Shown here in pieces: positions 1-64,000 of a DNA stretch of 64,000 nucleotides. This DNA comes from Clostridium sp. DL-VIII (GTDB taxonomy: Bacteria > Bacillota > Clostridia > Clostridiales > Clostridiaceae): NCBI RefSeq assembly GCF_000230835.1, contig NZ_CM001240.1, positions 4,924,779 through 4,988,778 of the forward strand. Direction: 5' to 3'. A program made the position numbers and the translations under genes. Numbering within the stretch: the first letter of the stretch is position 1; each line of letters starts with the position of its first letter. The notes below the pieces were generated by a model. The model searched no databases and was not told where the DNA came from. It saw nothing but the letters and a program-made list of their open reading frames with translations.

Positions 1-29
1 AGCCTTGGATCTTATTTTCATAAACTCAA

Positions 30-118
30 CTTTATATATAGAATAATTATCTACTTAAAGTTAGATTCTTGTGTGTCCCTATACTTGAAATCACATAAGT
101 TTAAAGTTGTTTATCTAT
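30..118 (-). repeat. Short copy of a dispersed palindromic repeat (hairpin deleted)
   Basis: Carries the outer ends of the element seen complete at 2105-2392 and 3277-3570: an AT-rich start, the TTGTGTGTcCCTATACTtG block, GAAATCACAT, then AAGTTTAAAGTTG. The roughly 200-nt central hairpin is missing, and the joint falls on a short CACAT shared by the two flanks of the complete copies, so a deletion between microhomologies is the simple explanation. It lies just beyond the 3' end of thiH. Confidence 0.6.
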
Positions 119-1275
119 ACATAAACATAGTCATTCATTACTGGCTGCAATCCTCTTTTTTTAATTGCCTCATATACTTCATCTACATTTCTGTTATCTG
201 CAATTTCAAATTGGTCATCGCCTCTATCCTCTGAATCATCGCTGTGGCTTCCAATTCCGGTACTTACCCCTGCTGAAATCTTAGTAGCTGCAAGCCCTAT
301 TACATTATTACGGAATTCTGCACGTTCTCTTGTTGAAATAGTTATGCTTGCAAAAGGCATAAAAAGACGATATGCAGTTATTACTTGTAAAAGCTGTGGC
401 TCGTGAACATCTTTTGGATTAATTTTATCATTATTAATAATTGGTCTTAGTCTTGGACATGAAAATGCAATTTCAGCATGTGGATACTTCCTTTGAAGAA
501 GATATGCATGTAGTCCTGTAGCAAAAGCATCTTTACGGAAGTCATCTAGTCCAAGGAGTGCTGCAAAGCCAACCCCACGCATGCCACCCTTTAGTGCTCT
601 TTCCTGAGCATTTATTCTATAAGGGAAAATACGCTTATGTCCTTCTAGGTGAAGAGTTTCATATTTGTCTGAATTATATGTTTCTTGGAATACAGTAACA
701 AAATCAGCACCGCACTTACGAAGATATTCATATTCATCAGAGTTCATTGGATAAACCTCAAGTCCTACCAGTTTAAAATATTTACGTGCTATTTTGCAAG
801 CTTCTCCTATGTACTCTACATCTGACATCTTTCTGCTTTCTCCTGTAAGAAGAAGGATTTCTTCTAAGCCAGTTTTAGCTATAGCCTGCATTTCCTTTTC
901 AATTTCCTCAGCATTTAACTTTGCACGTCGTATTTTATTATGACAGTTAAAACCGCAGTAAATGCAATAATTCTCACAGTAATTTGCAAGGTATAAAGGT
1001 GTAAACATGTAAATTGAATTACCAAAATGCTTCCTTGTCTCTTCTTGTGCAAGTCGTGCCATTTCTTCTAAAAATGGTGCTGCTGCTGGAGATAATAGTG
1101 CTGCAAAATCTTCTATTGTACGATAAGTGTTATCTAATGCTTTCCTAACATCTCCTGCTGTGTATTTATCATAATCATAAGCTTCCATGCTGCTTACAAC
1201 CTGATCCATTACATCTGATTCTAAAACTTCCATTCCCGGCATATATTCCATGTGATTTACGCGTTGCTTATTCAT
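115..1275 (-). CDS. thiH: ThiH, 2-iminoacetate synthase
   Basis: Radical-SAM tyrosine lyase that makes 2-iminoacetate (dehydroglycine) for the thiazole ring of thiamine; cytoplasmic, partner of ThiG and ThiS. The 386-residue product carries the CxxxCxxC cluster motif at Cys100, Cys104 and Cys107 (CENYCIYC), and its length fits the family. The ATG is preceded by AGGAGGGG, which begins at the stop codon of thiG, so the two genes are translated in close succession. This is the anaerobe-type route (ThiH rather than the oxygen-using ThiO), as expected for a Clostridium. The identification rests on the whole-protein match; nothing odd is seen in the frame. Confidence 0.95.
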   Translation of the reverse strand: MNKQRVNHMEYMPGMEVLESDVMDQVVSSMEAYDYDKYTAGDVRKALDNTYRTIEDFAALLSPAAAPFLEEMARLAQEETRKHFGNSIYMFTPLYLANYCENYCIYCGFNCHNKIRRAKLNAEEIEKEMQAIAKTGLEEILLLTGESRKMSDVEYIGEACKIARKYFKLVGLEVYPMNSDEYEYLRKCGADFVTVFQETYNSDKYETLHLEGHKRIFPYRINAQERALKGGMRGVGFAALLGLDDFRKDAFATGLHAYLLQRKYPHAEIAFSCPRLRPIINNDKINPKDVHEPQLLQVITAYRLFMPFASITISTRERAEFRNNVIGLAATKISAGVSTGIGSHSDDSEDRGDDQFEIADNRNVDEVYEAIKKRGLQPVMNDYVYV

Positions 1276-1286
1276 AACTTCCCCTC

Positions 1287-2060
1287 CTAATCCTGCAAAA
1301 AGCCTGTTAATGGTGAAGATGCTGCTGCACCTCTATCAAGCACACGGCCTAAACCAGAAAGATACGCTGCACGGCCTGCTTCTATAGCTTGTCTAAAAGC
1401 GCCTGCCATAGCTGGAATATCACCCGCTGTTGCAATAGCAGTATTAGCCATAACAGCTGCAACTCCCATTTCCATTGCTTCACAAGCCTGAGATGGACGT
1501 CCAATTCCCGCATCAACTATAATTGGAAGATCAATTTCATCTACTAATATTTTAATAAAATCTTTTGTAGCTAATCCTCTATTAGAACCAATTGGTGATG
1601 CAAGGGGCATAATACATGCAGCTCCAGCGTTAACTAAATCACGAGCTACATTTAAATCTGCATGCATATAAGGCATTACTATAAAGCCTTCTTTTGCAAG
1701 GATTTCTGTTGCCTTAATTGTCTCATAATTATCTGGAAGCAGATATTTTGAGTCGCGAATAATTTCAACCTTGACAAAATTCCCACAGCTCATTTCTCTA
1801 GCAAGTCTTGCAATTCTAACAGCTTCTTCTGCATTTCTAGCTCCAGAGGTATTTGGAAGTAAAGTTACTCCTTTTGGAATATAATCTAAAATATTCTCTC
1901 CTCCATTTGTATTCGCGCGTCTTAATGCTAAAGTAATTATCTGTGCACCAGCATTTTCTACTGCCGCCTTAATTAACTCCAAATTATATTTTCCAGAACC
2001 CAAAATGAATCTAGAAGAAAATTCATGTCCCCCAATTACTAATGTATCTTTTTTCACCAT
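1287..2060 (-). CDS. thiG: ThiG, thiazole synthase
   Basis: Condenses 1-deoxy-xylulose-5-phosphate, dehydroglycine and ThiS-thiocarboxylate to thiamine thiazole phosphate. The predicted Schiff-base lysine is Lys97 in FVKVEI, and the C-terminal TIM-barrel phosphate loops ([21 protein letters not shown]) are intact. I start at the ATG with AGGAGT five bases upstream, giving 257 aa, the family's usual length; a longer reading with 14 extra residues ([12 protein letters not shown]...) has no ribosome binding site. Downstream is thiH, 11 bases away. Upstream, thiS is separated by about 640 bases of repeat and unassigned DNA, and no thiF lies between them, so ThiS adenylation must be encoded elsewhere or by another enzyme. 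Confidence 0.95.
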
Positions 2061-2104
2061 AACCACTCCTTTAAATATTCTTATAAAATGCTTCATATAC
2101 ATTA

Positions 2105-2392
2105 TTTATAGATATGCAACTTTAAAATTAAACTTATGTGGTAACTTACCGAAATCACATGCATTTTTATTCCGCAGGACTTGTGAAATTTTCGCTGAAA
2201 GTTCTAAATGTGAGCATGCACCCGTTTCTGCATGCTCCCGAAACAAGTTCGTGACAAGCAGCAAACGGAACAAGCTTACATTAAGAACTTTTAGCAGCTC
2301 AATTTCAAATGCCTGCTTCACAAAAATGTATATGATTTCTAGTATAGATACACACAAAAGTCTAACTTAAATGCATAAGTATTCTATATATA
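2105..2392 (-). repeat. Full copy of a ~290-bp palindromic repeat, inside the thi operon
   Basis: Read on the minus strand it aligns along its whole length with the copy at 3277-3570 on the plus strand. The core folds into one long imperfect hairpin: GAAATCATATACATTTTT near one end faces AAATGCATGTGATTTC near the other, and AAAGTTCT/AGAACTTT face each other further in. The open frames in it are by-products of the symmetry. It is placed between thiG and thiS, so it is transcribed as part of the operon and may act as a processing or attenuation structure. A non-autonomous mobile element (MITE-like) is an alternative; I see no clean terminal inverted repeats or target duplication. Confidence 0.75.
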
Positions 2393-2626
2393 AATTTGAC
2401 ATATACATTAATCCAATTCATGTAATCTCAATAAGAATTCCAAGTGTATAAGCAACCATTTTTAGGATACCTGTACACATTCACCATATGAACTAAACTT
2501 ATAACCTGCAATTAATGTTTTGATAAGCTAAAGAAAAAACCTAACCAGTTATGAGTTTGAAGTGGAAAAGCCCATAGTTTTTTCCAAAATATATTTTAGG
2601 AATCCCATTCGGGAGACTTAATTATT

Positions 2627-2705
2627 AATTCATAACTTACAACTGTGTGCAGTATAGCCCCAAGATTACAGGTAATAAATTAAGTTTCTGGTTTATCTAT
2701 ATCAG
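2627..2705 (-). repeat. Dispersed ~75-bp repeat downstream of thiS (copy A)
   Basis: On the minus strand the end of thiS runs into GATATAGAT, AAACCA, AACTTAATTTATTAC, TGTAA, CTTGG, then GCACAGT-like and TAAGT blocks. The same blocks in the same order occur at 55983-56060. A shorter match (TACAACTAATAAATTAAACTAATATATAG) lies at 3257-3285 at the edge of the palindromic repeat. The rest of the 2400-2700 gap shows no coding signature and no recognised RNA. Confidence 0.5.
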
Positions 2706-2908
2706 CCTCCACCTACAAAGCTGATTACTTCTAGGGCATCACCATCTTTGATATTAGTTTGTTTATACTGAGCTTTTGGTATTATTTCACCATTAAGCTC
2801 AACTACAGTTTTTTCTATAGTGTATCCTTGATTAACAATAACTTCTTCTAAAGATAGTCCACTTTCAATACTTACTTCTTCTCCATTTATTTTTACCATC
2901 CTTGTCAC
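2702..2908 (-). CDS. thiS: ThiS sulfur carrier protein
   Basis: Ubiquitin-like sulfur carrier of thiazole synthesis. The 68-residue product has the beta-grasp pattern (MVKINGEEV... LSLEEVIVNQG...VVELNGEIIPK...DGDALEVISFVGGG) and ends in the glycine tail that is adenylated and converted to a thiocarboxylate. The ATG follows an AAAGGGG site. It is the first gene of a leftward operon with thiG and thiH, with a strong promoter and a terminator-like leader hairpin upstream. The usual neighbour thiF is absent, replaced by roughly 600 bases holding a dispersed repeat. Confidence 0.93.
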   Translation of the reverse strand: MTRMVKINGEEVSIESGLSLEEVIVNQGYTIEKTVVELNGEIIPKAQYKQTNIKDGDALEVISFVGGG

Positions 2909-3004
2909 CCCTTTCTTATATTAGACACAATCCCAAAACAATAAATCCACCTACTAACATCTTTCCCATTTATTATTTAATTTCATATGCCTTTTGCGCA
3001 AAAA

Positions 3005-3062
3005 AAGCCACACGAAAAAATACACCCAAGGTGGTGTACCCCTTCGTGTGGCTTCACACTCT
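3005..3062 (-). promoter_or_regulatory. Leader hairpin (candidate attenuator) of thiS
   Basis: The predicted transcript starts about ten bases before a two-tier hairpin: an outer 12-bp stem (3005-3016 with 3043-3054, AAGCCACACGAA pairing perfectly) encloses a second stem (3021-3026 with 3033-3038, TACACC/GGTGTA), and seven U residues follow. The loop and internal bulge are rich in G/C (GGGG, ACC, CCTTGG), unlike the surrounding DNA. No TPP-riboswitch signatures are present. A terminator at +1 followed by thiS suggests conditional read-through. I recall a candidate structured RNA motif reported upstream of clostridial thiS genes; I cannot verify that this is it. Confidence 0.6.
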
Positions 3063-3069
3063 GTAATAA

Positions 3070-3098
3070 ATTATATCATTATACTAATCCAGTGTCAA
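3070..3098 (-). promoter_or_regulatory. Sigma-A promoter of the thi operon
   Basis: Perfect consensus on the minus strand: TTGACA (3093-3098), a 17-base spacer, TATAAT (3070-3075). The start point should fall near 3063, immediately before the nested hairpin. A fully consensus promoter is expected for a gene whose control is at the level of leader termination. Confidence 0.8.
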
Positions 3099-3276
3099 AT
3101 TCATAAATTTATAGAATTCAACTCATCTGATAAATTCATAAAATTTAATTTAGTTAAATTGCATATGGCAGTTTAACCTCTGTTTACATTTTTCAAACTT
3201 TTTCACTTAACGTATCTTTTGCCAGTAGTATAGCTCTCCATTAATTAACGCGAAAAGCTTACAACTAATAAATTAA

Positions 3277-3570
3277 ACTAATATATAGAATAATTATCTA
3301 TACTTAATTAAACTTTTATGTGTACCTATATCAGAAATCACATACATATTTATGTAATAGGCATTTGAAATTAAGCTGCTCTAAAGTTGTTAGTGAAAGG
3401 TTGTTCCATTTTTGCTTGTCCTCAACTTGCTTGAGGAACACGCAGAAATGGGTACAACCTTTCACTTAGAACTTTCCAGCGAAAATTTCATAAGTCCTAT
3501 GGAATAAATATGTATGTGATTTCGGTTAGTTACCACATAACTCTAAATTTAAAATTGGATGTCTATATAC
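3277..3570 (+). repeat. Full copy of the palindromic repeat, 3' of the CAP gene
   Basis: Same element as 2105-2392 in the opposite orientation. Inside it, GTGAAAGGTTGTTCCATTTTTGC faces GCAGAAATGGGTACAACCTTTCAC as a nearly perfect inner arm of about 22 bp, and compensating differences relative to the other copy keep the pairing (both arms changed). That points to selection for the RNA or DNA hairpin, or to gene conversion between arms. It ends at the stop codon of the leftward CAP-domain gene and may serve as its terminator. Confidence 0.75.
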
Positions 3571-4601
3571 TAGTTTGAGAATTCTTGTGTTCCCATGTAT
3601 TTTCCATTTCCATAAACTACTCCTATACCAACCTTAGTATATGAAGAATTCATCATGTTTGCTCTGTGACCTGGAGAGTTCCACCATTGATCAAATAATT
3701 GATTTGCATCACTAGTATTATATGCAATATTTTCTCCAGTTGTTGTATACTTATATCCTAATGTTTGCAACCAGTTTGTCCACTTTGTTCCATCTGGATT
3801 TGTGTGGTCAAAGAAGTTATTTTGTATCATGTCATTACTCTTATATCTTGCTACTTGCACTAATGTATTGTCAATAGTTAGTGGCTTAAGACCTGCTTCT
3901 GTTCTTTTTTGATTCATTAAATCAAGAATTTTTTGTTCAGCAGCAGCTTGTACACTTACAGAGTAGTTTGAAGGCAACTTAGGTAGTCCTTGTACATCTA
4001 CTGAATTTGTGCTGGCAGATGTATTAGTTGTGCTTCCTGTACTTGTTGAAGTATTTGTACTAGCTGTGTTTTTACCAGTAGTATTTCCTGAATTCGTAGT
4101 TGTTCCTGTATTTGTTTTTGTACTTCCTGTGTTATTCTTAGTTGTAGTTCCATTATTTCCAGTTGAAGTAGTAACTGTAGACGTTTTATTGTTATTTTTA
4201 ACTACATTGTTATTTGCGTCAAACACTTTATCTGCTGTAGGCGTTTGAGTTCCTACTACTTGTCCATTTTGAGAACATGTATATGTGCTATTATTAACTG
4301 TAACATTTCCTGTTTCCATTACTCCATTTTGATTTAAACAATAGGTTTGACCATTAACGTTAATTACTCCTGTTTGTTTTGCACCTTTATTATCAAAGAA
4401 AGACCATTGTCCATTGTTATTAACCCAACCTACATTCGCTGGTTTTGGCATTCTATTTTGATAACTTTGTAATAAGTTGCCGTAATAATTGTAATTTGAT
4501 TGATCAATAGTCTCTGCAGATACTCCTAATGGTGTTAGAGTAGTCATTGTACTCGCTGCAATAACCGCTGTCACTATCTTTGTCAAAAAAGCTTTCTTCA
4601 T
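3570..4601 (-). CDS. Secreted CAP/SCP-domain protein with wall-binding repeat
   Basis: 343 residues: a Sec signal peptide (about 1-29, cleavage after VSA), a cell-wall-binding type repeat (about 57-110: GWVNNNGQWSFFD...GVINVNGQTYCLN), a Thr/Asn/Gly-rich linker (about 120-205), and a C-terminal CAP domain (about 220-343) with HTNPDG, GENIAYN and SPGHRANMM. The YkwD/CAP family is extracellular and common in sporeformers; its biochemical role is mostly undefined, with lipid, peptide or metal binding proposed. The linker is highly repetitive and makes a long antisense open frame that is an artefact. AAAGGAG lies before the ATG. A possible promoter is TTGAAA (4729-4734) with TAGTAT (4707-4712) at 16-base spacing. 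Confidence 0.88.
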   Translation of the reverse strand: MKKAFLTKIVTAVIAASTMTTLTPLGVSAETIDQSNYNYYGNLLQSYQNRMPKPANVGWVNNNGQWSFFDNKGAKQTGVINVNGQTYCLNQNGVMETGNVTVNNSTYTCSQNGQVVGTQTPTADKVFDANNNVVKNNNKTSTVTTSTGNNGTTTKNNTGSTKTNTGTTTNSGNTTGKNTASTNTSTSTGSTTNTSASTNSVDVQGLPKLPSNYSVSVQAAAEQKILDLMNQKRTEAGLKPLTIDNTLVQVARYKSNDMIQNNFFDHTNPDGTKWTNWLQTLGYKYTTTGENIAYNTSDANQLFDQWWNSPGHRANMMNSSYTKVGIGVVYGNGKYMGTQEFSN

Positions 4602-4739
4602 TAGTTTTTCTCCTTTGTATTTTTTATTTGGCTTCTTTACTTTAATATGTAAACGTATTTTTTAAAATTTATTCATGTTTACCGTTTCTACGAAGTCCAT
4701 GTTTTTATACTATCACAGTTTCGACATTTTTCAACAAGT

Positions 4740-5110
4740 ACATTCTTTGAGTATCTGTTTATAGTTATATTACCTATATATTTCTCTTATATGCTCTTAT
4801 TTCTTCCTTTTTACTATATGATATCATTTAATTCCTTGTATTTCAACGGCTCCCCCCTTATATTTATTTTTCAGAAAATTGAATTTTTATTTATTTTTAT
4901 TAAATTTTATTCAATATAATTTTATTATTTTTTCATATATATTCCAATAATCACTCATGCATTAAAACAATCTAAATTATAATTTTAAATCATATATTAT
5001 GTAGAACTAATTCAAAAATCAACTCTAACCGCCTAATGTAATTATAATTATTATTAATATAATTATTAATCCATAAAACTTGTAAATTTTATTAATTTTC
5101 CGCACTTCTT
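4740..5110. other. AT-rich intergenic DNA, no feature seen
   Basis: Very AT-rich stretch between the CAP-gene promoter area and the terminator hairpin of the Hsp20-like gene. No open frame with a ribosome binding site, no recognised RNA and no clear repeat. Confidence 0.5.
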
Positions 5111-5172
5111 TTCTATAAATAAAAGGAGCACTTAAAGCTCTTTTGCTTTAAATGCTCCTTTTATTTATAGAA
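5111..5172 (-). terminator. Very long hairpin 3' of the Hsp20-like gene
   Basis: Arms 5111-5137 and 5146-5172 pair over 27 bp with a single G-U wobble in the minus-strand RNA, closing an 8-base loop. No long U tract follows the stem on either strand, so it may be a processing or stability element as much as an intrinsic terminator. It lies 60 bases beyond the stop of the leftward gene. Confidence 0.6.
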
Positions 5173-5231
5173 TTATTATTATATCTTTATGTCTTGTTTT
5201 AATCTTAACCAATTATATACACGCCTTAATA

Positions 5232-5918
5232 TTAATTAATATTTTGAACGTCTTTTGATAATGTTGGCTTATTTCTATTCATTTTTTCTGTTTTAGGAAG
5301 TCTTATTTCAAGAGTACCGCTTTGTAAAGAAGCATCACAAGCTTCAGCTCTTACACTTGTTGAAAGTGGGATTATTCTTCTTAACGCAATACTTTCTCTT
5401 CCATTCCATACTGAACCTGAAATAGTAACTGAATCCTCAGAAATATTTAAAGCAACATCATTCATAATATCATTTGACACATAAGCTGATATCACTATAT
5501 CATTTGAGGTTTCTGATATATCTACGTTAGGTTGCAATGATTGACCTTGATTAAATCTTTTTGCATAGTTCAATTGCCCATATTGATTTCCGTATTGACC
5601 ATACTGATTTCCATATTGACCATATTGCATACCTTGACCTATTGTTCCGCTGGAATATTGATTATAATTTGAAGCTGAAATAGCTGGATATGCACCAAAT
5701 GATTGCTGCCAGTTATTTATACCGTTAGTTTCTCCATATGCATTTCCCCAGTTCAAATTACCAGATCCTCCCGCTTGATTACCCAAAGCATTTATTTGAC
5801 TTCCTTCTTCTCCTAAAATTCCATATGATACGCTTTTTCCTCCAAAAGATGTGTTTGCGCTCATTGGAGCTAATTTTACCTTCATTCCATTAACATTTAC
5901 ATTTGTTTTTTCTTTCAT
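5232..5918 (-). CDS. Hsp20/alpha-crystallin-like protein with QYGN-rich N-terminus
   Basis: About 228 residues. The N-terminal half is low-complexity (Asn, Gly, Ser, Tyr, Gln) and contains tandem copies of a GQYGNQY unit; the C-terminal ~95 residues look like a divergent alpha-crystallin domain (NVDISETSNDIVISAYVSN ... TLEIRLPK). I start at MKEKTNV because GGGAGGAAG precedes that ATG; an upstream in-frame ATG adds 11 residues without a site. Spore-coat-associated Hsp20 relatives (CotM/CotP type) exist in sporeformers, so a spore or stress role is plausible but inferred. The repeat region resembles prion-like or adhesive domains that self-assemble. It faces a ClpP-fold protease across a 158-base divergent region. 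Confidence 0.7.
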   Translation of the reverse strand: MKEKTNVNVNGMKVKLAPMSANTSFGGKSVSYGILGEEGSQINALGNQAGGSGNLNWGNAYGETNGINNWQQSFGAYPAISASNYNQYSSGTIGQGMQYGQYGNQYGQYGNQYGQLNYAKRFNQGQSLQPNVDISETSNDIVISAYVSNDIMNDVALNISEDSVTISGSVWNGRESIALRRIIPLSTSVRAEACDASLQSGTLEIRLPKTEKMNRNKPTLSKDVQNIN

Positions 5919-6076
5919 CGTAACTTCCTCCCTTTTGAATTTAATTTTCAAATTACCGTCTTATTTTGTTCTAAAAAAAAATTTGTATACTCATTATTTT
6001 TATATTATTTTTTATCTTTTTGAACAAACTATCTAGGTATTATAAAAAGTAATTTATAAAAGGAAGTGGTAACTGC

Positions 6077-7036
6077 GTGGATAATATTAATAGAATAAAT
6101 CTTATAAAAGAAATATCAGAAGAAAGAAATTCAAAAGTAATTTGCTACATTTGTGGTGATAGAAAAAATGTAAGCATACGAATTGCTCCAGATATCATTC
6201 CAATATTTTATGATCAATTAAAAACTCTAAATAAGAATGACAAAATTGATTTAATACTATATACCAAGGGTGGCGACATCCTTACCGCTTTACGATTAGT
6301 CGAACTTATCTATGAATTCACTGATAACTTCTCGGTAATTATACCATATAAAGCATATAGTTCAGGAACTCTTATATGCCTTGGAGCTTCTGAAATAGTT
6401 ATGGGAAGAATGTCAGAGCTTAGTCCTGTAGACCCTAACATAATCAGCCCTTTCAGCACAAAGGAAAATGATCTACATAATCAGCTTCCAATCAATGTTG
6501 AAGATGTTTATTCTTTTATATCCTTGGCTAAAGATATAGTTGGACTTAAAACTGATGAATCATTAATGAATATGTTTCTAGAATTAACTGAATATGTTCA
6601 TCCTCTTGCTGCTGGAAGTGTATATAGAACTCATGCTCTAATACGTTCTATAGCAAAAAAGCTTCTGCTGATGCATATGGAGTATACAGATGAATATAAA
6701 ATAAATGAAATTATAAATATTCTTACAGAAAGACTGCCTTCCCACAATTATATGATTACACGTAAGGAAGCAAAAGAAGATATAAAACTCCCTGTAACAT
6801 ACTGTAATCAAGAATTTGAAAAAAAGATCTGGAATCTATATAAAATATATGAGAATGATTTCAAATTAAATTCTCCCTTTATAGCTGAAGAGGCTGCAGA
6901 TGATAATGGTAATTTTTCTGTATGCTCTGGTATTATCGAAACATTAAATGAGTCTAATGGTTATATCTTTGAAGGTAATCTCGAAAGATCAAACATGAAC
7001 ATTACCATTATGACTCAAGGCTGGAGGAATATATAA
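6077..7036 (+). CDS. SDH-family (ClpP/SppA-fold) serine protease
   Basis: 319 residues matching the serine dehydrogenase proteinase family, membrane-free relatives of SppA/ClpP. Key pieces: LILYTKGGD (about 61-67), IPYKAYSSGTLI (about 89-100, containing the likely nucleophile Ser95/96 before Gly) and GRMSELSPVDPNI (about 110-122), a typical signature after the nucleophile. No signal peptide or membrane helix. The frame opens with GTG after AAAGGAAG at a slightly long spacing. A 56-residue gene follows one base after the stop. Divergent from the Hsp20-like gene, suggesting a proteostasis pair, but this is inference. Confidence 0.85.
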   Translation: MDNINRINLIKEISEERNSKVICYICGDRKNVSIRIAPDIIPIFYDQLKTLNKNDKIDLILYTKGGDILTALRLVELIYEFTDNFSVIIPYKAYSSGTLICLGASEIVMGRMSELSPVDPNIISPFSTKENDLHNQLPINVEDVYSFISLAKDIVGLKTDESLMNMFLELTEYVHPLAAGSVYRTHALIRSIAKKLLLMHMEYTDEYKINEIINILTERLPSHNYMITRKEAKEDIKLPVTYCNQEFEKKIWNLYKIYENDFKLNSPFIAEEAADDNGNFSVCSGIIETLNESNGYIFEGNLERSNMNITIMTQGWRNI

Positions 7037-7037
7037 A

Positions 7038-7208
7038 ATGAAAAATAAAAATAATTCAATCAATAATATTCATAATTATAAATATTATCAAATCGATGAA
7101 AATTCTGGTTGTATCTCTACACAATATAACCTTAAGTACACTAACGGGCATAATCTTTTTATAGTTGATAATGTAAATGAAATAAGTGGCAATTATATTG
7201 ATAAATGA
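7038..7208 (+). CDS. 56-aa hypothetical protein coupled to the SDH protease gene
   Basis: Starts one base after the stop of the protease gene with GGAGG eleven bases before the ATG (inside the protease 3' end), so translational coupling is likely. The product (MKNKNNSINNIHNYKYYQ...GNYIDK) is rich in Asn, Tyr and Lys, has no signal peptide, membrane helix or recognised domain, and one Cys. Tight coupling suggests a substrate, adaptor or inhibitor of the protease, which is speculation. It is short enough to be missed by gene callers. Confidence 0.55.
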   Translation: MKNKNNSINNIHNYKYYQIDENSGCISTQYNLKYTNGHNLFIVDNVNEISGNYIDK

Positions 7209-7240
7209 TCTTTTGTTAATATTATCTTAATTTAACTTTA

Positions 7241-7280
7241 AAGTTCTGTAATAATTGTAAATCTAATTATTACAGAGCTT
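7241..7280 (+). terminator. Hairpin after the protease operon
   Basis: Arms 7241-7256 and 7265-7280 pair over 16 bp with one wobble around an 8-base loop. There is no U run after it on the plus strand, so termination efficiency is uncertain. The remaining stretch to 7459 shows nothing else. Confidence 0.45.
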
Positions 7281-7459
7281 ATGAAGATCAATAGCTTCAA
7301 ACTTAGAATTCTTACAGCTTCTTGTATTCCATTAAACTGCACTCAACTCTTCAATAAGTTTAAGTACTTTTAACAAAACATATCTTAACATAATCATATT
7401 ATGTAATTTGGGTTTAGCATCACACAAATCCAAGTTAAAAGCTGTTGATTTATATATAG

Positions 7460-7960
7460 TTAAACAATCTTCATTATCTTATCTACAGTTTCTAATATAG
7501 AAAGATTGCTTGTATCAATTTTTTCTGTAGTCATATTCTCATACATTTTAAGACGTTCAATGCTTCTGCTTAAGCAAGCTTCTTCTCTCAAATTACTCTT
7601 AACATCCTGTAGTATCCTCTTTTTCAAAGCTTCTTCACTGCAGGTGAGACTTATCTTAACAACTTCAAAATCCAAATCATTCAATGGCTCTAATACGTCA
7701 CTAAAAATATTTTCTACATGTATTACCCAATTGAAAATAATATATTTTATTGATGAATTAGTTAAAAAGCTTCGTAATAGATACGTTATATTATTAATTA
7801 CCATCTTTTTATTTTCATCATTCACTTTAAAAGGGTTCATCATCCAACACCAATCACCATCAAGCCATACTGAATTTTCAAGTTTTTTATTTAATTCTTT
7901 GCAGGTTGCTGTCTTACCAACCCCCATAGTTCCATTAATAATTATCAGTTTCTTTTTCAT
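7460..7960 (-). CDS. Small P-loop kinase-like ATPase
   Basis: 166 residues with a Walker A at residues 10-17 (GTMGVGKT) directly after an initial beta-strand, the layout of the adenylate/shikimate/nucleoside kinase superfamily (AAA_18/33-type). A WLDGDWCW segment follows at the substrate-binding position and basic LSRSIERLK residues near the end could be the lid. Substrate is not predictable. GGAGGGA lies before the ATG. It sits downstream of a methyltransferase gene on the same strand with a gap of 63 bases; a resistance or small-molecule modification role is possible but unsupported. Confidence 0.7.
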   Translation of the reverse strand: MKKKLIIINGTMGVGKTATCKELNKKLENSVWLDGDWCWMMNPFKVNDENKKMVINNITYLLRSFLTNSSIKYIIFNWVIHVENIFSDVLEPLNDLDFEVVKISLTCSEEALKKRILQDVKSNLREEACLSRSIERLKMYENMTTEKIDTSNLSILETVDKIMKIV

Positions 7961-8023
7961 TATTCACATCTCCCTCCTAAAAGTACTTAATATAATAATA
8001 TACTTTTTAGCTATGAGACAACA

Positions 8024-8674
8024 TCACTTTCTAGCAACAATTATTGTAGTATTTCCAATTCTAAAATTCATCTCAACGTTTTCAAAACCAGCTTTATATA
8101 ACATTTTAATTTGATTATCAATAGTACAAGGCGTATCATAATGATAAAACTCATTATCTTGAATATTGTTTTCTTTTCGTATTCTTTCATTCTCACTATA
8201 ATAAAAATTTTCTTCTTCTTGATTTTCTATCATACAATCGCATTCAATATACTGGCCATTCGCTTTTAATGCATTAAAAACCTTTGAATATAACTTAATC
8301 TTCTTTTCATGTGAAAAATGATGCATAGTTTGAAATGATATTGCTGCATCAAATTTACAGCTACCAAAATCATAATCAAAATAATTTGCATTTATTAATG
8401 ATAAATTCTTATCTGAATGCTTTTGTTTCAACTTATCTAACATAGCCTTAGTTAAATCTATACCGGTTACATGTATATACGGCTTAGTTTTAAATATTTC
8501 ATCAAGTTCTAATCCAGTTCCACATCCCAAATCTAATATTTCATTAACATCTTTTGGCAGCAATTCTGCCATTTTAACATATCCCTCTTTGCATCCTTCT
8601 ACACTATTAATCATATGTTTATCATAATCATCTACGCGTTTAGTAAAAAATTCACTCATTTTTTCTACTGACAC
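8024..8674 (-). CDS. Class I SAM-dependent methyltransferase
   Basis: About 216 residues with the glycine-rich SAM-binding loop ILDLGCGTG near residue 45, an acidic residue at the end of beta-2 (GIDLT) and a post-motif FDAAISFQTMHHF. Substrate unknown. I start at GTG because GGAGG lies eight bases upstream; the longer reading would begin at a TTG that is itself part of this site. Same direction as the kinase-like gene, probably co-transcribed. The divergent 8675-9001 region contains no further feature I can support. Confidence 0.8.
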   Translation of the reverse strand: MSVEKMSEFFTKRVDDYDKHMINSVEGCKEGYVKMAELLPKDVNEILDLGCGTGLELDEIFKTKPYIHVTGIDLTKAMLDKLKQKHSDKNLSLINANYFDYDFGSCKFDAAISFQTMHHFSHEKKIKLYSKVFNALKANGQYIECDCMIENQEEENFYYSENERIRKENNIQDNEFYHYDTPCTIDNQIKMLYKAGFENVEMNFRIGNTTIIVARK

Positions 8675-9001
8675 TTTTGTATCCTCCAATATCTTAATAC
8701 TCTGATAATTAAAACTTTTTAATTACTACGTTTTAAGTGTATCATACCGCCCTGAGGCTCTAAAGCTAATCTTTTTTACGGTCTTAATTTTTATCCTCAA
8801 ACTAATTTCCAAGATCGGTAAATTCAATGATTGAAGCTAAAGGCATTTTCATTCAGCATAGTGAAAAATATATCTAAAATCACAGACTTCACCAACATAT
8901 TCTAAAACAATTATTAGTATGGTATATATTTTTTATAATTTTGCATAATAAAAGTAAATTACCAACTTTTATTGTATTTAAAATATGAAGGGAATGTTTT
9001 T

Positions 9002-9319
9002 ATGAAAAAAAGTACGTCAATATTTTTACTGTGTACATTTTTATCATTTTCTATTTTTATAATTCCTGTTAATGCTCAACCTAAAACTTTTAAACAAGGC
9101 TTCTATAAAGCTGAAGATTTAAATTTATCTTCCAGTAAGGAATATACAATTCAAAATGTTTCTTTTAATGAGCGCATTTATGTACTTATTTTAGACACTA
9201 AGGAAACTCCTATTCAATCTATTCGGTTATGGCCTCAGTCACAAAAATATAATCTTTTTCCTCTTGAAGAAGGATATAAAATTATAGTAACCGGAGATGG
9301 AGAGATCGTTATTTCTTAA
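9002..9319 (+). CDS. Small secreted protein of unknown function
   Basis: 105 residues with a clear Sec signal peptide (MKKSTSIFLLCTFLSF..., cleavage probably after VNA) and a mature part of about 80 residues rich in beta-type sequence (YTIQNVSFNERIYVLILD... YKIIVTGDGEIVIS). No recognised domain. The chosen ATG has GAAGGGA upstream; an in-frame ATG ten codons earlier lacks one. It stands alone between divergent and convergent neighbours. Confidence 0.65.
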   Translation: MKKSTSIFLLCTFLSFSIFIIPVNAQPKTFKQGFYKAEDLNLSSSKEYTIQNVSFNERIYVLILDTKETPIQSIRLWPQSQKYNLFPLEEGYKIIVTGDGEIVIS

Positions 9320-9368
9320 ATAAGCTTAATACTTTACCTTATTAAACTTAACCTTTTGGTATATCTTT

Positions 9369-10577
9369 TTATGATGCACTTAGTTTTTTACTTTTTGTCT
9401 TAATGACTTTAAAAACTATAGTTCCATATATTGCTGCTAAAATTGAAGCAATCATAATACACATTTTTGCCATTGATAATATGGTTGCATCGTCAAATGA
9501 TAAAGATGAAACAAATATTGACATAGTGAATCCAATACCCCCAAGAACACTTGCTCCATATAAATGTCTTTTAGTTACATTAGATGGTAATTTAGCAATT
9601 TTTAATTTTACTAAAATATATGAAGTTCCAAATATACCCACTTGTTTGCCAATAAAAAGTCCAAATATAATCCCCAAACATGCTGGTGAAAATATATTTT
9701 TCGAAAAGCTATCGGCATTAATTGTTATTCCAGCATTTGCAAAAGCGAATATCGGCATAATTCCAAAGCTAGACCAAGGTGTTAAAACATGCTGAAGCTT
9801 ATATAAAATTGAAGATTTAAATTTATGAATATTTTCTCCTATTGGTAATGACATCCCAAGTAAAACTCCTGCAATTGTTGCATGTATTCCAGATTTTAAA
9901 AGGCAGATCCATAGAATTATTCCCATAACAATGTAGACAGAAGTATATTTTATTTTAAATTTATTAGCTAGTAAAAGTGCTATAAAAACTATTAATCCCA
10001 TAGCAAGAGCTAACCATGAAATCTGACTGTTATAAAATATTGCTATAACTATAATAGCTCCTAAATCATCAACTATGGCTAATGCTGTAAGAAAAACAGT
10101 TATACCCTTAGGTGCATTTTTTGCAACTAATGAAAGCATCCCAATAGCAAATGCAATATCTGTTGCCATTGGAATTCCCCATCCTGTAATAGTTACTTCT
10201 TTATAATTAAATAATGCATATATTATTGCTGGAACGATCATTCCTCCTATAGCTGCAGATATTGGAAGTATTGTTTTCTTAAATGATTTAAGCTCTCCAA
10301 ATACTACTTCTCTCTTTATTTCCATACCAACAACTAAAAAGAATATAGCCATGAGCCCATCATTAATCCAATGAAGAACGGACATAGATAAAGATAACTC
10401 ACCGTATCCTATAGTTATATCAGTATGCAGTATATTTTCATACACTGATAAAAACTTTGAATTAGCAACTACAATTGCTAAAATAGTACAAACTAAAAGT
10501 ATTATTCCACTAGCCGATTCATTCTTAAAAAAATATAAAAACGGGGTTAATACTTTATTTTTAATTTTGTTTTTCAT
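9369..10577 (-). CDS. nhaA: NhaA Na+/H+ antiporter
   Basis: 402-residue inner-membrane antiporter expelling Na+ (or Li+) in exchange for protons, important for sodium and pH homeostasis. The predicted ion-binding aspartate pair is Asp170-Asp171 (AIVDDLGA) and about 12 membrane segments are evident (e.g. IILLVCTILAIVVA, GLMAIFFLVVGMEIKRE). Full length. A ~200-nt leader upstream contains structure and an intrinsic terminator, implying control by read-through. Confidence 0.95.
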   Translation of the reverse strand: MKNKIKNKVLTPFLYFFKNESASGIILLVCTILAIVVANSKFLSVYENILHTDITIGYGELSLSMSVLHWINDGLMAIFFLVVGMEIKREVVFGELKSFKKTILPISAAIGGMIVPAIIYALFNYKEVTITGWGIPMATDIAFAIGMLSLVAKNAPKGITVFLTALAIVDDLGAIIVIAIFYNSQISWLALAMGLIVFIALLLANKFKIKYTSVYIVMGIILWICLLKSGIHATIAGVLLGMSLPIGENIHKFKSSILYKLQHVLTPWSSFGIMPIFAFANAGITINADSFSKNIFSPACLGIIFGLFIGKQVGIFGTSYILVKLKIAKLPSNVTKRHLYGASVLGGIGFTMSIFVSSLSFDDATILSMAKMCIMIASILAAIYGTIVFKVIKTKSKKLSAS

Positions 10578-10662
10578 CCATGATCTCCTTCCCTATTCAT
10601 ATGTCCAATAATCTATTTTATAAAACTCTTTTCTTAAATAAAAAAACTCCATAAAACAAAAA

Positions 10663-10693
10663 GGTGAGAATACTCTAAAAAGAGTTTCCCACC
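10663..10693 (-). terminator. Leader terminator upstream of nhaA
   Basis: Read on the minus strand, GGTGGGAAACTC (10682-10693) pairs with GAGTATTCTCACC (10663-10675) through G-U and one bulge, followed by five U. It lies about 85 bases inside the nhaA transcript and before the start codon, so it must be conditional for the gene to be expressed. Confidence 0.6.
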
Positions 10694-10765
10694 CCAGAAA
10701 CTAATTGCTTGAAAACAAATTATATAATTTGCCCAACCGTATCTAGTTATATTTACTTTTTTTCG
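10694..10765 (-). promoter_or_regulatory. Candidate ligand-sensing leader (aptamer) of nhaA
   Basis: Between the promoter and the leader terminator the RNA can form a closing helix AACTA/TAGTT (10744-10748 with 10699-10703) around a hairpin CAAATTA-TAATTTG (10716-10731) flanked by single-stranded GATACGGTTGGG and TTTTCAAGCAAT. Structured RNAs upstream of nhaA genes are known (nhaA-I, nhaA-II and DUF1646 motifs, reported as Li+ or Na+ sensors). I cannot assign this leader to one of them from memory. Position and architecture are what I see; cation sensing is inference. Confidence 0.45.
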
Positions 10766-10773
10766 CAGTATTG

Positions 10774-10802
10774 ATTATAGTATATATTAGGACAAAAATC
10801 AA
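10774..10802 (-). promoter_or_regulatory. Sigma-A promoter of nhaA
   Basis: TTGATT (10797-10802), 17-base spacer, TATAAT (10774-10779) on the minus strand. Start expected near 10767, giving a leader of about 190 nt. Confidence 0.75.
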
Positions 10803-10938
10803 GTATTTGAAAAACCTTATTTTATGTAATAATTATATATTTATAATTTCTTTCATTTAGATATTGTAACAGTTAACTTGTTAAAACCATATTCTATAAT
10901 GCGCAAATATTTTAATTACTTTTGTAAGGAGTATCTTA

Positions 10939-11298
10939 ATGGAAAACACGAAAAGTAAACTTGCCTCTCCTGATATCCCTTTTGCTAAATATTATCTTGA
11001 AAAGAATACCAGATACTTTCATTTAACTGCAGAACCAATTAAACATAATATACTGAGTAACCTTGCTATAAATGCGTTTGGATATAATTGTTCTACTCCA
11101 GGTCCAATAATAGTAATTAAACAAGGTGAATTGATAAGTCTTACTGTAGAAAATAAATTAGATACACCAACTGCACTTCATGTACATGGACTTTCAAAAC
11201 CAAACTGCCAAGATGGAGACCCTGACATAGAGCCATGTACACCTAAGATAATGCCAGCCAAACTTTATAATATACTACAAAAGTTTGCCTGGCATTAA
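10939..11298 (+). pseudogene. Truncated multicopper oxidase (N-terminal cupredoxin fragment)
   Basis: 119 codons matching only the first cupredoxin domain of a multicopper oxidase: FGYNCSTPGPIIVIKQGE, then TALHVHGL (type 2/3 copper ligand pair His-x-His) and the KFAWH that normally leads into HPGTFFYH. A stop codon falls right after that His, and the remaining two thirds of a normal ~450-residue enzyme are missing; the next gene starts at the opposite strand within 25 bases. An AAGGAG site is still present. Not expected to be a functional oxidase. Confidence 0.75.
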
Positions 11299-11320
11299 AT
11301 GTGATGCTTAATATTATGAT

Positions 11321-13060
11321 TTATGTCATATTTTCAAATATCTTTGGTACATTCAAGATTCCATATCCCCAATATTGATTAGGTATAATATCTCCGCTTC
11401 TTGCAATTCCTCCTTTTGCAAGATAAGCTTTAAGTGTTTCAGAAAACATTTCTGGCTGATGTCCATCAACAATCCCCCATTGAAACAACATTGCACAAGC
11501 ACCTGAAACAATCGCTGCTGATACACTAGTCCCATTAACTACTGCTGTTTTATTTCCAGGTGCTACAGTCAATGCATTTACGCCACCTGCAGCAATGTCA
11601 ATTACATTTATGTATGACTCCAAGAATGCCATCCCAGAGTAATCAACAATGTTGTTATTATTTTGATTATATGCTGCTGCTGTCAATATATAAAGTGAAT
11701 TACCTGGATTGGTTATTGTCCCAAATGGATCAGCAAAACTAAATCTAGTATTTCCAACAGTTAAACCTCTTTGTGGCAGCCATGCATCATACCTTCCATT
11801 TGTGATATAATTTGCAGTTATCCTAAGCCTCCATATGCCTGGCTGTAAATTATAAAATCTAATGCGTATTAATTCATCTCCAGTAATCTCTTCAGGCAAA
11901 TAATAGTTCACTTTAACATTAGTTTTCTCAAATATGAAGGTAAAATTAAATGTATAATTTATCAAGAGTGATATTGCACCTGTAGTTTCTCCTGATGGCG
12001 ATACCACTTCTAAAGACATTACGTTTGGTACACTAGACCAAATCTGAACTCCCCATAGATTTTTTTGTTCAGGTGATACTATTAGCTCAATAGTTCCTGC
12101 TTCACTTCCTTTAACCCCACTAACTGTAGTTACCACTCCATATGCATGCCCTTCTGCATTCCTTTGATTACCAGTTCCAGTGACTACAGTTATACCCTTA
12201 TTTATTAAAATTGAACTTATGAAGTTCTCTAAAATTCCTGTTCCTTTATGATTTCCTATTGTACTTCCAAGAGGAAAATATATAACCATTGGTTTTCCAT
12301 TTATTAATATATATTCATATAAATATTCTATTGCTGCAAAAATGGCAGTTATATTAAATACTGGAACTTGAGTTTCTGGAAATTGCTTTTCATATGAAAT
12401 GTCCCTTATTAGCTTTACTACTACAAAATTACATTCTGGAACCACTCCCTTTAAATTTTGATCCTTCCCCGTTGCACCAATTATTCCAGCCATATTAGTA
12501 CCATGCCCAATCTCATCTAGAGTAGGAACTATATCATAAGGAGAATTTCCTTCTCTATAAGCTCTTATAGCCTCATTTATTTTGTTCCTATCATATACAT
12601 TTCCAAATGGAACAGGATCATACGTCTTTTCTTCAGTTGTTGTTGTAGTCTGGTCCCAAATACTTTCAATTCTAGTTTCACCATTAACATTCATAAACTC
12701 TTCGTTTAAGTAATCAATTCCCGAATCAATTATTGCTACATTAACTCCTCTGCCAGTTAAGTTTAAGGGTGATCCCACCTGTACGAAACTAGCTTGAGAT
12801 GCCTCAATTGGTGAAACCTGCTGTAAAGTATAAAATTCTGCTGGAACAACATATGTTATTGCCTGTATATGAGGTTCATTCCCCATATTAATTTCAACAT
12901 CTTTCTTTACAGATACTATTGCATACTTATCATTGATTATTGTCACATAATAATTTGGAATCTTCGAAATTTCAGCCTCAATATCTCCCCGATACAGTAC
13001 CACATAGTTATCATAGTTTATATCATTAATTACTCTCTCGGCTAATATGTTCTTCTGCAT
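11321..13060 (-). CDS. Csp-like subtilisin-family (S8) serine protease
   Basis: 579 residues with an intact subtilase triad: Asp112 (VAIIDSGID), His186 (IGHGTNMAG) and Ser512 (NGTSVSAA). An N-terminal ~90-residue prodomain-like region precedes it and a ~130-residue jelly-roll type insertion lies between the oxyanion segment and the serine, as in clostridial Csp germination proteases that activate pro-SleC. No signal peptide, consistent with mother-cell synthesis in sporulation. I start at MQKN because GGGGGAG is adjacent; the longer reading lacks a site. With no sleC next to it the germination role is inferred from family resemblance only. Confidence 0.85.
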   Translation of the reverse strand: MQKNILAERVINDINYDNYVVLYRGDIEAEISKIPNYYVTIINDKYAIVSVKKDVEINMGNEPHIQAITYVVPAEFYTLQQVSPIEASQASFVQVGSPLNLTGRGVNVAIIDSGIDYLNEEFMNVNGETRIESIWDQTTTTTEEKTYDPVPFGNVYDRNKINEAIRAYREGNSPYDIVPTLDEIGHGTNMAGIIGATGKDQNLKGVVPECNFVVVKLIRDISYEKQFPETQVPVFNITAIFAAIEYLYEYILINGKPMVIYFPLGSTIGNHKGTGILENFISSILINKGITVVTGTGNQRNAEGHAYGVVTTVSGVKGSEAGTIELIVSPEQKNLWGVQIWSSVPNVMSLEVVSPSGETTGAISLLINYTFNFTFIFEKTNVKVNYYLPEEITGDELIRIRFYNLQPGIWRLRITANYITNGRYDAWLPQRGLTVGNTRFSFADPFGTITNPGNSLYILTAAAYNQNNNNIVDYSGMAFLESYINVIDIAAGGVNALTVAPGNKTAVVNGTSVSAAIVSGACAMLFQWGIVDGHQPEMFSETLKAYLAKGGIARSGDIIPNQYWGYGILNVPKIFENMT

Positions 13061-13323
13061 TTTCTCCCCCCAATCAAACCACTCATAAGTGTATATAACA
13101 TCCATATATATTTATTGACACGTTCTGATATTTAAGTATATATCAATGAAACCAGCCGCAGTGTGAATTATTTTTTTTTTGCATTGCAGGAAATTTAATA
13201 ATAACTCTTATAGTTAATAATATTTGTTTATTCACTAAATTATCCATTTTATAATCATCTTATTAATTGTTTTAATATATATTTTTCTGTATATATTGAA
13301 ACATATATATGTTCGTATGTATA

Positions 13324-13352
13324 TTGACATATATATACGAAAATGATATGGT
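13324..13352 (+). promoter_or_regulatory. Promoter of the c-di-AMP leader
   Basis: TTGACA (13324-13329), 17-base spacer, TATGGT (13347-13352). Start point expected near 13359, just ahead of the aptamer. The flanking DNA is a run of AT dinucleotides. Confidence 0.65.
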
Positions 13353-13382
13353 TATATAAAGATATAAGCAAAAAATAATATT

Positions 13383-13507
13383 GGTAGCGCTGAATCAATT
13401 TGAACGGGAGAACCAATTATTGGGGTTAATCTTATCAGTATGATAAGTAGGGTTAATTTTCTTCAATCCGAATCCGTCAGCTAATCTCGTAAGCGTTGAA
13501 GAGAAGT
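13383..13507 (+). promoter_or_regulatory. ydaO/yuaA-type cyclic-di-AMP riboswitch aptamer
   Basis: Contains the conserved ydaO-family blocks in order: GGTAGCGCTGAATC, GGGAGAACCAATT, TGGGGTTAATC, GGGTTAATTTTC and finally CCGAATCCGTCAGCTAATC followed by TCGTAAGCGTTG. The closing helix is GCGCT/AGCGT. Established knowledge: this class binds c-di-AMP and generally turns genes off, often osmolyte and K+ transport or cell-wall genes. Here it precedes genes for an osmolyte, which fits. Bases 13500-13507 (AGAGAAGT) can alternatively pair with 13577-13584 (ACTTCTCT) of the terminator. Confidence 0.9.
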
Positions 13508-13562
13508 TTTTAAATACTATAATAATATAGTTTTTTTAGTATACCCATAAATATTATTACTT

Positions 13563-13598
13563 AATAAGCTGTGGAGACTTCTCTGCAGCTTATTATTT
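13563..13598 (+). terminator. Expression-platform terminator of the c-di-AMP riboswitch
   Basis: Arms 13563-13577 and 13580-13594 (AATAAGCTGTGGAG against CTCTGCAGCTTATT) form a strong stem with two wobbles, followed by ATTTTG. The loop-side ACTTCTCT is complementary to the 3' edge of the aptamer, an obvious antiterminator alternative. It lies 40 bases before the first gene. Confidence 0.75.
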
Positions 13599-13634
13599 TG
13601 CTTAATTATAATTAATACTTTAAGGAGGCTTATT

Positions 13635-14495
13635 ATGTTAAAAATATGTGTAATTGGTATTGGAAAAACTGGAAAAGAAATAGCCAAGATGATATTTAAG
13701 CAAACAGATATGAAAATTGTATTAGCCATGTGCAGTCCAGGGAGCACAAAGAAAAATATGGATTTAGGTCAAGCAATCGGAATTCAGGATATTGGTATTA
13801 AAATAGAAGGAACAAATAAATTAGAGGAACTTCTTATAAAATGTAGACCAGATGTTATAGTAGATTTTTCTGCTCCTGAGGCTACATTAAATAACGTACA
13901 AATAATATCCAATCTTGGAATTAATTTAGTTATAGGTACCACAGGTTTCTCTAAGGAGGATTTGGAAAAAATCAGGATGTTGGCTTATAACAATCAGACT
14001 GGTATAGTATATGCACCTAATATTACACTTGGCGTAAATGTCTTAATGGTACTAGCAAAATTAGCATCTATTTTATTAGATAATTACGATTTCCAAGTTA
14101 CTGAATCACATCATAAAAATAAGAAAGATATCCCATCTGCTACAGCACTTAAAATAGTTAACGAAATAGAGGATGGTCTATTATATCTAGGCAAAGATAT
14201 TAGTAAAGACAAAATCCCTACAAATTCAGTCCGCGCTGGTGGTATCGTTGGAAAGCATGAGGTATTAATTGCTGGTGAATATGATAAAATCACAATTTCT
14301 CATGAGTCATTTTCACGAAAAGTCTTCGCCTCTGGTGCAATTCATGCAATAAATTTTATCAAAGACAAAATTGGATTTTATGAAATGAGTGATGTATTAT
14401 CCTTATCAAAAGTTATTGAAGATTTATATATTAAGCAAAAGAAAGAGAATTCTAGCATAAATAAAAAAATGATAGCAATAGATCTTGATAAATAA
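13635..14495 (+). CDS. dapB: DapB-like dihydrodipicolinate reductase paralogue
   Basis: 286 residues aligning with 4-hydroxy-tetrahydrodipicolinate reductase (lysine biosynthesis): nucleotide loop GIGKTGKE (8-15), GTTGFS (101-106), NITLGVNV (129-136) and the active-site segment ESHHKNKKD with His159, His160 and Lys163. The following PSGT of the family reads PSAT (Ala169 for Gly). The last ~30 residues (after the usual ~250) form a charged extension. It is first in a riboswitch-led operon with lysine 2,3-aminomutase and beta-lysine acetyltransferase, so it may boost lysine supply for osmolyte synthesis; acting on another lysine-derived imine is an alternative. Good AAGGAGG site before the ATG. 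Confidence 0.85.
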   Translation: MLKICVIGIGKTGKEIAKMIFKQTDMKIVLAMCSPGSTKKNMDLGQAIGIQDIGIKIEGTNKLEELLIKCRPDVIVDFSAPEATLNNVQIISNLGINLVIGTTGFSKEDLEKIRMLAYNNQTGIVYAPNITLGVNVLMVLAKLASILLDNYDFQVTESHHKNKKDIPSATALKIVNEIEDGLLYLGKDISKDKIPTNSVRAGGIVGKHEVLIAGEYDKITISHESFSRKVFASGAIHAINFIKDKIGFYEMSDVLSLSKVIEDLYIKQKKENSSINKKMIAIDLDK

Positions 14496-14562
14496 TACTA
14501 CTGAAAAAGCCTAAAAATATTCAAGCAGACCCTTGTTAACGTTTAAAAGGAGTGATTAATTT

Positions 14563-15834
14563 ATGAAAAGAAATTATAAAGATATATCTATATGGAAAGA
14601 TGTAACTAAAGAACAATGGAATGATTGGAAATGGCAGATTGCCAACAGAATCACTACTGTAGATGAGTTGGAACAAGTCGTAAGTCTCACAGAAGAAGAG
14701 AAACTCGGAGTAAATGCTAGTCTAAAAAAGCTAAAGATGGCTATTACACCTTATTATGCGACACTAATAGATTCCGATGATTATAATTGTCCAATTAGAA
14801 GACAAGCTATTCCTACCATTCATGAAACAGAAATATCAGAGTATGATATTAGCGATCCCTTACATGAAACAGTTGACTCCCCCGTCCCCGGACTTACACA
14901 CAGGTATCCTGATAGAGTTCTTCTTCTAATTACAGAACAATGTTCGATGTATTGCAGACATTGTACAAGAAGACGTTTTGCTGGGCATGAAGACAGTTCC
15001 TTATGTAACGATGATATTTTAAAAGCTATTGAATATATTAAGGTACATAAAGAAGTACGAGATGTTTTACTTTCTGGGGGAGATGCATTGTGTGTTTCAG
15101 ATGAAAAACTTGAATTTATATTAAAAAAATTAAGAGAAATTGAACATGTTGAAGTTATAAGAATAGGCACCAGAGTTCCAGTAGTTATGCCTCAACGAAT
15201 AACCTCCAATTTATGCAATATAATAAAAAAATATCATCCTGTTTGGATTAATACTCACTTTAACCATCCAAAAGAAATAACTAAAGAAGCAATGCTTGCC
15301 TGTAAAATGCTTGCTGACTCTGGAATTCCCCTTGGTAACCAATCTGTTTTGTTAAAGAATATCAATGATTGCCCTTACATTATGAAAGATTTAGTTCAAA
15401 AATTAGTTAAAAACAGAGTACGACCTTATTATATATACCAATGTGATTTATCCGAAGGAATAGAACATTTTAGAACTCCAGTCTCAGCTGGTATTGAAAT
15501 TATAGAGCTTTTACGAGGACATACTTCTGGATTTGCCGTTCCAACCTTTGTAATAGATGCACCAGGCGGTGGTGGAAAAATACCTATTAATCCTCAATAC
15601 TTAGTATCTCAATCCCCTGAAAAATTAGTACTTAGAAATTATGAAGGTATACTATGTACTTATACTGAACCATCTGATAAAACTCATGAATGTAAAAATT
15701 GCGGTATATGTGATAAATTTAAAAAAGACGATTATAAAGGACTAGAGAAACTCTACAGAGATGAGAGAATATGTCTTACTCCAATGAGCAATGTAAGAAT
15801 GAGAAGGAGGAAAGAATTTAATGAAATCAGATAG
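14563..15834 (+). CDS. kamA: Lysine 2,3-aminomutase
   Basis: Radical-SAM, PLP-dependent enzyme converting L-lysine to L-beta-lysine. The 423-residue product has CSMYCRHC (Cys127, Cys131, Cys134) for the 4Fe-4S cluster, Asp295 and Asp332 at the lysine-binding positions, the PLP lysine Lys339 in GGGGKIP, and a C-terminal Cys set (CKNCGIC) for zinc. Length matches the Clostridium enzyme family. Given the GNAT gene overlapping its end, it serves as ablA of acetyl-beta-lysine synthesis rather than lysine fermentation; no lysine-fermentation genes (kam/kdd/kce) are nearby. AAAAGGAG precedes the ATG. Confidence 0.95.
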   Translation: MKRNYKDISIWKDVTKEQWNDWKWQIANRITTVDELEQVVSLTEEEKLGVNASLKKLKMAITPYYATLIDSDDYNCPIRRQAIPTIHETEISEYDISDPLHETVDSPVPGLTHRYPDRVLLLITEQCSMYCRHCTRRRFAGHEDSSLCNDDILKAIEYIKVHKEVRDVLLSGGDALCVSDEKLEFILKKLREIEHVEVIRIGTRVPVVMPQRITSNLCNIIKKYHPVWINTHFNHPKEITKEAMLACKMLADSGIPLGNQSVLLKNINDCPYIMKDLVQKLVKNRVRPYYIYQCDLSEGIEHFRTPVSAGIEIIELLRGHTSGFAVPTFVIDAPGGGGKIPINPQYLVSQSPEKLVLRNYEGILCTYTEPSDKTHECKNCGICDKFKKDDYKGLEKLYRDERICLTPMSNVRMRRRKEFNEIR

Positions 15835-16678
15835 CTATAAAAATAATAACTATTATACCAATATAGATCGTACTAGAATATATGTAGATTTAACAAGTAG
15901 ACGTGTGAAAATAATTAATAATAGTAATATAACTACTCAAAATCTAAGAAGAATTATTCACTATGCTTCAAAGCAGCATCTAGGCAAAATTATTTGTAAT
16001 TGTACTACTGAATCATCTGAGATTTTTTCAGATGCAGGTTTCAAATTAGAAGGAAAAATTGATGGATTCTTTAAAGGCGAAGATGCCCTTTGCATGTCAT
16101 ATTTTATTAATAGTAATAGAGAATTGTGCAGTAATTTTATTGAGAAAAATTTATTAATAAAAAAATGTTTAGATATAAAAAACACTTTTACTACTAAACA
16201 AAGCAATTTGAATTATACTATAAGAAATGCAAATAAAAATGATATAAAAGAGATGATCAAACTTTTTTCCACTGTTTTTTCAACATATCCCTCTCCTATT
16301 TATGATGAGGAATTTTTAAAGGAAACTATGAATAAAAAAGTTTTATATAAAGTTGCTATTTATGATGGAAAAATTATCAGCATAGCTTCTGCAGATATGG
16401 ATATTGAGAATTTAAATGCAGAAATAACTGACTGTGCTACTTATCCTGCCTATGGGGGGAATGGAGTATTATCTAATATTATTAATTCATTAGAATGTGA
16501 TCTTAAAGCTAAGGGCTTTATGACTTTATATAGTTTATCAAGAGCAATAAATCCGAGTATTAATTATGTGTTAAGTAAGCATAATTATACCTTTACAGGC
16601 CGCATGGTTAATAACTGTAATATCTGCGGCACCTTTGAAGATATGAACATTTGGGTAAAAAATATACACAATGACTAG
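15821..16678 (+). CDS. ablB: Beta-lysine N6-acetyltransferase (GNAT)
   Basis: 285 residues; an N-terminal ~125-residue region of the AblB/YodP type followed by a GNAT domain (about 130-285) with an acetyl-CoA loop around YPAYGGNGVLSNII. It overlaps the 3' end of kamA by 14 bases and its AGGAGG lies inside kamA. AblA-AblB together make N-epsilon-acetyl-beta-lysine, a compatible solute known from methanogens and some bacteria. The pairing with kamA is what makes the substrate assignment convincing; the acetyltransferase fold alone would not. Confidence 0.9.
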   Translation: MKSDSYKNNNYYTNIDRTRIYVDLTSRRVKIINNSNITTQNLRRIIHYASKQHLGKIICNCTTESSEIFSDAGFKLEGKIDGFFKGEDALCMSYFINSNRELCSNFIEKNLLIKKCLDIKNTFTTKQSNLNYTIRNANKNDIKEMIKLFSTVFSTYPSPIYDEEFLKETMNKKVLYKVAIYDGKIISIASADMDIENLNAEITDCATYPAYGGNGVLSNIINSLECDLKAKGFMTLYSLSRAINPSINYVLSKHNYTFTGRMVNNCNICGTFEDMNIWVKNIHND

Positions 16679-16681
16679 TAT

Positions 16682-16833
16682 ATATTCTTAAAAATGCTGT
16701 ACGAGTGTTAAATAATGCTGGTATAAAAGTTTTACGTGGCTGCTCTGGAGATGTTAAAACTGTAGCTTTAAAATGGATTGAAGGTTCCCTTGTAGATTCT
16801 GGTGACGTCTGTCATGAACATGAATGTTCATAA
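16682..16833 (+). pseudogene. 3' remnant of a NifX/NafY-like (dinitrogenase cofactor) family gene
   Basis: Immediately after the ablB stop an open frame without start reads ILKNAVRVLNNAGIKVLRGC, then GDVKTVALKWIEGSLVDSG and ends CHEHECS before the stop. This is the C-terminal third of the small NifX-like proteins that normally neighbour DUF134 and Mrp-type genes, exactly the genes that follow on the other strand. The 5' two thirds are absent and ablB takes their place, so the osmolyte operon seems to have been joined here by a rearrangement that cut this gene. Confidence 0.7.
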
Positions 16834-16848
16834 TTAATAAATTTAATT

Positions 16849-16897
16849 AAAAAGTTGTTCATAGTGATTTTTGAAATTACTATGAACAACTTTTTTT
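16849..16897. terminator. Bidirectional terminator between the NifX remnant and DUF134 gene
   Basis: Arms 16854-16870 and 16874-16890 pair over 17 bp with one wobble, extended by A and T runs on both sides, giving a U7 tract on the plus strand and a U tract on the minus strand. Confidence 0.8.
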
Positions 16898-16927
16898 ACT
16901 ACTAATTTTGATTTTATATTAAATATT

Positions 16928-17374
16928 TTATTCTGCATTATTACCTTTACACCAATTTCTACAGAATCCTGCTTTTTTACTGCACATAACTTTATCTGAA
17001 CCACAGTTTGGGCAAATGGCTCTATCTTGATCATAGTTTATTTCATAGATTGTTCCACATTCTAAACATTTAAATTTACAAAGCTTTGTAGTGTAGTGAC
17101 CACCACTTATTCTTATTGCCTTTCCTTCTGTTAAGGCTGTAGCCACTTTTTTTCTTGCACTATCTATTATATTTTGAAAAGTCTGTCTTGATACTTGCAT
17201 TTTTTCAGCACATTCTTCTTGATTTAATTCCTCAATATCTTTCAATCTCATTGCCTCAAGTTCTTCTACTTTTAAGACTATTTCTTCAATTTGACATTTT
17301 GGCTTTCCCCATGGTACAAAATAATCATCTTCTGGAAAAAACTCGACTCTTCTGAATTTTGTTGGTCTTGCCAC
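16928..17374 (-). CDS. DUF134-family DNA-binding protein with zinc-ribbon C-terminus
   Basis: 148 residues beginning MARPTKFRRVEF, the hallmark of DUF134, with a sigma-70 region-4-like helix-turn-helix (LNQEECAEKMQVSRQTFQNI, about 50-70). A C-terminal extension has Cys pairs (CLECG, CPNCG, then CSKKAGFC, C) that look like a zinc ribbon. Start is GTG after AAGGAGG. The family is found with NifX-like and Mrp/MinD-type Fe-S ATPase genes; here the remnant of the first and an intact Mrp gene flank it, so it may control that Fe-S module. Confidence 0.85.
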   Translation of the reverse strand: MARPTKFRRVEFFPEDDYFVPWGKPKCQIEEIVLKVEELEAMRLKDIEELNQEECAEKMQVSRQTFQNIIDSARKKVATALTEGKAIRISGGHYTTKLCKFKCLECGTIYEINYDQDRAICPNCGSDKVMCSKKAGFCRNWCKGNNAE

Positions 17375-17553
17375 TTTTTTATCCTCCTTGGATTACTATA
17401 TATTCAAACTGGTATAATACCTAACTATGTTATAATTATTTATTAAATTAATTATACTCAATTTTATGAAAAGCTTCAAATCTCCATATATAGTAACAAA
17501 ACCACATTTTCACTATTGAATATTTTTATCATATCTTAAAATTCTAATCTTTC

Positions 17554-18018
17554 TTATCTGCCATTCCTGTTGTAAGATTTTGTAAATTCATATATTATTT
17601 CAGCTGCATCACCAACAATCTCTGCACATGGACGTTTCTTATAATATTCATCTGTTCTTTCTTCTGGTATGTAACTATCCTTTTGATTTGATAATCCTAG
17701 AAGCTCTCTGCAAACTATAGAACCATTTTTCTCCTTAAATTGTTCAGCCAGCTCTTGAATTCTTTTATAATGTTCAGCTTTAGATGAACTATCCTTTGGA
17801 TCGCTATAACCATATTTCATACCAGCTACCATAAACATACCGCTTACTGCTCCACAAACCTCACGTAATCTACCCATTCCTCCTCCAAAGGAAGATGATA
17901 ATTTAAGTGCTGTCTCAAAATCCATATCACACTCTTCGCAAAAAGCTCCAAATACAGATTGAGAACAATTATACCCCTGTTTAAATAACTCCATAGCACG
18001 TTCTCTAATATTCTCCAC
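17554..18018 (-). CDS. C_GCAxxG_C_C family redox-type protein
   Basis: 154 residues matching the conserved C-GCAxxG-C-C family: GYNCSQSV near residue 17, EVCGAVSGMFMV near 54 and a later VCRELLG. The spaced cysteines suggest a metal or disulfide role, but no biochemical function is established to my knowledge. It starts with GTG eight bases after GGGAGG. It follows the Mrp gene on the same strand by 70 bases and is probably co-transcribed. Confidence 0.85.
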   Translation of the reverse strand: MENIRERAMELFKQGYNCSQSVFGAFCEECDMDFETALKLSSSFGGGMGRLREVCGAVSGMFMVAGMKYGYSDPKDSSSKAEHYKRIQELAEQFKEKNGSIVCRELLGLSNQKDSYIPEERTDEYYKKRPCAEIVGDAAEIIYEFTKSYNRNGR

Positions 18019-18088
18019 TTTAGTCCTCCCTTACAATTCATGGATAATATAACTACTTTCTTTTTTAGCATTCTAATTATTTAAAAAA

Positions 18089-18922
18089 CTACATATTTTC
18101 GAAATTACTAATAATTTTTTTAACTATTGGATCAAATAATAATTCAAGACTCTGATCTACACTTCCATCATTATATTTTCCCAAGTTGTTTATACTACTT
18201 AACATAGGAAGCTCTCCTAAAAGTTCTAAATCGAAATCCTTTAAAAATTTTTCTGTATTATCACCATTAAATAGTTTCATCTTTTCTCCACATTTTGTAC
18301 AAGTTATATAACTCATATTTTCAATGACACCTAGAATATTTATGTTCATTTTCTTAGCCATATTAACAGCTTTTGCTACTATCATTGAAACTAAGTCCTG
18401 AGGAACTGACACCATAACCACTCCATTTATTGGAATAGATTGAAGTACTGTTAATGCAACATCTCCTGTACCTGGAGGCATATCTATTATTAAATAATCA
18501 AGTTCTCCCCAAAACACATCAGTCCAGAATTGTTTAACCATTCCTGAAATTATTGGTCCTCTCCAAATTACTGGATCTTCTTCATTCTCCATTAATAAAT
18601 TTAAAGACATAACTTTGATACCATCGTTAGTTTCCACTGGCTGAATCATATTTTCAGAAGAAAAAGCTTTTTGATTTGCTACTCCAAGAAGTCTTGGAAC
18701 ACTTGGGCCAGTTACATCAGCATCTAAAATACCAACGCTATATCCAAGTCCTTTTAGATGTTTTGCTATAGTAACAGAAATTGAAGATTTACCAACTCCA
18801 CCTTTACCGCTCATAACTCCAATAATTTTCTTAATATTATTTAATGGATTATTTTCAATCATGCAGTTACTTTTATCTCTAGTGCATCCATCTTTTGATG
18901 AACAAGAATTACAATCTGACAT
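18089..18922 (-). CDS. Mrp/NBP35-type Fe-S cluster carrier ATPase
   Basis: 277 residues: an N-terminal Cys-rich motif (CNSCSSKDGC...C), a deviant Walker A GVMSGKGGVGKSS (about 39-51), Walker B-type DMPPGTGD, and the CTKCG pair (about 206-209) that bridges a 4Fe-4S cluster in the dimer. Known role of the family: scaffold or carrier in Fe-S protein maturation. The ATG with GGGAG upstream is preferred over a TTG five codons earlier. Its promoter (TTGACA 18985-18990, TAATAT 18962-18967) lies inside a pair of inverted operator-like sequences. Confidence 0.9.
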   Translation of the reverse strand: MSDCNSCSSKDGCTRDKSNCMIENNPLNNIKKIIGVMSGKGGVGKSSISVTIAKHLKGLGYSVGILDADVTGPSVPRLLGVANQKAFSSENMIQPVETNDGIKVMSLNLLMENEEDPVIWRGPIISGMVKQFWTDVFWGELDYLIIDMPPGTGDVALTVLQSIPINGVVMVSVPQDLVSMIVAKAVNMAKKMNINILGVIENMSYITCTKCGEKMKLFNGDNTEKFLKDFDLELLGELPMLSSINNLGKYNDGSVDQSLELLFDPIVKKIISNFENM

Positions 18923-18943
18923 AAAATCATCTCCCAACTTTAA

Positions 18944-18997
18944 TTAGCATTTGCCAATATTATATTATTCTCTTTTTAGGTTATTGTCAAATGCTAT
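18944..18997. promoter_or_regulatory. Inverted operator-like pair around the mrp/MBL divergent promoters
   Basis: Two copies of TATTGnCAAATGCTA face each other: 18944-18959 (read on minus) and 18982-18997 (read on plus). One covers the -35 TTGACA of the mrp promoter and the other its start point; the plus-strand copy also supplies a TTGTCA -35 for the MBL gene. Related sequences stand upstream of modA/modD (22731-22749) and the hemerythrin gene (24214-24230). The arrangement is that of a repressor controlling both directions. Confidence 0.5.
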
Positions 18998-19084
18998 TAA
19001 TTTCTATTATATTATGTTATAATTTTACTTATGATAAATTAAAAACCAAAAATACTATTTATTGTATGAGGGTGAGAAGTAAAA

Positions 19085-19951
19085 ATGAAAATAACAACTT
19101 TAATTGAAAATACTCAAGATGAAAATAAATTATTAAAATACGAACATGGTTTATCTATGTTTATCAAAACTGATAATTGTAATATCCTTTTTGATACAGG
19201 AAAATCTGGTGATTTTATTGACAATGCTGAAAAATTAAATATAGATCTTAAAAGTGTAGATGTTTTAATTTTAAGCCATGCTCATTATGACCACTGCGGC
19301 GGAGTAAGAAGATTATTAGAAACATATAATATAACTCCAAAACTTATAGTAAGTGAATATTTTTTTGAAAAAGCTGAAAGATACCACTATTCTGATGGAA
19401 ATCTAAAATCTGATTTTTCAAAAGAAAGCGGCTATACTTATGTAGGCATTGATTTTGATAAGAAATATATTGAGAGCAAAAATATATTCATTGATTTTGT
19501 ACATGATGATATTCTTAAAGTAAGTGACGATGTCTTTATATTTACTAATTTTAACAAATATTATGACTTTGAGAAATTAAATAAAGATATGCAGCTTAAA
19601 GTCGGAGATAAGTATGAAGTAGATACTTTTAATGATGAAATCTCTCTAGGTCTTAAAACTAAAAATGGAATTGTAGTATTACTTGGATGTGCCCACCCAG
19701 GATTTTTAAATATTGTACAAACCATCAAGGATAGAACTAATGAAAAAATAGCTGGAATAATTGGTGGAACACATCTTATCGAAGCAAATCCTGATAGAAT
19801 AGAAAAATCTATTAAGTGTATAAATAATTTGACTCCTGACTTATTAGGATTATCTCATTGTACTGGTGAAAATGCTGTTAATGCTATTCATGAAAATTGT
19901 AAAAATTCATTTATAAATAGAACTGGAACAATTTTAAGTCTAGATAAATAA
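19085..19951 (+). CDS. MBL-fold metallohydrolase
   Basis: 288 residues of the metallo-beta-lactamase superfamily, with the metal-binding LSHAHYDHCGG (about 62-72), a later GCAHPGF histidine (about 201-207) and GGTHL, GLSHCTG near the end. It resembles the clostridial and archaeal group annotated as dihydropterin-aminobenzene-phosphate synthase-like hydrolases that accompany Mrp/NifX genes. Divergent from mrp across a 160-base region holding inverted repeats, so shared control is likely. Substrate is unknown. Confidence 0.85.
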   Translation: MKITTLIENTQDENKLLKYEHGLSMFIKTDNCNILFDTGKSGDFIDNAEKLNIDLKSVDVLILSHAHYDHCGGVRRLLETYNITPKLIVSEYFFEKAERYHYSDGNLKSDFSKESGYTYVGIDFDKKYIESKNIFIDFVHDDILKVSDDVFIFTNFNKYYDFEKLNKDMQLKVGDKYEVDTFNDEISLGLKTKNGIVVLLGCAHPGFLNIVQTIKDRTNEKIAGIIGGTHLIEANPDRIEKSIKCINNLTPDLLGLSHCTGENAVNAIHENCKNSFINRTGTILSLDK

Positions 19952-20077
19952 GTATACTTTTACCAAAATTAAACTTTACCAACTTTTTCGATATTACCAT
20001 GAGAAGTATAATTTACTTTATTATGTTATAAAAAGGTAAATTATCATTTTATAAATATTATAGGGAACATATAAATT

Positions 20078-20107
20078 GCCACTCGATTAAAATCCGGGTG
20101 GCTTTTT
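20078..20107 (+). terminator. Intrinsic terminator after the MBL gene
   Basis: GCCACTCG (20078-20085) pairs with CGGGTGGC (20095-20102), one wobble, followed by five T. Confidence 0.75.
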
Positions 20108-20184
20108 CATTTCAATCTATTTAGCATTATCTGTTATAATCTCTATTGATCTTTCAGATGAGTTGCTATAAAATTTACCTTTGA

Positions 20185-20913
20185 TTATTTTTTATCTATC
20201 CAATCTAATCCACTACAACTTATAAATTCAGCCACAAAATCTGTTTTTGGATTTTTAAATATATCCTCAGGCTGTCCTATCTCACATATTTTACCTTTAT
20301 TAATGACTGCTATCCTATCCGCTAAATACATCGCTTCATTAAAATCATGAGTCACATGAATTGTTGTCGTATGTAACTTTTTATGTATTTTCTTTAAATT
20401 AATTTGAAATTCCCTTTTAGTTTTTGGATCTAAAGCGCTACTAACCTCATCTAATAAAAGTATTTTAGGCTTTGTAATAATGGCTCTTGCAAAAGCTACT
20501 CTCTGCTTTTCTCCACCACTTAAATTTTGCGGCTTCCTATTTAACAAATATTTTATATTAATCATTTCAACTATTTCACTTAACGCTCTGTTTATTTCGC
20601 TTTTCTTCATTTTTCTTGCCTTAAGCCCAAATTCTATATTATCTCTTACAGATAAATGCGGAAATAGTAAATAGCTTTGATATACAAGTCCTATATTTCT
20701 TCTTTCTGGTGGTGTTTTTGTGATATTAATATTATCAATATAAATATCACCTTTATCTATATTATGCATTCCAGCAATTGATTCTAGTATAACCGTTTTT
20801 CCTGTTCCCGTAGGCCCTAATACTACAAAATATTCCCCATCATTTACTTGAAAACTTATATCTTTAAGTTCAAATTCTCCAAATTTTTTATATACATGAT
20901 TAACTTTAAGCAC
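20185..20913 (-). CDS. modC: Molybdate/tungstate ABC transporter ATPase
   Basis: 242-residue ABC ATPase with Walker A GPTGTGKT (33-40), Q-loop VYQSYLLFPH, signature LSGGEKQR and Walker B ILLLDEVSSALD. It lacks the C-terminal TOBE/MOP domain of long ModC proteins, which resembles the short TupC/WtpC-like form. Start is GTG after GGGAGGAGG. Last gene of the leftward modA-modB-modC set. Sulfate or tungstate as substrate cannot be excluded, but divergent modD supports molybdate. Confidence 0.88.
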   Translation of the reverse strand: MLKVNHVYKKFGEFELKDISFQVNDGEYFVVLGPTGTGKTVILESIAGMHNIDKGDIYIDNINITKTPPERRNIGLVYQSYLLFPHLSVRDNIEFGLKARKMKKSEINRALSEIVEMINIKYLLNRKPQNLSGGEKQRVAFARAIITKPKILLLDEVSSALDPKTKREFQINLKKIHKKLHTTTIHVTHDFNEAMYLADRIAVINKGKICEIGQPEDIFKNPKTDFVAEFISCSGLDWIDKK

Positions 20914-20937
20914 AACACCTCCTCCCTTCCGCTTCTT

Positions 20938-21738
20938 TTAATATAAACTATCTTTTTTACTTATAAATTCAAAAGAAAATAATCCTATTATAGAAATAAT
21001 TATTAAAATAGTTGCCGCTGCTAAAGCTTTATCTAAATTTCCACCTGATAAATTTAAAAATACTGCTACTGGTAATGTCTCCGTTTTCATCCTAATAGAA
21101 CCTGCAAGCATTAATGCCGTTCCGAATTCACCAAGGGTATTAGTCCAAGTTATTATAATAGCAGTAATCAAACCATTCCTAGCCATAGGAATACTCACTT
21201 TAAAAAACGTTCCAAAGTTTCCATATCCCAAAGTCCTCGAAATAAATTCAAGTTTAGGATTTATTTCCTCAAAGGCTGTTCTTATAATTCTAATCATATA
21301 TGGTGCATTAATAAAAAAATGAGCCAATATAATTCCTTTAGTCGAAAACACTGGGTCAAGATGTATTTTATTTAGAAAAACACTGATTTTTTCATTACTG
21401 AATAATAACAACAATGCAATTCCCGATGCAATAGGTGGAATCGAATTTGGAATTTGTATTATTCCGCTAATTACTCCTTTTCCGAAAAAATTATATTTTG
21501 CTAATCCATATGCAATAGGAATGGAAAATAACAAAGAAATACAAGTAGCTACCGTTGAAGTATATAGCGTAGTTTTTATAGAAAATTGAATTTCTGTATC
21601 CATAAGACTTTCTAATATATAAGGAGCACTTCTTTTTAATACTGACCATATTGTAAATAATATTAATACAGAAAGTATAATTACAAATATTCCTATTATG
21701 ATTTTAAAGATAATATCTTCGTAATTCTTTTTAAACAT
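20938..21738 (-). CDS. modB: Molybdate/tungstate ABC transporter permease
   Basis: 266-residue membrane protein with about six helices and the permease EAA-like segment (SRTLGYGNFGTFFKVSIPMA). I start at the ATG just after the modA stop; a TTG eight bases inside modA would add seven residues but has no site. Gene order binding protein-permease-ATPase is typical. Confidence 0.88.
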   Translation of the reverse strand: MFKKNYEDIIFKIIIGIFVIILSVLILFTIWSVLKRSAPYILESLMDTEIQFSIKTTLYTSTVATCISLLFSIPIAYGLAKYNFFGKGVISGIIQIPNSIPPIASGIALLLLFSNEKISVFLNKIHLDPVFSTKGIILAHFFINAPYMIRIIRTAFEEINPKLEFISRTLGYGNFGTFFKVSIPMARNGLITAIIITWTNTLGEFGTALMLAGSIRMKTETLPVAVFLNLSGGNLDKALAAATILIIISIIGLFSFEFISKKDSLY

Positions 21739-21751
21739 AATGCAGGTTACC

Positions 21752-22594
21752 TTATTCAATCGGTTTTAAATTGAATTTTTTTAATATTTCCTTTGCCTCA
21801 GCAGATACTGAAAAGTTCATAAATTCTTTTGCTAATTCGCTTTCACTTGAACTTTCTAATATACATATTGGAATTGTTTTAACCATATTTTCACTTTCAG
21901 GAATACTTATTAAATCTAAATTTTTAGATGCATTTAAAACATTATCCTCCCACACAATAGAGCAATCTGCTTTACCTTGAGAAAGAAAAGTAACTACTTC
22001 ATTTACCGTACTAAATGTAGCCACCATATTATTTTTTGCAGAATTCAATATGCCTTGTTCTTCAAATAATTTATTTGCAAGCTTTCCTAAAGGAGTTACT
22101 TGTGGATCACCTAGAATAACCTTAACTCCTAAATTTCCAAAATCTTTTAATGATTTTATATTTGCTGGATTTCCTTTAGGTACTGCAATAGCAGGTATGT
22201 GCTTAGCTAATTCCTTTTCATCTTTAATTAGATTTTTATCTTTTGCAGACTGATAATCTTCTACAGATGCTAAAACGCACATATCACCTTTTTGGGATAT
22301 TTCCATCTGACTTATAAGTTCAGTCGAATTAGCATACGTAAATTGAACCTCTGCACCATATTTTTCTTTAAACTTTTCTCCAATAGCATTCATTGGATCA
22401 TTTATTCCTGCAGCGCAATATACTAGTAATGATTTCCCTGCATATTTTTTAGCTTCTGGTGTATTAACTTGAACTTCTGTATTTTTACGTGCTGTATTTC
22501 CTTGTGCAAAATTTTGTATTTTAGTACATCCTATAAACATTGTAAGTACCATTAAATTAATTAATCCTACTACTGTAGCTTTTCTCAAATTCAT
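21752..22594 (-). CDS. modA: Molybdate-binding lipoprotein ModA
   Basis: 280-residue substrate-binding protein with a lipoprotein signal (MNLRKATVVGLINLMVLTMF then the lipobox Cys in IGC) and a class II periplasmic-binding fold of the ModA type (LLVYCAAGINDPMNAI; DCSIVWEDNV). The ATG after AGGGGGA is chosen; the longer reading runs into the leader hairpin. Anchored on the outside of the cytoplasmic membrane, it delivers oxyanion to the modBC transporter. Confidence 0.9.
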   Translation of the reverse strand: MNLRKATVVGLINLMVLTMFIGCTKIQNFAQGNTARKNTEVQVNTPEAKKYAGKSLLVYCAAGINDPMNAIGEKFKEKYGAEVQFTYANSTELISQMEISQKGDMCVLASVEDYQSAKDKNLIKDEKELAKHIPAIAVPKGNPANIKSLKDFGNLGVKVILGDPQVTPLGKLANKLFEEQGILNSAKNNMVATFSTVNEVVTFLSQGKADCSIVWEDNVLNASKNLDLISIPESENMVKTIPICILESSSESELAKEFMNFSVSAEAKEILKKFNLKPIE

Positions 22595-22618
22595 ATATCT
22601 TCCCCCTATATTATTACT

Positions 22619-22681
22619 AAAAATAAAACATGATAAAACGCAACCCATCTCTCTCACATCATTGCACTTTACCATGTTTTG
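22619..22681 (-). promoter_or_regulatory. Leader hairpin (terminator-like) of modA
   Basis: Minus-strand arms 22663-22681 and 22626-22644 pair over 19 bp with three wobbles around an 18-base G-rich loop, followed by a short A-U break and U6. The transcript should begin at about 22680, so the whole 5' end is this hairpin and expression requires read-through. No Moco riboswitch signature is seen. Confidence 0.55.
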
Positions 22682-22686
22682 TTATA

Positions 22687-22715
22687 TTATACATTATCTA
22701 TATTTTAAATTCAAT
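22687..22715 (-). promoter_or_regulatory. Promoter of modABC
   Basis: TTGAAT (22710-22715), 17-base spacer, TATAAT (22687-22692) on the minus strand. Confidence 0.7.
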
Positions 22716-22730
22716 AACTTTTAATTTTAT

Positions 22731-22749
22731 TATTGTCAAATGCTAATAA
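22731..22749. promoter_or_regulatory. Palindromic operator-like site between modA and modD
   Basis: TTATTGTCA-A-TGCTAATAA is symmetric at seven of nine arm positions and lies between the -35 boxes of the two divergent promoters. It shares TATTGTCAA and TGCTA with the pair upstream of mrp, with one base fewer in the centre. Confidence 0.4.
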
Positions 22750-22755
22750 AAATTC

Positions 22756-22784
22756 TTGACTTGCTTTGATAAAGAGTCTAATAT
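22756..22784 (+). promoter_or_regulatory. Promoter of modD
   Basis: TTGACT (22756-22761), 17-base spacer, TAATAT (22779-22784). Confidence 0.7.
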
Positions 22785-22819
22785 AAATTAATAAAAATAT
22801 CAAAAGGGGGCGTTACACA

Positions 22820-23668
22820 ATGTATATTTCAGATGAACTTATTGACAGATTTATTAAGGAAGATGTACCATATATAGATTTAACCACTTTAATTTTAGGA
22901 CTTAATAATCAAATAGGTAAAATACAATTCTTTACTAGAGACAATGCTGTTCTTTGTGGTTGTGAAGAGGTTGCAAAAATATTTAGTAAATTAGGCATAA
23001 AGCTAATTAAAACTCGACCTTCTGGAACTTTAATAAAAAAAGATGAAATTTTTCTTGAGGGAGAGGGGAATGTTGAAAATTTACACACAGCATGGAAAGT
23101 ATCTCAGAACCTTCTTGATTACAGCTCTGGAATTGCTACAGCAACAAAAAAATTAGTCGACAAAGCTTCTTCAATAAATCCTAATCTACATGTTATGACT
23201 ACAAGAAAAGTTATTCCTGGAACTAAAGAATTAGCGATTAAAGCTGTAATTGCAGGAGGTGGATTTCCCCATAGACTAGGATTATCAGAAACCATATTGA
23301 TATTTAAGCAACATTTAAACTTTTTAGGCGGAATTGAAGAACTTATTAAAGATTTAGAAAGTATAAAATCTAAAGCCTGCGAGAAAAAAATAATAGCCGA
23401 AGTGGAAAATATAGATGATGCTATTAAACTTTGCAAAAATGGTATCGATGGCATTCAGTTTGATAAAATACCACATGATGTTTTAAAATCATATGTAGAT
23501 ATTCTTAAAAACATCAATCCTTCTATTATCATTTTAGCTTCTGGAGGCATAAATGAAAGTAATATTGAAGATTATGCTAAGACAGGAGCCAGTGCTATTG
23601 TTACTACCTCTGTATATCATGCTAAACCTATTGATATTGGCTGTAAAATAACAAAAAATAAAATTTAA
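22820..23668 (+). CDS. modD: ModD-type protein (NadC-like phosphoribosyltransferase fold)
   Basis: 282 residues matching the ModD family, related to nicotinate-nucleotide pyrophosphorylase (MTTRKVIPGTKELAIKAV, then HRLGLSETILI; the IMVDN-type residues of NadC are changed). ModD proteins accompany molybdate transport genes; their reaction is not established to my knowledge. A GGGGG site lies before the ATG, and the gene is divergent from modABC. It could be mistaken for nadC, but no nadA/nadB are present and the context is molybdate. Confidence 0.85.
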   Translation: MYISDELIDRFIKEDVPYIDLTTLILGLNNQIGKIQFFTRDNAVLCGCEEVAKIFSKLGIKLIKTRPSGTLIKKDEIFLEGEGNVENLHTAWKVSQNLLDYSSGIATATKKLVDKASSINPNLHVMTTRKVIPGTKELAIKAVIAGGGFPHRLGLSETILIFKQHLNFLGGIEELIKDLESIKSKACEKKIIAEVENIDDAIKLCKNGIDGIQFDKIPHDVLKSYVDILKNINPSIIILASGGINESNIEDYAKTGASAIVTTSVYHAKPIDIGCKITKNKI

Positions 23669-23696
23669 TAATAGATTTATAAATTAACATTAAAAA

Positions 23697-23733
23697 TAAA
23701 AAGAGGATAGCTATTTTGCCGTCCTCTCTTAAT
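23697..23733. terminator. Convergent terminator between modD and the hemerythrin gene
   Basis: AAGAGGA and TCCTCTCTT pair with A and T runs outside, able to work in both directions. Confidence 0.7.
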
Positions 23734-23737
23734 TTTA

Positions 23738-24157
23738 TTAAACTGTTTTTAAAAATAAAGCATATTTTCTATCTTCCACATTAATATGCTTACTAATCCA
23801 TTCAGATAGAAAATCTATAAGCTCCAATATTACTTTTCTTTGATTATCATCGATATCCTCTTCATCCCTAGAAGCAACTTCATTCATCTTATATACATAA
23901 TGCCCATGTTCTTCTTCCTGAGTATGAATATGATCATAATTACATTCTTTAAGCATTTTTTCTTCATATTCAAAATGATATTTTGTATAATCTAAAAGCT
24001 CATCAATTATTGTCATTATTTCATCATACCTATCATATCCATCATCTATTACCGCAATGTCATATGCTCTTCTTCCTATTTCAAGTAATTTTCTATGTTG
24101 TTTATCAATTTCCCCAATATTTAAATTATATTCTTCTTTCCATTGAAATGCCGCCAT
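23738..24157 (-). CDS. Bacteriohemerythrin
   Basis: 139-residue di-iron O2-binding protein with the ligand pattern H21, H61, E65, a His pair around 78-84, H124 and D129 (WKEEYNLNIGEIDKQH; KYHFEYEEKML; HINVED). In anaerobes these proteins are thought to buffer or sense oxygen. It is monocistronic; upstream at 24214-24230 a TTTTGGCAAATGCAAAT resembles the operator-like sequences near mrp and modA. Confidence 0.92.
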   Translation of the reverse strand: MAAFQWKEEYNLNIGEIDKQHRKLLEIGRRAYDIAVIDDGYDRYDEIMTIIDELLDYTKYHFEYEEKMLKECNYDHIHTQEEEHGHYVYKMNEVASRDEEDIDDNQRKVILELIDFLSEWISKHINVEDRKYALFLKTV

Positions 24158-24242
24158 TTTTCTCTCTCCTTGTTATTTAATAATTATTATTATTAAATAT
24201 ATTTTATCATAGGTTTTTGGCAAATGCAAATTTAACCAACAA

Positions 24243-24270
24243 AAAGAAGATGGAAATTTCCATCTCTTCT
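24243..24270 (-). terminator. Terminator-like palindrome after the cytochrome-b5-like gene
   Basis: AGAAGATGGAAATTTCCATCTCTTCT is nearly fully self-complementary with an AAAAA run on its left, giving U residues on the minus strand. Confidence 0.55.
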
Positions 24271-24296
24271 AACTATTAGTTTTATTCAATTTGCTC

Positions 24297-24905
24297 CTAA
24301 TAAACTTGCTTCCCCTTACTTTGATCTAATAGCTTAGATATACCAGTCTTTTCCCAATCTTCTATCTCACCAGTAGCTTCCTTAAAAGTCATCCCTTGCC
24401 CTACTAGTATACCTATCATGATATATTTTTGAAATAAATGCTCTAAACTAACTCCACCAGTAGCTTCTTCTAATGCATTATCAACTAATGGCATAATATA
24501 CTCAATCCAATCATCAGGACTAAAATCATATGTATCTGCCAATGTTAGCCTAGCTATAGAGTCCATATTCTTCTGTTTACTTTCTATAAGTATTCCAACC
24601 TTTGGTTTATCGTTAAGAACTTTTTTTATCCCATGATGAGAGTTAAATTCAGATGTTAAATCTTTTCCAGCTGTAAGACCAAAATGCTTCCCTCCTGCCC
24701 ATGCTTCTACATTACTTAAATCATAGACTATACCATCAACTGCCACATAAGCTGATTTCCCATTACTTCCATCATATTGCGACAATTCTTCTAATATAAA
24801 TTGTTTTTGTTGCCTTAAATGATTATCTCCTATAGGCTCTTCAATAGTTTTGAAATCAAAATAAATTGATATAGATACCTCTTGACTATTTCTACCTATA
24901 AACAT
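24297..24905 (-). CDS. Cytochrome b5-like heme/steroid-binding domain protein
   Basis: The central region (LEELSQYDGSNGKSAYVAVDG, then YDLSNVEAW, GGKHFGLTAGKDLT and FNSHHG) matches the bacterial predicted heme/steroid-binding family related to cytochrome b5; the two histidine positions needed for heme are present. A ~90-residue C-terminal helical part follows and is not recognised. The start is uncertain: the ATG used here has no obvious ribosome binding site, and a TTG 19 codons upstream is as weak. No membrane anchor seen. Confidence 0.7.
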   Translation of the reverse strand: MFIGRNSQEVSISIYFDFKTIEEPIGDNHLRQQKQFILEELSQYDGSNGKSAYVAVDGIVYDLSNVEAWAGGKHFGLTAGKDLTSEFNSHHGIKKVLNDKPKVGILIESKQKNMDSIARLTLADTYDFSPDDWIEYIMPLVDNALEEATGGVSLEHLFQKYIMIGILVGQGMTFKEATGEIEDWEKTGISKLLDQSKGKQVY

Positions 24906-25017
24906 TTTATTAATGTAATAATGAGAATATGAACCTTGTTTATTAATACAATTACTTTCCAAATATTATACTACTTCTTATTTTCTATTATTAAATACTA
25001 AAATTAAAATCATCTAT

Positions 25018-25060
25018 AAAACCACTCAAATTTATAACTAACTTGAGTGGTTTTTTATTA
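25018..25060 (-). terminator. Terminator of the CoA-disulfide reductase gene
   Basis: AAAACCACTCAA pairs with TTGAGTGGTTTT across a short loop, with A/T runs on both sides; the U tract on the minus strand is the continued A run (25018-25021 and beyond). Confidence 0.7.
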
Positions 25061-25074
25061 GCATTTTCAAAACT

Positions 25075-26775
25075 TTATTTAAAATTATATTCAGTCACAA
25101 TACTTTCTCTATTCTTAGTCTTATCATTAAAATATTCATAAAAGGATAATGCTAAAAAGCTTCCTGTGATATTATAAACATTATTAAATCCTAAGTTTTG
25201 AAGTGCTAAGGTAGCATTATAACTTCTTTGACCAGTTCTACAGTGTAAAAATACTGGTTTATCTTTTGGTATTTCATTTAATCTTTGTCTTAGTTCACTT
25301 AATGGTATATTAACTGCATTTTTAACATGACCGTTTGCAAACTCGCCTCTTTCTCTTACATCTATTATATGAGCATTATGCTCAACAAGTCCTCTTACTA
25401 AATCAACATTTACCTGTTTAAAGTCACCATTTAAGAGGTTAGAGCCAACATATCCAGCATAGTTAACTACATCTTTTGCAGTAGAAAATGGTGGTGCATA
25501 ACATAGTTCTAAATCCTTTAAATCCTCTACAGTTCCACCAAATTTTATAGCTGTAGCAATCACATCAATTCTCTTTGTAACATCACCTTTACCTATAGCT
25601 TGGGCTCCCAAAATCTTTCCAGTTGGAACTTCAAATAATAATTTTAAATGTACTGGTGATGAATTAGGCATAATTCCCACTTTATCTGTAAGTATTACTC
25701 TTACAACATCATATTGTATTTTCATATTTAGAACATTTATAAGAGCTTCATTTAAGCCTGTTGATGCTCCATTATAATCAAAAACCTTTATAGCTGATGA
25801 ACCAATATATCCATTGTTCAAACCTTTCTTTCCATTTATATGGTCTGCAACTGATCTTGCTTGCTTTTGAGCTGGGCCTGCTAAGGATAATTTTACGTTA
25901 GAATGAGTTAAAGAATTATAAACTTCTATAGCATCTCCAACTGCATAAATATCACCATCATTTGTTCTATAATTTGTATCTACTTTCATTGCTCCAGTTT
26001 CACCAATATCTAAAGCTGCCTCTTTGGCTAATGAAGTTTCCGGTGAAACACCAATAGCCATTACAACAACTTTAGCATTAACCTTTTTACCTGATGCTAA
26101 AACTACTGTATCCCGCTCAAATTTTTCAACCTTATCTTCTACGATTAAATCTATTCCATGATCATAAAGTTCTTTGTGAAGAATTTGAACCATATCGTAA
26201 TCAAAAGGTCTTAATATTTGATCAGTAGCTTCTATTAATGATACATTAAGCCCTGCTTCTCTTAAATTTTCTGCTGCTTCAACTCCTATATATCCACCTC
26301 CAATAACTGCTACATCTTTTGCATCACTTGACTTAACATATTTATTTAACTTATCTATATCGGCTACATTTCTTATTGTAAAAATATTCACTTCTTCAAT
26401 TTCAGGAATATTAGGCACAATTGGTTTAGCTCCTGGAGATAACACTAACTTATCATAACTTTCTTTATATGTTTCCCCAGTTAATAAGTCTTTAACTGTT
26501 ACATACTTTTCTTCCTTACTTATTGATAATACTTCATTATTTACTTTGGCCTTAATATTATATTGAACTAAAAACTTTTCTGGACTCATTAAAACTAATT
26601 TATCAGCTTCATCTATCATTCCGCTCAAATGATATGGGAGTGCACAATTTGAAAAAGATACATGAGGTCCTTTTTCAAACATTACTATCTCATCTTCTTC
26701 ACTAAGCCTTCTAAGTCTTGCTGCAGCAGATGCTCCCCCTGCAACTCCACCAACTATTAATATTTTTCTCTTCAT
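25075..26775 (-). CDS. CoA-disulfide reductase-rhodanese fusion
   Basis: 566 residues: FAD/NAD(P) pyridine-disulfide reductase (1-445) with the redox Cys44 in FSNCALPYHLSG, and a C-terminal rhodanese domain (about 465-550) with active-site Cys512 in HCRTGQRS. Such CoADR-Rhd fusions reduce CoA-persulfide or polysulfide with NAD(P)H. It follows a small rhodanese and a Crp/Fnr-type gene on the same strand, with TauE/SafE beyond, which together suggest sulfane-sulfur handling. GGAG precedes the ATG. Confidence 0.92.
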   Translation of the reverse strand: MKRKILIVGGVAGGASAAARLRRLSEEDEIVMFEKGPHVSFSNCALPYHLSGMIDEADKLVLMSPEKFLVQYNIKAKVNNEVLSISKEEKYVTVKDLLTGETYKESYDKLVLSPGAKPIVPNIPEIEEVNIFTIRNVADIDKLNKYVKSSDAKDVAVIGGGYIGVEAAENLREAGLNVSLIEATDQILRPFDYDMVQILHKELYDHGIDLIVEDKVEKFERDTVVLASGKKVNAKVVVMAIGVSPETSLAKEAALDIGETGAMKVDTNYRTNDGDIYAVGDAIEVYNSLTHSNVKLSLAGPAQKQARSVADHINGKKGLNNGYIGSSAIKVFDYNGASTGLNEALINVLNMKIQYDVVRVILTDKVGIMPNSSPVHLKLLFEVPTGKILGAQAIGKGDVTKRIDVIATAIKFGGTVEDLKDLELCYAPPFSTAKDVVNYAGYVGSNLLNGDFKQVNVDLVRGLVEHNAHIIDVRERGEFANGHVKNAVNIPLSELRQRLNEIPKDKPVFLHCRTGQRSYNATLALQNLGFNNVYNITGSFLALSFYEYFNDKTKNRESIVTEYNFK

Positions 26776-26881
26776 ATTTATTCTCCTCTCATACCTAATT
26801 TTTTGATTATTGGATTTAACACTATTCTGTAATCATCAAATTTTCCCTTTAAAAAATATTTAAACAAATATATTAACTTGA

Positions 26882-27202
26882 CTATTTTCTTTTAGTTCCT
26901 GCATACGAACCCATTCCACCACTAACATTAACAACATTAAATCCTTGTCCTGTAAGTGTATTGCAGGCTCTTGTACTTCTTCCACCTGATTGACACATTA
27001 TATAATATTCTTTGTTTTTATCTAAATACTTTTCTGTGTTATTCAAAAGTTCACCCATTGGAATATTTTTGGCACTTTTTATACTTCCACCTGCATATTC
27101 ATACTTTTCTCTTATATCTATTAATTCGACTTTCCCAATTAAATCATCCATATCATTTACATTAATTACTCTTCCATTATTTTTCTTGAAAAATCCAAAC
27201 AT
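26882..27202 (-). CDS. Single-domain rhodanese
   Basis: 106 residues with the active-site Cys70 in YIMCQSGGRST and the terminal GGMGSYAG typical of the PspE/GlpE-like class. The first 37 bases lie inside the 3' end of the Crp/Fnr-like gene in another frame, and only a weak GGAAA stands before the ATG, so expression probably depends on translation of the upstream gene. Acts as a sulfurtransferase with persulfide on the cysteine. Confidence 0.9.
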   Translation of the reverse strand: MFGFFKKNNGRVINVNDMDDLIGKVELIDIREKYEYAGGSIKSAKNIPMGELLNNTEKYLDKNKEYYIMCQSGGRSTRACNTLTGQGFNVVNVSGGMGSYAGTKRK

Positions 27203-27696
27203 TTTTCCAGTGATTCATGAATCATATTTTCTTTGTTCTCTAGAACAGCATTAAATTTCTTATATAAATCTTCATATATGTATAGTAAGAATTCCTCATC
27301 AACTATAATATATCGTTTTACTATCTCAAGCGGAATAATGCATATTTCTGAATATTGAATTGCTTTTCCATTTATATTTAATGATTCGAAGTTTGATACA
27401 CAGCTTAGAGCTTCATGACAGAACTCTCCTTGTTTTATATTATATAAATTTGTCTGCGCTCCATTTATGTTTATCTTTTGGATATTAATTATTCCTTCTA
27501 GTACAAATAAAATTCCATGGCATGTTTCCTCTGCTCCAGCTATATATTCATCAGCATGTAAATTTTTAAAATTGGCATGCTCACTTATCATTCTATTATT
27601 CTTCTTATCAATCTTCTCTAATACAGGATATTGGCTGTATAAAGCTTCAATATTTTTTAACTTATTATTCAATGTAACATCAGCATTAGTCATCAT
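27166..27696 (-). CDS. Crp/Fnr-family sensor domain without the HTH
   Basis: 176 residues. The N-terminal ~140 match the cyclic-nucleotide-like beta-roll (HADEYIAGAEETCHGILFVLEGIINI) and the dimer helix follows (YKKFNAVLENKENMIHESLEK). The C-terminal winged helix of the family (about 60 residues more) is gone: the frame passes into the rhodanese gene in another phase and stops. So it is either a deletion derivative or a domain-only sensor. Sensors upstream of rhodanese/CoADR genes normally respond to sulfur or redox signals. The gene has a site centred about 41 bases upstream of its predicted start point. Confidence 0.75.
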   Translation of the reverse strand: MMTNADVTLNNKLKNIEALYSQYPVLEKIDKKNNRMISEHANFKNLHADEYIAGAEETCHGILFVLEGIINIQKININGAQTNLYNIKQGEFCHEALSCVSNFESLNINGKAIQYSEICIIPLEIVKRYIIVDEEFLLYIYEDLYKKFNAVLENKENMIHESLEKCLDFSRKIMEE

Positions 27697-27716
27697 TTGC
27701 TTCCCTCCATGGCTTT

Positions 27717-27763
27717 ATTATATATTAGTATTTCATAAATATATGTGATTTAATCACATATAT
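27717..27763 (-). promoter_or_regulatory. Crp/Fnr-type palindrome with -41.5 promoter
   Basis: A 25-base palindrome at 27739-27763 (TGTGATT-T-AATCACA core) is centred about 41 bases before the start point predicted from TATAAT at 27717-27722; the -35 position is CATATA and overlaps the palindrome. That is the geometry of a class II Crp/Fnr-activated promoter. The regulator it controls has lost its own DNA-binding domain. Confidence 0.6.
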
Positions 27764-27775
27764 AAACGCCTTCAA

Positions 27776-27816
27776 AAAAAGAGAGGATAAACTATTTTTC
27801 GTTTCCTCTCTTTTTA
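27776..27816. terminator. Terminator after the TauE/SafE gene
   Basis: AGAGAGGA and TCCTCTCT arms flanked by A7 and T5 runs; usable in both directions. Confidence 0.7.
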
Positions 27817-27977
27817 TCATTAAACTTTTTATTTAATTATCATCTTCATTTTAGATACGCTTATAAAAATAACAATATGTACGAGATGCAGAAAAATCAA
27901 TATATACAACTGTTTAAATATATATTAATTTCATCTTTATTAAATAATTTTCGAAGCAAAATTACTGTCCTTATCCT

Positions 27978-28796
27978 TTAAAATGCCATAATAAATATTC
28001 TTACTCCTACAATAGCTAATGCAACTGCAAGACTTCTAATTATTGCAACTCCATGAATTTTCTTTGAAAGTCTAGCACCTAATTGAGCTCCAAATAATAC
28101 TCCAATGGATAATGCTGCTGTTTGCATTACACTAGATTGTAGCACCCCGTCAACTATATGAACCACAGTTCCTGATAATGACATTACTGCTAAAACAAAA
28201 TGTGACGTAGCAGTTGCAATATGAACCGGATAATTTAATATATTGACAAGTACTGGAACATGTATTATTCCTCCCCCTATTCCTAAAAAGCTAGACATAA
28301 AGCCTACAAAAACACTTACAACTATTCCAATAACCGGATTATATGAAAATGTGTGCTCTGTTCCTTCATTATCTATTACTGTTCTTGTAATATAGCCCTT
28401 CTTAACTACTATATTATTACTTCTTCTTTCTTCCTTTGTTCTTACAATTAAAAATATTGATACTATAACTAGTATTACACCAAATATTCCATTAAAAAGT
28501 TGCCTTGGTACATATGATGTTATTACTGATCCGAGTATTGATCCTGGGAGTGTTGCTATTGCAAAAATTATTCCTGATTTATAATCAATACGTTTCATCC
28601 TAGAATAAGCAAAGGAGCCAGATAATGCATTAAAAAATACAACTGCTAGAGAAATACTAGTTATTGTATCTGGACTCTTGTCCGGATATAGTAGCAATAA
28701 AATAGGTACCAGTATAAATCCACCACCAGCACCAATTAAAGTTCCAAATGCACCAACTAAAAAACCTAATGGGGTTAACCATAAAAATTGTATCAA
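27978..28796 (-). CDS. TauE/SafE-family sulfite/anion permease
   Basis: 272-residue membrane protein with two repeated halves, each with the family motif (GAFGTLIGAGGGFILVP and SSFLGIGGGIIHVP) and about eight helices. Family members export sulfite, sulfoacetate or other sulfur compounds. It starts at TTG after AAGAAGG. Sitting upstream of the Crp-rhodanese-CoADR genes, it probably belongs to the same sulfur-oxidation-state module. Confidence 0.88.
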   Translation of the reverse strand: MIQFLWLTPLGFLVGAFGTLIGAGGGFILVPILLLLYPDKSPDTITSISLAVVFFNALSGSFAYSRMKRIDYKSGIIFAIATLPGSILGSVITSYVPRQLFNGIFGVILVIVSIFLIVRTKEERRSNNIVVKKGYITRTVIDNEGTEHTFSYNPVIGIVVSVFVGFMSSFLGIGGGIIHVPVLVNILNYPVHIATATSHFVLAVMSLSGTVVHIVDGVLQSSVMQTAALSIGVLFGAQLGARLSKKIHGVAIIRSLAVALAIVGVRIFIMAF

Positions 28797-29140
28797 TTAA
28801 AAAACCTTCTTTCATAACACTTATAATCTACAATTTAACTAGATCGATAAAACTTTTAATTTTATAAGCTATTAATTATTTCAATATGATTCATTTATAT
28901 TATACATTATCTTTTAACCATTTCGGAAATAAGTTTTATATTTTTTCAAATTTCAGTTGCTATATGGACGAAATTATTAGGCTTTTTCTACTTTTAAAAT
29001 ACATATTATTTTGTATTTTATTTATAAGATGATTTTAACTCCATCTTTTGCCTTGATATAATATTAAGATATGAATCGTATGTAACCAATTATCAAAAAA
29101 TATTATTATACACCTTGGAATCATCACAAAGGAAGGAATT
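28797..29140. other. Intergenic region, no feature supported
   Basis: AT-rich DNA between the divergent TauE/SafE gene and a short rightward gene. No strong hairpin, open frame or recognised RNA seen. Confidence 0.4.
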
Positions 29141-29184
29141 GATTAAATGACTTTATCATATATAAAAAATAGTTTAATACCAAA

Positions 29185-29400
29185 ATGATAAAAGCCATTG
29201 GACTTGAAGAAGTGGAATTATATTTAACTATTAGATCATTGGAGTTTTTTACTCCAAACGAAGTTAAAGAAATAAAAATATTAGAACCTAATCTAAATGG
29301 AGTTCTGAAGAATAAAGAAGTTTTAGAAAGTCTTATAAAAAAGGGTTATGTTGAAAGAACAAAAAGAGGAATAAAAGCTACAAATAAACAATTTGAATAA
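29185..29400 (+). CDS. 71-aa protein of unknown function, with an upstream ORF
   Basis: The product (MIKAIGLEEVELYLTIRSLE... SLIKKGYVERTKRGIKATNK) looks like a small winged-helix protein because of its basic C-terminal hairpin, but I do not recognise the family. Its ATG overlaps by four bases (ATGA) the stop of a 13-codon open frame at 29148-29189 which has the good site AAGGAAGGA. Either this is a coupled leader peptide, or a one-base shift has split a longer gene. A terminator follows. Confidence 0.45.
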   Translation: MIKAIGLEEVELYLTIRSLEFFTPNEVKEIKILEPNLNGVLKNKEVLESLIKKGYVERTKRGIKATNKQFE

Positions 29401-29434
29401 GATATATTAATTAATACTCGAAATATGTACTACA

Positions 29435-29463
29435 AAAAACACGCTAGAATTAGCGTGTTTTTT
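29435..29463 (+). terminator. Terminator after the 71-aa gene
   Basis: AAAACACGCTA/TAGCGTGTTTTTT, an 11-bp stem with a 4-base loop and a T6 tract. Confidence 0.8.
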
Positions 29464-29526
29464 GTGCTACCTTGTTCACATTTTTTTGTTTTTTGCTTTA
29501 ATACAGAGGTATTGAACATAATCTTC

Positions 29527-30183
29527 TTATTTCATAATAATTTTATTATATCCTATTGCTTTTTTAGGGCACGCAATAGCACATTTACCACATTGAATAC
29601 AATCTGGATGACTTAATATATCACCTTTATAATCATATGGCACTAAACCTATTGGACACTTCTTTTCACATATTTTACATGAAACACATGAAGATGATAC
29701 ATGCAATACTTTATTACTTTTTCTAAACTTTCCTGTGATTGATGCTAAAGTTCCCATTGGGCAAAAGTTACACCAGGTTCTATGATTATATACTAATGAT
29801 AATAATATACCTATTATCGTTGTTACAACAATTAGTCTATAAACTACCATTCCTATACCGTAAAGGTTACCCCAATTTTTATATACCCCTGAAACAAACA
29901 TTGTCATCATTATTGTTAGTATTACTGCTCTAAAATAATATGACTTGAAAAATTTAGGTGGTATTCTTTTATTACTAAATTTAGAAACTACATTATCATA
30001 AAAATTTCCTCTTGGGCATAAATTCCCACACCAAAACCTTCCTTTAAAAATAGACACGATTACTGGTGCTATCATGCATATTAAAGCTACCACTGCAAAC
30101 CTTAAATCAAACATACCTAATACTATAAATGCGATTAATAGTGTAAATGAATACTTCTTCCAGACTTTTAAAATATTTTCCAT
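29527..30183 (-). CDS. 4Fe-4S membrane polyferredoxin (NapH-like)
   Basis: 218 residues with about four membrane helices, cytoplasmic CxxxCP-type motifs (GNLCPRG, NFCPMG) and two C-terminal ferredoxin clusters (CVSCKICEKKCP and CIQCGKCAIACP). The family passes electrons across or along the membrane to partner reductases; partner unknown here. GGGGG lies before the ATG. Confidence 0.85.
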   Translation of the reverse strand: MENILKVWKKYSFTLLIAFIVLGMFDLRFAVVALICMIAPVIVSIFKGRFWCGNLCPRGNFYDNVVSKFSNKRIPPKFFKSYYFRAVILTIMMTMFVSGVYKNWGNLYGIGMVVYRLIVVTTIIGILLSLVYNHRTWCNFCPMGTLASITGKFRKSNKVLHVSSSCVSCKICEKKCPIGLVPYDYKGDILSHPDCIQCGKCAIACPKKAIGYNKIIMK

Positions 30184-30377
30184 TATGATACCCCCGAATT
30201 TACTATAATTATTTCATATAAAATATTCCATATGGATTAATTAATATTGTTTGAACAGTTCTTCTTTATTCTAATAAATATATTTATTCTTATCTGTAAC
30301 TTTATCACGAACTAAGATTACAACTATATTTTCCAGAAATATGTTATCATTTGGTAATCAACTTATATATAAAAAGT

Positions 30378-30418
30378 AGCAGACCAATATAAAAATATTG
30401 ATCTGCTACTTTTTATAC
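30378..30418 (-). terminator. Terminator downstream of the lgt remnant
   Basis: A 20-bp near-perfect stem (AAAAAGTAGCAGACCAATAT against its complement, one wobble) with a 4-base loop; A/T runs allow termination in both directions. Confidence 0.75.
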
Positions 30419-30426
30419 TTCTATTA

Positions 30427-30635
30427 TTACATTCTTCCTCTTACTACTCTTTTATAATAATTTAGTCCTAAAAATATTATCCATACAATAACTCCACTTA
30501 AACTTACCAATTGAGCTATTCTAATATTTGCAGGCATTAAACTATCTGTTCTTATGCCTTCAATTATGAATCTTCCTATAGAATACAATCCAATGTATGA
30601 AAAAAATACTATTCCATTCTTTGTAGACTTTCTAG
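30427..30635 (-). pseudogene. lgt: 3' fragment of lgt (prolipoprotein diacylglyceryl transferase)
   Basis: On the minus strand the frame reads [20 protein letters not shown], then [20 protein letters not shown] and ends VVRGRM before a stop. GRF.IEG.RTDSL is the hallmark C-terminal segment of Lgt. The first three quarters of the gene are missing; a stop codon and then an unrelated permease fragment on the opposite strand take over. The natural terminator is still in place. Confidence 0.8.
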
Positions 30636-30677
30636 TTTATAAATATTTTAAATTTGAAAACTATCAATGCAATAAAT

Positions 30678-31134
30678 TATAATTGCATTTTTATTTGGTG
30701 GTTTAATCATGTCCCAGGTGCTTGGTTCAATGACAAGTATAAGTATAAATAGGCCTGTTAAAGGCTCTTTCCGGGTATACGCAGAACAATACATGGGAAA
30801 ATTTACAGGTTTCTTATTAGGATGGGTAATATTTATTTCTGGAATTTTGACACTAGGTTCTGAAGCTATTGCCGCAGGCATATTTTTAAAGTACTGGATT
30901 CCAAATATTTCATCTTCTATATTTTCTCTAGCTGCTTTAATTATAGTGATATTTATAAATAGGCTTGGAACCAAATATTTTGGATACATAGAGTCTGTAA
31001 TGTCTATAGCAAAAATAGCTATTATAATATTTTTTGTTGCATTGGGAATTTTTTTCATTTCAGGAAATGGTATTCTTCCCTCAAAAAATCCATCAGCATT
31101 AATTCTTGGTATGTTGATTGTCTTTATTACATAA
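30678..31134 (+). pseudogene. Internal fragment of an APC-family amino-acid permease
   Basis: The frame enters without a start as IIIAFLFGGLIMSQVLGSM and continues through RPVKGSFRVYAEQYMGKFTG, about four membrane helices (TM2-TM5 of an amino-acid permease) and ends at ALILGMLIVFIT. Normal members have ~450 residues and 12 helices. Both ends are cut, and the left cut touches the lgt remnant. An ATG inside the fragment is an internal Met of the ancestral protein. Confidence 0.75.
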
Positions 31135-31204
31135 AGTCATGTAAATATTTCACCGATCATCTACTATAAAGTAACAGAGCAGTAACAATAAATATTATTC
31201 CAAA

Positions 31205-32197
31205 TCATTTAAGTATTAAGTTTTGGTAATTATCTTTAGTAATTATTTTGTCTGTAACTAAATACTTATCCGGTATATTTTTACCATCCAAAAGATTTTC
31301 CATAAGTTCCTGCGACGCAATCTGCCCTACCTCCGTAGCGCTTATATATGCAGAAGCTATAAGAGGAGAATTTTCTTTTTGAAATTCATCTTTTGCTACA
31401 TAACCTCCAACTCCTACAACTACAGCATTTTTTGCAAGGCTTGATTGTTCAAGTGCCTTTATTGCACCAATGGTGCCTGCTTCGTTTGCTGACATGACAA
31501 ACCAATTTTCAATATTTTTATTACTAGCAATAGTGGAAGCTGCAGAATAAAAGCTTTTTTCTGACTGTCCATTATATTCCGCTTGAAAAATATTTTCTTT
31601 TGGAAAGCTTGGAAATCTGTTTTTAAACGTCTCTAATTGTCCTTCTGTTCTAGGAGCACAGCTAGATACCGAATCCATTGACATAAGCAAAAGTCCAGAA
31701 GAATTAGGATTAGTCATTTTATTATTTTTCTCTAAGTAATCTACCATAAGATTAGTCATATCTCGTCCAATCTGATTAGAATCTATTCCAACAAATGGAG
31801 CAAGATAACTTCCTTCATCAGTAAGAGGATCATCACAGGCGATAACAGCAATATTTGCTTTCTTACACCTTTCTATGGTTATTTTACTTAGTTTTTGATC
31901 AGGAACACATATTAAAATTCCGTTTACTTTTTGAGTAATTAAGTTGTCCAAAGCAGACAAATACACATCTGGATTCATTTTAGCGTCTATAGTAATTACC
32001 TCTTTAGCTCCCATTTTTAAAGCCTTACTTTTCGCAGCTTCACTTTCTTCCTGAAACCAAGTTTCATCTAAAGTTTTATAAATAACAGCAATGACTAGGT
32101 TAGATTTCTTAGCATCCTGTTTGTTACTTACAGTATCGCATGAAAAAGCAAAACTAGATAAAATTAAAATAAAAGCTAAAAGTATTCTCTTGTTCAT
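31205..32197 (-). CDS. Sugar-binding lipoprotein (AraF/periplasmic-binding type I)
   Basis: 330 residues with a lipoprotein signal (LLAFILILSSFAFSC) and a type-I sugar-binding fold (AVIYKTLDETWFQEESEAAK, then GILICVPDQKL, IAVIACDDPLTDEG, GVGGYVAKDEF) most like L-arabinose/galactose-binding proteins. It has no ABC ATPase or permease beside it. It follows a YesM/YesN two-component pair on the same strand, so it is probably the extracellular sensor subunit that presents the sugar to the kinase rather than a transport component. Confidence 0.85.
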   Translation of the reverse strand: MNKRILLAFILILSSFAFSCDTVSNKQDAKKSNLVIAVIYKTLDETWFQEESEAAKSKALKMGAKEVITIDAKMNPDVYLSALDNLITQKVNGILICVPDQKLSKITIERCKKANIAVIACDDPLTDEGSYLAPFVGIDSNQIGRDMTNLMVDYLEKNNKMTNPNSSGLLLMSMDSVSSCAPRTEGQLETFKNRFPSFPKENIFQAEYNGQSEKSFYSAASTIASNKNIENWFVMSANEAGTIGAIKALEQSSLAKNAVVVGVGGYVAKDEFQKENSPLIASAYISATEVGQIASQELMENLLDGKNIPDKYLVTDKIITKDNYQNLILK

Positions 32198-32341
32198 ATA
32201 ATATAAATTCCTTTCAACAAGTTTTCATATAAGTTGAATTAAATACTTTGCGTTCGTATTCATGTAAGCAATAGTTATGTGGCTTCATTATCTCAACTTA
32301 TATAGTAATTAGGTACATAAAGATAAATAGCAAGTCCGAAA

Positions 32342-33967
32342 TTACAAATTTTTAAAATATGAGTCTCTAAATTGGTTTGGGGTCATGCCTGTGACTTTTT
32401 TGAACAGCATACTAAATTGTTGAGGACTATTAAATCCAAGTTTGTCTGATATTTCGTAAAGCTTATAATTGGTAGATATAATAATTTCTTTAGATTTCTC
32501 TATTCTAGCCTTTAATATATATTGTGTTACATTTTCGCCTATTTCTTCTTTAAATATTCTGCAAAGATAAACTTTATGTACATTAATGTTTTCTGCTATA
32601 TCTGTTAAACTTAGTGATTGGTTAAACAGATTTTTATTTATGTACTCAATGGAATCAGATACTTTTTTGCTATACTTGTTTCTAAAAGAATTATTACATT
32701 TGATATTTATTATTTTTGAAAATATCTCAATAAACCAGCTTCTCATTTCTTCAACGGTTTCCTTTGTTGATAGGATTTCTATAGGTATGTATGAAGTTGA
32801 AAAAATATCTTCATAAGTTATTGAATATCTATTGCAGGTTCTTACTACTAAATCCAAGAGAGAAGAGTTTATATAATTTAGATAATTAAACTGCATAAAG
32901 CCCCTTATATCCTTGCCATATAAATGGGTTAATTCTAATTTTAAGTCTTCCATATCATTTTGCTCAATAGCTATATTGATAGCGTTAATTCTTTTAGTTA
33001 ACGTGTCAGTATCAAAGTTTAAATTTTTAACGAAGGTATTGTTTAAAATTATGGTGTCATTGCCTAGAAACACCTTCATTTTAGAGAGTTTAAAGGCTTC
33101 ATCAAAGTATTTTTTTATTCTAAATGGTTTTTTAAAGGTTGAGCTTACACTTATTGTTAAGCTGATATTATTACAACTAGAAACTCTTCGTCTTATTTCC
33201 TGAGCTAAATAATAACATTCATTTATTATATCTGCTTCACTAATGGTTGGAGTTAGCCGCATAATAGCTGTAAATTCCCCATTTTCACTATAAAAGCATT
33301 CTCCAATACTCAGTTCTTCCATAACTCCAGAAACATTTCCTATTATATTATTTAAGGTTTTTGTATAAAATTCTTCATCTTCTATGTATTTAAAAAAATT
33401 ATCTATTTGTATTAAGAATAAAGCAAAAAGTTTTCCCTTTAAATTAAGGTTAAGGTTTTCAATAAAGCTATAACAGTCATCATCACTTATATCATTAAAT
33501 ATAAGCTTTCTTAGTGCGATATCTTTATTCTTTTTAAAAAACTCTAAAAGTTTACTTTCATTTTTAGTTTCAGCACTTTTAAACTTCATATTATCAAAAT
33601 CTGTTTTAGTTTTGGCTAATATTCCGTATAGATCATTGGGAGTTATTAAATCTTTTATTAAATAGTCTGTTACCCCCATTTTCATAGCTCTTTGAGCATA
33701 AGTAAAATCTTCATAGCAGCTTAATATTAAAAATTTCTGTGCTTTATTTATTTTTTGTATTTCTTCTATTAAATCTAGGCCATCCATTATAGGCATTTGT
33801 ATATCTGTAATAATAAGATCTGGTTTTATATCAGAGTATTTGTTCAATGCTTCCTTACCATTTGACGCACTATACACTATTTTAAATTCAGTTTCTTCCC
33901 AATTTATAATGTAAGATAAAATTTCCCGTGCTGGTATTTCATCGTCTACAACCATTACTTTATACAT
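32342..33967 (-). CDS. YesN-type response regulator (receiver plus AraC HTH)
   Basis: 541 residues: CheY-like receiver (VMVVDDE with the phospho-Asp in PDLIITDIQMP, about residue 53), a ~280-residue middle region of the YesN type, and a C-terminal AraC/XylS domain (about 435-541; LTDIAENINVHKVYLCRIFK ... LGFNSPQQFSMLFKKVTG). I start at MYKVMVV, which follows GGGAGG. Works with the adjacent YesM-like kinase; the likely target is the divergent symporter promoter. Confidence 0.9.
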   Translation of the reverse strand: MYKVMVVDDEIPAREILSYIINWEETEFKIVYSASNGKEALNKYSDIKPDLIITDIQMPIMDGLDLIEEIQKINKAQKFLILSCYEDFTYAQRAMKMGVTDYLIKDLITPNDLYGILAKTKTDFDNMKFKSAETKNESKLLEFFKKNKDIALRKLIFNDISDDDCYSFIENLNLNLKGKLFALFLIQIDNFFKYIEDEEFYTKTLNNIIGNVSGVMEELSIGECFYSENGEFTAIMRLTPTISEADIINECYYLAQEIRRRVSSCNNISLTISVSSTFKKPFRIKKYFDEAFKLSKMKVFLGNDTIILNNTFVKNLNFDTDTLTKRINAINIAIEQNDMEDLKLELTHLYGKDIRGFMQFNYLNYINSSLLDLVVRTCNRYSITYEDIFSTSYIPIEILSTKETVEEMRSWFIEIFSKIINIKCNNSFRNKYSKKVSDSIEYINKNLFNQSLSLTDIAENINVHKVYLCRIFKEEIGENVTQYILKARIEKSKEIIISTNYKLYEISDKLGFNSPQQFSMLFKKVTGMTPNQFRDSYFKNL

Positions 33968-34014
33968 GTTTTTTACCTCCCTCACACATGGACTTGTTAT
34001 TTTTCCTTGTATAT

Positions 34015-34175
34015 ATTGCAATTTGCAATGCACGGTTTGCAATTAACAATTTTTGAAGAAATCCTATAAGGAAAAGTGAGAGTCCGAATCTTGCATTTGG
34101 TTTCTCGAACCTTCTCTTTGAGCTTCAACCATAATTGTCAATTGTACATTGTAAATTTTTAATTTCAACATATAT
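34015..34175 (-). repeat. Dispersed repeat between kinase and regulator genes
   Basis: Shares blocks with 37990-38080: TATATATGTTG, ACAATGTACAATTG, GTTGAA, AGGATTTCTT and GTGCA...AATATATA, in the same order on opposite strands. This copy is longer by ~70 bases in the middle. It accounts for the unusually large gap between the two genes of the two-component system. Confidence 0.55.
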
Positions 34176-34178
34176 ATA

Positions 34179-35918
34179 TTAATAAATGTATGGAATATTA
34201 AATTCTATACAGGTTCCAATTCCAATTTTACTATATACTTTTAAGTCATATTCACTTCCAAAATATAATCTAAGTCTTTCACTTATATTATCCAGGCTTA
34301 TCCCATTAAAGCCCTTGTGGGTAGCTTTCTTCTTACCAATTCCAACACCATCATCAATAATTCTTATGGTTATAAAATCTTTTTGCGGCGATATATCTAT
34401 TATGATAGTACCAGCATAGCCTTTAGGCACGATTCCGTGATAAAGAGAATTTTCAATAAGTGGTTGAAGAATGAGTTTCGGTACTAAACAATTATTCAAT
34501 TCTTCAGGTATATTACATACTAGTTTAACTATATCTCCATATCTATACTTTTGTATTTTTAGATAATTTTGTGTACAGGTAAGTTCCTCTTTTAAAGTTA
34601 TAAGCTTTTTACTTGTCGATATACTTTGTCTGAGCAGACTGTTAAATGATTGAATAAGTTCTCTTATTTCTCCTTGATTATTTTTTATAGCCAAATAGTT
34701 TATTGTATTTAAGGTATTATGTATGAAATGAGGGTTAATTTGAGACTGCAATAAATCCAATTGAGTTTTCATGGATTCTACTTCAAGCTTTTTATTTTCT
34801 TCCTCTTCTTTATAAATTTGTTCAACTAAATTTTTCATATTGTGAATCATCTTATTGAAACTAATTATAAGATATTTAAGTTCATCCTCAGTTTTAGCTT
34901 CCAACTTATCTGGCCATTCCCCATTTTCAAATTTATTCATTGCCTTTGTTATATCATATATAGGATCAGTAATTTTTCTTGAAGTAATATGACTTATAAA
35001 AAGTACGACTATAATGCTGAAAATACCAATACAACAAATTAGTACTTTAATATCATTAAGGTTCTTATTTAAAGAATCTAACGATATCAATCCAATAACT
35101 CTCCATTCTGGATATGCTTCAATGACACTATTAAATTCAATATATTTTTCATTTTTGACCTTTACAGTATCATTATTAATTTTTTCTAACATTGCTTTAT
35201 CATAATTGATATTTCCTATTTTATAGATCAAATTGCCATTTTGATCAACAATAAAAGTACTATCAAAGCCCCCATTGCAATAGTCATCTATGTTTGCAAA
35301 TAAATTCTTTTTCTTTATGTTAATCATAAGATACCCTAATAGCGAGTAATTTTCTTTATCTAAATACCTAGAAAAATAAGTTATATTAGTCTTTTTTTCA
35401 TAATCAGGATTTTCATAATTAAATGGAAAAGTGTTAGGAGCTGAGAATTTGTTTGAATAACCACTTTCAATGAAGTTGTCCAATTCCTTGTTTCCATAAA
35501 TTAATTCACTATAAGGATATTGTGAATATAAAGGATCCATTATTTTTTTATCTGTTGTTAATGGAATAACAGAACTTATATAATTACTCCTTTTGGAATA
35601 TTCTAAAAGACTATCAAAAAATTCAGTATTAGCTTCTGAATAAGCAGAATTGTTTTTATTAACTTTATACATATAGTCATAAATATTCGTATCGTTTTCA
35701 ATCATGTAAGCATCATTTCTTATAGAATCTAAATTTTCATTAAGTATTTTAGAAATTACATTTATTTTCTCCGTCGCAACATTATTATACTGCTTAGTTA
35801 TCTCCCTAGAAAAAATATAACTTATAGATGATGTAACAGCTAAAGTTAATGCAAATATTATAATTGAAAAATATATAGTTATTCTATTGCTTATTTTTGT
35901 GATCTTTTTCATCTTCAT
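34179..35918 (-). CDS. YesM-type sensor histidine kinase
   Basis: 579 residues: two membrane helices (about 12-32 and 295-315) enclosing a ~260-residue extracellular dCache-like sensor, a HAMP linker, a His_kinase domain (INPHFIHNTLNTIN with the phospho-His) and a HATPase domain (NSLYHGI; DDGVGIG; GISLDNISERL). Several ATG/GTG codons cluster at the start; the ATG placed after AAGGTGAT is used. Transcribed before the YesN regulator and the sugar-binding lipoprotein, and divergent from the symporter. Confidence 0.9.
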   Translation of the reverse strand: MKMKKITKISNRITIYFSIIIFALTLAVTSSISYIFSREITKQYNNVATEKINVISKILNENLDSIRNDAYMIENDTNIYDYMYKVNKNNSAYSEANTEFFDSLLEYSKRSNYISSVIPLTTDKKIMDPLYSQYPYSELIYGNKELDNFIESGYSNKFSAPNTFPFNYENPDYEKKTNITYFSRYLDKENYSLLGYLMINIKKKNLFANIDDYCNGGFDSTFIVDQNGNLIYKIGNINYDKAMLEKINNDTVKVKNEKYIEFNSVIEAYPEWRVIGLISLDSLNKNLNDIKVLICCIGIFSIIVVLFISHITSRKITDPIYDITKAMNKFENGEWPDKLEAKTEDELKYLIISFNKMIHNMKNLVEQIYKEEEENKKLEVESMKTQLDLLQSQINPHFIHNTLNTINYLAIKNNQGEIRELIQSFNSLLRQSISTSKKLITLKEELTCTQNYLKIQKYRYGDIVKLVCNIPEELNNCLVPKLILQPLIENSLYHGIVPKGYAGTIIIDISPQKDFITIRIIDDGVGIGKKKATHKGFNGISLDNISERLRLYFGSEYDLKVYSKIGIGTCIEFNIPYIY

Positions 35919-36162
35919 AATCATCACCTTAGGAAATTATAAGGCACATGAAAAAAAATAACAAGTTAAGAATAAAATGTATCTTAAAAATTTATTTTTA
36001 ATTAAGTTAATATTTTATAAGAAAAGTTAATAATTTAAATTTTTATAATAGAACGATTTCAATATAATATGATTAACGATTACAGAAAACAATAACATCT
36101 TCTAGATTACAGGAATGTGAAGATTTAATATCCATAAAAATATTCAGGAAATATTATGGACT

Positions 36163-36177
36163 TAGTAAACGTTTCTA
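36163..36177 (+). promoter_or_regulatory. Possible CcpA (cre-like) site in the symporter leader
   Basis: TAGTAAACGTTTCTA is a near palindrome with the AACGTT centre seen in clostridial cre variants, 20 bases before the symporter start codon. Only a suggestion of catabolite control. Confidence 0.3.
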
Positions 36178-36197
36178 CTTTAAAAGGAGGAAAAAAC

Positions 36198-37934
36198 ATG
36201 TTAACCATTATTTCATTTTTATTTTGTATCATATTGGTAGCAACCGTTACCTATCGTAAATTAAAAGGACAGAAAAATAATTCAAAGGATTCTTACTTCT
36301 TAGGTGGACGTAGTTTAACAGGTGGCGTTATTGGTGCATCTTTATTACTTACAAATTTAAGTGCATCTAACTTTGTTGGGATGAGCGCTCAGGCTTATAG
36401 CAGTAATATGAGCGTTATGGGCTGGGAAGTTGGTTCTGGTGTCACCCTTGTAATTGTAGCTTTATTTTTACTTCCAAGATATTTAAAACAAGGGGTTACA
36501 ACTGTACCCGATTTTCTTGAAGAACGTTTTGATTCAGGTGTTAAAAAGATAGTTTCAATATTATTTTTATTAGGTTATGTTTCAAATTTACTTCCAATCA
36601 CTCTTTATTCAGGTGCTATTGCACTAGCTCAAATATTTAACGTTCAGGAAACCTTTGGTATAAGCTATACAGCTAGTGTTTGGATTATGGTTTGGGTTAT
36701 CGGTATAATAGGATTTATTTATGCTATACTTGGTGGATTAAAAGCAGTTGCAGTATCTGATACCTTAAACGGTATAGGACTAGCTATTGGTGGATTAATG
36801 GTACCTATATTCGGACTTATTTATTTTGGTCATGGCAGCTTTTCTACTGGATTGTCTAATATATTAGCAAATAATGCTGAAAAGTTTAATGCCATAGGAA
36901 CATCACATGATCCAATACCTTTTGGAACTATATTTACAGGAATGATTTTAGTTAACCTTTATTATTGGGGAACAGATCAAGCAATTATTCAAAGAGCATT
37001 AGCAGCTAAAAACTTAGCAGAAGGCCAAAAAGGAATAATTTTTGCAGGTCTTTTAAAAGTATTAACGCCTTTAGTCGTTATAATACCTGGAATTATAGCT
37101 TTTCATATTTATGGAGCAGGAGTTAAAAACCCAGATTTATTATATTCAAGACTAGTAAATGATGTATTACCAAAACCATTAATTGGTTTCTTTGCAGCAG
37201 CTATGTTTGGTTCAGTATTAAGCGTATTTAATGGAGTTTTAAATAGTGCTTCAACTTTATTTGCATTAAATGTATATAGTCCTGTATTTGGAAAGGGCAA
37301 ATCTGATAAAGAAATTATATCAAAAGGTAAATTGTTTGGACTTATTTTAGCTATAATTTCTATGACTATAGCACCATTTATAATGTATGCACCACAAGGA
37401 TTATTTGAATACTTACAAACAGTTAATGGATTCTTCAATGTTCCTATATTTACAATAGTATTCATTGGTTATGTGACAAAGAAAGTTCCAGCTATAGCTG
37501 CTAAAATATCTATAGTATTATTTGTATTAACTTATGGAACACTCCAATTAGTAATAAAGCCAGATATACATTATCTTTATCAATTAGCTATTTTATTTGT
37601 AGTAAGCTGTATAATCATGCTGGTTATCGGCAAAATAAGACCAAGAGCTACAGAATATACGTTAAAAGATAATAACGTTGTAGATATAAAACCATGGAAA
37701 TACCGTTATGAAGCTTGCGGATTTGTAATATTCTTTATGATATCAATGTATATAGTCTGCTCAAAGTTAGGATTTGCTAACGAAGGTGGAATAAGTATTA
37801 GAACCTTGATTCCTATAGCTTTAGTTGCTGCTATAATGTATGGACTAGTAAAGATTATAAAAGCAAGATCTTTAGGACATAGAAAGGATGGTTATGAAGA
37901 ATTAAATTATAATAATGTAAAGGAAGGAATATAA
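36198..37934 (+). CDS. Sodium:solute symporter (SSS family, sugar-type)
   Basis: 578 residues with about 14 helices and SSS signatures (SYFLGGRSLTGGVIGASLLLT; SASNFVGMSAQAY; GGLKAVAVSDTLNG), closest in look to SGLT-like sugar symporters. I start at MLTIIS, with AAAGGAGG adjacent; an ATG 14 codons earlier is the wrong side of the leader palindrome. Divergent from the YesM-YesN-binding-protein operon, which likely induces it in response to its sugar. Confidence 0.88.
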   Translation: MLTIISFLFCIILVATVTYRKLKGQKNNSKDSYFLGGRSLTGGVIGASLLLTNLSASNFVGMSAQAYSSNMSVMGWEVGSGVTLVIVALFLLPRYLKQGVTTVPDFLEERFDSGVKKIVSILFLLGYVSNLLPITLYSGAIALAQIFNVQETFGISYTASVWIMVWVIGIIGFIYAILGGLKAVAVSDTLNGIGLAIGGLMVPIFGLIYFGHGSFSTGLSNILANNAEKFNAIGTSHDPIPFGTIFTGMILVNLYYWGTDQAIIQRALAAKNLAEGQKGIIFAGLLKVLTPLVVIIPGIIAFHIYGAGVKNPDLLYSRLVNDVLPKPLIGFFAAAMFGSVLSVFNGVLNSASTLFALNVYSPVFGKGKSDKEIISKGKLFGLILAIISMTIAPFIMYAPQGLFEYLQTVNGFFNVPIFTIVFIGYVTKKVPAIAAKISIVLFVLTYGTLQLVIKPDIHYLYQLAILFVVSCIIMLVIGKIRPRATEYTLKDNNVVDIKPWKYRYEACGFVIFFMISMYIVCSKLGFANEGGISIRTLIPIALVAAIMYGLVKIIKARSLGHRKDGYEELNYNNVKEGI

Positions 37935-37989
37935 AAATATATAGTAGACTCTAAAAAATGGAGGCTCTAGATAATTTTATACATATGTT

Positions 37990-38080
37990 GCAATTAACAA
38001 TTGACAATGTACAATTGTAGTTGAAATCCTTACAGGATTTCTTGAAAATGTAGAATTATTAGTGCAATATATATATTAAT
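37990..38080 (+). repeat. Dispersed repeat downstream of the symporter
   Basis: Shorter copy of the element at 34015-34175, plus strand. The two copies flank the kinase-symporter segment in inverted orientation. Confidence 0.5.
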
Positions 38081-38096
38081 AGAAAATTTATCATTA

Positions 38097-38138
38097 AAAT
38101 ATTGCTGGAAATTTTGATTTCTAGCAATATTTTTTATT
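38097..38138. terminator. Terminator between the symporter and LysR genes
   Basis: AATATTGCTGGAAA and TTTCTAGCAATATT pair around a short loop, followed by T6 on the plus strand. Confidence 0.75.
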
Positions 38139-38216
38139 TTAGTTAACCATTTTAAATAAATTAAATGTTACTGTTTGTGGCTTAATACATGCTGTTTTTG
38201 CTAATTCTTCTGCCAT
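38139..38216 (-). CDS. Possible 25-aa peptide gene or gene remnant
   Basis: AGGAGGT six bases before an ATG opens a 25-codon frame (MAEELAKTACIKPQTVTFNL...) that stops one base before the terminator hairpin. The same frame is open upstream for some 20 codons (…ITYILRSIMLMSLLGGQR), so it may instead be the C-terminal stub of a deleted protein. One Cys, basic overall, no recognised family. Confidence 0.35.
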   Translation of the reverse strand: MAEELAKTACIKPQTVTFNLFKMVN

Positions 38217-38285
38217 ACGTTGACCTCCTAATAAACTCATGAGCATTATGCTTCTTAATATATAGGTAATATAGCCAGAGTGCTA

Positions 38286-39179
38286 TCACATCTTTTGGAG
38301 ATTCTCCTCCTTTATTGCACTACACAGCATTATAAAGTTATGCATATATTCTGTTAAGTGCTTGTTTTTATGATATGAAACATAGAACTTCCTTTTACAG
38401 TTATATTCTTCTAAATTTATTTTTGCTATTTTTCTGTTTTTTAATTCGTCTTGTATTAAGTATTGAGATAAAAGTGCTATTCCTTTATTATGAATTACAG
38501 CTTCTTTTATAGAATCAATACTTTTGCAAATCCATGTAACATTAGGAATAATATGCGATTCATCAAAAATATCTTGAAGCATTTTTTGAGTCCTACTTCC
38601 AGGTTCACGGGCTATTATTGGTTCCGAACGTAATTGATTAATTTTAATTGTTTGTTCAGCAAGGTGATTTTCTGGATGGCAAACAAGTATTAGTTTATCA
38701 TCTAAAAAATCAATATATGTTAACTCACTGCAAGGAGATTCCATTTGAATAATGGCTACATCCAAATCATATGATAATATCTTTTCTTCTATGTGGGAGC
38801 TATTTCCAATTTCAACTTGAATATTTACAGAAGGATAAAGGTTCTGGAATTTCTCTAATATCGGATAAATCAGTTTATGACCAATTGTGGTACAAACCCC
38901 AATTCGTACTAGTCCTTGATATGAAAGATTTCTCATTTTTAAGTTCATTTGCCCTAAATCATATAATAATTGTTTTGCATGAAAAAGCAATTCCTTTCCA
39001 TTAGAAGTCAAATATAGTTTTTTAGATAATCGCTCAAATAACTTTGTATTATATTCATTCTCCAGCGCTGATATTGACTGGCTGACGGATGATGGCGATA
39101 TATATAATTTTTGAGCAGCTTTACTCATGCTCATTTGAGTACAAACTTCTACAAATATTTCTAAATCACGAATTGTCAA
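38286..39179 (-). CDS. LysR-family regulator
   Basis: About 297 residues with an N-terminal winged HTH (MSKAAQKLYISPSSVSQSIS) and a type-2 periplasmic-binding effector domain. Translation most likely starts at TTG (LTIRDLEIF), because GGGGG lies seven bases upstream and the match to the family begins there. Divergent from the phosphonoacetate-hydrolase-like gene, which it probably controls. Confidence 0.85.
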   Translation of the reverse strand: MTIRDLEIFVEVCTQMSMSKAAQKLYISPSSVSQSISALENEYNTKLFERLSKKLYLTSNGKELLFHAKQLLYDLGQMNLKMRNLSYQGLVRIGVCTTIGHKLIYPILEKFQNLYPSVNIQVEIGNSSHIEEKILSYDLDVAIIQMESPCSELTYIDFLDDKLILVCHPENHLAEQTIKINQLRSEPIIAREPGSRTQKMLQDIFDESHIIPNVTWICKSIDSIKEAVIHNKGIALLSQYLIQDELKNRKIAKINLEEYNCKRKFYVSYHKNKHLTEYMHNFIMLCSAIKEENLQKM

Positions 39180-39308
39180 TTGAAATCCCCCATTCCATAT
39201 AGTTAAGTATTTACTAATCATTATATAATATTATTCATATTTTACAAAGCATTATAGAGGTGATAATCTAAAAACAAATAAGCGTCTTGATTAAAGGGGA
39301 TGTGAATT

Positions 39309-40424
39309 ATGCAAAAAATATTGATTGTTGTCATTGATGGGTGCTCTCCAGAGTATTTTACTTTGGAAAATGCACCAAATATTTATAGTTTATGTGAACA
39401 AAGAGGGTTCATAAAAAATATTTATGGTGCAGTTCCTACAGTAACCAACGTTAATCACGCTTCTATTCTGTCAGGACTTTGGCCAAATGAGACACAAATG
39501 GTAGGAAATTTTTTTTATGATCACATAACAGGAAAGTCTGGATTTATACAAGAGAAAGGATTTATGAAGGCTACTACAATATTACAGCACATTAAAAGTA
39601 TTGGTGGTAAAACTGCTTTATTGACAGTAAAAGGAAAGATTCTTGAAGTATATGGAGAAGATGTTGATTTAAGAATTAGTGCTGAAAAGCCTGCTCTTAA
39701 CCTTTTAGAGCAGCTAGGCATTTCTATGCCGCCAAAAATACAAAGTGTAGAAAGTAGCAAATGGATTTTAGATGCAGCCTACACGTGCATACAAAAAGAA
39801 TCTCCTGAAATAGTGTACTGCACTACTAACGACTATATTATGCATCATTATGGGCCAAACTCTGAACAGGCTAAAAAGCAAATAAACGATATTGATAACT
39901 GTATCAAAAAAATATACGAATTAGAACCACCCCGCCAGATTTATATTACTGCTGATCATGGAATGAATAAAAAAACTACTCTTGTAAATTTTCAAAATTT
40001 ATCTGAACAAGCAGGTTTTCATGTTGTATGCGTACCTCCAATAAAAGATAGATATATTGAAAATCATGGGTATCAGGAAGGTGGAACACTTTATGTATAT
40101 ATGAAAAATGCAGATGAAATGGAAAAGTATCTTCAATTTGTGTCTGCTCAAATATCAGTTGACAAAGTTTTGAACAAAAAAGAAGCTGCTGAACTTTATC
40201 ATTTGCCAATAAATAGTATAGGAGACTACGTCATTTTTGCCTCTGAAGATTATGCATTTGCCGAAATTGAAGGTATTTATTTAAATACTAAAGACGTACG
40301 AACTCACGGCTCCCTTTATGAAATGAAAATACCTTTAGCAGCAATTAATCCTGCTGCATCAAAAGAAAAGTATCAATTCAGTAAAGATATAACTTCAAAT
40401 ATTTTGCAATTGTTATCTAGATAG
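39309..40424 (+). CDS. Alkaline-phosphatase-superfamily hydrolase, phosphonoacetate-hydrolase-like
   Basis: 371 residues of the nucleotide pyrophosphatase/phosphodiesterase branch: metal Asp10 (VVIDG), nucleophile Thr46 (TVTNVNHASILSG), TTNDYIMHHYGP, TADHGMN and THGSLYE as metal ligands. The size and motif spacing resemble phosphonoacetate hydrolase (PhnA), which releases acetate and phosphate. AAAGGGG precedes the ATG. Followed by a 2-hydroxyacid dehydrogenase gene. A phosphodiesterase of other specificity remains possible. Confidence 0.75.
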   Translation: MQKILIVVIDGCSPEYFTLENAPNIYSLCEQRGFIKNIYGAVPTVTNVNHASILSGLWPNETQMVGNFFYDHITGKSGFIQEKGFMKATTILQHIKSIGGKTALLTVKGKILEVYGEDVDLRISAEKPALNLLEQLGISMPPKIQSVESSKWILDAAYTCIQKESPEIVYCTTNDYIMHHYGPNSEQAKKQINDIDNCIKKIYELEPPRQIYITADHGMNKKTTLVNFQNLSEQAGFHVVCVPPIKDRYIENHGYQEGGTLYVYMKNADEMEKYLQFVSAQISVDKVLNKKEAAELYHLPINSIGDYVIFASEDYAFAEIEGIYLNTKDVRTHGSLYEMKIPLAAINPAASKEKYQFSKDITSNILQLLSR

Positions 40425-40512
40425 CAGTGTGGACATTTTGCAAAGATTGTAATTGCAAACATCAAACGGATTTTCTTCGAAATAGATATAGAGCATGAAA
40501 GGTGGTTTAAAA

Positions 40513-41457
40513 ATGAAAATTCTTATAGTCGGATATTTTACTGAGACCTCAAAATCAAATATTGTAAGGCATTTTCCAGAAGACTGGGACATTGTAATTG
40601 TCCAGCCCGGAAAAGAAATGTTGCATCACATTGAAGATTGTCAGGTACTCATACCTGAACATATTAAAGTAGATTGCAGTTTGCTTTCTATAGCAAAAAA
40701 ATTAACGTTAGTACAGACGGGTGCAGGATTTGACAATGTAGATATAGATGCCTGTACGCAGTACGGCATTTGGGCCGCCAATGCTGCGGGAGTTAATGCA
40801 CAGGCAGTTGCCGAACACGTAATGGCGCTCATATTGTCTTATTATAAAAACATACCGTTTCTTGATTCTTTCATGAAGAATAGGATAGATGAAAATGAAT
40901 TGCAGTATACAGGGAGTGAATTAAAAGGCAAAACCATCGGGATTATAGGCTTTGGCGCCATCGGTAAAAAAGTAGCTGAGTTTTGCAGGGTTTTTGATAT
41001 GAATGTTCTGGCTTATGCTAGAAATCCCGTTGTACAGTCTGACAGTTTTGTGAAAATGACGGATTTCGATACTCTTGTAAGCGCATCGGACATAGTAAGT
41101 GTACATGTATCCTTGAATCAGCAAACCAAACAGCTGATCAACAAAGAGGTATTCAAGAAAATGAAGAATACTGCACTTTTTGTCAATACAGCCCGCGGCG
41201 GAATTGTCAACGAAAGAGAGTTGATAGATGCATTAAAAAATAGGGACATTTCAGGAGCATGCCTTGATGTGTTTGAATTTGAACCTCTTCCAATTGAAAG
41301 TGAACTCCGAAATCTAAGAAATGTTATACTTACTCCTCATACAGCAGGCTTGCCTGATGGTCTCAAATTCCATAAAAAAAGATATGATTTCTTCGTGAAT
41401 AATATAAAGCGTGTAGAGAATGGTGAAGAGCCTGAAAGCAAGCTCAATCAGTTATAG
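40513..41457 (+). CDS. D-2-hydroxyacid dehydrogenase
   Basis: 314 residues with the NAD-binding GIIGFGAIGKK (about 140-150) and the catalytic Arg (NTARGGIVNE), Glu (FEFEPLP) and His (LTPHTAG) of the family. The start follows AAAGGTGG. GC content and codon use are visibly higher than its neighbours (many GCC, CGC, CAG codons), which suggests recent acquisition. Probably co-transcribed with the hydrolase; a 2-oxo/2-hydroxy phosphonate or related acid is a conceivable substrate. Confidence 0.85.
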   Translation: MKILIVGYFTETSKSNIVRHFPEDWDIVIVQPGKEMLHHIEDCQVLIPEHIKVDCSLLSIAKKLTLVQTGAGFDNVDIDACTQYGIWAANAAGVNAQAVAEHVMALILSYYKNIPFLDSFMKNRIDENELQYTGSELKGKTIGIIGFGAIGKKVAEFCRVFDMNVLAYARNPVVQSDSFVKMTDFDTLVSASDIVSVHVSLNQQTKQLINKEVFKKMKNTALFVNTARGGIVNERELIDALKNRDISGACLDVFEFEPLPIESELRNLRNVILTPHTAGLPDGLKFHKKRYDFFVNNIKRVENGEEPESKLNQL

Positions 41458-41489
41458 CTTTGATACAATAAAAATAAGAGCCTTTTATT

Positions 41490-41522
41490 CTACTTTGTAT
41501 ATGAATGTTATATACAAAGTAG
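41490..41522. terminator. Hairpin after the dehydrogenase gene
   Basis: Perfect 13-bp stem CTACTTTGTATAT/ATATACAAAGTAG with a 7-base loop. No U tract, so termination is uncertain. Confidence 0.45.
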
Positions 41523-41533
41523 ATGGAATTATA

Positions 41534-41645
41534 TTTAGGGAGATGAATTTGGTGAACTAAACACAGTCACTGTTCATATAAAAAATATACGAAAAAAACT
41601 TGGCAGTCAGAATGACTTTATAAGAACACAAAACAAATACCTTTG
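41534..41645 (+). pseudogene. C-terminal remnant of an OmpR-type response regulator
   Basis: A frame without start reads GDEFGELNTVTVHIKNIRKK, then LGSQNDFIRTQNKYL. TV.VHIKNIRKKLG is the recognition-helix segment of OmpR/PhoB winged-helix domains. Nothing of the receiver is left, and the characteristic GVGYKF ending is degraded. Confidence 0.6.
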
Positions 41646-41668
41646 TTATTTCAATTCAAAATATTATA

Positions 41669-42556
41669 TTAACTATTCATCATTTCTTTACTCAAATTTA
41701 TAAAGGCTCTTAATGCTCTTGAAACCCACTTATTCCTGTGATATACCATTTGCGTAGTCAAATAGAAGGAATCTTCCCACAAATGAAGTTCTATCAATTC
41801 ATTTCGTTTCAACTCCTCCTGAGCAGCAATCTTGGGAAGCAGCGTTATTCCAAGTCCGCTCATTGTCAATTGTTTGATTGATTGAATACTGCCCATTTCC
41901 ATTATTGATTTCGGAGTTACCCCAGCATCATTGAGGCTTTGTTCAAAAAGATTTCGGTAACCGCAGCCTTTTTCTGCAACAACTATGTTACAGTCAGCAA
42001 TATCTTCAGGATAAACATATTTCTTGAAAGTGAGTGGATGTCCTGGGGCTGCTAATAAAACTAAAGGTTCAGGAAATTCCAATTCTGTAATTAACTCAGA
42101 ATCACTGATTTTCTGACCAATAATAAAAGCAACATCGATCTGATTTTCTCTTATCAATGCTTTACATTTGTTATTCCCCTCCATTTTTAGAATAATTTCA
42201 ATCTCCGGATAACGCTCATGAAATTCCTTTAATAGAGGAGGAAGCCTTACAGCACAAAGTGATTCATTAGCCCCTATTGTCAAAGTTCCCTTTACTACAT
42301 CTGATGTACTTAAATTGTTTTTTGCTTCATCACAAAGATTAATTATTTGTTTAGCATAAACAAGAAACTGCTCCCCTTCTGAAGTCAAAGATATATTTTT
42401 CCCTAATCTTTCAAATAAATTAACACCTAATTCTTTTTCCAACTGTTGTATCTGAGCAGTGATAGCAGATTGTGAATATCCTAGTTCAAATGCTGCTTTT
42501 GTAAAATTACTCAGCTTAGCTACGGTAATAAATGCATTTAATTGACGAAATTCCAT
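41669..42556 (-). CDS. LysR-family regulator of the LysE/aminotransferase genes
   Basis: About 295 residues: winged HTH (FTKAAFELGYSQSAITAQIQ) and effector domain. The ATG with GGAGG upstream (MEFRQL) is used. Divergent from the LysE-type exporter gene, the classic ArgP/LysG-lysE layout in which the regulator senses the exported amino acid. Confidence 0.88.
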   Translation of the reverse strand: MEFRQLNAFITVAKLSNFTKAAFELGYSQSAITAQIQQLEKELGVNLFERLGKNISLTSEGEQFLVYAKQIINLCDEAKNNLSTSDVVKGTLTIGANESLCAVRLPPLLKEFHERYPEIEIILKMEGNNKCKALIRENQIDVAFIIGQKISDSELITELEFPEPLVLLAAPGHPLTFKKYVYPEDIADCNIVVAEKGCGYRNLFEQSLNDAGVTPKSIMEMGSIQSIKQLTMSGLGITLLPKIAAQEELKRNELIELHLWEDSFYLTTQMVYHRNKWVSRALRAFINLSKEMMNS

Positions 42557-42685
42557 TTGTATATACCTCCAAATCAATCATTTATTTTGATTGTTACAAT
42601 TTAAACTATTGATTTCACTAATTATTAGTAGCATGATATCATATTGTTACTATCTTTTCAAATTAAAAAATTAAGGAGGTCAGCT

Positions 42686-43288
42686 ATGTTCAATTTATCT
42701 GCACTTTTATCTTATGTTCTTGTTTCAACTTTTACACCTGGTCCAAATAATATTATGTCTATGACAAATGGTACTAACTTTGGATATAAAAAAGCATTGA
42801 AATTTGTTCTAGGCGCTACAGCGGGTATGGCTGTGATCATGTTATTGTGTGGTTATCTCAACTTATTTTTATTTAAACTTCTTCCCAACATAAAGTTGTC
42901 TATGGAGATATTTAGTTCGGCATACATAATATATTTAGCTATCAAGATACTCAAAAGTAATTCTAACCCAAATGCAATTAATGATTACAATATCAATACA
43001 TTTAAATCTGGAATGCTTATGCAATTCATGAATCCTAAAACAATACTTTATGGTATAACAGTGACTTCAATTTTTATAATACCATACTATAAATCGAGCA
43101 TAATATTATACTTATTTGCTATATTCCTTGCATTCGTAGGATTTATATCGATGTCCTGCTGGACTCTTTTTGGTTCATTATTTCAAAAAATTCTTAGCCG
43201 TCATAGAAAGTTATTCAATATTGTTATGGCATTTCTCCTAGTATATTGTGCATTATCAGTTCCCGATTTTAAACTTCTAATTCATTGA
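42686..43288 (+). CDS. LysE/RhtB-family amino-acid exporter
   Basis: 200 residues, six helices, with the family TPGPNN motif near residue 18 and the NPKTILY segment. AAGGAGG lies before the ATG used; upstream ATGs have no site. It is followed 45 bases on by an aminotransferase gene, so exporter and catabolic enzyme are probably induced together. Confidence 0.88.
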   Translation: MFNLSALLSYVLVSTFTPGPNNIMSMTNGTNFGYKKALKFVLGATAGMAVIMLLCGYLNLFLFKLLPNIKLSMEIFSSAYIIYLAIKILKSNSNPNAINDYNINTFKSGMLMQFMNPKTILYGITVTSIFIIPYYKSSIILYLFAIFLAFVGFISMSCWTLFGSLFQKILSRHRKLFNIVMAFLLVYCALSVPDFKLLIH

Positions 43289-43332
43289 TAATTTTTTGTA
43301 CCCTGAACACAACGAAAGGAATGATGTTTAAC

Positions 43333-44526
43333 ATGAATATTAAATTTTCAAAAAGAAGTGATACAATTGAAGCTTCTGAAATAAGGGAGCTATTAAAATT
43401 AATAGGAAACAATAATATTATTTCATTCGGAGGTGGACTTCCTTCAGAGGAAACATTTCCGGTAGAGGAAATGAAGGTTATTTGTAATGAAATACTTTCA
43501 GACCATGGTGGAAAAAGTATGCAATACTCGACCTCTGAAGGATATGATAAGCTTAGGAAAATCATTATTGAAATTATGAGAGAAAGAGGAATCAATACAG
43601 ACATAGATAATATACTGATTATTTCAGGCTCTCAGCAAGGTTTGGATCTAACTGCAAAGGCATTTATTGATGAAGGTGATACTATAATCTGCGAAAGCCC
43701 TACATATCTTTCCGCAATTAATGCCTTTAAACCTTTTTATCCAAAGTTTGAAGAGATCTTTATAGATAATGAAGGTTTAGACCCGGAAGTCTTAGAAGAA
43801 AAACTTAAAAATAGTAAAAATGTTAAGTTTCTCTATACTATACCAGATTTTCAAAATCCAACAGGAGTTACATTAAGTTTTGAACGACGAAAATCAATAA
43901 TTGAGCTGGCAAACAAATATAATATTTTAATAGTTGAAGATAGTCCCTACAGTGAGTTGAATTTTACTGGGCAATATCTTCCTTCATTGAAAAGTCTTGA
44001 TACTGAAGAACGAGTTATCTATCTCAGTACCTTTTCAAAAATCGTTTGTCCAGGCTTCAGAATTGGATGGATTTGTGCTTCCAAAGAAATTATAAAAAAA
44101 TTTGTCTTGTTTAGACAAGGTTCAGATCTTCATACAAATATATTTTCTCAGATGCAGATAACAAAGTTCTTTGAAAAATATGATGTTAAAGCACATATAG
44201 AAAAAAATATAGCAATTTATAAAAATAGGAGGGATGCTATGCTTAATGCAATTAAAGCTGACTTTCCCAAAGAAGTTAAATATACTGAACCTAATGGAGG
44301 CTTTTTTCTCTGGGTTACACTTCCAACTTATATGGACAGCAAGGACTTACTAAAATGTGCATTGAAAAATGGTATAGCTTTTATTTCAGGCGAAGCATTT
44401 TTCCCAAATGGTGGTCATAAAAATACCTTACGCTTGAACTACACAAATATTAATGAAGCGAAAATAAGAGAAGGAATTAAAATATTATCAAATGTTATTA
44501 AAGAAAATATGCTACCAAACAATTAA
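43333..44526 (+). CDS. PLP-dependent class I aminotransferase (2-aminoadipate/aromatic type)
   Basis: 397 residues with PLP lysine in STFSKIVCPGFRIGW (about 236-250), GGGLPSEETFP at the N-terminus and PDFQNPTG before it, matching the LysN/aminoadipate-aromatic transaminase group. Possible starts also at two ATGs 3-4 codons earlier; spacing to AAAGGA favours the one used. Substrate is likely the amino acid handled by the adjacent exporter. Confidence 0.88.
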   Translation: MNIKFSKRSDTIEASEIRELLKLIGNNNIISFGGGLPSEETFPVEEMKVICNEILSDHGGKSMQYSTSEGYDKLRKIIIEIMRERGINTDIDNILIISGSQQGLDLTAKAFIDEGDTIICESPTYLSAINAFKPFYPKFEEIFIDNEGLDPEVLEEKLKNSKNVKFLYTIPDFQNPTGVTLSFERRKSIIELANKYNILIVEDSPYSELNFTGQYLPSLKSLDTEERVIYLSTFSKIVCPGFRIGWICASKEIIKKFVLFRQGSDLHTNIFSQMQITKFFEKYDVKAHIEKNIAIYKNRRDAMLNAIKADFPKEVKYTEPNGGFFLWVTLPTYMDSKDLLKCALKNGIAFISGEAFFPNGGHKNTLRLNYTNINEAKIREGIKILSNVIKENMLPNN

Positions 44527-44881
44527 TATGAAAATAATAAGAATGTAATAAAAAATATATCTTAGATCTCAGCATAAAAACATATCAATATATACCAATG
44601 TAAATCTTAAATTTCCTAACCCTATTATTAGTATTGAAATATTTACCATAAATATCATTCTTGAAAAGAAAGAAGAAAGAGAACCTCATTCATTTTGACT
44701 TTGTTCTCTTTCATTAATTGGAGTCATTGTTAATATATTGTCTTTACATATATTAAGAATTACTATTCCTTCTTCTAAATATATTTTCTTTATTAATCCT
44801 TTTGATTTTTACTTTTTACCTCTTTTTCTGCATCTATCTTACAGGATGCAGTTTATCTATTATTTCATGGATTTATTTATA
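44527..44881. other. Intergenic region with one terminator-like hairpin
   Basis: GAAAGAGAAC and GTTCTCTTTC (about 44674-44711) can pair and probably end the aminotransferase operon. A weaker CTGCATC/GATGCAG stem lies near 44830-44853. No gene seen. Confidence 0.5.
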
Positions 44882-45169
44882 TTAATCCATGGATTCATAG
44901 CATAAAGATGCTGCAGTCTTAAGAACACTGAGAATATGTTTTTGTACTTCAAGATGAACCGGGTGGACCTGATAGTTATTCAAATCTTCCATCGAATCAA
45001 ACTTAGTAATGAGCAAAATATCATATTCTCCTTCATGTATAGCAACTTCTACTTTTATATCACGTAGAATTTCAATCTTACCTTTCATACTTAACAAAAT
45101 ATTTCTTGCCTTTTGGATATTTTCATTGCTTCTTTCCTCAAGCCTAAGCATTACATTATTCGTAATCAT
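44882..45169 (-). CDS. Dabb-family (stress-response A/B-barrel) protein
   Basis: 95 residues with the dimeric alpha/beta-barrel pattern (GKIEILRDIKVEVAIHEGEYD, then LLITKFDSMEDLNNYQVHPVH). Function usually unknown; some members are enzymes or stress-induced. Downstream of a flavoprotein gene on the same strand, 40 bases away. Confidence 0.85.
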   Translation of the reverse strand: MITNNVMLRLEERSNENIQKARNILLSMKGKIEILRDIKVEVAIHEGEYDILLITKFDSMEDLNNYQVHPVHLEVQKHILSVLKTAASLCYESMD

Positions 45170-45209
45170 TTTACAATCACCCCTTTATATTTAAATATAT
45201 TTATTATGA

Positions 45210-45887
45210 TTAATTAGAAATAGTACTTTGTTTTGCAAGCTTAATGCCTAGCTCAAAAGCTTTATCACAATCTGTTATAAACTCTTCCTTTCGTTTCTCA
45301 GTATCTTCTACAGTACCATTTGGGTTAATTAGTGTCGAAAAATACTTTGAATACTCTGTTTCTAGTGGATAATTATAAATCCTAGTAACGCTCAGTGATT
45401 CAGCTGCTCCCATCCCCCATTGTGTCTGCAATTCAATGCTTTTAAAATGATCCTTGTAACTATAACCAAGTACATCGTCTGTTATATTCTCTACATTCAT
45501 AGTATAAATATAACCAGTCGGTATAATTTTTTTGGGAGAACCAGAGCCTTCAAACCCCATACGAGGCCATATTAATCTTTCCATAAAAGATCTTGCTTCG
45601 CCTGTAAGAGAACTAAAATATATAGGAGAGCCAATGATAACAGCATCTGCATCAATAACTTTTTTAAGAATTGGAGTCAGCTCATCTTTTATAGCGCACA
45701 TACCATAACTTTTTCCATCTTTATTTTTGCACGCTAAGCACCCCTTACAACCTTTATAATTAAAATCATAAAGATTTATTAGTTCGGTTTCTGCTCCTTG
45801 TGAAACTGCCCCTTTAATTGCTTCATTCAATAGAATTGAAGTTGTCCCATTCTTTCTTGGACTACCATTTATTACTATAACTTTCAT
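45210..45887 (-). CDS. Flavodoxin-fold NAD(P)H oxidoreductase (Fe-S flavoprotein type)
   Basis: 225 residues, FMN-binding GSPRKNGTTSIL at the N-terminus, a Cys-rich insert (CKGCLACKNKDGKSYGMC) typical of multimeric iron-sulfur flavoproteins, and SPIYFSSLTGEA. The start with GGAGG upstream is used. Divergent from an HxlR regulator, a common pair in which the regulator senses redox or electrophile stress. Confidence 0.85.
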   Translation of the reverse strand: MKVIVINGSPRKNGTTSILLNEAIKGAVSQGAETELINLYDFNYKGCKGCLACKNKDGKSYGMCAIKDELTPILKKVIDADAVIIGSPIYFSSLTGEARSFMERLIWPRMGFEGSGSPKKIIPTGYIYTMNVENITDDVLGYSYKDHFKSIELQTQWGMGAAESLSVTRIYNYPLETEYSKYFSTLINPNGTVEDTEKRKEEFITDCDKAFELGIKLAKQSTISN

Positions 45888-46016
45888 ATAAGCCTCCATT
45901 TTTTATTTTTTAGCGATTGCAATCTCTATTTGTATTGTATATGATTATTTTATAAAAATGAAGTATGCACATTATTGTTATATACTAAACAATAAGTAAG
46001 TAAGGAGGAAAATATT

Positions 46017-46343
46017 ATGGAAAATGAACACGAACTTAAGTTTAGAGAAGACTGCCCTATGATTTATACTTTGTCAATCGTAAGCGGAAAATGTAAATGG
46101 ATAATATTGTTTTTGCTATCTAAGTATGGAATGCTACGTTATGGCGAATTAAAAAATAAAGTACAAGTTATAGCTCATAGGACTTTAAGCCAACAACTTA
46201 AAGAACTAGAGGATAGCGACATTATTCATAGAGAACAATATAATCAAATTCCACCAAAAGTCGAATATAGTTTAACTGATAAAGGAAAAACACTCATTCC
46301 AATAATGAAGCTTATGTCTCAGTGGGGTCAAGAAAACGGCTAA
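46017..46343 (+). CDS. HxlR-family regulator
   Basis: 108-residue winged-helix protein with CPMIYTLSIVSGKCKW (a Cys near the N-terminus as in redox-sensing HxlR/YodB types), the HTH around LRYGELKNKV...LSQQLKELE and wing PPKVEYSLTDKGK. AAGGAGG precedes the ATG. Probably represses the divergent flavoprotein gene. Confidence 0.9.
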   Translation: MENEHELKFREDCPMIYTLSIVSGKCKWIILFLLSKYGMLRYGELKNKVQVIAHRTLSQQLKELEDSDIIHREQYNQIPPKVEYSLTDKGKTLIPIMKLMSQWGQENG

Positions 46344-46349
46344 AGTTTG

Positions 46350-46667
46350 TTACATAAGATAAATTGTGGCTTTAACAAATAAAAATAAAAAAATCTCACT
46401 TAATAAATTTGCTATGGTAACTAAAATAAATGCTTTTACAGGATTAAATAACATTCCGGCACTGATAATGAATGCAGTACAAGGAATAAGTGTAAAAATC
46501 CTAAATGAAGCAATTATTAAAAATGACAATGTACTATAATTTGGATATGCTTGCAAAAATCCAGTTATTTTTCCTGCCCCATCAATATACAATTGATATT
46601 TAAAAAATACAACTAGGATTGCTATCCAAAACAAAAAAGCAAAGCCTTTAAATAACTTATTCATCAT
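46350..46667 (-). pseudogene. Truncated TVP38/TMEM64 (VTT-domain) membrane protein
   Basis: 105 codons covering the first helices and the RIFTLIPCTAFIISAGMLFNP signature of the VTT domain; normal members have ~200-230 residues. The frame ends abruptly at TIYLM six bases from the HxlR stop, so the 3' half was lost in a deletion. Confidence 0.7.
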
Positions 46668-46772
46668 TAATACCTTTATTCTTGCAGTAATTTTTATATT
46701 TAAAATTATAAATTTCCTACTTTTCTAACTATAAGATTCATTGTATATCGGATTTATTAAATAAAGGACTAG

Positions 46773-46804
46773 AAAAATCTTAAGAATTCTTAAGATTTTT
46801 TTTA
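46773..46804 (-). terminator. Palindromic terminator after the kinase fragment
   Basis: A 28-base perfect palindrome centred on GAATTC (46773-46800) with A/T runs on both sides; as RNA an 11-bp stem with U5. Confidence 0.6.
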
Positions 46805-46811
46805 GATAAAT

Positions 46812-47676
46812 TTATCTCGTACTTTTAGGTAATTCGATATTAAAATTAATTTTATTTCCGCTACATTCAGCCCAAATTCTTCCTCTATGAAGTTGAATAA
46901 TTTTCTTTGAAATAGGAAGACCAAGGCCAGATCCTTCTACTTCAACATTTCTAGACTTATCAATTCTATACATTTCATCAAATATCTTCACCAAATCATC
47001 TTTACTAATATTATGACCTTCATTAATAAAAGAAAGTTTAATATTCTTATCTTCTTCCCACATTATAATTTTAAATGTTGAGTCTTTATAACTATACTTT
47101 TCAGCATTTTTCACTAAGTTTTCAATAACTCTAATAAATTTTTGCATATCGATCTCACACATCAATTCATTTTTAGTACATTCAATTTCAACCTTTATAT
47201 TCTTTTCATCTAAAAATAAAACATGCTCCCCCACTATCTGATTTATTAGAACAGCTACATTAAATGGAATTTTATTTAGTTTCACATAATTATTTGAAAG
47301 CTTAGTATATTCAAAAAGTTCTTCAATTAATTTCTTTAAATTTCCACTTTTTTCATAAGCTACTTTTAAAAACTCTTGCTGTTTTTCTGTAAAACTTTCT
47401 TTATCTTCATTAAGAAGTTCCAAATATCCAATAATAGATGTTAATGGCGTTTTTAAGTCATGTGAAACAGCAACTATCAACTCGTTTTTAGCTTCTTCCT
47501 GCTTTTTTTCTTTTTCATAATTTTCTTTAAGTCTCTCAGACATTGTATTTATATCTTCAGCTAACTGAGAAATCTCGTCATTGCCCTTTATCTCTATAGG
47601 ATTTAAATAGTGCTGTGTCTTTATATTAGTAATACTTTTACTAATATTCTTTAGATATTTAATTCTTCCATAGAAG
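46812..47676 (-). pseudogene. 5'-truncated sensor histidine kinase (HAMP-HisKA-HATPase)
   Basis: The frame contains a HAMP-like segment (FYGRIKYLKNISKSITNIKT), HisKA (VAVSHDLKTPLTSIIGYLE with the phospho-His) and HATPase boxes (ENLVKNAEKYS; GSGLGLPISKKI). The sensor domain and membrane helices of a VanS/PhoR-like kinase are missing and the frame has no proper start; an internal ATG (MSERLKEN) could start at 47543 but has no site. It is fused upstream to a response-regulator fragment. Confidence 0.75.
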
Positions 47677-47962
47677 CTTCTAAAATGTTATATCCCTCAT
47701 TTTCAAGATAAACTTTAATTAAATTCCGAATACTCTTATCGGCATTAACCCATAGAGAATCTATATATAAGTAATTCCAACAATACATTTTGCTATTTAT
47801 CCCTGCAATGATTTTATCTTCATTATTTTTAATAACTCTATTTATCCATATGAAAGGCTGTTCCTGAATTTGTGGAACTATAGATAAATTTTAATTTACT
47901 AAGTTCTCTATAATTAATTTTGCGTCAGTATCATTACTTTCTTTTATAAAATAATCATTCAT
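47651..47962 (-). pseudogene. Fused fragments: GNAT acetyltransferase start plus response-regulator piece
   Basis: After GGAG and ATG the frame gives 23 codons (MNDYFIKESNDTDAKLII...) and stops; a shifted frame continues PQIQEQPFIWINRVIKNNED, then KIIAGINSKMYCWNYLYIDS and LWVNADK, the first half of a GNAT acetyltransferase. It then turns into SIRNLIKVYLENEGYNILEA, the alpha-1/beta-2 segment of a VanR-like receiver, and stops. Three genes have been collapsed by at least two deletions. Confidence 0.7.
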
Positions 47963-48147
47963 AATTATATCTCCTAAACCATATTATACCTATTAATTAT
48001 ACGGATTCATTGCCATATACAATAGAACCACTAGGTTTATTTTTTACTTATTCTGTGGTTTAAAATACATCATTAATTTATTCATATATAAATATTGCCT
48101 ATATCCAAATTTTTATATTCACAAGATTTATCATTAGCTTTTTTCTA

Positions 48148-48197
48148 GAAACAAAATAAGAAGGCAAACCTCCTCCATCATCTGAACTTGGTTCGCC
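48148..48197 (-). terminator. Probable terminator of proS
   Basis: Minus-strand GGCGAACC (48190-48197) pairs with GGTTTGCC (48163-48170) around a 19-base loop and is followed by a T-rich stretch. The remaining gap to 47963 shows no gene I can support. Confidence 0.5.
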
Positions 48198-48260
48198 CCA
48201 GTAACTTGAGTATATTATTAATATCAGTAGCAGGTAATATAGCAACAATAATATAAAATC

Positions 48261-49703
48261 TTAATATGCTTTACCCCAATAAACCATTTTTTCTGCTTTT
48301 TTGCCACAACATACACATTTAGTATCAATCTCTTCTTGTTCAAATGGAATACATCTAGAAGTTAATCCTACTACCTCCTTAATCTTTTCTTCGCATTCTC
48401 TTTCCCCACACCACATAGCTTTAGTGAAACCTGATTTATTTTCAGCATTATCTTTAAGTTCTTCCATTGTTTTAGCAACATAGGTCCGTTCTTCCCTATT
48501 CTTTAATGCCTTTTCATATAAGTTCTTGTGAATCTCATCTAGTATAACTAAAATTCTATCCTTCAAATCATTTAAATTAACTACTTCTTTTTCTCTAGTA
48601 TCTCTTCTAACTAAAACCGCTTGATTGTTTTCTATATCCTTTGGTCCAATTTCAATTCTAACTGGTATCCCCTTCATTTCATATTCATTGAACTTCCATC
48701 CTGGCATCTTATCTGAATCATCTAACTTAATTCTTACAACACTAGAAAGCATATTTTTTAGTTCATTAGCCTTGTCGAGAACTCCATCTTTATGTTGCGC
48801 AATTGGAACAATGACCGCTTGAATTGGTGCTACCTTTGGTGGTAATACTAACCCACTGTCATCTCCATGAACCATTATAATAGCTCCAATTAATCTAGTT
48901 GTAACTCCCCATGAAGTTTGATGCACATATTGCAACTTAGAATTTTTATCTGAATATTTTATATTAAATGCTCTAGCAAATCCATCTCCAAAGTCATGAG
49001 ATGTTCCACTTTGAAGTGCCTTTCCATCATGCATCAAGCTTTCAATTGTATATGTTGCCTTAGCTCCTGCAAACTTTTCTTTTTCAGTTTTTTGTCCTTT
49101 TAGAACTGGAATTGCCAAATATTCTTCTAGCATATTAGCATAAACATTTAACATATCTATAGTTTCTTTTTCTGCTTCTTCTGCTGTTGCATGAGCAGTA
49201 TGTCCTTCTTGCCATAAAAATTCAGAGGTTCTTAAAAATGGTCTAGTTGTTTTTTCCCATCTTACAACAGAACACCATTGATTATATTTCTTAGGCAAAT
49301 CATTATAACTTTGAATAATCTTAGCATAATGCTCACAAAATAGAGTTTCTGAAGTTGGTCTCACTATTAATCTTTCAGCAAGATCTTCTCCTCCTGCTCT
49401 AGTAACATAAGCAACCTCTGGTGAAAATCCTTCTACATGATCCTTTTCTCTTTGCAATAATGATTCTGGTATGAACATTGGCATATATACATTTTCATGC
49501 CCTGTTTCCTTAATCCTATTATCTAAGTACTTTTGAATGTTTTCCCAAATTGCATATCCATAAGGTCTTATAATCATGCAACCTTTAACTGTTGAATAAT
49601 CAATAAGCTCTGCTTTCTTTACAATATCTGTATACCACTGTGCAAAATCTTCATCTATAGCTGTTATAGCTTCAACAAATTTTTTATTATTATTTTTACC
49701 CAT
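48261..49703 (-). CDS. proS: Prolyl-tRNA synthetase, archaeal/eukaryotic-like type
   Basis: 480 residues, class II synthetase without the bacterial editing insertion: motif 2 ([15 protein letters not shown]), HFGDG-like motif region ([14 protein letters not shown]), and a C-terminal zinc-binding-like domain ([17 protein letters not shown]) ending in the conserved tyrosine of YWGKAY. This form occurs in clostridia and some other bacteria. It is preceded by a T-box leader. Confidence 0.95.
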
Positions 49704-49742
49704 AATTTTCTTCCTTTCTGTCTATTAATTTTTAAATACAAA

Positions 49743-49986
49743 AAACACCAAGAAAAATCCAAAAGGGACCCTTCTTGGCGTTACCACCCTAATTATTATA
49801 AAATTGCGCGCAATAATCTTATAATCTCTCTTTATCTATAACGGAAATACCCGCTGTAGCCTACTATTATTTCGGTACAGAACTCCAAGGCTGGTTCAGT
49901 ATATAATTTCTAGGAACTTTCACCAAGCATTCCCTCTCTAAATGAAATCACTATACTTACTATTCCTCTTCACAGCAATAATATTT
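49743..49986 (-). promoter_or_regulatory. T-box riboswitch of proS
   Basis: The leader ends with the T-box sequence AGGGTGGTAACG (49779-49790) followed by a terminator with stem ACGCCAAGAA/TTCTTGGTGT (about 49745-49784) and a U6 tract. A long Stem I lies upstream, with GAACCAGCCTTGGAG on its 3' side containing CCA/CCT, both proline codons, as the plausible specifier. Uncharged tRNA-Pro is expected to favour the antiterminator and raise ProS synthesis. Confidence 0.9.
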
Positions 49987-49992
49987 CTCTCA

Positions 49993-50021
49993 ATTTTACC
50001 TTAATAACCAGTTTGCGTCAA
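49993..50021 (-). promoter_or_regulatory. Promoter of the proS T-box leader
   Basis: TTGACG (50016-50021), 17-base spacer, TAAAAT (49993-49998) on the minus strand. Confidence 0.65.
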
Positions 50022-50158
50022 GCACTATATTTCCTTCAAGTTTACATAATATCCTTCATTTATTATATGGTTCACCGTAACAGTTATAACGTAGACTTTT
50101 TAAAATCTAAATGCTGAAACAACAAATTATCACCAACTGGAAAAGCATACAATACATC

Positions 50159-51136
50159 TTATATACCACTTTGAAATTCACCATTTTCAAAACTTTTTCG
50201 CAAAGCTCTTATATCTTTAAGTGGCGGCTGTCCGAATAACCGCTTATATTCCCTGGTAAATTGAGATGAGCTTTCATAACCAACTTCCATGGCAGCAGTA
50301 GTAACATCAATAGAATCACTAAGCATCAGTCGTCTTGCTTCATGAAGTCGCAGCTCTTTCTGATATTGTAACGGACCAATGGCAGTTACAGCTTTAAACT
50401 TATGGTGCAGTCCTGAGACACTCATATTATTTGATTTTGCTAGCTCTTCCACAGTAAAAGAACGCGTATAATTTTCTTTAATCCATTCTATAGCTTTACC
50501 AATTCCAACTATTTCCTGGTCAACAAGTACCTGTTGGAAAAATAGGTATCCATACTCTCCAGTTAATAGATGATAAATCATTTCACGCTTAATAAGTTCG
50601 GATAAAAAGTACGCATCTTTAGGTCTATCAGTTAGCTTCAAAAGTCTTATAAATAAATCTAGCAGTTCCTCATCTGACCTTCCTACAAATGCTCCTAAAT
50701 ATAGATTCTTATTCTTTATATTAAACTCAATATGAGCATCCATCACTACAGAAGCAATTTCACTTCTAGTAAAGCCGATTCGCAGACTAATACTTGGCAA
50801 CTCTTTTGAAACTCCTTTTACTTGTACAGATACAGGCATATCAATTATAGAAGCTACGAAATCACCAGGATTAAAATGAATAATTTCGTTTCCTAAATGA
50901 ACTTCCTTTCTTCCTTGAAGAATGATACCAAATGCAGGATTCATAACTCCCGGTGTTGGAGGAATTTCTTGACTGTGCCTTTCGATTGAAAAAAACGGAA
51001 TTATTGTACTCCTGCTTCCATCCATTTTCGTAATCTTCTCTGTCATTTCAATCATAGTATCTAATGCCTTCTTTTTAATAAAGTTGCTCTCTTCGAATAA
51101 TACTTCTTTTTTCAAATTTTCTCTTTTATCTAACAT
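50159..51136 (-). CDS. AraC-family regulator (AraC_N type)
   Basis: 325 residues: an N-terminal AraC_N/cupin-like effector domain (FGIILQGRKEVHLGNEIIHF...) and a C-terminal HTH_18 (about 215-312; SFTVEELAKSNNMSVSGLHH; EVGYESSSQFTREYKRLFG). Divergent from an SDR gene across a 276-base region, the usual layout for these oxidoreductase regulators. Confidence 0.88.
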   Translation of the reverse strand: MLDKRENLKKEVLFEESNFIKKKALDTMIEMTEKITKMDGSRSTIIPFFSIERHSQEIPPTPGVMNPAFGIILQGRKEVHLGNEIIHFNPGDFVASIIDMPVSVQVKGVSKELPSISLRIGFTRSEIASVVMDAHIEFNIKNKNLYLGAFVGRSDEELLDLFIRLLKLTDRPKDAYFLSELIKREMIYHLLTGEYGYLFFQQVLVDQEIVGIGKAIEWIKENYTRSFTVEELAKSNNMSVSGLHHKFKAVTAIGPLQYQKELRLHEARRLMLSDSIDVTTAAMEVGYESSSQFTREYKRLFGQPPLKDIRALRKSFENGEFQSGI

Positions 51137-51412
51137 TTATTTATCACCTAGCCTTTATTTGTATATCACCTGTTAATAACTCCATATCTAGCTTCATTTC
51201 TCTACTCAATGATAATATTTATTAAAACTATAGTAGATATTGCTTAAAAAATCAATTTATTTTTTCCTCAATTCATTGTATTAATACTTTGCAGAATTAG
51301 GCAAATTTTAAGCATTATCGTTATATATTTTTTTTATCCCCCATGTGATAATATAGTTAGTTAAACTTAATGTCTAAATTATTTAATTCTAGGAAGAAAG
51401 AGGTATAGAGAA

Positions 51413-52255
51413 ATGGAACAAAGAACTTGGTTTATAACAGGAATTAACAGCGGTTTCGGACGACATATGACTGAACAACTCCTTGAAAGAGGAGATAAAG
51501 TTGCTGGTACTGTCCGAAACATGAATTCGGTGGATGATCTTAAGGAAAGATATGGGGATCTTCTCTGGGTGGCTCATCTTGACGTTACCGACACCGCAAC
51601 AATTTATGAGGTTGTTGACCAAGTCTTCAACGAACTTGGGAAAATTGATATTATTGTCAGCAACGCTGGATATGGACTTTTTGGTGCAGCAGAAGAATTA
51701 ACTATTGACCAAATTACTCATCAGATTGACACCAATCTTTTAGGCTCCATCCATTTGATACGAGCTTCCCTGCCTCATCTACGTGCTCAAGGAGGAGGAC
51801 ATATTATACAGTTTTCGTCAGTTGCTGGCCAAACTGCATACCCTGGAGGATCACTCTATCATGCAACTAAATGGGGAATTGAGGGCTTCTGCGAAGCTAT
51901 TAGTCAAGAAGTAGCTCCTTTTAACATAAGTCTAACTATCGTTGAGCCGGGCGGAGCACGTACGAACTTTAAAAATCATAGTGCCCAATTAGGTCAAGAG
52001 TTAGAGGCTTACTCAATTACTCCAGTATATTACGTAAGACGCATGCTTGAAAATACCTCAACTGATCCAATTGGAGATCCAGCAAAAATGGTAAAAATCA
52101 TCATTGGCAGTATGGATAAGCAACTAATTCCAAAAAGAATCACTCTTGGCAGCGACTCCTACAATTCAATACATCAAGCACTCTTGAGTCGCCTTGAAGA
52201 ACTTGAAGCACAAAAAGAACTTGCCTTTTCTACTGATTTTCCTGATAATAAATAA
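51413..52255 (+). CDS. Short-chain dehydrogenase/reductase
   Basis: 280 residues, classical SDR: TGINSGFGR (8-16), NAG (84-86), Ser in FSSVAG and the catalytic YHATK (about 152-156). Substrate unknown; this subgroup (with AraC regulator) is widespread. GC is somewhat higher than neighbours. AAAGAGG lies before the ATG. A strong hairpin at 52342-52384 (AATCTGCTATCAA paired) terminates it. Confidence 0.88.
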   Translation: MEQRTWFITGINSGFGRHMTEQLLERGDKVAGTVRNMNSVDDLKERYGDLLWVAHLDVTDTATIYEVVDQVFNELGKIDIIVSNAGYGLFGAAEELTIDQITHQIDTNLLGSIHLIRASLPHLRAQGGGHIIQFSSVAGQTAYPGGSLYHATKWGIEGFCEAISQEVAPFNISLTIVEPGGARTNFKNHSAQLGQELEAYSITPVYYVRRMLENTSTDPIGDPAKMVKIIIGSMDKQLIPKRITLGSDSYNSIHQALLSRLEELEAQKELAFSTDFPDNK

Positions 52256-52341
52256 AAAGTAGAAGGTGGAATATGCATTTAAAGTGTCGAATTTATTAGA
52301 TACAAAATTAATCATATATTTTTGAAAGCTTAGTAGAAACA

Positions 52342-52384
52342 AATAATCTGCTATCAATTCGTTTAGTTGATAGCAGATTATTTC
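52342..52384 (+). terminator. Terminator after the SDR gene
   Basis: AATAATCTGCTATCAA pairs with TTGATAGCAGATTATT, 16 bp perfect, then TTCAT. Confidence 0.7.
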
Positions 52385-52533
52385 ATAAATTGAGTAAATA
52401 TTAACTCTAATCCCTTAACGCGAATATTCTTATTTCTGCGTAAAAGTTAGTCTAACATAAATAAAAATCCTCTCAAATCATTGAACAATACAATCATACA
52501 ATACTTTAAAAAAGTCCTACGTTATTTATGGTA

Positions 52534-54420
52534 GTCGAGTAGAGAAAGCTCTCACGAATTTTCCCCCTCTCAGATCCGTACGTGCCCAATTAAGGCATAC
52601 GGCTCCTCATATTATTTTACAGAACTTGCTATCTATATACATTTACATTTATTTTAGGCTTAGGTAAAGGATTGTACTTCATATACATTTTAAACTTCTC
52701 CAAATCAAAACTTCGCCTTTGGCTTCTGCGGTTCAACCACTTGAAAAGTGCTTTCTTTATTTCTAGATTTCTAGGCAGAATTGACCTATCATATATGAAT
52801 TATCTGTAATTCCACAGTACTGATAATGCCCCATAAGCTTTTGTTTTGTTAATTTAAAAACATCTCCTATATGAAGTTTATTCCTAACAGATTTAATCTA
52901 CTGATTAAAGTCCTTAACTTTTGCCCTAAATTTCTTTTTACTTGTTTTCCTCTTTACTCTAAAGTATCCTCTTTTGCTCTTTGCACAATAATGTGTGAAC
53001 CCAAGAAAATCAAATGTCTCTGCATTTTTAAATCCTCTGCTTTTCCTTGTTTCTTCTGCAAATCTCCCAAATAATATTAGTTTTGATTTAGTTCTCTCGA
53101 CTTCAAGATTAAATTTATTCAGCCTACTAACTAGCAACCTACAGAATTGTCTAGCTTCGCTTTCGTATTGAAAGCAACATACAAAATCATCAGCATATCT
53201 CGTTATTTCGGTTTGACCTCTAAAATTTCTTTTAATTATCTTTTCAAACCATAAATCTAAGGAGTAATGCAAATATATGTTGGCTAATGTATGGGATACT
53301 ATTGAGCCTTGAGGTGTGCCAATTTCTGTTGTCATTATAACACCATTGTCCATTAGTCCCGCTTTGAGAAACTTCTTAACAAGCCTCATTATGTTTGGGT
53401 CACCAATTCTCACTTCTAAGAATTTAATCATCCATTCATGATTTACATTGTTGAAAAATCCTTTAATATCAGCATCAACCACATAATTTATTCTTCCATT
53501 TTCAATCACCTTGTTTAGTGCTTTTATGGCACTATGACAATTTCTTTTAGGTCTAAATCCGTACGAGAACCCCTTAAAGTCAGCTTCATATATAGATTGT
53601 AATATCTTATTTAAAGCCATTTGTACTAATTTATCTTCATAAGAAGGAATACCCAACGGTCTAGTTTTCCCATATCCCTTAGGTATGTAGACTCGCTTTA
53701 CAGCTTGCGGTTTATGACTATGATTTCTTAATTTTACAACTAAATTCTCTATATTATTATCCAGTTCTTTAGAGTATTCTTGTTTTGTTACATCATCTAT
53801 TCCAGTTGCTTTATTACCTAGTAATTGCTTATGGCATTTTAAAAACATTTCTTTTTTAATGGTATAGTGATGTAAATTTTTCTTTTGGTTTTTGTCTAGC
53901 AATTTCTGCTATCTTAATCAATTTTGTTTCCACTAATTCATCTACTCCTGTGCGTAGTAATGTTTCCTTAGTTAAGACAATAATATGTAATCTCCTTCCC
54001 TACTTTGGCATTACCCACTATCATTGGTACTATGATATTATCCGACTCCCCATCAACCTTTTAATATTCTTCCTTTTTATCGGTTGTTTATTATACTCTT
54101 TTTTTTGAGAGTTGATAGAGTCTCCTGAGTTGCTATGTAATCATTGTATAGCATGCTTGGCTCTTTGACCCCGAGGAAGTTATAGTAGACTCGTCATTAT
54201 CGCCTACCATAATATTGCTTTCCAGAGAACCGACACCGTCAGCCTTCCCAACTTTATACTTATTACGAGGCTCATTCACATTCAAGCCTACAACCTAACT
54301 GTCAACGCTTAAAATAAATAGTTACCTATTTATCTCCATGACTCGCTACTGAATGATTTGACTTAATCTTTTCAGAACGGATTTCCACCGATTAAATTAC
54401 ACAACCTTGCTCAGCCGCAC
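52534..54420 (-). mobile_element. Group II intron
   Basis: The 5' end GTGCGGCTGAGC is at 54420. Near the 3' end lies domain V (52573-52605: GAGCCGTATGC...GCACGTACGG with the AGC catalytic triad) followed by a domain VI stem ending in CTACTCGAC at about 52534. A reverse-transcriptase reading frame occupies domain IV. About 1.89 kb, an ordinary size. The intron sits 15 bases after the stop of the WsfD-like gene in the same direction. Exact 3' boundary is uncertain by a few bases. Confidence 0.85.
52629..53990 (-). pseudogene. ltrA: Broken reverse transcriptase/maturase of the group II intron
   Basis: The RT core is intact for 334 codons (GFSYGFRPKRNCHSA; catalytic RYADDFVCCF). But the N-terminal part (GVDELVETKLIKIAEIARQK...FTSLYH) is in another frame, shifted at about 53862; a stop (TAG in place of the Trp of DFNQW) cuts the protein before the maturase domain at about 52898; and the rest (GHYQYCGITDN; KWLNRRSQRRSF) needs a further frameshift. 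The intron is therefore probably immobile unless helped in trans. Confidence 0.8.
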
Positions 54421-54434
54421 CGGTTCACCCTTCA

Positions 54435-55919
54435 TTATCCTAAACTATCTTTAAAATATTTAATTGTTTTTGAAAAAATACAACCAAAGATAATCAAAAA
54501 TAATCCGTCAAAAATGAAATTAAATAAGAATAATTGTTTTGCAGTATCTGCTCTTCCATTTCCAACAAAAGGCATAGGAAACTGAACTGCACCAATTAGC
54601 ATAGCAATCCAAAGTAAGAATATCTTACTTCTTAATTCTAAATTACATTTGTTTTTGATATATTTACGAACTGAAACTAATATTATTATGAAATAAACTA
54701 CACCAATAAAGTATAAGTTCTTAAATATTACATGATCCCTAAAGTATGACCAAAGTGTAAATCTATTAAATTCAATTACTGGAGTTTTGCTATAGCTTTG
54801 GGAGCACTTTCCTAATGAGGTGCTGGTATCAAAAGCTTTTCCAGCCGTGTATTTCATCCCCTTTAATAATCTTACAGGATGATTTAAGTAAAACTTAGCA
54901 AGTTTTAAATTACTTATCTTACTATAAAACTCTTCATCTGTTATTTCTGTTCCTGGCACATATTTTGCATATTCATCTGTATCTAAGTAAGAATGCTTTC
55001 CTGCTTCCACATACAAATCTGAATCAAGCCCTAATTCTGCTAAATCCTGCTTTGGTGTTTTAGAGCCATTTAATATTCCATAGAAAACAGAATTATACTC
55101 TGTATCCTTACTTAGATTGTTACTATTTCTAGAAATCCCTGCTGGATAAAGGATCATCGCATAAACACATACGCATAAAGCTGCTATACTTATCCTATTT
55201 AAACAATCTCTATTTTCCCATATTATCTTCACTATAATAATTACTACAAAAGGCAAAGAGACACTTACCTGAAGCTTTGATCCTATAAATAAATATGCTG
55301 CAAGTAATATAGGAATTATTCTTAGCAGCATACTTCCATTTTTCTTAATCACATATTTATAATGTATATAATTTAAAATCGATGCAATAAACAGTGCAAA
55401 TGTGACTATCATCATTGGTTCCCCATACAGACTATTAAACCAAACCAAATAGTTTCCATCAAAAAAAATCAATATTATTAATATAGGAATTATTATCAAT
55501 CTAATATTATCCTTTATATTTATAGATTTTAATATAATAGCAAACGCAATAACATACATGATACTATATATAATAGCCAAATACTGAGTCTTAAATATAT
55601 TCTGTCCAAAGTTCTTACAAATTGCATTTATAAAAACAATCAAATAACTTAAGCTGCTGCCTCTTACGGTATCAGAAATTTTATCTATTTCATTTATCTT
55701 ATACTCCGGCACTATATAATCATAGAATCTAATAAAATCAGCGTTATTCTTATCTGAATCAAGCAAGGTTAGACCCGAGATTCTCATTATTCTATCGAAA
55801 TCTCCTTGATCTGCAACACCTACTTCTGGTTTAATAAATAGCACTCCAGCAATTGTTAAAATTGCAATCATAGTGAGTAAAACCTTATATAGATTTACTA
55901 TACTCCTTTTCATCTTCAT
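54435..55919 (-). CDS. Polytopic membrane protein, WsfD-like glycan transferase family
   Basis: About 494 residues with ten or more membrane helices, an early extracellular loop with VGVADQGDFDRIMR (acidic residues after the first helix, as in GT-C-type enzymes) and a long extracytoplasmic loop rich in Tyr/Asp (about 275-370). It resembles proteins annotated as glycan-biosynthesis hexose transferase WsfD; the match is by general pattern, and the reaction is not known to me. The start after GGAGG is used. A group II intron follows its stop. Confidence 0.6.
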   Translation of the reverse strand: MKMKRSIVNLYKVLLTMIAILTIAGVLFIKPEVGVADQGDFDRIMRISGLTLLDSDKNNADFIRFYDYIVPEYKINEIDKISDTVRGSSLSYLIVFINAICKNFGQNIFKTQYLAIIYSIMYVIAFAIILKSINIKDNIRLIIIPILIILIFFDGNYLVWFNSLYGEPMMIVTFALFIASILNYIHYKYVIKKNGSMLLRIIPILLAAYLFIGSKLQVSVSLPFVVIIIVKIIWENRDCLNRISIAALCVCVYAMILYPAGISRNSNNLSKDTEYNSVFYGILNGSKTPKQDLAELGLDSDLYVEAGKHSYLDTDEYAKYVPGTEITDEEFYSKISNLKLAKFYLNHPVRLLKGMKYTAGKAFDTSTSLGKCSQSYSKTPVIEFNRFTLWSYFRDHVIFKNLYFIGVVYFIIILVSVRKYIKNKCNLELRSKIFLLWIAMLIGAVQFPMPFVGNGRADTAKQLFLFNFIFDGLFLIIFGCIFSKTIKYFKDSLG

Positions 55920-55982
55920 TAGATTTTCCTCCATTATTATATATGTGGCCTCAAAGTTCTAGATATTCGACATATAAACGAG

Positions 55983-56060
55983 ACTTATGACTGTGCGTGG
56001 TGTAAACCAAAGTTACAAGTAATAAATTAAGTTGTTGGTTTATTTAATCTATATCTTCAT
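55983..56060 (-). repeat. Dispersed ~75-bp repeat (copy B)
   Basis: Second copy of the sequence found directly downstream of thiS, aligned with one 4-base insertion. Not linked to a thiS gene here. Confidence 0.5.
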
Positions 56061-56137
56061 ACCCCCAACTGCTATCCATCTAAAATCCCCCCATTAGTAA
56101 TATGATACAAAATAGAATATTTATACTTCTATACACA

Positions 56138-56188
56138 AAAAAAGCCATACACATAAGAGATTATTCTTATGCGTATAACCTTTTTAAT
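56138..56188 (-). terminator. Terminator of the HxlR gene
   Basis: GGTTATACGCATAAGA pairs with TCTTATGTGTATGGCT through wobbles, followed by U7 on the minus strand. Confidence 0.7.
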
Positions 56189-56287
56189 ATATATGTTGCA
56201 ATAATAAAATTGCAGTTAGGATGTCTATCCGCTAAGTAAATATCCGGATGCAAAATATAGAAAACCAAATATATACAAATATAAATT

Positions 56288-56680
56288 TCAGGCTTCTAAA
56301 TTACAATTCATTTGACTTCTTCCCCAACTGGATAGCTCATAAAGTAACGGCAGCAAACTCTTCCCTTTATCAGTCAGCTCATATTCAACTCTTAAGGGCA
56401 TTTCATTATATTGTTTTCTAATAATCAATTCATCTTGTTCCAGTTCATGAAGAGAATTTGACAACATTGTATTTGTTATTCCTTCAATCAGCCTTTTCAG
56501 TTCATTAAAACGTACTACATCTTTTTTTAATAATTGCATCAATATACGAAGTTTCCACTTTCCTCCAATAACTTCCAAGGTGTATTTTACAGGGCATTGT
56601 ATATTCTCATCACATTTCTTAGTATCATTGCTCTCTCTAAGTTCTTTTAAATATTTTTGCAGTTCTTGATTACTTGCCAT
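56288..56680 (-). CDS. HxlR-family regulator of the nitroreductase gene
   Basis: 130 residues, winged helix with conserved Cys (KKCDENIQCPVKYTLEVIGGK), HTH around VRFNELKRLIEGITNTMLSN and wing MPLRVEYELTDKGK. GGAGG precedes the start. Divergent from a nitroreductase gene; a long inverted repeat lies between them. Confidence 0.9.
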   Translation of the reverse strand: MASNQELQKYLKELRESNDTKKCDENIQCPVKYTLEVIGGKWKLRILMQLLKKDVVRFNELKRLIEGITNTMLSNSLHELEQDELIIRKQYNEMPLRVEYELTDKGKSLLPLLYELSSWGRSQMNCNLEA

Positions 56681-56844
56681 ATCTATAACTCCTCCATGGT
56701 ATTAAAAATCATACCTGATAATAAAATTCTGCGTACTTGTCCATATAATTTTATGTAGATATAATAATTATACCAAGTTTATTTAGCATATTCAAAATAA
56801 TACATTTGTATGCGCGCCATAATTCTAATCTCTATTTTATTTAG

Positions 56845-56895
56845 TTAGTTAGACAAGCAGCTAAACTGCGAAAATAGTGCTGCTTATCTAACTAA
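56845..56895. promoter_or_regulatory. 17-bp inverted repeat between HxlR and nitroreductase genes
   Basis: TTAGTTAGACAAGCAGC (56845-56861) and GCTGCTTATCTAACTAA (56879-56895) are complementary but for one base, separated by 17 bases, followed by an AT dinucleotide run. It could be a tandem-dimer operator for the HxlR protein (two half sites ~34 bp apart) or a leader hairpin. Confidence 0.45.
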
Positions 56896-56984
56896 TATAT
56901 ATATATATATATTGCATATCAAATTTATTATTTCTTATTTATGCCTAACTTGAATAAATTATAGAATAAAGGAGATTTCTTAAT

Positions 56985-57515
56985 ATGGAATTAATGAAAG
57001 CTATTGCAATACGTAAATCTACTAGAAGTTATAAATCAGAACAAATCAGTGATGAAGCCTTAGATATTATTTTAAAGGCTGGTTATGCTGCACCAGTAGG
57101 AATGGGTGCTTATAAATCACTTCATCTAACAGTAATTCAAAATTCTAATATATTAGATAAAATCGCAAATATCACTAGAGAAGCATTTAATAATCCTAAA
57201 ATGAATCCACTTTATGCTGCACCTACACTTGTAGTTGTTTCTGGACAACCAAATGAAAAGGCACCTGCAGTTGAATTGGCTAATGCATCTTGCATAATTG
57301 AGAATATGTCTCTTGCTGCTACTGATATGGGATTAGGAAGTGTATACTTATTAGGTTTCACATATGCAATCTCTAAAAATGAAGAATTACTAAAAGAATT
57401 AAACTTACCTGAAGGTTTCGTACCTGCTGCTGGAATAGCAATAGGTTATCCAACTGAACCATTAACTACAGAAAAAGAATTAAAGAAAACTATTGAAACT
57501 ACTTTTATAAAATAA
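56985..57515 (+). CDS. Nitroreductase-family FMN oxidoreductase
   Basis: 176 residues with FMN-binding RKSTRSY at the start, AAPVGMGAYKS and the C-terminal GIAIGYPTE. Reduces nitro compounds or quinones with NAD(P)H; exact substrate unknown. AAAGGAG before the ATG. Presumably repressed by the divergent HxlR protein. Confidence 0.9.
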   Translation: MELMKAIAIRKSTRSYKSEQISDEALDIILKAGYAAPVGMGAYKSLHLTVIQNSNILDKIANITREAFNNPKMNPLYAAPTLVVVSGQPNEKAPAVELANASCIIENMSLAATDMGLGSVYLLGFTYAISKNEELLKELNLPEGFVPAAGIAIGYPTEPLTTEKELKKTIETTFIK

Positions 57516-57540
57516 TTATCTATTTATATATAATCCCTTT

Positions 57541-57588
57541 AAACAGAGGCGTAAAATTGTTTAATAACAATTTTGCACCTCTTTTTTA
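57541..57588 (+). terminator. Terminator after the nitroreductase gene
   Basis: AGAGGCGTAAAATTGTT pairs with AACAATTTTGCACCTCT (few mismatches), then T6. Confidence 0.75.
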
Positions 57589-57699
57589 GCTTCATATAAA
57601 ATTTACTTTACTAATTATTACCCTAACAATTCTAGTTTCTGGTATAACTGAATATTCTATAATAATATGAATTGTAAATGTATTAATATATAACTACAT

Positions 57700-57815
57700 T
57701 TATATATAAACAAATTACTAACTTACCTTACATATGGAATACTTGTTTATTCAAAGCAGATTTTTTTGTGTATCTACACTAGAAATCATATACATTTAGA
57801 GTTGATATTTATGAA
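57700..57815 (+). repeat. Short copy of the palindromic repeat (hairpin deleted)
   Basis: TTTGTGTATCTACACTAGAAATCATATACAT is followed directly by TTAGAGTTGATATT, i.e. the ends of the repeat at 2105/3277 without the long hairpin, as in the copy at the left edge of the window. Confidence 0.45.
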
Positions 57816-57863
57816 TTCATTTAATTAGCTTACATATATAGAAATTATGGGGGGAAAATTTTT

Positions 57864-58517
57864 ATGGTAACTTTTTTATTATTATTAAGTGGCTTTTGCT
57901 GGACAATTGTTTATATTAAAATGATTATTTCCGGTTTCAAAGAAAAAACTTATGGAATGCCGTTTATTGCGTTAGCTCTTAACTTTTCCTGGGAAGTTAT
58001 ATATTCCTATTTTAATTTAATAAATCATAATTATACAAGCATTCAAACATGGATTACTTTCATATGGCTTTTTTTAGATATTTTTATTATTTTTACTTAC
58101 CTGCTCTACGGGACTAAATATTTTCCACCTTACTGTAACAGAGAATATTTTATACCTTGGACTCTAATTATATTTCTTATGTCCTTTGTCCTTCAGTATT
58201 TCTTTATCATAGAATTTGGAGCTTCTGGGCAAGTCTACTCAGCTTTTCTTCAAAATCTTATTATGTCTATACTATTCATCAATATGCTCGTTCATCGAAA
58301 TGATTTAAAAGGCCAAAATTTAGTTATTGCTATTAATAAATGGATTGGGACTTTAGCTCCTACAATTTTATTCGGCTTCATCTACGGAAACAGGCTAGCT
58401 CTCATCATTGGAATTTTCTGCTCTTTATTTGATCTTATTTATATATATTTTTTAAATCACATAAAAAAAATGCATAGCATTCTTTCAAAATCTCATAATA
58501 TATTAAAAAATAAATAG
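57864..58517 (+). CDS. Seven-helix protein, transmembrane terpene cyclase-like
   Basis: 217 residues with seven membrane helices. The second helix reads MPFIALALNFSWEVIY: the N-x-x-WE pattern with Glu44 is the signature of the Pyr4/PaxB family of integral-membrane terpene cyclases, and an Asp in the last helix (CSLFDLIYIYF) sits where the second catalytic acid lies. GGGGGG precedes the ATG. No prenyltransferase or terpenoid gene is adjacent, so the role (if a cyclase at all) is open. Confidence 0.55.
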   Translation: MVTFLLLLSGFCWTIVYIKMIISGFKEKTYGMPFIALALNFSWEVIYSYFNLINHNYTSIQTWITFIWLFLDIFIIFTYLLYGTKYFPPYCNREYFIPWTLIIFLMSFVLQYFFIIEFGASGQVYSAFLQNLIMSILFINMLVHRNDLKGQNLVIAINKWIGTLAPTILFGFIYGNRLALIIGIFCSLFDLIYIYFLNHIKKMHSILSKSHNILKNK

Positions 58518-58671
58518 TTTAACAAATATATCAAATACCTAGTTTCTAAATTAAATATTTATAATTTACAAGGTGTACTTACATTATAGAATATTAGTAC
58601 ACCTTAATTATCTGATTATATCAATAATTTAGAGTAAAATATATAAATAAAATTTTTATTAATGTTGTATT

Positions 58672-61275
58672 CTATTTATAATACAGCTTAATTGTTATTA
58701 TATTATATGGATAAATAGTTAACTCCTTTTTTGATAGTACATCTTCAATAGTATTTACCAACTCCCATTTTTTAAATTTACTGAAATTAGTGCTATTCAT
58801 TTTAATTTTCTTATCCGAGGAATTTTTTAACCTTAATAGAACAGAATCATCTTTTAATGAAGGTGATATAGAACTAAAACATAAATTTGAATCTAGTTCT
58901 AATAAACTATATTCTCTTTCAAAACATAATTTATTATTTAAATTCTGTATTTTATTATCAAGCCTATTTACAAATTTATTAATTTCTTGTAGCTGATAAT
59001 AAACTTCTTGTGATATGTACCTTTCATATCTTTTTTCTACTAAGTGTTCGTCAAACAATTCGTTTCTTATTGAAACAGCAAACTCAAATTCCCGTTTTCC
59101 AAGTTGTTCTGCATTAGGTGTCTCTATCATAACATGGCCTTGCTTTGTTGTATCCCCGGATGCCCTCCCTGGACGGTAAACCAGATTAGGTTTTCCTAGC
59201 TGGCTTGTAGTCGAAAACAATGTTAAATATATTTTATCTTCTATTACTTGATATTCTTTTATCCCCCTTGAATATATGCTTATTGTGTTTCTATTATTTG
59301 TTATTGATACAGTATCTTCAAAAATCTCTATATCAATTGGAATTTCTAAGTAACTACTATTCCAATCCCCTATTGTTCCATTTAAAATAGGCCTTTTTAT
59401 ATAACCAAATGGCACTGAGGCTATAGATTCATCAGCAAATATTTCAGATTTTATAATAGCTCTTAGCCTATGACTTTTTATATTATTATTAATTTCTACT
59501 TTACACCTTATAAATTCTTCACCCTCAATTAAAGTTATTTTTAACTTTATTGACATCTTCTCTAACTCTTCTTTATTTATTCTTGAGCTAAGATCTTTTG
59601 GTAATAACACAGCTCCTTCAAGCTCTAAACTATAAAAATTGTCACTAAATTTTTTACTACCTTTAATCACCTTGAAATATATAGAGCTATCATTTCTTAA
59701 TGGTGAAAAATCATAAGTATCTCCATCATTTCCACAATCCTCAAATGTTATGAAATCTTCAATAATTTCACCATTCTTTAATTCTATATTTAATTTTTCA
59801 TTCTTTACAAATATCCTATAATATGAGTTTCTTATTTCTAATTCATCTCTTACTTTTATTTTAATACTTTCTCCATTTATTATATTAAATACTTTATATC
59901 CCATTGAAGGCAATTCAGTCTTAATTAATGCTGTAATTTTATAGTATCCTTCTTCATTAATATAATAATTGCCTTCTGTCGCTTCAATAAGTATATTATC
60001 TTTTCCTTCAAATTCATGAATTTCTAAAATACTATATTTCTCTACATCACTTATTTTAACTTCTGCTGTCCTGCTTATAAATTCAATAACTTTATACCCA
60101 TTGAATTTATATGGTAACGTATTAAATACAATTATTTCATTTTCATTAAGTTTTAATCCTTCTGCTATTCTTTTTTTCACTAAGTTTTCTAAACCTTCAC
60201 CTATTTCTTTTGCTTGTTTCATTCTATATAATACATCATCTGCAACATTATCAGTTATACATCCAGCCATACTATCATGAGCTTGTCCTTCCAAAAGCTT
60301 TTTCCATGCAGTTATTATTAAGTTTTTACTTATGTTTAATCCAAGATCTTTAGCTATAGCATATAATGGCTCTACCCTATTCAAAAGCATTCTTTCAATA
60401 TGAAAATTCATTTCTTTTATATCATACCGTACAGAACCAATGGTTTTATGTACTCGTCCAGTCTTTGGTTCTCTAAATTCCCCTTCATATCTTTCAAGAA
60501 CATCATTATTTTTCTTAATGTAATCTATAAATTCTTCATAAGTACTTTGTATATATAGATCTTTACTAATCTTATTAATTTCACTAATTTTCTTGTTTAA
60601 ATCAACAGTAATTTCTACCTGATCATTACCTATTGGAATAAGTATTTCATCTAAATTAGTTAAACCTTTTATTTTTTCACATAAATTAAAGAGTTTGTTT
60701 TCAAGAAATCTTTTATCCGTATATAATCTAGGAATGCTCCCATATCCATCAATAAGATTTACTGCATAAACTTCTTCATCACTAAGTCCTTTCCAAATAA
60801 AATATGGTGAAGAAACTTGTTTTTCTAGATTTATTCCTCTCCAAAAAACTATGTTATCTATTCCACAGCTTTTTAAAATGGTTGGCATTTGAGCATTAAA
60901 TCCAAACGTATCTGGTAAATATCCTACCCTCATATGTTTGCCTATTTTATTGGTTTCATTGATGCCAATACTTAAATTTCTTAAAATAGATTCTCCTGAT
61001 ACAAGTTGCGCATCAGTTTGAGTATACCATGGGCCTATAAAAAGCTTTCCTTGGCTAACTAGCTTTTTTATTTGTATTAATCTTTCTGGCCTAATTGATA
61101 AATAATCCTCTAGTATTGATACTTGCCCATCTAGACAAAAATCAGCTTCATTATTATTTTCCAATTCATCCAAAATCTCAGTAAAAACTTGATCACTAAG
61201 TATTAATGCATCCATAGTAGAGAAATACCATTCTCTATCCCAATGTGTATGATTTACTATATGTATCTTTGCCAT
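58672..61275 (-). CDS. mngB: GH38 alpha-mannosidase (MngB/mannosylglycerate hydrolase-like)
   Basis: 867 residues, cytoplasmic: zinc-site VNHTHWDREWY at the N-terminus, nucleophile Asp in GYLPDTFGFNAQMP, HDSMAGC with the His ligand near residue 335, and long C-terminal beta-domains. The position after EIIA/EIIB/EIIC genes suggests hydrolysis of a phosphorylated alpha-mannoside, with 2-O-alpha-mannosyl-D-glycerate-6-phosphate the best known substrate of this arrangement. Other alpha-mannosides are possible. Confidence 0.85.
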   Translation of the reverse strand: MAKIHIVNHTHWDREWYFSTMDALILSDQVFTEILDELENNNEADFCLDGQVSILEDYLSIRPERLIQIKKLVSQGKLFIGPWYTQTDAQLVSGESILRNLSIGINETNKIGKHMRVGYLPDTFGFNAQMPTILKSCGIDNIVFWRGINLEKQVSSPYFIWKGLSDEEVYAVNLIDGYGSIPRLYTDKRFLENKLFNLCEKIKGLTNLDEILIPIGNDQVEITVDLNKKISEINKISKDLYIQSTYEEFIDYIKKNNDVLERYEGEFREPKTGRVHKTIGSVRYDIKEMNFHIERMLLNRVEPLYAIAKDLGLNISKNLIITAWKKLLEGQAHDSMAGCITDNVADDVLYRMKQAKEIGEGLENLVKKRIAEGLKLNENEIIVFNTLPYKFNGYKVIEFISRTAEVKISDVEKYSILEIHEFEGKDNILIEATEGNYYINEEGYYKITALIKTELPSMGYKVFNIINGESIKIKVRDELEIRNSYYRIFVKNEKLNIELKNGEIIEDFITFEDCGNDGDTYDFSPLRNDSSIYFKVIKGSKKFSDNFYSLELEGAVLLPKDLSSRINKEELEKMSIKLKITLIEGEEFIRCKVEINNNIKSHRLRAIIKSEIFADESIASVPFGYIKRPILNGTIGDWNSSYLEIPIDIEIFEDTVSITNNRNTISIYSRGIKEYQVIEDKIYLTLFSTTSQLGKPNLVYRPGRASGDTTKQGHVMIETPNAEQLGKREFEFAVSIRNELFDEHLVEKRYERYISQEVYYQLQEINKFVNRLDNKIQNLNNKLCFEREYSLLELDSNLCFSSISPSLKDDSVLLRLKNSSDKKIKMNSTNFSKFKKWELVNTIEDVLSKKELTIYPYNIITIKLYYK

Positions 61276-61296
61276 AACATTCCTCCATATATAAAC

Positions 61297-61911
61297 TTAA
61301 TTAATTGGTCCCAGAACTGCATTTAACTTATTAAATGCAATATTAACCAACGGTCCTACTGAAAATGTAATTGCTATAGTTCCAATTCCTATTGGACCTG
61401 ATACAATTAACGCTATTATAATTCCCAAAACATCAACTAAAAATTTTGCCACTCCAACACTTAAATTAAATCTTTGTCTAAATGCCATCATACAATCATC
61501 TATTGAATTTGGTGCAAGATTTGGTGTTAAATATATAGCTAATCCTACTGATAATATTAATATTCCTATTAGAAGGCAAACTAATCTCTCAATTAATCCA
61601 TTATTAAATTGTATCTTGCTTACAACAATTAGCCAGAAGTCAGTGCAGCTGCTTAATACAAATGCTGTCGCCAAAGTATAGAAGTTAAATCTTCCTTTCC
61701 TTAACCCCCCTGCTATAATAGTCATTATTATAGCTATTATAAATCCAAAACTCCCAACTGACAGAGAAAATTTATTACTTAATCCAACATTTACAGAGTC
61801 CCAGGATCCCGCTCCTAAATTAGCTTTAATTGTAAGTGAAACTCCCAATGTAAGTATTATAATTCCTAGTACAAATATAATTATTCTGTTTTTTAAAATT
61901 TTTAAATTCAT
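61297..61911 (-). CDS. YczE/YitT-family membrane protein
   Basis: 204 residues, five or six helices in two similar halves (GVSLTIKANLGAGSWDSVNV and GLAIYLTPNLAPNSIDDCMM), the YczE/YyaS pattern. Function unknown. Between EIIC and the mannosidase in one operon, with AGGAG before the ATG; a transport or accessory role with the glycoside is inferred only from position. Confidence 0.8.
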   Translation of the reverse strand: MNLKILKNRIIIFVLGIIILTLGVSLTIKANLGAGSWDSVNVGLSNKFSLSVGSFGFIIAIIMTIIAGGLRKGRFNFYTLATAFVLSSCTDFWLIVVSKIQFNNGLIERLVCLLIGILILSVGLAIYLTPNLAPNSIDDCMMAFRQRFNLSVGVAKFLVDVLGIIIALIVSGPIGIGTIAITFSVGPLVNIAFNKLNAVLGPIN

Positions 61912-61990
61912 ATGTTCTCCTATAATAACTTAATGAAATTTATATTAAGAAAGAGGTTATAGTTTTCACTAAAACCTCTTATAATTTTTC

Positions 61991-63058
61991 TTAAACTACA
62001 CCTTCAACATCATCTGAATCAAATCCTTTTCCAAAAATAATGGCTCCTACTGCAACAATCAAACTTCCAACTAATATACCCAAAACATATACCGGCCATT
62101 TTTCAACCAATAGCCATCCATATATACCTGATATAGGAATTGAATTTACTGCACCAAGTGAAACAGCTATTGCCGCACCTACAGCACATCCGACAACATT
62201 TACAGGTATCATTCTAATAGGATTTACCAATGTAAATGGAATTGCACCTTCCGATATTCCTACTAATCCCATTATGAACGACGCTTTTCCAGCTTCACTT
62301 AATTCATTTGAGAATTTCTTCCTTCTTATAAATGTTGCCAATCCATATCCTAGGGTAGGAATTATAATTGCAACTTGAGCCGCTGTATTAGCAATAAATA
62401 ATTTTTCTGAAATAAGTGCCATAGCAGTGACAACTGCTGCTTTGTTAATCGGACCGCCTAAATCAAATCCAACCATTCCTCCTACAACTAAAGCCAAAAC
62501 TAAAGAACTACTTCCAGTACTCATACCACTCATCCATTGAACTAAAGCGCTATTTAATGCTGAAAATGGTTGTCCTATAATATATTGCATTATCAAAACT
62601 GTAAACAATGTACCAAACACTGGCAATATAAATACCGGAATTATACTACTTGCACTTTCAGGTAACTTAATATTAGCTGCTAAAAATGATACTATATATC
62701 CTGCTACAAGCCCTGCCGCTAGTGCTCCTAAAAATCCTGTACCTAAATTATTTGCCAATACTCCTCCGACAAATCCTGCAACAAGCCCTGGCCTATCAGC
62801 AATTGAATATGCTATAAATCCGGCAAAAACCGGCAGCATCAATCCTAAAGCCAATCCTCCTAATCCATCTAATGTATTAAAAAAAGGTATAAGTCCTTGC
62901 GCTGTTTTATGTGAGGCATCCCATATATCAGTAACACCATATATCATCCCACCTACTCTAGCAATTCCCATTATTACTGCTCCTGCAATAGTGAACGGAA
63001 TCATATAAGATACACCTGTTAATACGTGTCTTTTAAGATTTGCTAAAAATTCTTTCAT
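61991..63058 (-). CDS. PTS fructose-family EIIC component
   Basis: 355 residues, ~9 helices of the Fru family: GVSYMIPFTIAGAVIMGIAR, then GGPINKAAV with the substrate-site segment and GISEGAIPF. Separate from EIIB and EIIA, unlike the fused MngA of enterics. Imports and phosphorylates a mannoside or related sugar. Confidence 0.9.
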   Translation of the reverse strand: MKEFLANLKRHVLTGVSYMIPFTIAGAVIMGIARVGGMIYGVTDIWDASHKTAQGLIPFFNTLDGLGGLALGLMLPVFAGFIAYSIADRPGLVAGFVGGVLANNLGTGFLGALAAGLVAGYIVSFLAANIKLPESASSIIPVFILPVFGTLFTVLIMQYIIGQPFSALNSALVQWMSGMSTGSSSLVLALVVGGMVGFDLGGPINKAAVVTAMALISEKLFIANTAAQVAIIIPTLGYGLATFIRRKKFSNELSEAGKASFIMGLVGISEGAIPFTLVNPIRMIPVNVVGCAVGAAIAVSLGAVNSIPISGIYGWLLVEKWPVYVLGILVGSLIVAVGAIIFGKGFDSDDVEGVV

Positions 63059-63078
63059 CTTTTATTCCACCTCTCATT

Positions 63079-63387
63079 TTATTTAATTAATGCTAAAGCA
63101 TCTTCTATAACTTTTACTCCATTTTTAATAGGTGCAGCAACAGGTATCTTATATATTGTTTTTCCTTCAAATCGTTCCTCTTCTCGTACCTTTTGCTCTA
63201 CTGCAAATATCACTACATCTGCTTCCTCAATTTCCTGCTTAGTCAATCTATTTTGTATTCCTAAAGCACCCTGCTTTTCAATTTTGACTATATGTCCTAA
63301 CTTTTCTCCTGATTTTGTTAAAGCTTTTGCTGCCATATTAGTATGCGCAACTCCTGTTGGGCATGATGTAACTCCCACAATCTTCAT
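63079..63387 (-). CDS. PTS fructose-family EIIB component
   Basis: 102 residues with the phosphocysteine in VTSCPTGVAHT at residue 8 and the MAAKAL helix typical of Fru-type IIB. Four bases after the EIIA stop; accepts phosphate from EIIA. Confidence 0.92.
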   Translation of the reverse strand: MKIVGVTSCPTGVAHTNMAAKALTKSGEKLGHIVKIEKQGALGIQNRLTKQEIEEADVVIFAVEQKVREEERFEGKTIYKIPVAAPIKNGVKVIEDALALIK

Positions 63388-63391
63388 AATA

Positions 63392-63862
63392 TTACTCCTC
63401 CACTTTCATTAAATTCTCTTGTAAAAATGTAACTAATTTATTTTTATCGTTTATATTAAACAATGTACGCTTAAAATCATCTTCCATTAGATTAGATGCT
63501 AGCTTTCCAAGAATCTCAAGATGCAATGTTCCTTCATACTTTTTTGGTATAGCTAGTCCTATGATAATATTAACAGGCTCCTCATCCAGCGAGTTCCAAT
63601 CTATTGCTTGATTTAATTTCAAACAAACTATTGTAGGCTTAATTACGCTTTCTACTTTGCAATGAGGGATAGCCAGTCCAAATCCAATTCCAGTTGTACA
63701 CTCATTTTCTCTATCGATATATCCTTTTAGTGTTTCCTTTTTATCCTCTATTCTATTGTCTTTAAATAAAATGTCTGTAATTTTTTCTAATACTTCTCCT
63801 TGTGTTTTTAAATTCAAATTAAATTCGACTGTGTTTATTGTTATCATTTCTGTTATATCCAT
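63392..63862 (-). CDS. PTS fructose/mannitol-family EIIA component
   Basis: 156 residues with the phosphohistidine in GFGLAIPHCK. GAGGTG lies before the ATG and overlaps the stop region of the upstream gene. Phosphorylated by HPr and passes the phosphate to EIIB. Confidence 0.92.
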   Translation of the reverse strand: MDITEMITINTVEFNLNLKTQGEVLEKITDILFKDNRIEDKKETLKGYIDRENECTTGIGFGLAIPHCKVESVIKPTIVCLKLNQAIDWNSLDEEPVNIIIGLAIPKKYEGTLHLEILGKLASNLMEDDFKRTLFNINDKNKLVTFLQENLMKVEE

Positions 63863-63866
63863 TTTT

Positions 63867-64000
63867 TCACCTCAATAGCTTAATAAAATCCTTATAGTTT
63901 TTTGCATTCATAAGTTTAGAAACACTTTCTTCATCACTTAATACAGAATATAAGTTTTCAAATATATTCTCAAATTCTATATATAGCTCTTTTTCTATAC
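63867..64000 (-). CDS. 3' end of an upstream gene, possibly a PTS-type regulator (partial)
   Basis: The last 43 codons before the window edge read ...YIEFENIFENLYSVLSDEES, then VSKLMNAKNYKDFIKLLR. The ending resembles the EIIA-like C-termini of BglG/MtlR-type PTS regulators (DEE..V.KL..AK...F). It stops four bases before EIIA and is co-transcribed with it. Too little sequence for a firm call. Confidence 0.4.
   Translation of the reverse strand, partial: IEKELYIEFENIFENLYSVLSDEESVSKLMNAKNYKDFIKLLR

Follow-up and report, generated by a model that had tools for sequence, protein, structure and literature searches.

In Clostridium sp. DL-VIII, a dapB-ablA-ablB osmolyte operon is very probably controlled by a c-di-AMP (ydaO) riboswitch that works as an OFF switch through transcription termination. 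The operon lies in the window analyzed here, a stretch of 64,000 nucleotides, in which the parts of the switch are present, the aptamer matches the structure of its class and the arrangement is conserved in relatives. The features are as follows.

9369-10577, - strand: nhaA, Na+/H+ antiporter gene behind the Na+ riboswitch, outside the operon (TIGR00773, 420 bits against a cut-off of 254)
10683-10738, - strand: Na+ riboswitch (RF03071) before nhaA, outside the operon (62.7 bits against a gathering cut-off of 40.5)
13324-13352, + strand: candidate promoter, TTGACA (13324-13329) and TATGGT (13347-13352) spaced by 17 bases, with TG before TATGGT (10 of 12 matches)
13378-13510, + strand: c-di-AMP (ydaO/yuaA) riboswitch aptamer, RF00379
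13388-13391, + strand: 5' strand of aptamer helix P1, pairing with 13492-13495 (Rfam structure line mapped onto the sequence)
13490-13494, + strand: 5' strand of antiterminator arm 2, UAAGC, pairing with 13588-13592 and overlapping the 3' strands of P1/P2
13500-13507, + strand: 5' strand of antiterminator arm 1, AGAGAAGU, pairing with 13577-13584
13562-13595, + strand: intrinsic terminator hairpin of 15 bp with loop ACUU, then UUUU
13622-13628, + strand: Shine-Dalgarno sequence AAGGAGG of dapB (by eye)
13635-14495, + strand: dapB paralogue, 4-hydroxy-tetrahydrodipicolinate reductase (TIGR00036, PF01113, PF05173, solved DapB structures)
14563-15834, + strand: ablA (kamA), lysine 2,3-aminomutase (TIGR03820)
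15821-16678, + strand: ablB, putative beta-lysine N-acetyltransferase (TIGR03827)
16851-16893, + strand: hairpin resembling an intrinsic terminator, a possible end of the operon (1 found, against 0.2 on average in shuffles)

The aptamer and the genes behind it

An earlier note on this DNA had recognized a ydaO-type aptamer, and the Rfam covariance-model search agreed, giving 99.9 bits against a gathering cut-off of 38 (E 1.6e-22) over model positions 1-134 of 134. The aptamer is thus predicted to bind c-di-AMP. Across 15 leaders, 98.7% of the 390 cells in its consensus helices are paired; the helices include 1 two-sided pair, which was equalled by 92 of 500 shuffles, so that covariation adds no support in these leaders. 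P1 of the Rfam model was not recovered in an unconstrained fold of 13378-13610. Promoter-like matches in the promoter stretch were about as frequent as expected by chance (7, against a mean of 6.2 in shuffles). Of 15 abl leaders, 11 have TTGACA at most 80 bases 5' of the aptamer and 10 have TTGACATATATAT in the stretch before it.

The earlier note had placed a dapB-like gene, kamA and ablB in one unit with the aptamer and terminator, and these gene assignments hold: all three proteins exceed the curated equivalog cut-offs in profile searches (DapB, 209.2 bits against 122; AblA, 629.2 against 525.4; AblB, 257.6 against 205.1), and the ablA and ablB ORFs overlap by 14 bases. The enzyme activities and the pathway product are predicted from these family assignments. 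The HHxxK-D-PS-T region of DapB can be aligned with solved DapB structures, and alanine stands in place of the SGTA glycine; we take the residues of both motifs to have a role in DapB. A separate dapB is located elsewhere in the genome, preceded by ORFs that by eye look like asd and dapA, and thus the dapB of the operon is an extra copy. For AblB, a sequence search found no relative among solved structures at E 0.001. Furthermore, two diadenylate cyclase domains are encoded in the genome.

Terminator, antiterminator and the proposed switch

The terminator, which the earlier note had described as switchable, was found as the single hairpin of its kind (shuffled mean 0.0), and its helix covaries: the 17 leaders compared show 6 pairs with changes on both sides, a count reached by 0 of 500 shuffles, and slid versions gave 0-3. 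Over 15 leaders, the two-sided pairs (3) were equalled by 56 of 500 shuffles.

The antiterminator pairing proposed for 13500-13507 and 13577-13584 was likewise recovered, AGAGAAGT and ACTTCTCT being exactly complementary there over 8 nt; this complementary 8-mer was present in 42 of 20,000 base shuffles of 13511-13620. This 8-bp arm alone overlaps no Rfam aptamer helix. A second arm of 5 bp, which we add to the earlier proposal, overlaps by position both the P1 and P2 strands of the aptamer and the 3' strand of the terminator, and therefore aptamer and antiterminator are mutually exclusive. The antiterminator is paired in 97.9% of 187 cells (17 leaders, 11 pairs), against 37-55% when slid, and in 99.5% of 195 cells when 13 pairs are counted in 15 leaders. 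It has 0 two-sided pairs, and all 500 shuffles reached every measure; antiterminators slid by -3, -1 and +3 had 1 two-sided pair each, two of them with a higher covariation score (17 leaders). Because no pair changed on both sides, the support for the antiterminator is that of conservation. Outside the genus, G187 retains ACUUCUCU although its terminator is constructed differently and has 6 of the 8 bases in its loop.

When the transcript of the window was folded up to position 13594, blocking the P1/P2 strand lowered the probability of the antiterminator from 0.77 to 0.01, an effect that was clear at transcript ends 13592-13594. The complete terminator was favoured also when P1/P2 were left open, the antiterminator probability being 0.19 at transcript end 13600 and 0.002 at 13605, and the switch must therefore act during transcription. 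A drop of at least 0.2 on blocking P1/P2 was observed in only 4 of 17 leaders; the folding of partial transcripts fails in most relatives, and we rejected it as proof of switching in general.

At high c-di-AMP, with turgor and K+ sufficient, the aptamer would fold, P1/P2 would close and occupy 13490-13495, and the terminator would form. When c-di-AMP falls under osmotic stress, both antiterminator arms would pair with their partners, which would disrupt the terminator in its upper and 3' part and allow transcription of the operon. DapB would increase the supply of lysine, AblA would convert lysine to beta-lysine, and AblB would acetylate the latter to N-epsilon-acetyl-beta-lysine, a neutral compatible solute. 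The riboswitch had been said to drive the operon. The linkage of c-di-AMP to the operon stands and is conserved in the genus, whereas its sign has to be qualified: by analogy with a characterized riboswitch (PMC9337991, discussed below), c-di-AMP most likely terminates transcription, and repression would be relieved at low c-di-AMP, switching osmolyte synthesis on.

Loci without ablA and the product of the pathway

Across 68 genomes of the genus, 13 of the 16 c-di-AMP aptamers head an abl operon or its remnants; the other three precede betaine-transporter, Na+/H+-exchanger-type and STIV_B116-like genes. If the function is as we infer, this riboswitch class would, in one clostridial genus, mainly serve to put de novo osmolyte synthesis under c-di-AMP alone, and a lysine-supply gene would be part of the c-di-AMP-controlled unit. 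The arrangement is real and conserved, and it is ordinary in kind; the versions without ablA are less expected.

Of the 11 genomes of the genus that carry ablB, 5 have no ablA or a broken one and keep the riboswitch and ablB: G002, G003, G007 and G013 have no AblA-family match, and G030 carries a broken remnant. The same holds for G187, where riboswitch and ablB are present without ablA. Two of these loci retain dapB, with ablB following directly without ablA in G007 and only ablA fragments left between the two genes in G030; the ablB-only loci lack dapB as well. Among named species, C. homopropionicum has the full operon and C. chromiireducens only riboswitch, dapB and ablB. Among G002, G003 and G013, ablB is under purifying selection (dN/dS 0.047-0.095). 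Moreover, the genome of the window itself carries a second copy consisting of a riboswitch, a dapB remnant and an intact ablB. G122 was rejected as a riboswitch-ablB locus, a TrkH gene being located directly 3' of that aptamer. In an AblB tree of 19 rows, from which three more distant rows of G012 and G066 were excluded, 10 of 16 inner branches are open and the outgroup is split across branches; parsimony on this poorly resolved tree gave 5 changes of state, which is no firm number of ablA losses.

Since ablA has been lost or broken while the riboswitch and an ablB under purifying selection persist, AblB may make a further product, such as N-acetyl-alpha-lysine. The ablA-less loci with a kept ablB argue that not every relative makes acetyl-beta-lysine and raise the possibility, which we put forward tentatively, that this group couples its c-di-AMP switch to the acetyltransferase and not to the beta-lysine pathway in its entirety. 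These natural versions make the substrate range of AblB directly testable. In a C. pasteurianum strain that is highly transformable, two frameshifts were found, one of them in ablB (PMC5734229), and thus ablB may matter for strain handling.

Under a related and rather unlikely reading, the same c-di-AMP OFF switch would govern a key product that is (also) acetylated alpha-lysine or another diamine, AblB acting without AblA and dapB feeding lysine directly. The losses of ablA, the low dN/dS of ablB and the dapB-ablB loci of G007 and G030 all favour it, as does the fact that N-epsilon-acetyl-alpha-lysine is a known solute (PMC2329653, PMC4685198). However, AblA is intact in the window, dapB is missing too from the ablB-only loci, and the solute had, according to PMC2329653, been seen only in aerobic Firmicutes as of 2008. 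An alpha-lysine product and an OFF switch on dapB-ablA-ablB are compatible, not exclusive.

Lysine 2,3-aminomutase also catalyzes the first step of lysine fermentation, and the AblA match of C. oryzae (L098) lies among ORFs that resemble, by eye, a lysine fermentation cluster. It is nevertheless most improbable that the operon serves fermentation via beta-lysine and not osmoprotection: no fermentation-type gene stands beside ablA in the ORF list of the window (by eye), the gene is followed by an acetyltransferase gene, preceded by a biosynthetic one and led by a c-di-AMP aptamer, and at E 0.001 the genome has no other AblA-family match. Equally hard to credit is a decayed or constitutive relic without a regulatory role. 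Reduced operons do exist, and one locus (L063; G066, C. vincentii) retains the terminator and has no aptamer (by eye), but the pairing of the aptamer helices is kept across the 15 leaders and the terminator covaries over 17.

Relation to known systems

The aptamer matches the full model of the ydaO/yuaA class of c-di-AMP riboswitches, reportedly described by Nelson et al. in 2013, and differs in its target operon. The abl genes of methanogens and green sulfur bacteria, said to have the order ablA-ablB (Pfluger 2003; Triado-Margarit 2011), have this gene pair in common with the window, which adds dapB and c-di-AMP control through RNA. A tandem Na+/c-di-AMP gate was rejected, as no Na+ aptamer lies directly 5' of the c-di-AMP aptamer of the window; nor was one found in this position in 24 further loci, 17 of them aptamer-bearing (L093 and L094 lay outside the scan). 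The Na+ aptamer of the window serves nhaA, 2.6 kb from the operon leader and on the opposite strand.

The closest system is the Na+/c-di-AMP tandem riboswitch before ablA in Dehalobacter sp. CF, in which, according to White et al. (2022, PMC9337991), c-di-AMP is the OFF input and c-di-AMP-dependent termination was seen in vitro. Sequence tests bore out the switch class, terminator, antiterminator and genes of the earlier note, but the idea of a c-di-AMP riboswitch on the acetyl-beta-lysine pathway, including its link to ablA, is not new, having been published in another bacterium. Beyond that paper, a literature search with most subscription papers outside its scope found no precedent for a c-di-AMP riboswitch with an aminomutase gene. 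Both systems place a c-di-AMP aptamer with its own terminator 5' of lysine 2,3-aminomutase, follow an osmolyte logic and employ the right shoulder of P1 in the alternative pairing. In contrast, the window has no Na+ aptamer directly before its c-di-AMP aptamer and three genes including dapB, and its pairing takes the loop and right shoulder of the terminator, whereas that of Dehalobacter takes the left shoulder. Na+ riboswitches are known from the same source with dapB, ablA and eam; there, too, an RNA that senses osmotic state governs genes for lysine supply and beta-lysine, whereas the sensor in the window is for c-di-AMP and is expected to act as an OFF instead of an ON switch.

Riboswitch and operon in the window

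The earlier note had placed a ydaO-type c-di-AMP riboswitch and a terminator ahead of dapB-like, kamA and ablB genes. This observation is real and was correctly read: a covariance search with the Rfam c-di-AMP model RF00379 recovered the aptamer, an intrinsic terminator separates it from the operon, and all three genes exceed their NCBIfam cut-offs.

Features of the riboswitch-operon unit in the window
From 13324, +, promoter TTGACA-17-TATGGT, a consensus match (promoter-like matches in the stretch are at chance level)
13378-13510, +, c-di-AMP aptamer, full length of the Rfam model (99.9 bits, cut-off 38, E 1.6e-22)
13562-13595, +, intrinsic terminator, the sole one between aptamer and genes (shuffled mean 0.0)
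13635-14495, +, dapB ORF (NCBIfam DapB, 209.2 bits, cut-off 122)
14563-15834, +, ablA ORF (NCBIfam lysine 2,3-aminomutase AblA, 629.2, cut-off 525.4)
15821-16678, +, ablB ORF (NCBIfam putative beta-lysine N-acetyltransferase AblB, 257.6, cut-off 205.1)
16851-16893, terminator-like hairpin 3' of ablB

The ablA and ablB ORFs overlap by 14 bases. Although promoter-like matches are at chance level here, 11 of 15 abl leaders have TTGACA no more than 80 bases upstream of the aptamer.

The other c-di-AMP aptamer of this genome (7316-7449 of locus L006) heads a reduced operon copy (L006:7316-8794) with the terminator present, a dapB remnant, ablA gone and ablB intact (7913-8794; 78% identity to the window ablB over 283 residues). 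The genome has one AblA match, two diadenylate cyclase domains and a second full dapB at 3865222, downstream of asd-like and dapA-like ORFs (named by eye).

Nearby, the opposite strand carries a Na+ riboswitch (RF03071) before nhaA (window 9369-10738, -), at a distance of 2.6 kb from its c-di-AMP counterpart; Na+ aptamers are also close to the abl locus in loci L046, L051 and L052. A 119-aa N-terminal multicopper oxidase piece (PF07732) at 10939-11298 is likely a gene remnant. Elsewhere, the window matches a T-box leader once and group II introns twice (49761-49982, 52534-52607 and 54159-54385, all -).

Terminator, antiterminator and the proposed switching model

The antiterminator previously proposed, 13500-13507 with 13577-13584, pairs exactly. 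When the bases of 13511-13620 were shuffled 20000 times, 42 of the shuffles contained the 8-mer of this first arm. The arm lies outside the aptamer helices when mapped onto the Rfam structure. To it we added a second arm, in which UAAGC (13490-13494) pairs with GCUUA (13588-13592). The second arm overlaps the 3' strands of aptamer helices P1 (13492-13495) and P2 as well as the terminator 3' strand, so that aptamer and antiterminator are mutually exclusive by position, and antiterminator and terminator likewise. In the proposed mechanism, the P1/P2 3' strand would either close the aptamer or, with 13500-13507, join an antiterminator that breaks the terminator.

Over 17 leaders, the terminator showed two-sided changes in 6 pairs, a count matched by 0 of 500 shuffles (slid versions, 0-3); over the 15 closest leaders, 3 pairs did so, which 56 of 500 shuffles equalled. 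The antiterminator was paired in 97.9% of 187 cells (17 leaders, 11 pairs counted) versus 37-55% for slid versions. However, it showed no two-sided changes over the 17 leaders, its measures were reached by all shuffles, and some slid versions exceeded its covariation score; its support is thus conservation, not covariation. Locus L094, from another genus (genome G187), retains ACUUCUCU, even though six of its eight bases fall in the 8-base loop of the terminator there.

In partial-transcript folding of the window leader ending at 13594, blocking the P1/P2 strand lowered the antiterminator probability from 0.77 to 0.01. Other folding results count against the model. With the strand free, the probability was 0.33 at 13595, 0.19 at 13600 and 0.002 at 13605. 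Since the terminator dominates from 13595 onward even under this condition, the choice must, according to the folding model, be made co-transcriptionally. Blocking the strand lowered the probability by 0.2 or more in only 4 of the 17 leaders, and Rfam P1 was absent from the unconstrained fold of the whole window leader.

Distribution of the riboswitch and loss of ablA

The window arrangement belongs to the common c-di-AMP aptamer context of its genus. Under strict filters, which may miss weak aptamers, 12 of 68 genomes of the genus carried 16 aptamers, 13 of them same-strand upstream of ablB, dapB-ablB, dapB-ablA-ablB or remnants. The remaining three have non-abl targets: in G035 a gene for a glycine-betaine transporter, in G054 one of Na+/H+ exchanger type and, unusually, in G004 a STIV_B116-like gene behind a weak, 60-bit aptamer (L059 3814-3947).

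AblB exceeded its cut-off in 11 of the 68 genomes (16 loci), and an aptamer heads at least one ablB locus in 10 of these (12 loci). The sole exception, C. vincentii (G066, L063 4837-5240), is missing the aptamer before ablB and retains the terminator sequence (by eye); this leader also retains, by eye, a promoter-like stretch and an altered tail. Among 291 genomes of the class, AblB exceeded the cut-off in 18 (19 loci), with an aptamer directly upstream of abl genes at no fewer than 5 loci (G000 twice, G004, G187, G341). A G122 aptamer was rejected as an abl leader and excluded from this count, as it serves a TrkH gene.

Gene arrangements behind the riboswitch
riboswitch-dapB-ablA-ablB: window, G048, G067, C. 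homopropionicum (L041); G004 (L046), group II intron signals at dapB start; G012, dapB in two overlapping frames, ~2.4 kb before ablA
riboswitch-dapB-ablB: G007; G030, ablA fragments between dapB and ablB
riboswitch-dapB plus fragments of ablA and ablB: first of the two G002 sites
riboswitch-ablB: second sites of G002 and G007; G003, G013, C. oryzae (L042), G187

The G004 signals (RF02004, RF00029; L046:4123-4949, -) lie between riboswitch leader and dapB, and the insertion seems to have hit dapB at its first codons. The window also encodes, at 11321-13105 (-), a subtilase related to the germination proteins CspBA/CspC, far under their cut-offs. In G013 and G003, similar ORFs adjoin the riboswitch-ablB locus (L095, L100; by eye), which suggests that these loci and the window abl locus share a chromosomal place.

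Of the 11 genomes in the genus with AblB, 6 also had AblA above its cut-off. No AblA-family match was found at E 0.001 in G002, G003, G007 or G013 (G002 is assembled in 2 contigs, G013 in 1); tblastn recovered a 50-residue ablA fragment in G002, and G030 holds only a remnant with stops. C. oryzae has a further AblA match in a separate cluster. Outside the genus, AblA exceeded the cut-off in 11 of 16 further AblB genomes, G130 had a single match below it, and no match was found in the single-contig assemblies G187 and G156 or in G198 and G176, where absence is weak evidence given the 88% completeness of G198 and the ~520 contigs of G176.

Over all ten pairs computed, ablB dN/dS ranged from 0.047 to 0.266: it was 0.047-0.095 among G002, G003 and G013, 0.06 for G007 versus G002 (dS 1.8, saturated), and 0.20 and 0.27 in two pairs in which both members have ablA. 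Judging from these sequences, ablA can be lost while ablB persists, and the low values indicate that ablB is not decaying where ablA is missing.

Comparison with known systems

N-epsilon-acetyl-alpha-lysine solutes, as described in PMC2329653 and PMC4685198, are precedents for a product made without AblA, though not in anaerobes. According to White et al. 2022 (PMC9337991), the Na+/c-di-AMP tandem gate before ablA in Dehalobacter sp. CF computes 'A and not B' in vitro, c-di-AMP serving as its OFF input, and the terminator left shoulder is paired by the P1 right shoulder; a review restates this gate (PMC9481103). Compared with the Dehalobacter gate as described there (PMC9337991), the window unit has a predicted analogous logic, with a P1 strand that would pair with the terminator, but it does without the Na+ aptamer and has an added dapB.
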